A stretch of 32,210 nucleotides of DNA from Candidatus Dadabacteria bacterium (GTDB taxonomy: Bacteria > Desulfobacterota_D > UBA1144 > Nemesobacterales > Nemesobacteraceae), in NCBI GenBank assembly GCA_026706695.1, contig JAPOYE010000010.1, forward strand, positions 1 through 32,210, given 5' to 3'. Position 1 is the first letter of the stretch. Every line of letters begins with the position of its first letter. Positions 1-32,210 of this stretch are shown one piece after another. A program made the position numbers and the translations under genes. Below the pieces are notes generated by a model, which worked only from the letters and a program-made list of their open reading frames with translations, did no database searches and was not told the DNA's origin.

Positions 1-37
1 CACATAAAACTGCCTTCAATCTTCCAAATCCACTTCA

Positions 38-66
38 AAGAGTGAAAAAGCCGTGAGTTTACTCTT
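38..66. repeat. Weak inverted repeat upstream of hrcA
   Basis: AAGAGT at 38-43 is matched by ACTCTT at 61-66 with a 17-base spacer, just upstream of the hrcA -35 box. It is not the CIRCE consensus (TTAGCACTC-N9-GAGTGCTAA), although it lies where an operator could sit. Six-base arms with a long spacer can easily arise by chance. Confidence 0.2.
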
Positions 67-73
67 AACTCCG

Positions 74-102
74 TTGACAATATAGGAGGCGGAAATTATA
101 TT
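74..102 (+). promoter_or_regulatory. Putative sigma-70 promoter of hrcA-grpE-dnaJ
   Basis: TTGACA at 74-79 and TATATT at 97-102 are separated by exactly 17 bases, a near-consensus housekeeping promoter. Transcription would start near 108-110, only a few bases before the hrcA ATG at 113. The mRNA would then be leaderless or nearly so. The purine-rich AGGAGG at 84-89 lies inside the promoter spacer, so it would not be transcribed from this promoter. Confidence 0.55.
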
Positions 103-112
103 TCAAAAATAT

Positions 113-1147
113 ATGACACAGCCAATCTCTCCAAGAAATGAGGCTTTTCTGGGTTTTGTAGTGGACCACTTTATTGAGACAGGGAGTCCTATAGGTTCTT
201 CGACTCTCATATCGAAATATAATATAAAATGGTCCCCGGCCACCGTTCGCCAAGAGCTTAATTCGCTCATGGAAGCGGGTTTTCTCGCCCAAAGTCATGT
301 TTCTTCCGGCAGATTTCCCACGGAGAAAGGAATAAATTATTACGTAGAGAACATTCTCAACGTGGAGAACTCACAGGATTTCGGTCTGCAGTTCCTTGAG
401 AATAAATATGAAGGGATTGACGGCACTCTTGATCACGTGATAAGTGCTGCAAGTTCGATACTTTCCGACTTTACTAAGCTTGCGGGTCTTGCGATGCTTC
501 CCCAGAGGAACACTCTCAGAGTTAAATCCACGAAGCTTATTAAGATGGGAGAGAGGGAATGCCTTATCTTTCTGGTATTTGAAGGCGGGCTTACGGAAAA
601 AACCTACATCAGGCTTGCCAAGCCCATTAAGGATTCCCAGGTCGAGAGGATAGGGGGTTACCTCAATCGCCTCATTCTGGGCCTGACGATCGAGCAGGTG
701 CGCAAAGTGGTGCTTGAGAAAATAAAGAGAACCACGACCGAATACAATGAAATCCTCGAAAAGGTGCTCAGGATAAGCAGCGAGCTTTTCGAGAAGGAAA
801 GAAAAGCGGGGATATTCATAGAGGGAAAGGTTTCGGTTATCGAATCTTTGAATTTCGGAGATTCCAGTCTCTATAGAACCATAATAGAGATACTCGAGGA
901 TCAGGAGCTTCTTTCCAATTTTCTGAAGTCGGTTATAAAAGATGGCCACTCAAAAGTCTTTATAGGTTCAGAAAAAGGAATGCCCCGCGGTTTCAGCCTC
1001 GTGGCGGCACCTTATTACAAGGGAAACAGCTACGGGAGCTTAGGTGTGTTCGGTCCCACGCGAATGAACTATTCAAAAATCATCCCGCTTGTGAACTACA
1101 CGGCAAAAATGGTTACAAAGAGGGTTAACGGAGAAATTACGGAATGA
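113..1147 (+). CDS. hrcA: Heat-inducible transcription repressor HrcA
   Basis: HrcA represses class I heat-shock genes by binding CIRCE operators, and its activity depends on GroEL. The 344-residue length fits the family. An N-terminal winged-helix segment covers residues 1-75, with the family signatures SPATVRQEL and SSGRFPTEKG followed by YYVE. The C-terminal half carries the GAF-like core and ends with the conserved LGVFGPTRMNYSKIIPLV segment. The ATG at 113 aligns with the usual HrcA N-terminus. It has no well-spaced Shine-Dalgarno: AGGAGG at 84-89 is 23 bases away but would be perfectly placed for an ATT codon at 95 in the same frame. The gene is followed by grpE with an ATGA overlap, so the two are co-transcribed. 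No CIRCE element precedes it in the visible 112 bases. Confidence 0.95.
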   Translation: MTQPISPRNEAFLGFVVDHFIETGSPIGSSTLISKYNIKWSPATVRQELNSLMEAGFLAQSHVSSGRFPTEKGINYYVENILNVENSQDFGLQFLENKYEGIDGTLDHVISAASSILSDFTKLAGLAMLPQRNTLRVKSTKLIKMGERECLIFLVFEGGLTEKTYIRLAKPIKDSQVERIGGYLNRLILGLTIEQVRKVVLEKIKRTTTEYNEILEKVLRISSELFEKERKAGIFIEGKVSVIESLNFGDSSLYRTIIEILEDQELLSNFLKSVIKDGHSKVFIGSEKGMPRGFSLVAAPYYKGNSYGSLGVFGPTRMNYSKIIPLVNYTAKMVTKRVNGEITE

Positions 1148-1749
1148 GTGAGAACACAGCAGCAGGCATTGAAAAGAACAAGAAAAACGGTGCGGAAGAC
1201 TCAGAAGAGCCTGGAATCTCCGGTGCTGAGGTGCGGGAGGAAGAAACCGAAGAAGATACTTCCGCCGAGCTTGAAGCCCTGAGGGAGAAATATCTGAGAC
1301 TTTCAGCGGATTTTGATAACTATAAAAAAAGGCTCGCGAGGGAAAAGCAGGAAATACTTGATTTCGGAAACATGCACAAGTTGAAGGAACTGCTTTTCGT
1401 TCTCGATAATATTGAAAGAGCCATCGAACTTTCTGAAGAATCACATGGCGAAAAAACGGACTTCGTAGCTTTTCTTGACGGAATAAAGCTTGTTCATGCG
1501 CAATTTCTTGCGGGTCTTGAAAACTTCGGCGTTACTGGAATAGATTCGGGCGAGGGAACTGTTTTCGACCCCAGTTACCACGAAGCCGTTTACAAGGAGC
1601 ACTCGGAAACTTACGAAAGCGGGACTATAATCTCGGAGGTTCAGAAAGGTTACCTTCTAAACGGAAGATTGCTTCGACCCTCGATGGTATCGGTGTCCCA
1701 AGGTCCGGAGAAAACCCCTGAAAAAGATTCTGAAGAAGAAGCTGACTAA
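1144..1749 (+). CDS. grpE: Nucleotide exchange factor GrpE
   Basis: GrpE releases ADP from DnaK in the DnaK-DnaJ-GrpE chaperone cycle. The 201-residue protein has an acidic, low-complexity N-terminus (about 1-45), then a long helix with the family pattern [18 protein letters not shown]. The C-terminal beta domain carries FDPSYHEAV and ends in the [19 protein letters not shown] signature. The start overlaps the hrcA stop (ATGA at 1144-1147), indicating translational coupling. The next gene, dnaJ, follows after 23 bases. In many bacteria dnaK sits between grpE and dnaJ, but it is absent here and must be encoded elsewhere. Confidence 0.95.
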
Positions 1750-1772
1750 AACTCCCGTCTCCCAACTCCCAA

Positions 1773-2855
1773 ATGGCTAAGGATTACTACGAAATACTAG
1801 GCGTTGAAAGAAACGCTTCCCCTGAAGACATAAAGAGTTCCTACAAGGACCTTGCCTTCAGGTATCACCCTGACCGCAATCCCGGGGACAAGGATGCCGA
1901 AGAGAAGTTCAAGGAAATAAACGAGGCCTACCAAGTGCTTAACGATAGGGAAAAAAGGGCCCGTTATGACAGTTTTGGCCATATGTCGGGTGATGGAATG
2001 GGCGGTTTCTCCGGATTCGGAGACCTTTTTGGTGATCTCTTCGACGATGTTTTCACTGGAGGTATGGGCAGGAGGGGCAGGGTCCGGCAAGGGGAGAGTC
2101 TTCGATATGATCTTGAAGTGGATTTTGACGAAGCTGCGTTCGGAACACAGAAAGAAATAAAGGTCAGGAAAAGAAAACTCTGTGATGACTGCTCGGGTTC
2201 CGGGGCCGCAGTCGGGGGAGAATCGATTTGTGACCGTTGCGGAGGCAGGGGGTCGGTTGCTTTCTCCCAGGGTCCGTTTTCAATAAGTCAGGGATGTCCT
2301 TCGTGCGGGGGAAGCGGGAAGGTTATAACGAATCCCTGCGTGAGCTGCAGGGGGTCCGGGCTTTCGTACACCGAAAAGATGGTACAGGTCAACATACCCG
2401 CCGGAATCTCCAGTGGAATGAGGCTTGTGATAAGGGGAGAGGGGGAACCCGGGGCACGAGGAGGTCCTCCGGGAGATCTCTACATACAGGTAATGGTGCG
2501 AGAACACCCTATTTTCACGCGGGAGGGAAATGACATCGTATGTGAGTTTCCTGTAAGTTTCACCCAGGCATCTCTTGGAGACGAGGTGGAAGTCCCGATT
2601 CTAAAGGGCACTACCAAAATGAAAATTCCGGCCGGAACCCAGCCGGGGCAGGCTTTCAGGCTTAGAGGAAAAGGACTCGTGGATGTGGAATCCGGGAGCC
2701 TTGGCGATCAGTATGTCGTGGTAAAAGTGATAATACCTCAAAAGCTTACCAAAAAACAAAAAGAGATTTTAATGGAGTTTGCCGGAAGCTACAAGAAAGA
2801 AAAAGAACCTTTGATCGAAAAATACTTCAATAAAATAAGAGACTTAATTCACTAA
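1773..2855 (+). CDS. dnaJ: Chaperone protein DnaJ (class A, zinc-finger type)
   Basis: This Hsp40 co-chaperone stimulates DnaK ATPase activity and delivers unfolded clients. The 360-residue protein has a J domain at 1-70 with HPD at 32-34, then a Gly/Phe-rich linker at about 73-107. Four CxxCxGxG repeats give zinc cysteines 137/140, 153/156, 175/178 and 189/192. The C-terminal substrate-binding domains run from about 200 to 340. All eight cysteines are present, so it is a complete class A DnaJ. The ATG at 1773 has no obvious Shine-Dalgarno, and coupling from grpE may help expression. A second J protein lacking the zinc finger lies at 23842-24789. A short AT-rich hairpin (TGAAAT-ATT-ATTTCA, 2858-2872) follows the stop codon. 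Confidence 0.96.
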
Positions 2856-2912
2856 ACTGAAATATTATTTCATGTTCTAAAGTTTTTTACGGAACCCTTC
2901 CAAGAAAGGTGG

Positions 2913-3377
2913 TCACTTCTCCAGGGCTTTCAATATTTCTACCGGGGCCTGATCTGGAGACATGAAGGGATTAATTACCCGGAGACTGCCGAGGACCTGT
3001 CCATGCTGAAGGTCTTCTGTAAGTAGTACCATGCACTCGCAAGCTTGTGCGGAGGCGACGATGAGGGCGTCCCACCAGGAAAGAGAATAACGTTGTTGAA
3101 GGAGCCAGGATCTTTCAAGAATAGAGAGGTCAGCAGCTAAAGGTTGCCATACTGCGAGTTCGCGGACGATCTCCTGCGCTTCCGACGGATCAAACTGCGG
3201 TTCCAGCTTGCGTGTAAGTGTTGCGTAAAGCTCCTGCAAGACCTGAAAACTTATTCGCGCCCATCGGCCACGCGCAAGAAAAGTGATCCAGTCATCGGCA
3301 CGAAGCTGTTTGACCGGGTCTGAGATGTCCTGTTGGTAAATGAGAATATTGGTGTCAACGAAAACTGGAACGCTCAT
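2913..3377 (-). CDS. vapC: PIN-domain ribonuclease toxin (VapC-like)
   Basis: PIN-domain toxins cut RNA with a Mg-dependent active site and are held inactive by a co-encoded antitoxin. The 154-residue protein carries the expected acidic residues: D8 in FVDTN, E49 in LQELY, D103 in SWWDALIVASA and D122 in LTEDLQ. All four positions are intact, which suggests a functional nuclease. The start codon lies 23 bases inside the upstream antitoxin gene, a normal toxin-antitoxin arrangement. The module sits between convergent host operons and could be a mobile insertion. Its RNA target cannot be told from sequence, and the exact VapC subfamily is not certain. Confidence 0.85.
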   Translation of the reverse strand: MSVPVFVDTNILIYQQDISDPVKQLRADDWITFLARGRWARISFQVLQELYATLTRKLEPQFDPSEAQEIVRELAVWQPLAADLSILERSWLLQQRYSLSWWDALIVASAQACECMVLLTEDLQHGQVLGSLRVINPFMSPDQAPVEILKALEK

Positions 3378-3597
3378 GCAATTTTTCCCTCGACGGCTTC
3401 CGTCCGTCGACCCATTTCAGCTTTCGAGGTTCTCTGGACAGAAAACGCTCCATAGCGACTTCGTACTCGTCTTCCCGGTTTTTCATCCCTTCCAGAAGTT
3501 CGGCGACCCATTTGGAGACGCTACGCCCGTTTTTGGCGGCCTGAACCCTCAGCCAGAGTGCTATATCTTCCCGTAGGGTGATAGTAATATTCTTCAT
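3355..3597 (-). CDS. vapB: Ribbon-helix-helix antitoxin (VapB-like)
   Basis: The 80-residue partner of the PIN toxin has an N-terminal ribbon-helix-helix (residues 1-38). The ITITLRED strand is followed by two helices around ALWLRVQAAKNGRSVSKWVAELL. Such proteins dimerise to bind operator DNA, while the basic and acidic tail (40-80) is the usual toxin-wrapping region. The ATG at 3597 has no upstream Shine-Dalgarno. A near-perfect promoter ends six bases before it, so the transcript is probably leaderless. It overlaps vapC by 23 bases. The family name VapB is used by analogy; other RHH antitoxins are equally possible. Confidence 0.8.
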   Translation of the reverse strand: MKNITITLREDIALWLRVQAAKNGRSVSKWVAELLEGMKNREDEYEVAMERFLSREPRKLKWVDGRKPSREKLHERSSFR

Positions 3598-3632
3598 GAC
3601 ACGAATATACTAAAACACGAAAATCGTGTCAA
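3598..3632 (-). promoter_or_regulatory. vapBC promoter with built-in operator
   Basis: On the minus strand TTGACA (3632-3627) and TATATT (3609-3604) are 17 bases apart, an almost perfect sigma-70 promoter. The spacer holds a perfect inverted repeat, ACACGA (3615-3620) and TCGTGT (3624-3629) around AAA. A further copy of the half-site, GACACGA, lies at 3598-3604 next to the start codon. This is the expected layout for autorepression by an RHH antitoxin. The predicted transcription start coincides with the A of the vapB ATG. Confidence 0.65.
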
Positions 3633-3746
3633 GCTGGCTTGCTGTTAAAACCAGCCGTTTCAGAACCTGGAGTACTGTGTGTACCTGGGTCGCACTGGAC
3701 TCTGACGTAATATCTCAGAACCCGGATGCAGAATATTTCAGGAAAT

Positions 3747-4019
3747 CTACCCTCCGGCTATCGCCGGAATGATTGATACGACGTCTCCGTCTTTAAGCTT
3801 CGTTTCTACTCCTTCAAGAAACCTTATATCTTCATCATTAACGTAGAGATTTATAAACCTTCTCACGTTTCCGCTCTCATCGCAGAGCCTGTTCTTTATT
3901 CCCGGACACTCACTCTCAAGTTCCTCTATTAGCGCGGATACCGTGGATGCTTCTATGTCAAGCTCGTCCCTGTCTTCTGAGAGCTTTCTAAGAGGGGTTG
4001 GAATTCTTACCGATACCAT
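3747..4019 (-). CDS. ThiS/MoaD-family small sulfur carrier protein
   Basis: The 90-residue ubiquitin-fold protein begins with a [10 protein letters not shown] strand, contains the [17 protein letters not shown] segment and ends in IIPAIAGG. The terminal Gly-Gly is the hallmark of sulfur carriers, which are adenylylated by a ThiF/MoeB-type enzyme and then charged as a thiocarboxylate. It follows thrC by 75 bases on the same strand, with its own good Shine-Dalgarno (GGGAG six bases before ATG). No molybdopterin or thiamine genes are near. The pairing with a PLP beta-family enzyme recalls CysO-CysM or HcyS-type sulfur delivery, so a role in sulfur amino-acid synthesis is a reasonable inference. 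MoaD function in cofactor synthesis is the alternative. Confidence 0.8.
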
Positions 4020-4094
4020 GTTTTTCTCCCGTTTCTTCCTAGGTTTATCCGAAATTCTGCTTCTAACCGGATACTATGACTATAACACGTAACG

Positions 4095-5330
4095 CTAGAG
4101 TTTTTTACTGTTGTATAGCTCTTCGAAGTCCTCGAGGGAAGGTCTTATCACCACGGGCTTTCCAAGAGTTCCCTCGACGGCATCCTGGGTCTTAAGACCG
4201 TTTCCCGTTATCGATACCACGATGGGCTCGTCGCGAGGGATTTTTTCTTGCTCTATAAGCTTTTTCGTTACTCCAAGCGTTACTCCACCGGCGGTTTCGG
4301 TGTAAATGCCTTCGGTTCTTGCAAGAAGTTTTATCGCGTCCACTATTTCGGCATCGCTTACGTCTTCAGCCGCTCCGCCGCTTTCCCTTATTATGTTCAT
4401 CGCATAGTAACCGTCGGCCGGAGTACCAATAGCAAGGGATTTCGCTATAGTATCCGGTTTTACGGGCTTGAACATCTCCCAGTCGTTCTTAAACGCGGTC
4501 GATATGGGTGAACATCCCGTTGCCTGAGCGCCGTATATTTTTGAACCCTCAGGCTCAACGATCCCGAGCAACTCAAACTCCTTTATGGCTTTCCAGACCT
4601 TGGTGAGAAGAGAACCGCTTGCCATAGGGACCACTATGTGCTTTGGGGCTTTCCATCCGAGCTGCTCCATCACCTCGAACGCGTATGACTTGGAACCTTC
4701 GGAGTAGTAAGGCCTCATGTTTATGTTCACAAAGGCCCAGTTGTATTTGCTGGCAATTTCGCTGCAGAGCTTGTTTACCTCGTCGTAACCGCCTTTTACA
4801 CCTATGAGATTCGCTCCATAGACTATGGTGTTGAGTATTTTCGACTGTTCAAGGTCATAGGGAATAAGTATGATGCTTTTCAGATTCCCGGAAGCGGAAA
4901 TCGCTGATACGGAGTTTGCCAGGTTTCCCGTGGATGCGCAGCCGGTCGTATCGAATCCGAACTCTCTTGCTTTTGAGAGCGCTACGGATACAACCCTGTC
5001 CTTAAAAGAGAGGGTGGGGTAACAGACCGCGTCGTTTTTCACGTAGATCTCCGAAACCCCGAGCTCTTTTGCAAGGTTTTTTGCCCGCACAAGCGGAGTA
5101 TATCCCACCTGGGTTCCGAGGGAGGGTTCTGAGTCAATCGGAAGAAGCTCCTTGTATCTCCATATGTTCTGCGGACGGGAAGCTATTTTTTCTCTTGAAA
5201 TATGTTTTTTTATCTCGTCGTAGTTGTACACGGCTTCCAGAGGACCGAAACACGTCTCACAAACATACTTCGGTTCCTTGGGATAAAAATCACTGCATTC
5301 CTTGCATTTGAGAGATTCTACGAAACCCAT
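4095..5330 (-). CDS. thrC: Threonine synthase (PLP fold type II, with N-terminal zinc ribbon)
   Basis: Threonine synthase converts O-phosphohomoserine to threonine. The 411-residue protein starts with a zinc-ribbon (C9, C12, C24, C27). The PLP domain has the Schiff-base lysine K110 in PTLSFKDR, the TGYTPL-like motif VGYTPLVRA near residue 75, and the phosphate-binding stretch CASTGNLANSVSA. The C-terminal VSITGNGLKTQDAV matches threonine synthases. GGAGA four bases before the ATG supports the start. It is transcribed with the sulfur carrier downstream. That pairing leaves open a sulfhydrylase-like activity, but the sequence motifs favour threonine synthase. Confidence 0.85.
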   Translation of the reverse strand: MGFVESLKCKECSDFYPKEPKYVCETCFGPLEAVYNYDEIKKHISREKIASRPQNIWRYKELLPIDSEPSLGTQVGYTPLVRAKNLAKELGVSEIYVKNDAVCYPTLSFKDRVVSVALSKAREFGFDTTGCASTGNLANSVSAISASGNLKSIILIPYDLEQSKILNTIVYGANLIGVKGGYDEVNKLCSEIASKYNWAFVNINMRPYYSEGSKSYAFEVMEQLGWKAPKHIVVPMASGSLLTKVWKAIKEFELLGIVEPEGSKIYGAQATGCSPISTAFKNDWEMFKPVKPDTIAKSLAIGTPADGYYAMNIIRESGGAAEDVSDAEIVDAIKLLARTEGIYTETAGGVTLGVTKKLIEQEKIPRDEPIVVSITGNGLKTQDAVEGTLGKPVVIRPSLEDFEELYNSKKL

Positions 5331-5446
5331 GGTGTCTCCAAAAAATCAATTGGGAGTAAAAATTACCTTAACGGCTTTTGATGTCAAAGAAATTCTGCGA
5401 CTCGCACTGCAGGTTTTAGAGAAGTTTTTGCTCATATTTCCTGTAG

Positions 5447-5466
5447 CGGGCAACCCCGGTTTTTTT
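5447..5466 (+). terminator. Short GC hairpin plus T-run in the thrC/gloB divergent region
   Basis: CGGG (5447-5450), loop CAAC and CCCG (5455-5458) are followed by seven T residues (5460-5466). The shape is that of a minimal intrinsic terminator reading on the plus strand. No plus-strand gene lies upstream within the 185-base divergent intergenic space. It would have to stop read-through or act in the leader of the hydrolase mRNA. The stem is only four base pairs, so it may be accidental. Confidence 0.25.
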
Positions 5467-5515
5467 ATTCGCAATAAGGCTTTCAGGTACACTTTCACGC
5501 AAAAAGGAGACCCCG

Positions 5516-6307
5516 ATGAACGTAATTAGCGAGGACGGATTCTCAATACATGGCTTCAAAGTCGGTGATAGCGACAGCAACTACAATTATCTGGTGGCGT
5601 GCGAGGAAACCGGGCAATGCGTGGTAATAGACCCTCTTGATCCGATCACTCTTCTTGAAATCATAAGAAAGAGAGATTACAAGGTTAAATACGTCCTGAA
5701 TACCCACGCGCACCCAGACCACATTCACGGAAACAACCCCATAATAAAGGTTTTTCTCTCCTCGAAGATACTTATTCATCCGACGGCCCTTGACTATGTC
5801 GCTCCAAGAAGCGAAGGCATAGAGGAAGGAGACGAGATAGGTTTCGGAAAGCAGCGACTCCAGGTGATTCATACCCCGGGACACTGCCCGGAACATGTCT
5901 CCTTTGTAGTCGGGAACAATATTTTTCTGGGCGATACGGTATTTGTTTCAGGGTGTGGAAACGTGAAGTTCAGGGGGAAAGTCGAAGACCTATACGAAAC
6001 CTTTGCCTTTAAGCTCTCCGGTCTTCCCGACAGCCTCAGGATGTTCTGCGGTCACGACTACGCAGAGACTAACCTCAGATTCGCCCTTGAACTTGCACCG
6101 GAGAACAAAGCCGCGCAGAAAAAGCTCAAGGAAATCCCCGAGGACAAGTTTCCCCGTTCAACTCTGGGGGAGGAGAGAACTTATAATCCTTTTATGAGAA
6201 CGAGTGATCCGCGTATTCTGGACTCGCTCAGGGAAAAGGATCCGTCTTTGGGAAGTGATCCGATGGCGATTTTCATAAAGTTAAGAGAACTCAGGAACAT
6301 ATGGTAG
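5516..6307 (+). CDS. gloB: Metallo-beta-lactamase-fold hydrolase, glyoxalase II-like
   Basis: Glyoxalase II hydrolyses S-lactoylglutathione-type thioesters in methylglyoxal detoxification. The 263-residue protein holds the binuclear metal site: H64-x-H66-x-D68-H69 in THAHPDH, H123 in HTPGHC, D140 in FLGDTVF and H180 in CGHDYAETNLRFA. The C-terminal extension with ERTYNPFMR is typical of hydroxyacylglutathione hydrolases and absent from the simpler persulfide dioxygenases. The residues after the first motif (IHGN rather than the usual GG) are divergent. AAGGAG seven bases before the ATG supports the start. It is followed by metH after 87 bases. Another thioester substrate is possible if the organism lacks glutathione. 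Confidence 0.8.
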   Translation: MNVISEDGFSIHGFKVGDSDSNYNYLVACEETGQCVVIDPLDPITLLEIIRKRDYKVKYVLNTHAHPDHIHGNNPIIKVFLSSKILIHPTALDYVAPRSEGIEEGDEIGFGKQRLQVIHTPGHCPEHVSFVVGNNIFLGDTVFVSGCGNVKFRGKVEDLYETFAFKLSGLPDSLRMFCGHDYAETNLRFALELAPENKAAQKKLKEIPEDKFPRSTLGEERTYNPFMRTSDPRILDSLREKDPSLGSDPMAIFIKLRELRNIW

Positions 6308-6328
6308 ACTCCGTATTCTTCCTTGTTC

Positions 6329-6348
6329 CCGTAAACCGGTGTTTGCGG
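6329..6348 (+). other. Hairpin in the gloB-metH intergenic leader
   Basis: CCGTAAAC (6329-6336) pairs with GTTTGCGG (6341-6348) around a CGGT loop, with one G-T pair. Flanking TTCCC (6326-6330) and GGGAA (6352-6356) could extend or compete with it. There is no T-run, so it is not a classical terminator. It lies in the short leader of metH and may be a processing or regulatory element. Confidence 0.35.
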
Positions 6349-6394
6349 TAAGGGAAAAGGGGAATATAAGGTCTCTCGACAAGGCTAGGGAGTA

Positions 6395-9300
6395 ATGAAT
6401 ACGGAATATAAGGACATAAAAATCTCCGCGCGACTCGAGGCTCTTTCGAAAAAGAAGATAGTTTTCCTCGACGGCGCCATGGGCACGATGATCCAAAGGC
6501 ACGACCTCGAAGAAGAGGACTTCAGGGGAGATCTGTTCTCTGATCATCCTGTGGATCTAAAGGGGAATAACGACCTGCTTTCCCTCACTAGACCCGATGT
6601 TATATATGAAATCCACAGAGAATACTTTAAGGCCGGCTGCGACATAGTTGAGACCAACACTTTTAGCTCAACCTCAATAGCTCAGGCCGATTACGGCCTT
6701 GAGAGGTGGGTGAGAGCCCTTAATGTCGAGTCGGCGAAACTCGCAAAGAAGGCAGCTTCTGACTTTATGGAGAAAAACCCTGGGAGGGCTTGCTTTGTTG
6801 CCGGAGCGCTGGGTCCGACCAATAAGACAGCGTCAATGTCCCCTGACGTCAATGATCCTTCGTACAGGGCGGTTTCTTTTGACGAACTGGTTGAGGCTTA
6901 CCGCGAGCAGACGGAAGCCCTTGTCGAGGGAGGGGTGGATATACTTCTGCCTGAGACCACTTTTGACACCCTGAATTTGAAAGCGGCCATATACGCTATT
7001 GAGAGCTTTTTCGATTCGCGTGGAGGAGAAAGGATTCCGGTCATGATCTCCGTTACCATAACGGATCGATCCGGGCGCACTCTTTCGGGACAGACTGTGG
7101 AGGCTTTCTGGAACTCCGTTCGCCACGCAAAACCTTTCAGCGTCGGTATAAACTGCGCGTTGGGAGCTGAGGAAATGCGTCCTTACATAGAGGAGCTCTC
7201 ACAAATAGCCGACTGCCGCATAAGCTGCTATCCGAATGCCGGACTTCCCAACCCGCTGAGCGAGACGGGGTACGACGAAACGCCGGAGATCACCTCTACT
7301 CTTCTTCTGGACTTTGCGGAAAGCGGTTTTGTCAACATAGTGGGCGGATGCTGCGGCACCACTCCCGAGCACATAGAAATGGTGGTTGAAAAACTAATAG
7401 ATGTCACGCCAAGAGAAATCCCGGTTCGCAAAGACGTAACCAGGCTAAGCGGCCTTGAACCCCTCACCATAACCTCTGATCCCGATGGACCTTTCATAAT
7501 GGTTGGGGAGAGGAGCAATGTTACGGGTTCTCCAAAGTTCGCAAGACTCATAAAGGAAGAAGACTATGAAGGAGCTGTTTCAATAGCCCTTCAACAGGTG
7601 GAGAACGGGGCAAACATAATAGACGTTAATTTCGATGAAGGGCTTCTTGACTCTGAAGCCTGCATGAAGCGTTTCCTCAACCTTATCGCTTCGGAACCCG
7701 AGGTGACCAAGGTTCCAGTGATGATAGACAGCTCCAAGTGGTCCGTTATTGAGCAGGGACTTAAATGTATTCAGGGCAAGTGCATCGTGAATTCCATAAG
7801 TCTTAAGGAAGGCGAGGAAGTGTTCTGTGAACAGGCAAAAGCGGCAATGCGCTACGGCGCTTCAGTCGTGGTAATGGCTTTTGACGAAGAAGGCCAGGCG
7901 GCCTCGAAAGAGGACAAAGTGGAAATCTGCAAAAGGGCCTACCGCATATTAACTGAAAAAGTAGGCATGGACCCCTGCGACATAATCTTTGACCCGAACA
8001 TACTTACTGTCGGAACCGGGATCGAAGAACACAATTCCTACGCCGTGAATTTCATCGAGGCCGTCAGGGAGATAAAAAAGTCCTGTCCCAAAGCGCTCAC
8101 AAGCGGCGGAGTAAGCAACATATCCTTCTCCTTCAGGGGAAACAACGTAGTGCGTGAAGCTATGCACAGTGCGTTTCTTTACCACGCCGTAAAAGCCGGG
8201 CTTGACATGGGAATAGTAAACGCTGGAATGCTGACTGTTTACGACGACATTGAACCCGAACTTCTCGAAAAAGTGGAAGACGTACTTCTTAACCGTCGCC
8301 CCGACGCCACGGAGCGGCTTGTTGAATACGCAAAACATTTTGAGGGGGTAAAGTCCGGGAGCGCGGAGAAGGATACCAAGCAATGGAGAGAGCTCGGGGT
8401 TGAAAAACGTCTTGAGCACTCCCTTGTAAACGGCATAGCGGACTTCATCGAGGATGACACGGAAGAAGCAAGGGTTAAGTACGGGGCCCCGCTTGATGTT
8501 ATCGAGGGGCCTCTTATGGATGGCATGAAAGTGGTCGGAGATCTTTTCGGCGACGGCAAAATGTTCCTTCCCCAAGTGGTGAAAAGCGCCAGAGTCATGA
8601 AAAGAGCCGTTGCGCACCTTCAGCCTTTTATGGAAGAGGAAAAAAAAGGAAGCGGGGGAGGCAAGGGGAAATTCGTTATAGCGACGGTAAAGGGAGACGT
8701 CCACGATATAGGAAAAAACATAGTGTCTGTGGTTCTTGGCTGTAACAACTACGAAGTGATAGACCTCGGGGTAATGGTTCCCTGCGAGAAAATACTCAAC
8801 GTTGCAAAAGAGCATCGCGCGGATTTCATAGGATTAAGCGGACTGATTACACCTTCTCTTGACGAAATGGTGTATAACGCGAAAGAGATGGAACGGGAAG
8901 GGTTTTCCATACCCCTTCTTATTGGCGGGGCGACCACAAGCAGGGCTCATACCGCGATAAAAATAGCTCCGGGATACAGCGGCATAGTCGATCACGTAGC
9001 TGATGCTTCGCTCGTGGTAGGTGCCTGCAACGAGATGCTGGATCCGGAAAAAGCCCAGCTTTACATGGAGAAACTGAAAAAAAGCAACTTGGAGCAGAAG
9101 CGGCGTTTTGAGAAAGCCCGCAGCCAGACGGAATATGCTTCCATAGAAGAGGCCAGGGAAAAGGCGTTCCCGACCGACTGGGATAATATTGCGATAGAGT
9201 GCCCCGGGCGGCTTGGAGTTTTTGTCTTCGACAGCATCTCTCTTGAAGAAGTCGCCGGTTACATCGACTGGTCTCCTTTTTTCTGGGCGTGGGAGCTTAA

Positions 9301-10135
9301 AGGGGTTTTCCCGAAAATACTTGAGCACCCCGAAAGAGGAAGTCAGGCGAAAAAACTATACCAGGACGGTCAGACGCTCCTTAAGCGGATAATCTTGGAG
9401 AAAGTTTTCACCCCCCGCGCTGTTGTCGGAATCTTCCGCGCAAACAGCACGGGAGACGACGTTGAAATCTACGGAGAGGAAAAACGTTGCTGTAATCATC
9501 ATAGTAACGCAGAGGAAAAACGGCTTCTGGCCGTATTCCATTTCTTAAGGCAGCAGGAGATGCGTTCTAAAGAGGGTCACTATTACTGTCTTTCAGATTT
9601 TATAGCGCCGAGTGTCTCGCGCAGAGAAGATTACATGGGGGGATTTGTGGTGACTGCAGGGGAGGGGGTTGAGCAGTTCTCCGAGGATTTTAAGCGAAAA
9701 GGGGATGATTACAATTCGATTATGACAAGCGTGCTGGGGGACAGGATAGCCGAAGCTCTTGCCGAGATGATTCATAAAAAAGTAAGGGATCTCTGGGGAT
9801 ACGGAAAAGATGAAAAGCTCAGTTCCGAAGACCTGATAAATGAAAAATACAGAGGCATAAGGCCTGCTCCCGGCTACCCTTCATGTCCGGACCACACGGA
9901 AAAAAAGATTCTCTGGAATCTTCTCGAGGCGGAGAAACACACGGGTGTATCGCTTACTGAGAGCTTCGCTATGACTCCGCCAAGTTCGGTTTCAGGGTTC
10001 TACATGGCCCATCCCGAATCGAGATATTTCTTTCTTGGTAAAATACTCAAAGACCAGGTTCTGGATTACGCGAAAAGAAAAAGAATCGCTCTTGAAGAAG
10101 CGGAGAAGTGGCTCCGACCGAATCTCGGGTACTGA
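6395..10135 (+). CDS. metH: Cobalamin-dependent methionine synthase MetH
   Basis: MetH transfers a methyl group from methyltetrahydrofolate through cobalamin to homocysteine. The 1246-residue protein has all modules in order. The homocysteine barrel runs to about residue 330, with zinc ligands C254, C319 and C320 ([10 protein letters not shown]). The pterin-binding barrel follows (about 360-620), then a cap domain (about 650-745). The cobalamin domain has DVHDIG at 768-773, giving H770 as lower axial ligand. The C-terminal reactivation domain (about 920-1246) includes RPAPGYP at 1156-1162, so the enzyme can be repaired by SAM-dependent reductive methylation. Length is close to the E. coli enzyme. 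GGGAG lies three bases before the ATG, a tight spacing. No cobalamin riboswitch fits in the 87-base leader. Confidence 0.97.
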
Positions 10136-10158
10136 GGATTTTCCTCGCAAAATCGAGG
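10134..10158 (+). other. Two mutually exclusive short hairpins after metH
   Basis: GAGG-ATTTT-CCTC (10134-10146) and CCTCG-CAAAAT-CGAGG (10143-10158) share the CCTC segment, so only one can form at a time. They begin at the metH stop codon. Neither has a T-run. They could form a weak 3' end structure for the metH transcript just before the next promoter. Confidence 0.25.
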
Positions 10159-10164
10159 GCTTAC

Positions 10165-10193
10165 TTGACAAACGGCTTTAAAATATCTAGAGT
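10165..10193 (+). promoter_or_regulatory. Putative promoter of the HU/IHF gene
   Basis: TTGACA at 10165-10170 and TAGAGT at 10188-10193 are separated by 17 bases. The -35 box is consensus and the -10 is imperfect. It lies 40 bases before the HU/IHF start codon and separates metH from the following gene cluster. Confidence 0.45.
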
Positions 10194-10232
10194 GAGAAAT
10201 CAGGTCCTAACCTTACTGATTTTCAAAACGTC

Positions 10233-10523
10233 ATGAAAAAATCGGATATTGAAAAGGAGCTTTCGCGGAGATTCGACCTTAATTCCGTAGAATCCAGAAA
10301 GGTTCTGGACGCCATAATTAACGCCATGACCGAGATGCTTCGCGATGGGGAAAGAATAGAGATAAGACATTTCGGAAGTTTCTTTACAAAAAATTACGAG
10401 CCTTATGAGGGAAGAAATCCCAGAACAGGCGAAAAAATATACATCGGCGAAAAAACCCTTCCACTGTTTAGGGTAAGTAGCTGGCTTGCCCCGAAACTTA
10501 CGGAAAAAAACAGTGATGAATGA
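10233..10523 (+). CDS. HU/IHF-family DNA-bending protein
   Basis: The 96-residue protein has the bacterial histone-like fold. Two N-terminal helices (about 3-40) are followed by the beta-ribbon arm with EIRHFGSFFTK and the conserved RNPRTGE at 61-67, whose proline intercalates into DNA. Residues near the N-terminus (KSDIEKELSRRF) look closer to IHF subunits than to HU. Whether it works as a homodimer or with a second subunit cannot be seen here. It has its own promoter, and a 6-bp hairpin directly follows its stop codon. There is no clear Shine-Dalgarno before the ATG. Confidence 0.9.
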   Translation: MKKSDIEKELSRRFDLNSVESRKVLDAIINAMTEMLRDGERIEIRHFGSFFTKNYEPYEGRNPRTGEKIYIGEKTLPLFRVSSWLAPKLTEKNSDE

Positions 10524-10543
10524 CAGACCGCGGCGTAGGTCTG
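10524..10543 (+). terminator. Hairpin directly after the HU/IHF stop codon
   Basis: CAGACC (10524-10529) and GGTCTG (10538-10543) form a perfect 6-bp stem with an 8-base loop, starting at the base after TGA. The downstream sequence is pyrimidine-rich (a CTTCTTTT stretch at 10553-10560) without an immediate U-tract. It may stabilise the 3' end or give partial termination before def. Confidence 0.4.
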
Positions 10544-10573
10544 CTAACAACCCTTCTTTTATAAGCGTCGCAG

Positions 10574-11089
10574 ATGCCTTTGCTTGATATCCTTGTTTAT
10601 CCCGCCCCTGAGTTAAAGAGAAAATCCCTGCCCGTGGAGGAGCTAGGTGAGGACCTTGAACGTCTTTTGGATGATATGACGGAGACGCTCCGCGATGCGG
10701 ATGGCGTCGGACTTGCGGCTCCACAGGTCGGCAGGAATATCCGGGCCCTGGTGGTTGATGTACCTTTGCCTGAAAGTGAAGAAAGGGAGTTCTACGAGCT
10801 TATAAATCCCGAGATTGTCTCCTCTCGAGGGTTCCAGGTGGGAGAGGAAGGTTGTCTCAGCGTGCCCGGATTTTTTGCGGATATAAGAAGAAAAAACCAC
10901 GTTCGTGTATCCGCCCTCAATAGAAAAGGGGAGCGTTTTACGGTTGATGCGGAAGGAATGTTGTCAAGGGTGCTTCAGCATGAAATTGACCATCTTGATG
11001 GTATATTGTTTTTTGACAGGCTAAGACGACTTAAAAGAGATCTTCTTGTAAAACGGATCAACCAGCGGTTCGTCTCCGCACAGGATTAA
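10574..11089 (+). CDS. def: Peptide deformylase
   Basis: Deformylase removes the formyl group from the N-terminal methionine of new proteins. The 171-residue protein has all three motifs: GVGLAAPQVG (44-53), EEGCLSVP (91-98, metal ligand C94) and QHEIDHLDG (135-143, metal ligands H136 and H140, catalytic E137). The site is complete, so it should be active. The ATG at 10574 has no visible Shine-Dalgarno. It lies in a co-directional run between the HU/IHF gene and an aminotransferase. fmt is not adjacent, unlike in many bacteria. Confidence 0.95.
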   Translation: MPLLDILVYPAPELKRKSLPVEELGEDLERLLDDMTETLRDADGVGLAAPQVGRNIRALVVDVPLPESEEREFYELINPEIVSSRGFQVGEEGCLSVPGFFADIRRKNHVRVSALNRKGERFTVDAEGMLSRVLQHEIDHLDGILFFDRLRRLKRDLLVKRINQRFVSAQD

Positions 11090-11127
11090 TTTTTTGTTTT
11101 GCTTGATTCCAAAAGCGATTTCACGAC

Positions 11128-12267
11128 ATGATTTCAGATTTGGTTAAAAACATAGAACCTTTCTACGTAATGGACATCCTCGAGAGGGCAAAGCGCCTTG
11201 AGGATGAAGGTCGAGACGTGATACATTTCGAGGTTGGAGAACCTGATTTCAATACTCCCGATGAAATATGTTCTACTGCCGTGAAATGGATAGAAAAGGG
11301 TTACACCAAGTACACAAGCAGTCTTGGGATTGATGAGCTCCGCCAGAGCGTCGCGGAGGATTACAGCCGTACTTATGGAATAGAGGTGGGGTATGAAAGG
11401 GTAATAATAACTATAGGCAGTTCCCCGGCGCTCTTGCTGGCAATGTTGACAGTTCTTAACCCCGGGGATGAAATATTGATAACGGACCCGCATTACGCGT
11501 GTTATCCGCAGATAATAAGCGTTGCGAGAGGAGTCGCAAAGAAAATACCTGTTTACGAAAGGGACGGTTACCAGGTTGACCCTGGGGAAATCAGAAAGAA
11601 TATCGGCAAAAAGACAAAAGCTATTCTGGTAAATTCTCCCGCGAATCCCACCGGGGCGGTTATGGACAGAGAAGTTCTCCGGGAACTGTCCGAGATGGGT
11701 CTTTTTGTGATTTCAGATGAAATCTACCACGGTCTTGTCTATGGCGCGCGCGTTAACTCCATTCTGGAATTCACTGACAACGCCATAGCAATAAACGGCT
11801 TCGCTAAATTCTACTCCATGACAGGTTGGCGTCTTGGTTACATGATAGTTCCAAAAGATCTTGTAAGGTACGTGCAGAAGCTTCAGCAGAATCTCTTTAT
11901 TTCCGCCGGATCGTTTGTTCAGAAAGCAGGAGTCGCCGCTATTGAGGAAGTGAAGAGGGGTGGGGGAAGCGAGGCAATGGTGACTGAGTTTGACAGAAGA
12001 AGGAAGGAGATGATAGAAGGGCTTTCCTCGGTTGGGTTTGATATTTCGGTTGAACCCAAGGGGGCGTTCTACGTTTTCGTGAATTCCTCTCGATGGAGCC
12101 GAGATTCCTGGAGCCTCGCATTTGATATTCTTGAGAACTGCCACGTGGGTATAACTCCCGGAATAGATTTCAGCGACAGGGGAAGGGATTATCTCAGGTT
12201 TTCCTACACGACGTCGGTTGACTCCATACGGGAGGGAATAAGGAGGCTGGGTGAATTTCTGGGTTAA
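11128..12267 (+). CDS. Class I/II PLP-dependent aminotransferase
   Basis: The 379-residue protein is a fold-type I aminotransferase of the aspartate aminotransferase superfamily. Visible signatures are NSPANPTGAV (N173), SDEIYHGLVYG (D197, Y200), and GFAKFYSMTGWRLGY with the Schiff-base lysine K227. The C-terminal region ends with a DYLRFSYTTS motif carrying the carboxylate-binding arginine. The substrate cannot be fixed from motifs. Aspartate, alanine-type or aromatic aminotransferases share them, and the neighbours give no pathway clue. No Shine-Dalgarno precedes the ATG at 11128. Confidence 0.88.
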   Translation: MISDLVKNIEPFYVMDILERAKRLEDEGRDVIHFEVGEPDFNTPDEICSTAVKWIEKGYTKYTSSLGIDELRQSVAEDYSRTYGIEVGYERVIITIGSSPALLLAMLTVLNPGDEILITDPHYACYPQIISVARGVAKKIPVYERDGYQVDPGEIRKNIGKKTKAILVNSPANPTGAVMDREVLRELSEMGLFVISDEIYHGLVYGARVNSILEFTDNAIAINGFAKFYSMTGWRLGYMIVPKDLVRYVQKLQQNLFISAGSFVQKAGVAAIEEVKRGGGSEAMVTEFDRRRKEMIEGLSSVGFDISVEPKGAFYVFVNSSRWSRDSWSLAFDILENCHVGITPGIDFSDRGRDYLRFSYTTSVDSIREGIRRLGEFLG

Positions 12268-12338
12268 GTACTTTCTGGAGAGAAAAAAGCTTGCATTACT
12301 TGTGATCGGGAAGTAGCTTTCTCGCTTTTTCTGGATAA

Positions 12339-12364
12339 GACGAATTTTCGTCATGGGATATTAA
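12339..12364 (+). promoter_or_regulatory. Hairpin and three-codon mini-ORF in front of tpiA
   Basis: GACGAATTTTCGTC (12339-12352) is a perfect palindrome that can form a small hairpin. It is followed at once by ATG GGA TAT TAA (12353-12364), a three-codon reading frame whose stop abuts the tpiA ATG at 12365. The arrangement resembles a minimal leader ORF, although chance is plausible. Confidence 0.25.
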
Positions 12365-13159
12365 ATGGATAAAAAGCTTGTCGTTGGAAACTGGAAAATG
12401 AATTTGCTTCGGGAGGAAGCACTGGAGTTATCCGATGCAATAGTCAGCCTGCTTGGAGAAGACTACGATGCATGCGAGGTAGTGCTCGTGCCCCCCTATA
12501 CGGTTCTCGGCGCGGTAGGGAGACGCATCTCGGGTTCAAACATAGACCTTGGGGCCCAAAACGTTTTCGGCAGGATAAGCGGGGCATTCACTGGTGAGAT
12601 TTCCGCGCCGATGCTTTTGGACGCCGGATGCAATTGGGTTATTGTTGGCCATTCGGAGAGAAGGCATATCCTTGGGGAAACTGATGAACAAATCCGTGAA
12701 AAACTCCTGCTATCAATCTCCTGCGGTTTGAAAATAATCCTCTGCGTGGGAGAAACCGAAGTCCAGAGAGAAGAAGCAATACGCGGAAGTAAAGACATTT
12801 CGACGAGAAAAGAACGGCTTTTCTCGCCGACAAAGATCCAGATAGAAAGTGCTCTGCATGATCTGGATGAGGAGCGGCTTTCAGATATCGTCATAGCATA
12901 CGAGCCGGTCTGGGCCATAGGAACGGGGAAAAATGCCACTTCTTCGGAAATAGCTGAGATTCACGGATATATACGGGAACTCTTAACCGAAATGTTCCCC
13001 CGTTTAGGCGATAGTGTGAAAATTTTATATGGCGGAAGCGTCAAAACGGGTAATATAGAAAAGATAATGTCTGTTGATGAAGTTGACGGGGTTTTGATTG
13101 GAGGAGCGAGTCTTTCAGCTGACTCTTTTTTTAGAATAATAAAGTCCGTGGGGGGTTAG
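12365..13159 (+). CDS. tpiA: Triosephosphate isomerase
   Basis: TpiA interconverts dihydroxyacetone phosphate and glyceraldehyde 3-phosphate. The 264-residue TIM barrel shows VGNWKMN (N9, K11), VGHSERR with catalytic H96, AYEPVWAIGTGK with catalytic E180, and the phosphate-binding YGGSVK and GVLIGGASL loops. It is slightly longer than usual because of a charged insertion at about 138-155. The next gene, secG, starts three bases after its stop, the common tpiA-secG pairing. The ATG at 12365 is chosen because the upstream in-frame codon is a stop. Confidence 0.97.
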   Translation: MDKKLVVGNWKMNLLREEALELSDAIVSLLGEDYDACEVVLVPPYTVLGAVGRRISGSNIDLGAQNVFGRISGAFTGEISAPMLLDAGCNWVIVGHSERRHILGETDEQIREKLLLSISCGLKIILCVGETEVQREEAIRGSKDISTRKERLFSPTKIQIESALHDLDEERLSDIVIAYEPVWAIGTGKNATSSEIAEIHGYIRELLTEMFPRLGDSVKILYGGSVKTGNIEKIMSVDEVDGVLIGGASLSADSFFRIIKSVGG

Positions 13160-13162
13160 AAA

Positions 13163-13501
13163 TTGGAGTTCTTAATACCGTCGGTGAAAATTATTCATAT
13201 TGTTGTCAGCATCCTTCTTGTACTGATCATACTGCTTCAGCCGAGCAAGTCCGCGGACATAGGTTCAATGTTTGGAGGCGGAAGTTCGGAGTCGCTCTTT
13301 GGTTCGAGCGGTGCAATGCCTTTTCTTGTGAAGATGACCAGGCTCTTTGGGCTCATATTCGTAATTACCTCGCTTTTTCTCGGTTACACTTCCGTAAAAT
13401 CAATATCGGGTTCGGTGGTGGAGAAATCGCCGATTGAAATGTTTGAAGAAAACTCTCCGCCTGTTGAAGAACCTTTGGAACCTTCTCAGGAAGGAGAATG
13501 A
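13163..13501 (+). CDS. secG: Preprotein translocase subunit SecG
   Basis: SecG is the small inner-membrane partner of SecYE in protein export. The 112-residue protein has two hydrophobic segments at about 9-25 and 57-75. They flank the conserved loop with LLQPSKSADIGSMFGGG and a glycine/serine-rich stretch. An acidic, proline-rich tail follows (about 90-112). The start is TTG at 13163, three bases after the tpiA stop, so it is translationally linked to tpiA. The family shows the same order of features, which makes the call firm despite the short length. Confidence 0.92.
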   Translation: MEFLIPSVKIIHIVVSILLVLIILLQPSKSADIGSMFGGGSSESLFGSSGAMPFLVKMTRLFGLIFVITSLFLGYTSVKSISGSVVEKSPIEMFEENSPPVEEPLEPSQEGE

Positions 13502-13607
13502 ATATAAAGTGTCAGTTATCCGGATGCCTTTTATTTGAAAGTGCTTTAGTTAGTATAGAAATGATAAGTTAGTAAAGTAGTAACGTGCCAATTCGGAGGG
13601 TTCAAAG

Positions 13608-13874
13608 ATGGCATACATAATTGCCGAACCATGTATCGGAGTGAAGGACAAGGCTTGTGTTGAAGCGTGCCCGGTCGATTGCATATATGAGGGAGATGAT
13701 CAGCTGATCATACATCCTGATGAATGTATAGATTGCGGAGCGTGCGTAGACCCCTGTCCGGTGGATGCCATATTTCACGAAGATGAATTGCCCGAGAAAT
13801 GGCAGAAGTTCATTGACATAAACAAAGACTTTTTCGAGGGCAAAGAAGGCCTTGAACCGGCCAGAAATGACTAA
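13608..13874 (+). CDS. fdxA: 7Fe/8Fe-type ferredoxin
   Basis: The 88-residue electron carrier has two cluster-binding regions. The first is [19 protein letters not shown] and the second is [16 protein letters not shown]. The wide spacing between the first two cysteines fits the seven-iron ferredoxins with one 3Fe-4S and one 4Fe-4S cluster (FdxA type). The C-terminal extension ([16 protein letters not shown]) is typical of that group. GGAGG lies about eight bases before the ATG, one of the best ribosome sites in the window. A strong hairpin terminator follows. The redox partner is not visible nearby. Confidence 0.92.
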
Positions 13875-13899
13875 AATTCAATAAGAACGGACTTTAAAG

Positions 13900-13939
13900 A
13901 AAAAAGGGGGACTTGAGAGTTTCATTTCCCCCTTTTTTT
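13900..13939. terminator. Strong, probably bidirectional intrinsic terminator
   Basis: AAAAAAGGGGG (13900-13910) is perfectly complementary to CCCCCTTTTTT (13928-13938) around a 17-base loop, and a seven-T run ends at 13939. The A-tract on the other side gives the same structure on the minus strand. It closes the ferredoxin transcript. The rest of the 13875-14058 gap shows nothing I recognise. Confidence 0.85.
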
Positions 13940-14070
13940 ACGTCTTCGAGAAAACACTTTTATGCGGACAAGACGGCAGTGTGGAAAAAGCTAGAAAGAG
14001 GCTCCCTTACACTTCAGGCTGCATCAGCTTGTAGCTTAAAAAGTTTCACGTATATATTTTGCTGTTCAAG

Positions 14071-14721
14071 ATGAATGCCCAAAATGTAAAAAAGAAAGCA
14101 CGAAAGGTTCTTCAATTTCTGAAGAAAACCTATCCGGACGCAAAATGTCATCTAGTTTTTAAAAGCGCATCGGAGCTTCTGATCGGGTCTATTCTCTCCG
14201 CCCAGTGTACGGATAAACGAGTAAATATGATAACCCCGGGACTTTTCAAGAAGTACCCGGACCTAGGAGCATTTTCTTGTGCGTCAGAGGAAGAACTCCA
14301 AAACGATGTAAGATCAACGGGTTTTTACAGAAATAAGGCAAAAGCGATAATAAACTGTTCGACAGAGATAATGCAAAAACACGAGGGGAAAGTCCCTTGT
14401 GAGATGGAAGAGCTAGTCAAACTTCCAGGAGTCGGAAGGAAAACGGCAAATGTTATAATTGGCAATTATTTCAGAAAACCCGGAATAATAGTTGATACCC
14501 ATATAATGAGGTTAAGCCGCCGACTTGGTCTTACCTCGAATTCCGACCCCGTTAAGATTGAATTTGATCTTAGAGAGTGCATTCCGGAAAAAGACTGGAC
14601 ATTTTTTTCAAATTCCCTGGGTGATCACGGGAGAAATGTCTGCAAGGCTAGAAAGCCCGTATGTTCAAAGTGCGGAATATCCCACGTATGCCTGTATTTC
14701 GAGGAGCTTTACGCATCGTGA
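14071..14721 (+). CDS. nth: Endonuclease III (DNA glycosylase/AP lyase)
   Basis: Nth removes oxidised pyrimidines and nicks abasic sites in base-excision repair. The protein has the helix-hairpin-helix LPGVGRKTANVI with catalytic K124 and the catalytic aspartate D142 in VDTHIMRLSRRLGL. The 4Fe-4S cluster ligands are C191, C198, C201 and C207 (C-x6-C-x2-C-x5-C). The 216-residue length from ATG 14071 matches the family. An in-frame TTG at 14059 adds only four residues and has no better ribosome site, so I prefer the ATG. No Shine-Dalgarno is evident. Confidence 0.95.
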   Translation: MNAQNVKKKARKVLQFLKKTYPDAKCHLVFKSASELLIGSILSAQCTDKRVNMITPGLFKKYPDLGAFSCASEEELQNDVRSTGFYRNKAKAIINCSTEIMQKHEGKVPCEMEELVKLPGVGRKTANVIIGNYFRKPGIIVDTHIMRLSRRLGLTSNSDPVKIEFDLRECIPEKDWTFFSNSLGDHGRNVCKARKPVCSKCGISHVCLYFEELYAS

Positions 14722-14830
14722 GAGCTGTTAGCGTTAAAGAGGTTTTTGGAAAGCGCTTTGTGCGCAAAACCGCCGGATATTTCCACCCGGTTTTTAAAAT
14801 AATTACGGAACGCAGGGGGAGAAAAAACAT

Positions 14831-15067
14831 ATGAAGTCCGGCACTGATTATTCTGGGTTTTTTCCTTTCGGATGGTTAAGAGACTTCCAAGGGGATAACT
14901 GGCAGATTTTCTGGAGTAAGAAAACGGGGCATCTTTTTCTCAAAGCCACTGCGAAAAATACGCTCGTAAAAATTGGAGAGGCTCCGGACTGGACGGAGGC
15001 GAAGAAGAAAGCCGATTTTCTAATGCGGAACCCTGATTCAGTCACAATAGAAACTGCGGATTGCTGA
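14831..15067 (+). CDS. Small uncharacterised protein (78 aa)
   Basis: I do not recognise this protein. It is 78 residues, soluble, rich in aromatic residues at the N-terminus (SGFFPFGWLRDF, NWQIFW) and Lys/Ala-rich in the middle, with one terminal cysteine. The C-terminal half (WTEAKKKADFLMRNPDSVTI) looks helical. The ATG at 14831 has a strong AGGGGGAG ribosome site ten bases upstream, better than most genes here, which supports real translation. It follows nth by 109 bases on the same strand. The W-rich start with W-x-x-A-K-K-K later might form a small alpha/beta fold, but no function can be assigned. Confidence 0.6.
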   Translation: MKSGTDYSGFFPFGWLRDFQGDNWQIFWSKKTGHLFLKATAKNTLVKIGEAPDWTEAKKKADFLMRNPDSVTIETADC

Positions 15068-15150
15068 ATTTACCGATTTCAGGCAAACGATTCAGGAGAT
15101 CTCTGAATTCTAAGGCTCTTATCAATCATCAGAGTTCATTGCTACCGCTA

Positions 15151-15179
15151 TTGACTTGCCCGCGGGAGTTTTATAATAT
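15151..15179 (+). promoter_or_regulatory. Promoter of the alpha/beta hydrolase pair, with palindrome in the spacer
   Basis: TTGACT (15151-15156) pairs with TAATAT (15174-15179) at 17 bases, or with the overlapping TATAAT (15172-15177) at 15. The spacer contains the palindrome CCCGCGGG (15159-15166), which could be an operator. The same 12-mer TGCCCGCGGGAG recurs at 24874-24885. Confidence 0.5.
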
Positions 15180-15209
15180 CAGTACTTCTTAAAAAAACCG
15201 TGTCCAATC

Positions 15210-16112
15210 ATGAAATATGTAGAGCAGGAACTGATTTCCGTACCGGTCGGGAAAGGAAAGGTTAACGCCCTCTACTACAGAGCGCTTAATAACGACTCCG
15301 AAAAAAGAAAGACTATAATTATCCATGTTCACGGGTTTTTGGGGAACTTTCTTGACGGAAGCCAGAGATTCTTACCGCCGATCCTCGCCAAGGCAGGCTA
15401 TTCGTCTATTGCAATAAATACCAGACTGGCCAATTTCGGGCTTTTCTTCGGCTTTGGAATAGTGGACGACACTATTTCGCAGATAGACGGTGTAGTGAGA
15501 TATTTGGGAAAAATCGGTTACGAGAAAATCATTGTTTCCGGTTACAGCCTGGGTGGAGGAGTGATTCTCAGGTATCTCTCCGTAAAAAGCCGCCAACAGG
15601 ATTCCGACGAGTCGGAGCTGCTAAAGGGTGTGATTGCCCTCGCTACTCCTTATTCTATCCCGGACTCGATAAGAAGAAGATGGAACAAGTGGGAAAGCCA
15701 GCCTTCCTACGATGAGGTATACGAGGAAGCGAAGATGATACTTGGCGATAATCCCCATGATTCAAAGCAGGATAGAACGATTCTTATTTTCAGGGCCAGA
15801 GGAAGCTCCTACCGGCCGGAGCATACCGAAATATATACTTACAAGACGTGGTGGTTTCTCGCCGGTCCGGAGGCAGGTGCCGTAAAAAGCCACGAGCAGA
15901 TAAAGAACATAAAACTGCCGATTCTTCTCATGCAGGGATGGAACGATGAGTTCGTAAAACCCGATGAGACCCATAATCTTGCGCAAATAGCCATAAATAA
16001 CGGAAATGACGATGTTTCCGCATATTATCTCAATACCGGTCATACCCTCGACGGAAAGGAAGAGGAAATGGGCGATATTATAATAAGATGGCTTGACAGA
16101 AGATTCATCTGA
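15210..16112 (+). CDS. Alpha/beta hydrolase, first of a tandem pair
   Basis: The 300-residue serine hydrolase has the oxyanion region HVHGFLGN (residues 39-46), nucleophile S113 in SGYSLGGG, probable acid D246 in GWNDEFV and H278 in NTGHTLDG. The triad appears complete. An unusual cap region lies between about 150 and 225, with PSYDEVYEEAK, RARGSSYRP and YKTWWFLAGPEA. The same pattern occurs in the next gene, so the two are paralogues. No signal peptide or membrane segment is seen, so it is probably cytoplasmic. The substrate is unknown. The family includes esterases, lipases and thioesterases, and nothing in the sequence singles one out. Confidence 0.8.
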   Translation: MKYVEQELISVPVGKGKVNALYYRALNNDSEKRKTIIIHVHGFLGNFLDGSQRFLPPILAKAGYSSIAINTRLANFGLFFGFGIVDDTISQIDGVVRYLGKIGYEKIIVSGYSLGGGVILRYLSVKSRQQDSDESELLKGVIALATPYSIPDSIRRRWNKWESQPSYDEVYEEAKMILGDNPHDSKQDRTILIFRARGSSYRPEHTEIYTYKTWWFLAGPEAGAVKSHEQIKNIKLPILLMQGWNDEFVKPDETHNLAQIAINNGNDDVSAYYLNTGHTLDGKEEEMGDIIIRWLDRRFI

Positions 16113-16119
16113 TTCTGCG

Positions 16120-17022
16120 ATGGTAAACGAACAGAAGAGTCTCCTTACCTACAAGACTGAAGACGGATTCGAGGTGAATTCTCTCCTTGTCACCCCTGAG
16201 TTTGGGTCGGAAGAAGATCTTTACGAATCTCCCATAATCATAAACCTCTACGGAGTATTGGGGCATTTTCTCACGAGAGGGACCCCCGTTAGACTTCCCC
16301 CTCTTCTCAGGGAAAAGAATATAAGCACGCTTTCTGTAAATACCCGCATGGCGTTTATGGGCCAGATAATGGGCGAGGGAATTTTTCCTGACACGATTCA
16401 TGAAATGAAAGAATCGGTGGATATTCTTCAGAAAGAAGGGTTTCGCAACATTTTCATGCTGGGCTACAGCCTGGGGGCTAACATGGCTGTCTACTATGCG
16501 TCCCAGACCGATTCTTTCGGGATAAAAGGGCTTATACTGGAAGGGTGTTCCTATTCTCTGCCGTATTCCCAGCAAAGAAGGCTTGAGAAAAACAGGAGTA
16601 TTCCATCCTATGATGATATTTATCGCAAAGCCAGGGAGGTTCTGGGTCAAAATCCGGAGAAAAAGAAAAACGACCAGATATTTATCGTCTACAGAGCTTG
16701 GGGGAATTCTTTTAACCCGGTTGACGGGGAGATGTTTACTTACAGGACTTGGTGGTATATGAGGGGACCCCAGGCCTACTATGCAAAAACCTGTGAAATT
16801 ATAGAAAATGTGAAGGTTCCCGTTCTCTTTATCCACGGAGCAGATGACGACATCGTTGATGTGTGGGAACCCAAGGAACTTAAGAACATAATGAATCAGT
16901 CGGGCAACGAAGATGTGACGCTACGCTATATACCGGGAGCGAAACACGACTGCGTAGAGAATCCCAAAGATTCGATAGATGCCATAACGAAGTGGATATC
17001 GGAAGTTAACGCGAAGATATAA
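16120..17022 (+). CDS. Alpha/beta hydrolase, second of a tandem pair
   Basis: This is a paralogue of the preceding gene, 300 residues from ATG 16120. The nucleophile is S117 in LGYSLGAN, an acidic cluster AD-DD at 241-244 supplies the acid, and H276 lies in GAKHDC. The oxyanion region reads NLYGVLGH where the first copy has HVHGFLGN, so the usual histidine is replaced by leucine. The cap keeps PSYDDIYRKAR, YRAWGNSFNP and YRTWWYMRGPQA. A TTG at 16093 would overlap the upstream gene; the ATG seven bases after its stop is preferred. The two are surely co-transcribed and may form a heteromer or act on related substrates. Confidence 0.78.
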   Translation: MVNEQKSLLTYKTEDGFEVNSLLVTPEFGSEEDLYESPIIINLYGVLGHFLTRGTPVRLPPLLREKNISTLSVNTRMAFMGQIMGEGIFPDTIHEMKESVDILQKEGFRNIFMLGYSLGANMAVYYASQTDSFGIKGLILEGCSYSLPYSQQRRLEKNRSIPSYDDIYRKAREVLGQNPEKKKNDQIFIVYRAWGNSFNPVDGEMFTYRTWWYMRGPQAYYAKTCEIIENVKVPVLFIHGADDDIVDVWEPKELKNIMNQSGNEDVTLRYIPGAKHDCVENPKDSIDAITKWISEVNAKI

Positions 17023-17149
17023 ATCGAACGAGTTCTCCATTTGGGTCTCGGGATTTTTGGAATTGAACCGGAATATAGAATTAAGTTTGTTTTTTTGTTC
17101 TTGAAAAAAGGGAAACTTTATATATCTTACAACTCCTTTAATAAGACAG

Positions 17150-17179
17150 TTGACTTTTTCCTAGATTTTTACCCATAAA
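17150..17179 (+). promoter_or_regulatory. Possible pckA promoter
   Basis: TTGACT (17150-17155) and CATAAA (17174-17179) are 18 bases apart, 35 bases before the pckA start. The surrounding 17023-17213 stretch is AT-rich, and a second candidate (TTGAAA at 17101-17106 with TATATA-like sequence downstream) is also visible. No operator for carbon control is recognisable. Confidence 0.35.
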
Positions 17180-17213
17180 TCTGTAGGCAACTGGGAATTT
17201 GGAGGCGACGACC

Positions 17214-18773
17214 ATGTCCGAGAATTTTTCAATCGAAAAGGAGCTTTCAGAAAAACACCAGCTTAAGAAACCTTCGGGAATATATTACAACCTTTCCGTT
17301 CCCAGGCTTTACGAAGAAGCGATCAAGAGAAACGAAGGACACGTTGGTGAGAGTGGAACTTTTGTAGGCTACACTTCTCCTCATACTGGAAGATCCCCCA
17401 AGGACAGATTTGTAGTAAAGGAGCCTTCCACGGAAAAAAATATAGACTGGGGAGCGGTAAACAAGCCCGTATCACCAGAGGTGTTTGATCACTTTTACGA
17501 GGAAGTGATGGATTATTTCAAAGGGAAGGACGTTTTCGTGAGAGACCTGCAGGTCTGCGCTCATCCCGACTACAGAACAAACGTGAGGGTGATTAATGAA
17601 TTCGCCTGGCACAATCTTTTCGTAAATAATCTCTTCATACGACCCAGTGCTTCTGAGCTTCCGCATAAGGAAGTGGGTTTTACCGTCATTTCAGCCCCGG
17701 GTTTTAAGGCAGATGACCCGGAAAAATACGGTCTTAACAGCGAAACCTTCATATTTCTTAACCTGAGCCGAAAAATTGCCCTTATCGGTGGTACACGCTA
17801 CGCGGGAGAGATGAAAAAATCCGTTTTTGCCGCCATGAATTTTCTTCTGCCGGAAAGAAATGTTTTTCCAATGCACTGTTCGGCGAACATCGGAAAGGAC
17901 GGAAATGTGGCGCTTTTCTTCGGATTGTCGGGAACTGGCAAAACCACGCTTTCTGCTGATCCCGAAAGGGCGCTTATCGGAGATGACGAACATGGCTGGT
18001 TTGATGAAGGGGTTTTTAATTTCGAAGGTGGCTGTTATGCGAAGACCATAAAGCTTAGCCCGACTACAGAACCCGAGATTTATCAAGCAGCGCTTAATTT
18101 CGGCTCGGTTCTTGAGAACGTCGAACTCGATTTACAAATGGGGAAAATAGATTTTGACAGCGACAAATATACCGAGAACACCCGCGGGGCATACCAGATT
18201 GACATGCTCGAAAATATTGTTCCGGAAGGAATAGGCGGTATTCCCAAAAGTATTTTCATGCTTACCTATGATGCTTTCGGAGTCCTGCCCCCTATATCAA
18301 AGCTTGATTCCGACCAAGCCATGCGTTATTTCCTTCTGGGCTACACGGCGAAAGTTGCCGGCACCGAGAGGGGAGTGAGCAAACCTCAGGCGACTTTCAG
18401 CTCATGTTTCGGGTCTCCTTTTCTTCCAAGACCCCCGAAGTTCTACGGAGCGATGCTGAAAGAAAGAATGGAAAAACACAAAGTAAACGTATGGCTTCTA
18501 AATACCGGAATTTCCGGCGGGCCTTTCGGGGTCGGCAAGAGAATGCCTCTTCCCTCCACAAGAGCTCTTGTTACAGCAGCCGTAAGCGGTTTGCTTGACG
18601 ACAGAGAGTTTGTCAAAGTCCCTATACTTGACCTCTCCGTGCCGGTTGATTGCCCTGGAGTTGATTCAACTCTTCTACAGCCTCGACTTTCATGGGATGA
18701 TCCGGACGAATATGATCACAAGGCTCGTACTCTTTCGGAACTTTTCGAGAAAGAATACGAAAAGTATGTCTAG
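17214..18773 (+). CDS. pckA: Phosphoenolpyruvate carboxykinase (ATP)
   Basis: PckA converts oxaloacetate and ATP to phosphoenolpyruvate, the entry step of gluconeogenesis. From ATG 17214 it is 519 residues, a normal length. Seen are TGRSPKDRF with R60, the GGTRYAGEMKK active-site stretch near 192, the P-loop GLSGTGKT at 237-244 with K243, and the metal/nucleotide motif DDEHGW at 257-262. These are the signatures of the ATP-dependent form; the GTP form differs. An in-frame TTG at 17199 adds five residues. GGAGG at 17201-17205 sits eight bases before the ATG and within the longer version, so the ATG is the better start. Confidence 0.97.
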   Translation: MSENFSIEKELSEKHQLKKPSGIYYNLSVPRLYEEAIKRNEGHVGESGTFVGYTSPHTGRSPKDRFVVKEPSTEKNIDWGAVNKPVSPEVFDHFYEEVMDYFKGKDVFVRDLQVCAHPDYRTNVRVINEFAWHNLFVNNLFIRPSASELPHKEVGFTVISAPGFKADDPEKYGLNSETFIFLNLSRKIALIGGTRYAGEMKKSVFAAMNFLLPERNVFPMHCSANIGKDGNVALFFGLSGTGKTTLSADPERALIGDDEHGWFDEGVFNFEGGCYAKTIKLSPTTEPEIYQAALNFGSVLENVELDLQMGKIDFDSDKYTENTRGAYQIDMLENIVPEGIGGIPKSIFMLTYDAFGVLPPISKLDSDQAMRYFLLGYTAKVAGTERGVSKPQATFSSCFGSPFLPRPPKFYGAMLKERMEKHKVNVWLLNTGISGGPFGVGKRMPLPSTRALVTAAVSGLLDDREFVKVPILDLSVPVDCPGVDSTLLQPRLSWDDPDEYDHKARTLSELFEKEYEKYV

Positions 18774-18862
18774 AGTTTAAGCCGGTTTTAACCCATCTTC
18801 TTGTTAATACTTGACTCCGTAGTATAGAAAACACCTAGCGAATTGAGGCCGGGGATTATTTC

Positions 18863-18940
18863 TGGCGTCCCCGAGGGGATTTGAACCCCTGTTACCGGCG
18901 TGAAAGGCCGATGTCCTAGGCCTGACTAGACGACGGGGAC
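18863..18940 (-). tRNA. tRNA-Glu (anticodon TTC), CCA encoded
   Basis: Read on the minus strand it starts GTCCCCG at 18940, and the acceptor pairs with CGGGGAC near the 3' end. The anticodon loop CTTTCAC gives anticodon TTC (plus-strand GAA at 18902-18904). The T arm contains GGTTCAAATCC. The discriminator G is followed by an encoded CCA (plus TGG at 18863-18865). It lies 11 bases downstream of tRNA-Lys on the same transcript. Confidence 0.95.
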
Positions 18941-18951
18941 GTATAGTGGTA

Positions 18952-19024
18952 TGAGCCGTACAGGATTTGAACCTGTGACCCACTGCTTAAAAGGCAGTTG
19001 CTCTACCAGCTGAGCTAACGGCTC
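18952..19024 (-). tRNA. tRNA-Lys (anticodon TTT), CCA not encoded
   Basis: On the minus strand it begins GAGCCGT at 19024 and pairs with ACGGCTC at the 3' end. The D arm shows AGCTCAGCTGGTAGAGC. The anticodon loop CTTTTAA gives TTT (plus-strand AAA at 18989-18991), and the T loop contains GGTTCAAATCC. The 73 bases end at discriminator A. The next bases on the transcript are TACCA, so the CCA must be added post-transcriptionally. Confidence 0.95.
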
Positions 19025-19036
19025 AGAAGATGCCGT

Positions 19037-19064
19037 ATTATATCATGGGCCCTTTTCATGTCAA
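19037..19064 (-). promoter_or_regulatory. Promoter of the tRNA-Lys/tRNA-Glu operon
   Basis: On the minus strand consensus TTGACA (19064-19059) and consensus TATAAT (19042-19037) are 16 bases apart. Transcription would begin a few bases upstream of the tRNA-Lys 5' end at 19024. It is the strongest promoter match in the window, as expected for stable RNA genes. Confidence 0.75.
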
Positions 19065-19145
19065 AAAACTACAGTTGTCCTGATAGAAAGTATAAAATCA
19101 TGTAAACTCCCTTTCTCACTTTCTTTTTTCAGGTCACCTTTTAGG

Positions 19146-20312
19146 ATGTCTTTTGCACAAAAGTACAGAGATTTTTCCCTCGTCACTTTGGGAAATTTTT
19201 TCTTTTTCTGCAATTTTTCCTCTTTTTTCCTGCTTCCGCTTTTCATAAAAGATATCGGGGGTGACGAGGCCCGCATAGGGTATGTCATGGGCACCTTTGG
19301 CATAACTTCAATAGGAGCTATCCCCTTCGCAGCCTATCTGATAGACCACTACGGGCGAAGAAGGTTCATGCTTGCAGGTTCTTTCCTGATGTTTCTGGTT
19401 TCCTTTCTCTATATTTTTATATCGGATCTTGACGTAAAGATATTTCTCCTGAGGCTCATGCAGGGAATAGCTTTCGCTTTTTTCTTCACCTCAGCCGCTA
19501 CGGCGGTCTCCGATTATGTTCCCAGTGAAATAAGGGCCTACGGGCTCGGCATTTTCGGTGCCTTCACGATAGCTTCTTACTCGGTTGGACCTACTATCGG
19601 AGAAATTGTGATCGAAAGATTCAGCTACTCGACCTTCTTTCTCTATACCTCTTTGTTTAGCCTGCTTGCCTTTATTCTGTGTTTTCTTTCGCGGGAGGGG
19701 AACTTCAGGGTATCCGAAAAATCCATTTTCAGCGGATTTTTCGACGTTGTTTTCTCCGCGAGGTTCCGCGTGCTTCTGCTGACCAATCTTATAATTGCCG
19801 TGGGACTTGGAAGCATGCTTAATTTCTTCTCCGTTTTTCTCGAGGAAAACGGAATTCATGCTTGGAGCTTTTTTCTTACATATTCGGTAACCGTCATATT
19901 AATCAGGATCCTGGGAGGAAAGCTTCCAGATATTGTTGAGAGGAGGAAAATAGCCCTGCCTTCGATGCTTATCATGGTGTCGTCCTTGCTGATGATTTTT
20001 TCCATAAACTCCACTTTGAGTGCCGTTCTGGTTTCTTTCGTCTTCAGCCTGGGTTACGGAATTCTCTATCCCACCATAAGCGCGATGATTATCGACAGGG
20101 CTCTTGATGATGAAAGGGGAACTGCGATGGGAGCGTTCAACATGTCTTTTAGCATCGGGATAAACTTTTTTGCCTTCGCTCTCGGACTCATAGCGCGAGA
20201 TTACGGTTTTTCGAACATGTATTCGATAACGGGAATGTTCATGTTTGCGGGGTGCATTATCTTTACCTATAAATATTTTATAAGTGCGGGGAGGGTGAAA
20301 CGTCTTTCATGA
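19146..20312 (+). CDS. Major facilitator superfamily transporter
   Basis: The 388-residue inner-membrane protein is hydrophobic throughout, with about twelve predicted membrane helices in two halves. The loop after the second helix has the MFS motif A variant DHYGRRRF (residues 67-74). An RLMQGIAFAFFFTSAA segment and the EIRAYGLGIFGA loop match drug-efflux and sugar-type MFS proteins. The substrate cannot be assigned. Its stop overlaps the trmI start (ATGA at 20309-20312), making it the first gene of a compact operon. It is divergent from the tRNA operon. The very start is phenylalanine-rich. Confidence 0.85.
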   Translation: MSFAQKYRDFSLVTLGNFFFFCNFSSFFLLPLFIKDIGGDEARIGYVMGTFGITSIGAIPFAAYLIDHYGRRRFMLAGSFLMFLVSFLYIFISDLDVKIFLLRLMQGIAFAFFFTSAATAVSDYVPSEIRAYGLGIFGAFTIASYSVGPTIGEIVIERFSYSTFFLYTSLFSLLAFILCFLSREGNFRVSEKSIFSGFFDVVFSARFRVLLLTNLIIAVGLGSMLNFFSVFLEENGIHAWSFFLTYSVTVILIRILGGKLPDIVERRKIALPSMLIMVSSLLMIFSINSTLSAVLVSFVFSLGYGILYPTISAMIIDRALDDERGTAMGAFNMSFSIGINFFAFALGLIARDYGFSNMYSITGMFMFAGCIIFTYKYFISAGRVKRLS

Positions 20313-21100
20313 AAATAAAATCCGGTGACACCATTCTCCTCGTTTCACCTGATAATAAAAGCTTCATGGTGGTGGTAGAAGAGGGCAAGTCGTTCAGTTC
20401 TCACATGGGAATACTCGATCTTTCCTCCGCGCTGGGAAAAAAATGGGGGGAAACTATAGTCTCAAGTCTTGGAAACGATTTTGTACTTCTTAACCCTACC
20501 GTGGAACAGAAGATTATGAAGGTGAGAAGGGCTACGCAGATCGTTTATCCCAAGGATGCGGCCTTGATTCTCTTTAAAACGGACGTGAGAGCGGGAGTGA
20601 GGGTTGTTGAAGCCGCGACCGGCTCAGGAGCCCTTACCATCGCGCTTGCGAATTCGGTGGCCCCTTCCGGAAAAGTCTATACGTACGAGAAAAGAGAGCA
20701 GTTCATGAATAATGCCAAAGATAACGTACGACGGGCGGGGCTTTCTCAATACGTGGAATTTAACTGTGGCGATGCCAGAGAAGGTTTTAAGGAAAGAGAA
20801 GTCGACGTCGCGATACTTGATCTCCCTTCTCCATGGTATGGAATTCCGGCGGCTTACGAGGCTCTTGCTTCCGGAGGGAGAATCGCGAGTATTTCCCCAA
20901 CATACAACCAGGTGGAAAGAACCGCAGAATCGCTTGAGGAAAAGGGTTTTGTGAGAATCGAAACGGTAGAGCTTATAATGAGGAACTATCAGGTGAAAAA
21001 GGGGAAGACCCGCCCGGATAACAGGACCGTGGCACACACAGGATTCCTTACCTTCGCCTTCAAGGGAATAAGCGATGTTGACGCCCGCGAATCAAAATGA
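20309..21100 (+). CDS. trmI: tRNA (adenine58-N1)-methyltransferase TrmI
   Basis: TrmI methylates A58 in the tRNA T loop using SAM. The 263-residue protein has a small N-terminal beta domain (1-60). The Rossmann methyltransferase core follows, with VEAATGSGALT at 100-110, acidic residues E127 and D155, and DLPSPWYG at 171-178, a close variant of the family's DLPxPW motif. The C-terminal part (ERTAESLEEKGF, RPDNRTVAHTGFLTFA) also matches TrmI. It overlaps its neighbours by four bases at both ends, so the five-gene operon is translationally coupled. Confidence 0.92.
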   Translation: MKIKSGDTILLVSPDNKSFMVVVEEGKSFSSHMGILDLSSALGKKWGETIVSSLGNDFVLLNPTVEQKIMKVRRATQIVYPKDAALILFKTDVRAGVRVVEAATGSGALTIALANSVAPSGKVYTYEKREQFMNNAKDNVRRAGLSQYVEFNCGDAREGFKEREVDVAILDLPSPWYGIPAAYEALASGGRIASISPTYNQVERTAESLEEKGFVRIETVELIMRNYQVKKGKTRPDNRTVAHTGFLTFAFKGISDVDARESK

Positions 21101-21759
21101 CTAATGAACGACTTCTTATAGAAGGCGCAGAACAAATAGGCATTAAAAATATCAGAACCGATCTTTTCCTCTCTTATGTTGACCTGCTACGCAAGTGGGG
21201 CAGTCGCATAAACCTAAGTTCAGTTCTCACTGACCGAGAAATCATAATCAAGCACCTGATTGATTCCCTTACAGTGGCTGAATTCATGCCTCCCGACTCA
21301 AGGGTGATTGACATAGGAACGGGAGCCGGTCTTCCTGGAATTCCGCTTTCTATCTACGACCCGTCCCTCAAGGTTACGCTTCTTGAGTCGGTTGGAAAGA
21401 AGGTTGCTTTTTTAAGAGACGTGAAAAGATCTCTCGGACTTAACGGCATTGGTATCCACCATGGTAGAGCGGAGGAAGTAGATAGAGGGATGAGAGGGAG
21501 TTTTGACCGGGTGACGTTCCGGGCTCTTGGGAACGTTGGCACTGTCGTGGCTCTCGGTACTCCTTATCTGGATATAGGAGGGGAGATGGTTATAATGAAG
21601 GGGCCCCGGGGAAAGAAGGAATGGGAAGATTACGCGAACCGGTACCCGGAAAACATGGAACTTCTTTTTACAAGAGAACTTGAACTGCCTTTTTCAGGTG
21701 AGAAAAGGGTGATTATCGTCGCAAAGCCGATATCTCAGCAGATGGAGCCGAAAGTTTGA
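21097..21759 (+). CDS. rsmG: 16S rRNA (guanine527-N7)-methyltransferase RsmG
   Basis: RsmG (GidB) adds the m7G527 mark in 16S rRNA; its loss is known to give low-level streptomycin resistance. The 220-residue protein shows the family N-terminal helix bundle with WGSRINLSSV and the HLIDSLTV motif. The SAM site is IDIGTGAGLPG at 71-81, with VTFRALG and GPRGKKEW downstream. It is usually found beside mnmG or parAB, but here it sits between trmI and mtnP. Its start overlaps the trmI stop (ATGA). Confidence 0.93.
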   Translation: MTNERLLIEGAEQIGIKNIRTDLFLSYVDLLRKWGSRINLSSVLTDREIIIKHLIDSLTVAEFMPPDSRVIDIGTGAGLPGIPLSIYDPSLKVTLLESVGKKVAFLRDVKRSLGLNGIGIHHGRAEEVDRGMRGSFDRVTFRALGNVGTVVALGTPYLDIGGEMVIMKGPRGKKEWEDYANRYPENMELLFTRELELPFSGEKRVIIVAKPISQQMEPKV

Positions 21760-22610
21760 AAACCATAGGAGTAATAGGCGGAAGCGGTCTTTATGAAATG
21801 GAAGGGCTTTCGGATGTTAAAACCGTTTCCATGGAGACTCCATGGGGTAAACCCTCTTCAAGCCTACTTACAGGAACCCTTGGCAGTGTGCGAATGGTGT
21901 TTCTTCCAAGACATGGAACAGGGCACACGGTATCCCCGCCTGAGATAAACTTCCGGGCGAATATATACGCAATGAAAGCTATGGGAGTCGAGTGGATTAT
22001 ATCTGTAAGTGCCGTGGGCAGCTTGAAGGAGGAAATAGAACCAGGGCACATAGTGATACCTGATCAGTTCATTGATAACACTAAGCGGAGGCCTTCTACT
22101 TTCTTTGAAGGTGGTATAGTAGCCCACGTTTCAATGGCCGACCCGGTGTGCTCTGTGCTATCAGGTTGTTTGCGGGAAGCATCGCTTGGCTCTGGCGGGA
22201 CGGTCCACTCGGGAGGAACCTACGTCTGTATCGAGGGTCCCCAGTTCTCTACAAGGGCGGAGAGCCATCTGTACAGAAAATGGGGAGCAGACATAATAGG
22301 AATGACCGCAATGCCGGAAGCAAAACTTGCCAGGGAAGCGGAGATCTGCTATTCCACAATAGCCCTTTGCACTGATTATGACTGCTGGAACGAAGGTCAT
22401 GACGACGTCACGGTTTCGGACATAATCGAGATCATGAATAAAAACGTTGAAGCGGCAAAAAAAATAATAGCCGCTGTAGTTGATAATATCCCTGAAGAAA
22501 GAGAATGTCCTTGCGGGAGTGCCTTGGGTCACTCTATAATAACGTCCTCGGACTGCGTAACCGAAGAAACCAAGAAGAGATTTGAACTTATCGTGAAAAA
22601 ATACATGTAG
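21756..22610 (+). CDS. mtnP: S-methyl-5'-thioadenosine phosphorylase
   Basis: MtnP splits methylthioadenosine, a by-product of SAM use, into adenine and methylthioribose 1-phosphate. The 284-residue protein has the phosphate loop GGSG (8-11), PRHGTGH (51-57), GPQFSTRAES (161-170) and MTAMPEA (183-189). DYD at 207-209 in CTDYDCW marks MTA phosphorylase, where guanosine-type enzymes carry Asn. The start is TTG at 21756, overlapping the rsmG stop (TTGA). It is followed by a PfkB kinase eight bases downstream. The rest of the methionine salvage pathway is not in the window. Confidence 0.92.
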   Translation: MKTIGVIGGSGLYEMEGLSDVKTVSMETPWGKPSSSLLTGTLGSVRMVFLPRHGTGHTVSPPEINFRANIYAMKAMGVEWIISVSAVGSLKEEIEPGHIVIPDQFIDNTKRRPSTFFEGGIVAHVSMADPVCSVLSGCLREASLGSGGTVHSGGTYVCIEGPQFSTRAESHLYRKWGADIIGMTAMPEAKLAREAEICYSTIALCTDYDCWNEGHDDVTVSDIIEIMNKNVEAAKKIIAAVVDNIPEERECPCGSALGHSIITSSDCVTEETKKRFELIVKKYM

Positions 22611-22618
22611 AGGTCCGA

Positions 22619-23521
22619 ATGAGCATCGTCGTTGTAGGGTCAGTAGGAATTGACACCATAGAAACACCTTTTGGAAGAGAAGAAAACGTTCTCGGCGGGT
22701 CCGCCTGTTATTTCTCTCTGGCGGCCCGTAATTTTACGGATGTTCATATGGTCTCCTCCGTTGGAGAAGATTTTCCCCCGGATTATTCTGAACTGCTTCG
22801 CTCAAGGGGCATTGATACGGAGGGAATAGCGATCAGTGCCGGAGAAACCTTCAGATGGCAAGGCAGATACGACTATGATATGAAAGATCCGGAAACTGTC
22901 TCCGTCACCCTTGGTGTTCTGGGATCATTTGACCCTGTGGTTCCCGAGAAATCCAGAGATGCCGATTATCTTTTCTTAGCCAACACGGATCCTGAAATCC
23001 AGATGAAGGTCCTTGAACAGGTAAGCTCACCTCGAATTGTGGCCTGCGACACCATGAACTTCTGGATAGACAACAAACTGCAGGAACTGAAGACACTCCT
23101 CGGCAGAGTCAACATTCTCATAATAAACGATTCCGAAGCAAGACAGCTATCCGAAGAACCATTGATGGTCAGAGCGGCGAGAAAGATAATGGACATGGGA
23201 CCGGAATTTCTGATTGTGAAAAGAGGAGAGTACGGAGCTTTGCTTTTTTCTCGGGAAGATCTGTTTTTCGCCCCCAGTTACATGCTTGAGCAAGTGCTTG
23301 ACCCGACGGGAGCGGGAGATACTTTTGCCGGAGGATTCATGGGCTATGTTGCGTCTATGGATAAAGACCTTGACTTTGCCGGCTTTAAAAAAGGGGTTGC
23401 CTACGGAAGTGTTCTGGCTTCCTTTACAGTTGAGGATTTCAGTGTAAGACGTCTGGGCTCGCTAGAGAAAGAAGAAATAGAACGAAGATACGGACAGTTC
23501 CTAAAACTGTCGACCATGTAG
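22619..23521 (+). CDS. PfkB-family (ribokinase-like) sugar or nucleoside kinase
   Basis: The 300-residue kinase has the N-terminal substrate region VLGGSACYFSLAARNF and the C-terminal signature DPTGAGDTFAGGF with catalytic base D234. INDSEARQL is the conserved middle motif. The family phosphorylates sugars and nucleosides with ATP. It is the last gene of the operon after mtnP. A nucleoside or sugar linked to SAM by-products (adenosine, ribose, methylthioribose) is a plausible substrate, but the sequence does not decide. Its 3' end meets the convergent DUF1844 gene nine bases away. Confidence 0.85.
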   Translation: MSIVVVGSVGIDTIETPFGREENVLGGSACYFSLAARNFTDVHMVSSVGEDFPPDYSELLRSRGIDTEGIAISAGETFRWQGRYDYDMKDPETVSVTLGVLGSFDPVVPEKSRDADYLFLANTDPEIQMKVLEQVSSPRIVACDTMNFWIDNKLQELKTLLGRVNILIINDSEARQLSEEPLMVRAARKIMDMGPEFLIVKRGEYGALLFSREDLFFAPSYMLEQVLDPTGAGDTFAGGFMGYVASMDKDLDFAGFKKGVAYGSVLASFTVEDFSVRRLGSLEKEEIERRYGQFLKLSTM

Positions 23522-23530
23522 AAGAGGAAG

Positions 23531-23794
23531 TCAGCTAAGGGACTTTACGTATTTCATGCGGATATTGTAAATCATGTCGTCAAGAAGATTCTTTTCCTCT
23601 TCAGTTAGATTCCCCTCGGTCTTTTCCGCAAGTATCTCAAGTATGGTTATGGTGTGCTTGGCGGCCGGAATGTTAACTTCTCTTTTTTTTGAGTGAGGGT
23701 CGGGAATTTCACCCAGATGAATAAGAGCCGAAGCGTTTAATGAGAGAATAAAGCCCGAAAAGTCCATCTTTAATTCTTCTTTTTCACCGCTCAC
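23531..23794 (-). CDS. DUF1844 family protein
   Basis: The 87-residue protein matches the DUF1844 pattern: FSGFILSLNASALIHLGEIPDP, then IPAAKHTITILEILAEKTEGNLTEEE and a closing helix. The family has no established function and is common in deltaproteobacteria and related phyla, which is a taxonomic hint. The start is GTG at 23794, with AAGGAG eleven bases upstream. It lies downstream of the J-domain gene, 47 bases away on the same strand, and is probably co-transcribed. Confidence 0.85.
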   Translation of the reverse strand: MSGEKEELKMDFSGFILSLNASALIHLGEIPDPHSKKREVNIPAAKHTITILEILAEKTEGNLTEEEKNLLDDMIYNIRMKYVKSLS

Positions 23795-23841
23795 GATAAA
23801 CCACTCTCCTTACAAGTAAATTCTTAACGCCGTTGGATCAA

Positions 23842-24789
23842 TTATAGATACTGGAGGAGTTTTTTTCTAGGGTCGTAGGGATATTTCTCTTTAATCTCAT
23901 CCATGAGTTTCTTCATATGCTCGCTGGATTCCTTCGGCATTGCTATCTGAATAACTACGAACTGATCTCCCCGTTTGCCGGTCTTGGGATTCTTCACTCC
24001 CTTTTCTCTGAGTCTCATTTTCGTGCCGCTTCCCACGCCGGGAGGGATAGTAAGTTTTACAGGACTCTCTATGGTTGGCACGTCGATCAGCGTTCCCAGG
24101 GTCGCCTCATAGACCGTTAGGGGAAGATCAATATATATATCGTCGTTTTCTCTTCTGAAAACCGGATGGGACAAGACCTTTATTTCAAGAATGAGATCTC
24201 CGGCCATAGAGTTTATTTGTTCGCCTTTGCCCGGCAACCTTACCTTGGACCCGGTTTTCACTCCAGCCGGAATCTTAACCGTTATTTTTTTGGTTCCGCC
24301 CTCGGGCGACTTGATCAGGAGTTCCTTTTCTCCACCTTTTACCGCGGTTTCAAAATCAAGGGTTATAGTATGCTGGATGTTTTTCGGTCTTCTTGGCTGC
24401 TGTCGCACGTTACCGAAATCAAAAATATCTCCGAAACTTCCCCCAGCTCCACCCATACCGTAAGCCCCGCCTCCCTGCGAAAAGATATCTTTGAAGATTT
24501 CATCTATGTCCGGAAACCCCCGTGAATACTGCCTGTAGTTTCCTCCGCCTGTTCTCTGCCCACCAAAACTGCTTGTCCCGAACATGTCGTAGGTTTTTTT
24601 CTTCTCGGGGTCGGAGAGGGTTTCGTAAGCGTGCTGAATTTCCTTGAACTTCTCCTCGGATCTTTTGTCCCCCTGATTCATGTCGGGGTGGTGTTTTCTC
24701 GCTAGGTCTCTGTACGCTTTCTTTATCTGGTCCTGCGTCGCGTTTCGCGGTACACCGAGCACTGCGTAAAGATCTTTTTCCGCGTTCAT
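23842..24789 (-). CDS. J-domain chaperone without zinc finger (class B, CbpA-like)
   Basis: The 315-residue protein has a J domain at 1-70 with HPD at 34-36, then a Gly-rich linker (about 72-130). Two C-terminal beta domains follow directly, with no CxxCxGxG repeats and no cysteines. This is the class B architecture of CbpA and DNAJB1. The first beta domain carries TVKIPAGVKTGSKVRLPGKG. It should work with DnaK as a second Hsp40 beside the class A DnaJ at 1773-2855. A TATAAT-like box lies upstream on the minus strand near 24830, but no good -35 is seen. Confidence 0.92.
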   Translation of the reverse strand: MNAEKDLYAVLGVPRNATQDQIKKAYRDLARKHHPDMNQGDKRSEEKFKEIQHAYETLSDPEKKKTYDMFGTSSFGGQRTGGGNYRQYSRGFPDIDEIFKDIFSQGGGAYGMGGAGGSFGDIFDFGNVRQQPRRPKNIQHTITLDFETAVKGGEKELLIKSPEGGTKKITVKIPAGVKTGSKVRLPGKGEQINSMAGDLILEIKVLSHPVFRRENDDIYIDLPLTVYEATLGTLIDVPTIESPVKLTIPPGVGSGTKMRLREKGVKNPKTGKRGDQFVVIQIAMPKESSEHMKKLMDEIKEKYPYDPRKKLLQYL

Positions 24790-24976
24790 GAAGATAAAAA
24801 CTCCGATTTTCTCATGCTCATTATAATACTACTTGAGATTGAAAGAAATTGATTAGGAGTTTATATACTTGGCTGCCCGCGGGAGGTACCTTTTTTGACT
24901 ATTGTGCCGAACCACATTCGAGGAGTATTAAAATAAGGACCAAGAAACAGAAGATAGACGAGAAATACGAGATTCC

Positions 24977-25921
24977 ATGAGCAAGAAGAAAACTGTCGCC
25001 GTGACGGGCGCGGCCGGGTTCATCGGCTCAAGATTGGTGAAGAGACTGGCACAATCAGACCATGTGGACAGAGTTATAGCGCTTGATTGTGTCCCGCTAG
25101 ACATATCCTCTCCGAAAGTCATAACATTCCAGAAGGACATCCGGGAGTCGACTGCGGACATTCTTCGAAAGTACCAGGTTGACGCGGTTGTCCACTTGGC
25201 CTTTCTCTTGCGGCCCGGACATGACCGCAAGGCAGCGCACAGGGTGAATGTTAGCGGTACGGCCCAAGTGATACATGACTGCTGGGCTGTCGGCATAAAA
25301 CACCTTGTCTACCTCAGCAGCACCACTGTGTACGGCGCCCGTTCTGGGACTGAGCAGCCATATACTGAGGAATCACCTGTCAGGCCCGTCCGAGGCTTTC
25401 AGTACGCCGAGAACAAGGCCACAGCGGAACTCAAGCTGAAAACATTTGCAATGAACAATCCCAACTCCCGCGTCACCATATTGCGGGGGTGCACAGTAAT
25501 GGCGCCCCAGTGCGAGAACTTCGTTACTGAGGTCTTTTTCAGACTGGCGAGTGTCCGCGTTCTCGGTGCGGACCCGCAGATGCAGTTCATCCATCTGGCC
25601 GACCTGCTCGACGCCTTTGAGCTGTGCCTGCTGAAGCCTGCCTACGGGGTGTTCAACATCACGGGAGAGGGGACAGTTGCCTATAGCGAGATTGCAAGCA
25701 TTGCGGGTAGGCGCGCGATTACCCTTCCAGCGCCGCTTCTCGCAGTCATCACGTGGGTAACATGGGTGCTGCGACTGCAAAGCGATTCTCCCGCGTGCGG
25801 GGTCGAGTACGCAAGATGGCCGTGGGTGGCGAGTAATGAGAAGCTGACACGAGAGACCGGGTTCCGTCCAAAACACACTTCCCGGGAAGCGCTGATGAGC
25901 TCGGTGCTGGCAAATAGTTAA
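24977..25921 (+). CDS. NAD-dependent epimerase/dehydratase (extended SDR)
   Basis: The 314-residue protein has the Rossmann NAD site GAAGFIG (11-17) and VVHLAFLLRPG. The SDR catalytic set is complete: S115/T116 in LSSTTVYG, and Y143 and K147 in QYAENK. The C-terminal part includes MQFIHLADLLDA and ITGEGTVAYSEIA, as in nucleotide-sugar epimerases. It stands alone between oppositely oriented neighbours. It looks visibly GC-richer, with CTG and CGC codons where the other genes use ATA and CTT, which suggests later acquisition. The upstream 24790-24976 region holds a CCCGCGGG palindrome and a T-run but no clear ribosome site. The substrate is unknown. Confidence 0.85.
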   Translation: MSKKKTVAVTGAAGFIGSRLVKRLAQSDHVDRVIALDCVPLDISSPKVITFQKDIRESTADILRKYQVDAVVHLAFLLRPGHDRKAAHRVNVSGTAQVIHDCWAVGIKHLVYLSSTTVYGARSGTEQPYTEESPVRPVRGFQYAENKATAELKLKTFAMNNPNSRVTILRGCTVMAPQCENFVTEVFFRLASVRVLGADPQMQFIHLADLLDAFELCLLKPAYGVFNITGEGTVAYSEIASIAGRRAITLPAPLLAVITWVTWVLRLQSDSPACGVEYARWPWVASNEKLTRETGFRPKHTSREALMSSVLANS

Positions 25922-26038
25922 TTGCTTTCATTCCGCAATCATAGTCTTCATATACCTGATTGAAAAACTATCTGTATTCCTGATGACAACTATATTGATA
26001 ACTTCTTGAAAGTTAGCCAGGGTGGTTAAATCTGTCAG

Positions 26039-27085
26039 TCAGTCCTCTATGGATTCGAGTATCCTGTCTGCAATCTCAAAAAAGGCCTTTCCAGCTGCAC
26101 TTTGCGGATCAGACTCCACGATAGGGGTTCCGTTATCTCCACCGATTCTTATCCGCGGATCGATTGGGATTTCTCCAAGAAACGGAACTTCAAACTTCTC
26201 TGCCATACGTCTTCCTCCACCCCTGCCGAATATGTCTATCTTGCCGTCTACATCGGGCATATCGAGATAGCTCATGTTCTCCACTATGCCAAGAATGGGA
26301 ATATTCAGTTTGTTAAACATCAGTATCCCTCTTCTTACGTCCACTAGAGCTACGTCCTGCGGAGTGGTTACTATAACCCCTCCGCTTATCGGGGCCGTCT
26401 GTGCCAGAGAAAGCTGGGCATCCCCCGTGCCTGGAGGAAGGTCAATTACCAAGTAATCCGTTCCGCTCCATTCAACGTCCTCGATGAACTGCTTTATCGC
26501 TCCGTGTACCATGGGACCTCTCCATATCACAGCGTCCTCCTCGTTCACGAGAAAACCGATGGACATTACCTTGAGGCCGAATTTTTCTATGGGAACGATC
26601 TTGTCATCGGCGGTTGCACGGGGTTTTTCGCTTATCCCCATCATCAAAGGAGCGCTCGGTCCCCAAATATCGGCATCCATAAGCCCGACTTTCTGTCTTT
26701 TTTTTGAGATTGCCAGGGAGAGGTTGGTTGCTATTGTTGACTTGCCGACTCCTCCTTTGCCGCTTGCGACGGCTATGTAGTACTTTATATCGGGAAGCTT
26801 GCTTTTTTCACTACCCGCATCGGCAGTTATCTGCTTCTGTGGTCGCGAGCCGATCTTCATCGAGAGGTCTTCAACTCCGGGTATGCCGAAAATGGCTTTT
26901 CGGACTTCTTCCTCGATTGTGGACTGAAGTTTCTGGTCGGGCTTGGGAAGTACTATGGAAAGGGTCACCTTCGAACCCTCCACAAGAATGTCTTTTACGA
27001 GACCGAAGGATACTATGTCCCGGTTAAATCCCGGATAGTTAACACCCTTAAGAACTTTTATTATCCGTTCTCTGTTTAGTTCCAC
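26039..27085 (-). CDS. mrp: Mrp/ApbC-family P-loop ATPase with N-terminal MIP18 domain
   Basis: Mrp/NBP35 ATPases carry and transfer Fe-S clusters. From GTG 27085 it is 348 residues. An N-terminal DUF59/MIP18 domain covers about 1-85, and a MinD-type ATPase domain has the deviant Walker A SGKGGVGKST at 108-117. DADIWGPS is switch I, and IDLPPGTGDAQLS is the Walker B region. The CPxCG cluster-bridging motif seen in E. coli Mrp after ENMSY is replaced by DMPDVDG (about 275-281), so no cysteine pair is available there. An ATG at 27166 would run through the sufT end. The GTG has AGGGGGA nine bases upstream and begins at the family's normal position. Confidence 0.9.
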   Translation of the reverse strand: MELNRERIIKVLKGVNYPGFNRDIVSFGLVKDILVEGSKVTLSIVLPKPDQKLQSTIEEEVRKAIFGIPGVEDLSMKIGSRPQKQITADAGSEKSKLPDIKYYIAVASGKGGVGKSTIATNLSLAISKKRQKVGLMDADIWGPSAPLMMGISEKPRATADDKIVPIEKFGLKVMSIGFLVNEEDAVIWRGPMVHGAIKQFIEDVEWSGTDYLVIDLPPGTGDAQLSLAQTAPISGGVIVTTPQDVALVDVRRGILMFNKLNIPILGIVENMSYLDMPDVDGKIDIFGRGGGRRMAEKFEVPFLGEIPIDPRIRIGGDNGTPIVESDPQSAAGKAFFEIADRILESIED

Positions 27086-27099
27086 GCGGAAAGTTCCCC

Positions 27100-27504
27100 C
27101 TAAGAGATACCCAGTTTCTTTTTTCCTTCCTCGGATATCATGTCGGGGTTCCAGGGAGGATCCCATATCACCTCTATAAGAACGTTATCGGCTCCCGCGT
27201 TTTTAAGGGCCATTTCAGCTTGGCCCGCTATATGTGCTCCCATGGCGCACCCTGGGGTGGTAAGGGTCATCTTGATTTGAACGTTCCGCCCGGAAATTTT
27301 GGTGTCGTAAATAAGCCCAAGATCCACTATGCTCACGGGAAGTTCGGGGTCGTACACATCCTTAAGAGCGCCGTAGACTGTCTCTTTCGTTATTTCGGGG
27401 CTGTCTTCGGGTTTTTTCTTTTTTTCAATCTTGGTAAAAGACACGGAGCTTTTATCCTTAGAAGGACCGCCCCTGTCTATCTGGATTATCTTTTTCATCC
27501 CCAT
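27100..27504 (-). CDS. sufT: MIP18/DUF59-family Fe-S assembly protein (SufT-like)
   Basis: The 134-residue protein is a single MIP18/DUF59 domain. The motif VYDPELPVSIVDLGLIYD spans about 50-67, and the reactive cysteine C86 lies in LTTPGCAMGAH. The WDPPWNPDMIS stretch is also typical. The family matures Fe-S proteins together with SUF-type machinery or with Mrp. The first 35 residues are a charged, Lys-rich extension not seen in minimal members. AGGAGG six bases before the ATG fixes the start. mrp follows 14 bases later and itself begins with another MIP18 domain, so the two probably act together. PaaD-like function is less likely without paa genes. Confidence 0.88.
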   Translation of the reverse strand: MGMKKIIQIDRGGPSKDKSSVSFTKIEKKKKPEDSPEITKETVYGALKDVYDPELPVSIVDLGLIYDTKISGRNVQIKMTLTTPGCAMGAHIAGQAEMALKNAGADNVLIEVIWDPPWNPDMISEEGKKKLGIS

Positions 27505-27843
27505 AATTTGCCTCCTGATTTCTTTTTTTAACTATACAACACTAGCTACAGTATCAAAGCCCTTTGCTAGTCTCTGAATCTTCAGCATCGTTAAGTTCGG
27601 TTGGTCGTGCCTGAAGATACAGCAGTTAAAAATTTTTCCGAGTAGAATTCAAGCACAAAATCACAGACACAGGTGGACTTAACTTCACTTATTTTGATAT
27701 TATAACTTAACCAAATGAATTTTCTAAGAACGGATTGACACATAGTAAGAGGTGTTTCGTACCGAATTTGGAAATTGCGTTTGCTCTTTGTATCCTCGAA
27801 TATATTTTCAATTAAAAATCGCTAGACCTTGAACTAAACCTTA
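27505..27843. other. AT-rich intergenic region between sufT and the helicase gene
   Basis: These 339 bases hold no convincing ORF. Near sufT is a nested palindrome: ACTAGC (27541-27546) with GCTAGT (27566-27571), and CAAAG-CC-CTTTG inside. It could be an operator or leader structure for the minus-strand operon. An imperfect inverted repeat pairs CTGAATCTTCAG (27574-27585) with CTGAAGATACAG (27611-27622). TTGACA near 27735 could be a -35 for the helicase, but no matching -10 is clear. The helicase ATG has no Shine-Dalgarno. Confidence 0.5.
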
Positions 27844-30800
27844 ATGCATCAAAAACGCAACATTCCTTGGCTTCAGATCCTCCGCTTTCATAAAGAAATA
27901 ACTCGAAGAGGTGAAGAGAATTTCTTTGCTCTTCCTGTAGATCAACTTGATTCCGACAGATGCTCTTCTCTATATAAATTTGAATTCAAGAGCTTTGCAG
28001 GACCATGGCAAGTTGATCCTGATACGTTCAAGAGTAAGCCATTTCTCCAGAAACTAAAGCGGAAAGAAGTGGATGAAATTTTCCTTGGCGGCCCTTGCTG
28101 GTACAAGGCTCCAAGAAAAAACGACCGAGGCAGTGGTAATTGGTTACCGGTTCTATACCGACAGATAAAATTTTACTTAGATACGGATTCCGTCTGCATT
28201 GTCCCCGATCAAGGTAAATGGGAAATATCCCCTCTAGTCTACGATCTCCTCGAGAGTAAAAGCGCCCAGTCTAGGCATCCACTGGAACAATGGTTGCCTA
28301 ATCTTATAGAAATTACTCAGAATCTATCCACAACTAAGAATATTGATCTTACAGAGGCTTTAATCGATATCTTATCAAGCAACATCCCCGAACTTGGAGA
28401 AGAGCTTCGGAAGAAAATTCAATCTGGCATCTCACATCTACCTTCGCCTTGGATTATCTTTAGTCCAACAACATCTTCTTCCCCAGTATATCAGCATTTG
28501 ATGTCTGATTATGAAGAACTAGATAAAATTCTTGAAAAACAGACTGACAACATTGGCGGGTTTGAGCTCCTTGAAGATATAGCCGTTACTGAGAATGCTC
28601 AATCGGTTTCATTACTCCCAGTTGTTCCTCTTAATAGATCTCAAGAGAAAGCGGTTTTGGGTATTCTGGCTGGAAAGCCTGTTACAGTCATCAGTGGTCC
28701 TCCGGGAACCGGCAAGAGTCAGGTTGTCGTCTCATCTTTGCTTAACTGTTGGTCACAAGGGAAGAGTGTTCTTTTCGCTAGTCAGAACAATCAAGCTGTT
28801 GATACCGTCCGAGAAAGGATAAAGAAGTTTGAAGATCAATTTCCGATAGCGATTCGCACAGGAAGCAAACGTTATAGAACTGATTTCAACGAAGCACTTC
28901 GGCGTATTCTAAACGCCATCACGTACTCAACAGCAAATTCTTTATCTACAAAACAGGATGCTTCTCAGCGCAAAGACAGTCTGTTGAGTAAAAAGAAACA
29001 AATTGAGGAATTTCTCGATAGTAAGCTCCCCCAACGTATTAATGAATCCTTAAGCTCTTCTCTTGAAGCCTATGCATTGCATCAGAGTACACTTGCCGAG
29101 TTACAAGAAGCCAAAGAATCTCTACGTTCAGACCTTAGGAAAATTGGCTACACCCTGGATGCAGAAGACTTCAAACGCTTGGTGTTTGACCCGCTGAACA
29201 CCTGGGTTGGAAATATCAGTTCTGTCAAAAAAGAAATAATTGATAACAAAAAAAAAGAAGAACTATATAAAAGCGAAGCAACAGAAGCAGAAGAGAAACG
29301 CAACCAATCAGTTCAGACTTTAGGGCTCGATTTCTCAAAGGTTAGAAGCTGGGATTGGCTCATTTCTGCACAAGGCCCTGAGTCTCTCCAAGCGTGGTTA
29401 ACAAGCTTTCACAAACTAATTGATAATATTCATGAACACGATCTTGAAGTTTTACCTTGGGATAATAACTACGAATACTGGAAAAGCTCTGAACAAGCTG
29501 AAAAATGGTCAGAAAATACACACAAGCTTGTTGAGGTCATAAACTCTGACTTTGGTCAACTTGAACAACTCATTAAAGAAGTTGCCGAGGCCGAATCCGA
29601 ACTCAACCAAGAACATGAAGTTTCCAATTCTCTCCTTGATATAATGGCAAAGCCACACTTATTGGATGCTCTCCAAAGGTGGACCACCCTCTACTCTGAA
29701 TACTGTACTCAACCCAAAACATGGGTTTCCTGGCTCCCTTTTTCTGATAAGAGCAAGTTGAACCGAGCTATTCGAGAAGTCGAAAAGATTCTTCTGCCTA
29801 CCTTTCCCGCATCCATGTGGCAGAGAGTAGGACCTCTTAATGATGAAGGAAGGAGAAGGTTTGTACAGATCATTGAAAAGAACGAGAAATGGTTAGATCT
29901 TCGAAAAGCAACGGATATAAAACAGGACTCAATAAGATCTAAGTTTCGCGAGTTTCGTACCCTCGCTACAAACCTCAGACTTGCTGATATACCACAATCG
30001 GAAGATCTTAATCTGTGGATGAAATTTGCCGAAGTTCTTGCGGAGAACCAGAAAATCGCCAAGGTAGCAGCAACCGCATGGAGACATCGCGAAAACCGAG
30101 AAAAGATCTGTGGACAACTGCAACAAGCTGTATCTAAATACAATACTATTGCTTCGGGTATCCCTCTAAGAGAAGCTTGGGTAAGTGGTATAGGTGCTCA
30201 GTTTCATGAGACTATTAATGCTCTCAATTCCACCCCTTCTTTTGAAAATATAGTTGCCGTGAGGACTGTTCTATACAGTAAAGATGTCGATGAATTTATA
30301 GAAATCTGGAAAGAAGCCCGCAAACACGAGAAAAGATTGCGGTCTATTCAATCTTCTGTGGAGGAACTGCCTACAAAGTTAGATCTGATTGAAAACTGGT
30401 GGAATATAAAGCCAGATTTGGTTCCAATTGAGGCCCATCAAAGAAGCCAACTTCCTAAAGGGGATGACGTAGTTTTTGAACATACCAAAACTTGTCAGGA
30501 ATGGTTGGAATCTTGGAATATCTTTGTATCTAGAACACGCCAAAAGTACGAAGACAAGCTTCAAGAAGAAAAAAATTGGGCATGTAAAAAACTTGCTGAA
30601 GCTGGCGAGCTGATCCCTAACAAAGACAAAAAGAATATTCAAGTCCTTATAGATCAAGTTGTCGGAAAGGATACTGATGAGTGGCCGGTAACTAAACTTC
30701 GAGATGCTTTCGGCAAATTTGAGCCTGTCCGTCTTAAAGCACGAGTTGAAAATATAAATTACGAGCTTGAGAAACTATCTTTTGACGAAGCTAAAGATCG

Positions 30801-32142
30801 TTGGGTTCAACAGTTATCCCAAGACCCAGAAATTCAAGACGTGCTTCGTCAACTTCTTGATAGATATCAACAGTCTGGAGGGGGTTCTATATTACCAGAA
30901 GATTACGATTTATTTGAAAAAGCTTTAAAAGCCATACCCGTATGGATTATTACGGCTCTCTCACCGCAATCTTTACCTTTAATTCCGCACTTATTTGATG
31001 TTCTAGTGATTGATGAAGCTACTCAATGTACTATTACTAATCTCCTTCCGCTAATTTATAGAGCAAAGAGTCTTGTGGTTATAGGAGACCCGGAACAGCT
31101 TCCTGCTATTCCAACATTGAGAGAAAACGCGGAAAGGACACTTGCACAGAATTTCCAAGTTGATCAGTGGCTTGATCTGCTTGGACACTCACAAAGAACT
31201 GTTTACGATACAGCTGTTCAATGTCTGCCCCGTCGATACTCGGACATAGTCTTGCTTGAAGAGCACTACAGGAGTCATCCTTTAATAATCGGATTTTCAA
31301 ATCGATATATTTACCAGAAACGACTGCAACTCAAAAAAGATTCCATCGAAATTTCAAACGCTCTTGGAATATCAGGAATTGATGTTCAAGGATTCTGCAA
31401 GCGGGGACAATTAGGTCGGAGCTGGATTAACGAAAAAGAAGCTGAAAAAGTAGTAACTTTAATCCAAGAGTTACGAAACAACAATCGTTACTCTAATTTT
31501 ACCATAGGTGTAGTCACTCCTTTCCGCTCTCAAGCAGATCTTATTGCTAATCTCATTGAGAAACAAACCTCTGATTCTGATATCCATAGGGACATCACCA
31601 TAGGAACGGTTCATACCTATCAGGGTGATGAACGCGACTTGATGATTTTCTCGCCGGTTGTTTCTAAAGGAATTTCTGACAATACAGTTCAGTGGGTTGG
31701 AAACCCGAACATGATAAATGTTGCTGTGACCCGAGCCAGAGAGGGATTCTTCTTCGTAGCGGATTTCGGAGTGTGCCGACGACAGAGGGGTGTCTTAGGA
31801 CATCTCACTCGCTATGTTGAAGACGTGGAAAATCTCCGCAAGACCAGTGCAGAGGAACTCGAACTCTTCAGTTGGATGGTAATGCAGGGATGGGACCCTG
31901 AAGTGCATCCAAAGATTAGAGACATTGAGGTGGATTTTGTTCTAAAGAAAGCAGGTAGAAAAATAGTAGTTGAAGTCGACGGAGAGCAACACAAACGGCG
32001 AAGAGTTGAAGATAAAAGTCGAGATGTTTTTTTAAACTCACGCGGCTACGAAGTATATCGTTTTCCAACTCGAGAAGTCCGCGAAGCCCCTGCTTCCATC
32101 ATTCATCTGTTGGGAAAAAAGCTTTCTGGGGAATTTAGTTAG
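27844..32142 (+). CDS. Large SF1 (Upf1/DNA2-like) helicase fused to a DUF559/Vsr-like nuclease; candidate defence protein
   Basis: The 1432-residue protein contains a complete set of superfamily 1 helicase motifs. Walker A GPPGTGKS is at 285-292, DEATQ at 1057-1061 and GDPEQLP at 1081-1087. EEHYRSHP is at 1139-1146, TPFRSQ at 1225-1230, HTYQGDE at 1257-1263 and NVAVTRAR at 1292-1299. Between motifs I and II lie about 770 residues, mostly charged helices with 23 tryptophans, resembling a coiled-coil insertion. Residues 1-260 match nothing I recognise. The C-terminus (about 1340-1432) has a PD-(D/E)XK-type nuclease: DFV with D1364, then VEVDGEQH with E1377 and D1379, and GYEVYRFP, as in DUF559. 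The gene stands alone, is AT-richer than its neighbours, and has no Shine-Dalgarno. Helicase-nuclease fusions of this kind are common among phage-defence proteins. That role is inferred; DNA repair or RNA processing are alternatives. Confidence 0.85.
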   Translation: MHQKRNIPWLQILRFHKEITRRGEENFFALPVDQLDSDRCSSLYKFEFKSFAGPWQVDPDTFKSKPFLQKLKRKEVDEIFLGGPCWYKAPRKNDRGSGNWLPVLYRQIKFYLDTDSVCIVPDQGKWEISPLVYDLLESKSAQSRHPLEQWLPNLIEITQNLSTTKNIDLTEALIDILSSNIPELGEELRKKIQSGISHLPSPWIIFSPTTSSSPVYQHLMSDYEELDKILEKQTDNIGGFELLEDIAVTENAQSVSLLPVVPLNRSQEKAVLGILAGKPVTVISGPPGTGKSQVVVSSLLNCWSQGKSVLFASQNNQAVDTVRERIKKFEDQFPIAIRTGSKRYRTDFNEALRRILNAITYSTANSLSTKQDASQRKDSLLSKKKQIEEFLDSKLPQRINESLSSSLEAYALHQSTLAELQEAKESLRSDLRKIGYTLDAEDFKRLVFDPLNTWVGNISSVKKEIIDNKKKEELYKSEATEAEEKRNQSVQTLGLDFSKVRSWDWLISAQGPESLQAWLTSFHKLIDNIHEHDLEVLPWDNNYEYWKSSEQAEKWSENTHKLVEVINSDFGQLEQLIKEVAEAESELNQEHEVSNSLLDIMAKPHLLDALQRWTTLYSEYCTQPKTWVSWLPFSDKSKLNRAIREVEKILLPTFPASMWQRVGPLNDEGRRRFVQIIEKNEKWLDLRKATDIKQDSIRSKFREFRTLATNLRLADIPQSEDLNLWMKFAEVLAENQKIAKVAATAWRHRENREKICGQLQQAVSKYNTIASGIPLREAWVSGIGAQFHETINALNSTPSFENIVAVRTVLYSKDVDEFIEIWKEARKHEKRLRSIQSSVEELPTKLDLIENWWNIKPDLVPIEAHQRSQLPKGDDVVFEHTKTCQEWLESWNIFVSRTRQKYEDKLQEEKNWACKKLAEAGELIPNKDKKNIQVLIDQVVGKDTDEWPVTKLRDAFGKFEPVRLKARVENINYELEKLSFDEAKDRWVQQLSQDPEIQDVLRQLLDRYQQSGGGSILPEDYDLFEKALKAIPVWIITALSPQSLPLIPHLFDVLVIDEATQCTITNLLPLIYRAKSLVVIGDPEQLPAIPTLRENAERTLAQNFQVDQWLDLLGHSQRTVYDTAVQCLPRRYSDIVLLEEHYRSHPLIIGFSNRYIYQKRLQLKKDSIEISNALGISGIDVQGFCKRGQLGRSWINEKEAEKVVTLIQELRNNNRYSNFTIGVVTPFRSQADLIANLIEKQTSDSDIHRDITIGTVHTYQGDERDLMIFSPVVSKGISDNTVQWVGNPNMINVAVTRAREGFFFVADFGVCRRQRGVLGHLTRYVEDVENLRKTSAEELELFSWMVMQGWDPEVHPKIRDIEVDFVLKKAGRKIVVEVDGEQHKRRRVEDKSRDVFLNSRGYEVYRFPTREVREAPASIIHLLGKKLSGEFS

Positions 32143-32210
32143 TTATAACCACCCTGAGGCACTTGCGTAGTTGAGTATAGCCATACAGGGCAAGAGGTTT
32201 GAGGAGGGGC
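32143..32210. other. Window end after the helicase gene
   Basis: The last 68 bases contain no recognisable gene, terminator or attachment repeat. Whether further genes of a system follow on the right cannot be seen. Confidence 0.4.

What the first reader, a model, noticed from the sequence alone, without database searches (positions are those of the whole stretch)
27844..32142. Stand-alone giant helicase-nuclease: candidate new single-gene defence protein
One 1432-residue protein joins an unrecognised N-terminal region, a complete Upf1/DNA2-like SF1 helicase, a very long inserted helical segment and a C-terminal DUF559-like nuclease. Known defence proteins with a related logic include Hhe (DUF4011-helicase-Vsr) and type II Mokosh (helicase with a PLD nuclease), but the domain set here differs from both as far as I can read it. 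The gene is isolated, AT-richer and placed beside housekeeping genes, as expected for an accessory locus.
Basis: partly seen in the sequence, partly recalled or inferred. Interest (0 to 1): 0.75.

Follow-up and report, generated by a model that had tools for sequence, protein, structure and literature searches.

The report
Stand-alone helicase-nuclease, likely defence protein
A single giant protein that joins an RNA/DNA motor, a long coiled-coil arm and a nucleic-acid-cutting domain belongs to a small, previously unnamed family that hops between bacteria and archaea and often sits among virus-defence genes, so it is probably a one-gene antiviral system that could be tested directly.

Summary
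The ORF is real (27844-32142, 1432 aa). It carries an N-terminal domain that Pfam does not recognise, a complete UPF1-like SF1 helicase split by a ~690-residue all-helical insert, and a C-terminal DUF559 (Vsr-like) nuclease with its catalytic residues. I found 13 relatives that align along the whole protein or along the part preserved at contig ends (27-44% identity). They form one clade (support 100/99) spread thinly over methanogenic archaea, Spirochaetota, Bacillota, Planctomycetota and Pseudomonadota. In the window's genome the gene lies in a segment inserted between mrp and ispG; 11 congeners have the uninterrupted site, and no other genome of the phylum has the protein. Neighbours of relatives match PADLOC defence models more often than control genes from the same genomes (10/70 against 2/70). 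It fails the membership tests for Hhe, Mokosh II and ProA. The closest described design is the Vsr-fused CnuH helicase of Type III-B CoCoNuTs (PMC11090510), but I found no McrBC partner in the flanks held. Verdict: a new stand-alone variant of a known defence-helicase kind. Antiphage activity and whether the substrate is RNA or DNA are inferred. 'Isolated gene' holds on one side only, because the contig ends 68 bp after the stop codon.

The parts
27535..32210 (.). Segment inserted between mrp/MIP18-like and ispG; it continues beyond the contig end, and the far side is contig C112
   Evidence: Homology to all 11 congener loci stops at 27521-27534; in them ispG follows within 186-300 bp. In this genome ispG starts 110 bases into contig C112, whose first ~52 bp are foreign.
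27844..32142 (+). 1432-aa helicase-nuclease gene
   Evidence: full-length relatives
27844..28629 (+). N-terminal domain (aa 1-262), mixed alpha/beta, no Pfam match and no solved-fold match
   Evidence: model pLDDT 80.5, pTM 0.76; no PDB match below E 0.1; one viral AAA protein E 4.3e-6
28627..28875 (+). First part of RecA1: Q-like motif PLNRSQ, Walker A GPPGTGKS (28696-28719), motif Ia
28876..30948 (+). Helical insert (aa 345-1035) with long helices, probable coiled-coil arm between Walker A and Walker B
   Evidence: model pLDDT 86.8; weak resemblance to SMC, Rad50 and Wadjet coiled coils, best E 1.1e-3
30949..31833 (+). Rest of helicase core: DEATQ (31012), GDPEQLP (31084), HYRSHPL (31264), VHTYQGDERD (31609), NVAVTRARE (31717)
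31855..32139 (+). DUF559/Vsr-like PD-(D/E)XK nuclease: ELELFSWM (31855), EVDF (31927), VVEVDGEQH (31966)
   Evidence: Pfam DUF559 43.4 bits, cut-off 20.6; catalytic pattern kept in 11 of 13 members with a readable C-terminus
26039..27166 (-). mrp/NUBPL-type P-loop NTPase, conserved left flank (host)
   Evidence: 89-99% identical in congeners with a full-length match
27100..27504 (-). Small host gene beside mrp, MIP18/SufT-like by reading (not tested); last host gene before the insertion

Best explanation
It is a stand-alone, horizontally mobile defence protein. Its UPF1-like SF1 motor engages single-stranded nucleic acid made during infection by a virus or other mobile element. The N-terminal domain and the long coiled-coil arm sense or gate that engagement. 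ATP-driven movement then brings the C-terminal Vsr-like nuclease to cut the foreign, and perhaps also the host, nucleic acid. Shown here: domain order, intact helicase and nuclease motifs, a distinct clade, insertion at this site, patchy cross-domain distribution and defence-gene neighbours. Inferred: translocation, cutting, sensing role, antiphage outcome. Whether the substrate is RNA or DNA is open.
For: All SF1 motifs and the DUF559 catalytic residues are present, and the nuclease residues are kept in 11 of 13 members. The relatives form one clade, 100/99, across several bacterial phyla and Methanobacteriota. The family is rare: 1/58 genomes in its own phylum, 5/375, 1/374, about 1/362 and 2/369 in four other phyla. 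The gene sits in an insertion absent from 11 congeners. Ten of 70 neighbour proteins match PADLOC models against 2 of 70 controls from the same genomes (Fisher p 0.015). These include a DUF1156-methylase/DUF3780/DUF499 cluster, a dCTPase, an HEC-01B ATPase and a run of UvrD-like helicases, one at E 5.7e-180 to RTasHel.
Against: There is no experiment. Half of the neighbour hits are UvrD-like helicases, a fold that housekeeping proteins also have; without them the count is 5 against 2. Neighbouring genes are not independent of each other. Several members (ANME-2c, two methanogens) sit among ordinary genes. Two members (L060, L167) have lost the nuclease residues while keeping the helicase, so cutting may not be essential everywhere. 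The 3' side of the window's gene is unseen.
Confidence: 0.62

Rival explanations
1. It is the helicase-nuclease subunit (CnuH-like) of a CoCoNuT-type Type IV restriction system whose McrB/McrC partners are encoded elsewhere or in the unassembled gap.
For: Same design: UPF1-like SF1, helical insert after Walker A, fused Vsr-like nuclease (PMC11090510). A Rhizobium locus with a similar helicase-nuclease has coiled-coil, McrB-like ATPase and DUF2357 genes in a row. The window's genome has an McrC gene (C52).
Against: No McrC match lies on the contig of any clade member. Nine of 13 genomes, including two essentially single-contig chromosomes (G223, G238), have no PF10117 match at all. The Rhizobium helicase falls in another part of the tree.
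Confidence: 0.12
2. A repair or RNA-surveillance helicase (Dna2/UPF1-like) with no role in defence.
For: Best solved-structure relatives include UPF1, SEN1, IGHMBP2/SMUBP-2 and DNA2.
Against: Absent from all 57 other genomes of the phylum searched and from more than 98% of genomes in four other phyla; inserted locus; defence neighbours. The score to the IGHMBP2-type helicase model is far below its cut-off (137 against 349 bits).
Confidence: 0.13
3. A divergent Mokosh type II (MkoC) in which the PLD nuclease was swapped for DUF559.
For: MkoC is the best PADLOC model (E 2.4e-64), and a relative with a PLD-like ending (L021, by reading) lies in the neighbouring part of the tree.
Against: The best stretch covers only 628-969 of 1136, no PLD is present, and the N-terminus and insert are not matched. 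The clade is separate with 100/99 support.
Confidence: 0.1
4. Selfish cargo or a decaying gene of a mobile element.
For: Inserted, with a 51-bp repeat at the contig end; transposase-like genes near L060 and L166.
Against: Intact 1432-codon frame and conserved motifs in 11 of 13 members; no integrase or transposase seen on the visible side.
Confidence: 0.03

Closest known systems
CnuH of Type III-B CoCoNuT (PMC11090510)
   Same: UPF1-like SF1 helicase, large helical coiled-coil insert after Walker A, Vsr-like PD-(D/E)XK nuclease fused to the helicase
   Different: CnuH is encoded with CnuB/McrB, CnuC/McrC and coiled-coil CnuA and has an N-terminal wHTH; here the gene stands alone in the flanks seen and the N-terminal domain matches no solved fold
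Mokosh type II, MkoC (PADLOC PDLC03924)
   Same: Single protein; related SF1 core; C-terminal nuclease position
   Different: DUF559 instead of PLD; unrelated N-terminus; best stretch limited to 628-969 of 1136
Hhe (DUF4011-helicase-Vsr; NF042953)
   Same: SF1 helicase followed by a Vsr-like nuclease in one protein
   Different: No DUF4011 match; 75 bits against a cut-off of 2000
PADLOC candidate PDC-S37 (PDLC05009)
   Same: SF1 core plus MTES_1575/DUF559-type nuclease
   Different: Best stretch on P0001 is the helicase only (114.5 bits, 918-1189 of 1550), while L025 and L026 match 288-1351
ProA (NF058533)
   Same: Related SF1 core; aligns 232-1300 of P0001
   Different: 140 bits against a cut-off of 1500; the C-terminal nuclease of P0001 is outside the match

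Membership tests
UPF1-like SF1 helicases | Both RecA domains with motifs I, Ia, II, III, IV, V, VI | tested here: met
   AAA_11 and AAA_12 over cut-off; motifs conserved across clade; UPF1, SEN1, DNA2 hits
DUF559/Vsr-like PD-(D/E)XK nucleases | Domain match with D...ExD catalytic pattern | tested here: met
   43.4 bits against 20.6; EVDF and VVEVDGEQH
Hhe | DUF4011 N-terminal domain and score over NF042953 cut-off | tested here: not met
   No DUF4011 in Pfam scan; 75.4 bits against 2000
Mokosh type II (MkoC) | C-terminal PLD nuclease and full-length MkoC match | tested here: not met
   DUF559 instead, no PLD; best stretch covers helicase core only
ProA | Score over NF058533 equivalog cut-off | tested here: not met
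   140.3 bits against 1500
PDC-S37 | Full-length model match including the nuclease | tested here: not met
   918-1189 of 1550 only, compared with 298-1341 in L025
CoCoNuT Type III-B | SF1 helicase with helical insert after Walker A and fused Vsr-like nuclease | tested here: met
   definition
CoCoNuT Type III-B | Operon with McrB (CnuB) and McrC (CnuC) | tested here: not met
   No PF10117 match on the contig of any of 13 members; none anywhere in 9 of 13 genomes. Limits: the window's own 3' flank is unseen, and the model also failed to ring on the Rhizobium plasmid, which has a DUF2357 gene.
CoCoNuT Type III-B | N-terminal wHTH and UPF1-type OB fold | tested here: inconclusive
   N-terminal model is fairly confident but has no PDB match
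Antiphage defence systems | Protection against phage | not testable with these tools
   Only genomic association available

The most novel reading that the evidence does not exclude
A new single-gene immune system, shared by methanogenic archaea and bacteria, in which an SMC-like coiled-coil arm inserted into a UPF1-like motor, together with a new N-terminal fold, senses infection and switches on a fused Vsr-like nuclease without McrBC or any partner.
Probability: 0.4. Interest if true: 0.72.

Novelty: new variant of a known kind. Interest (0 to 1): 0.55.

Why it matters
Helicase-nuclease fusions are a recurring design in prokaryotic immunity, and most have no known trigger. This clade packs motor, arm, sensor candidate and cutter into one polypeptide and is found in both archaea and bacteria. 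That makes it a compact system for asking how a UPF1-like motor is coupled to a nuclease. Two natural members with degenerate nucleases give a built-in comparison. It also shows that the Vsr-fused helicase design of CoCoNuTs can occur without an McrBC partner nearby.

Tried and rejected
A direct whole-protein scan of genome and viral contigs found nothing; the family appeared only after aligning the helicase half with two plasmid relatives. Phage records give only partial matches centred on the helicase core. Viral contigs yielded helicase relatives, but none aligns along the whole protein. The N-terminal domain was searched against PDB and viral models: no solved fold, one viral AAA protein. 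The insert's SMC/Rad50 hits have TM-scores of 0.08-0.18 and were taken as generic coiled coil, not homology. The 'Mokosh' and 'Hhe' filings were rejected by the scores. A DUF2357 (PF04411) search found nothing, but its control also failed, so it is not used as evidence. Papers on ProA were sought without success. Helicase hits in the window's phylum (L002-L008) were rejected as clade members because they cover only the core or the core plus nuclease. Rfam shows only two tRNAs in the window.
Full report
The observation. The frame at 27844-32142 is open for 1432 codons, and the opposite strand is riddled with stops. Pfam places AAA_11 at 263-434, AAA_12 at 1132-1306 and DUF559 at 1363-1421, all over their cut-offs, and gives nothing for 1-260. 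The helicase motifs are complete: PLNRSQ, GPPGTGKS, DEATQ, GDPEQLP, HYRSHPL, VHTYQGDERD, NVAVTRARE. The nuclease has EVDF and VVEVDGEQH. 'Isolated' can be checked on one side only, because the window is contig C10 and ends 68 bp after the stop codon.

Insertion. Thirteen other genomes of the genus are held, and 11 could be compared at this place. Similarity to the window stops in all of them between 27521 and 27534. In all 11 the next gene is ispG, starting 186-300 bp further on, followed by a prolyl-tRNA synthetase-like gene (both names by reading). In the window's genome ispG starts 110 bases into contig C112; only about the first 52 bp of that contig are foreign, and the rest of the compared stretch is 83-97% identical to the congeners. 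So the segment from about 27535 to the contig end, plus an unassembled gap, was inserted between the mrp pair and ispG. Its G+C is 41.2%, against 47.2% for the rest of the contig. A 51-bp stretch at the contig end resembles one near the end of contig C34 (90%), so the assembly probably broke at a repeat.

Relatives. Whole-protein scans failed. An alignment of the helicase half with two plasmid relatives brought in 80 loci. Eight of these belong with P0001 along the whole protein or along the part present: Spirochaetia, ANME-2c, bacterium DOLZORAL124, a euryarchaeote, Clostridia, Pirellulaceae, Methanoregula and Thioalkalivibrio. A profile search in four phyla added G223, G425 and G238 from the archaeal phylum (the last more distant) and G1254 from the phylum of the Clostridia member, and a second partial copy in the Pirellulaceae genome. 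Identity to P0001 is 27-44%. In a 95-row tree of the helicase core the 14 rows form one clade, support 100/99, in all 200 bootstrap trees. The clade is rare: 5 of 375, 1 of 374, about 1 of 362 and 2 of 369 genomes in the four phyla, and only the window's genome among 58 in its own phylum. Archaea and bacteria are mixed in the tree, which points to horizontal transfer.

Anatomy. The N-terminal domain is conserved in the clade (IPW..V..FH.E, GGP, PLLYRE) and appears recognisable in shorter archaeal relatives. Its model is fairly confident (pLDDT 80.5, pTM 0.76). No solved structure matches it (best E 0.14); one viral AAA protein does (E 4.3e-6), so the domain is probably shared with other helicases of this kind. 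Residues 345-1035 fold as long helices (pLDDT 86.8). The nearest solved structures are SMC, Rad50 and Wadjet coiled coils at marginal E-values and low TM-scores, which supports 'coiled-coil arm' and no more. The nuclease pattern is intact in 11 of 13 members with a readable C-terminus; L060 and L167 have lost it while keeping the helicase.

Neighbours. L168 lies beside a cluster matching PADLOC PLD_Helicase, DUF1156 methylase, DUF3780 and DUF499, and a PDC-S09 (nucleotidyltransferase-like) gene. L064 is followed by a dCTPase match. L062 is preceded by an HEC-01B ATPase. L060 is followed 6 bp later by a UvrD-like helicase. L173 is preceded by four genes on the same strand, taken from the counts to be the other UvrD-like matches. 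The Pirellulaceae partial copy sits beside a PDC-S37/Hhe-like fragment. Methanoregula has a YhcG/DUF1016 nuclease. With one threshold (E 1e-15), at least 10 of 70 neighbour proteins match PADLOC against 2 of 70 random proteins from the same genomes; Fisher p is 0.015. The count of 10 combines with the individual matches. Half of the hits are UvrD-like and may be generic; one of them matches RTasHel at 5.7e-180. Three or four members stand among ordinary genes. The association is real but modest.

Mechanism. The established roles of these domains suggest an ATP-driven motor on single-stranded nucleic acid with a fused cutter. In Hachiman a helicase senses damaged DNA and releases a nuclease (PMC12278908). 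[quoted passage not shown] I propose the same coupling here within one chain, with the N-terminal domain and arm as sensor or gate. Everything after 'intact motifs' is inference, and RNA against DNA is unresolved.

Comparison. Curated scores exclude Hhe (75 bits of 2000), ProA (140 of 1500) and the IGHMBP2-type helicase (137 of 349). MkoC matches mainly the helicase core and has a different nuclease. The Type III-B CoCoNuT helicase is the closest described design. Its defining partners were tested: McrC (PF10117) occurs in four of the 13 genomes, always on another contig than the clade member, and not at all in the two essentially single-contig chromosomes. The Rhizobium locus L023 has a helicase-MTES_1575 protein, two coiled-coil proteins (one with an McrB-like ATPase) and a DUF2357 protein; it looks like such a system, and its helicase branches elsewhere. 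PF10117 did not ring on that plasmid, so absence by this model is not proof.

Verdict. The architecture is a new stand-alone variant of a known kind rather than a new category.

Noticed in passing
L023:7143-17439 and L022:7902-17374 (Rhizobium plasmids): Helicase-MTES_1575 nuclease (shown for L023), coiled-coil protein, coiled-coil plus McrB-like ATPase, DUF2357 protein and a further gene in a row; looks like a Type III-B CoCoNuT, next to Shedu and restriction genes in L023.
   Followed up: partly
L096:7439-11206, with similar-length relatives in other Streptomyces and Nocardia loci: Caspase domain (EACC1-associated type, NF047832) fused to the same SF1 helicase core in L096; possible protease-armed relative.
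   Followed up: no
L071:6953-11239: Kinase-like N-terminus (PD-T4-6/mad6 model matches) fused to the SF1 core, with homology continuing into the DUF559 region; another effector swap on the same motor.
   Followed up: no
L173:10655-19724: Four genes on one strand, UvrD-like by reading and by model counts, directly upstream of a clade member, one apparently matching RTasHel at 5.7e-180; possible multi-helicase operon.
   Followed up: partly
L060:6929-13485: Clade member with degenerate nuclease residues and an adjacent UvrD-like gene 6 bp downstream, perhaps a two-gene replacement.
   Followed up: partly
window 32158-32208 and G000 contig C34:17144-17194: 51-bp repeat, 90% identical, near the ends of two contigs; probably a dispersed repeat that broke the assembly.
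   Followed up: partly
congener loci L047, L049, L050, L053, L054, 3.1-5.8 kb beyond the insertion site: A second variable spot after the proS-like gene: an ~850-aa ORF or two smaller ORFs present in some congeners and absent in others.
   Followed up: no
L056:3123-6445 (contig C34): Two paralogous secreted-looking proteins ending in a similar glycine-cysteine, hydrophobic, arginine tail, like a sorting signal.
   Followed up: no
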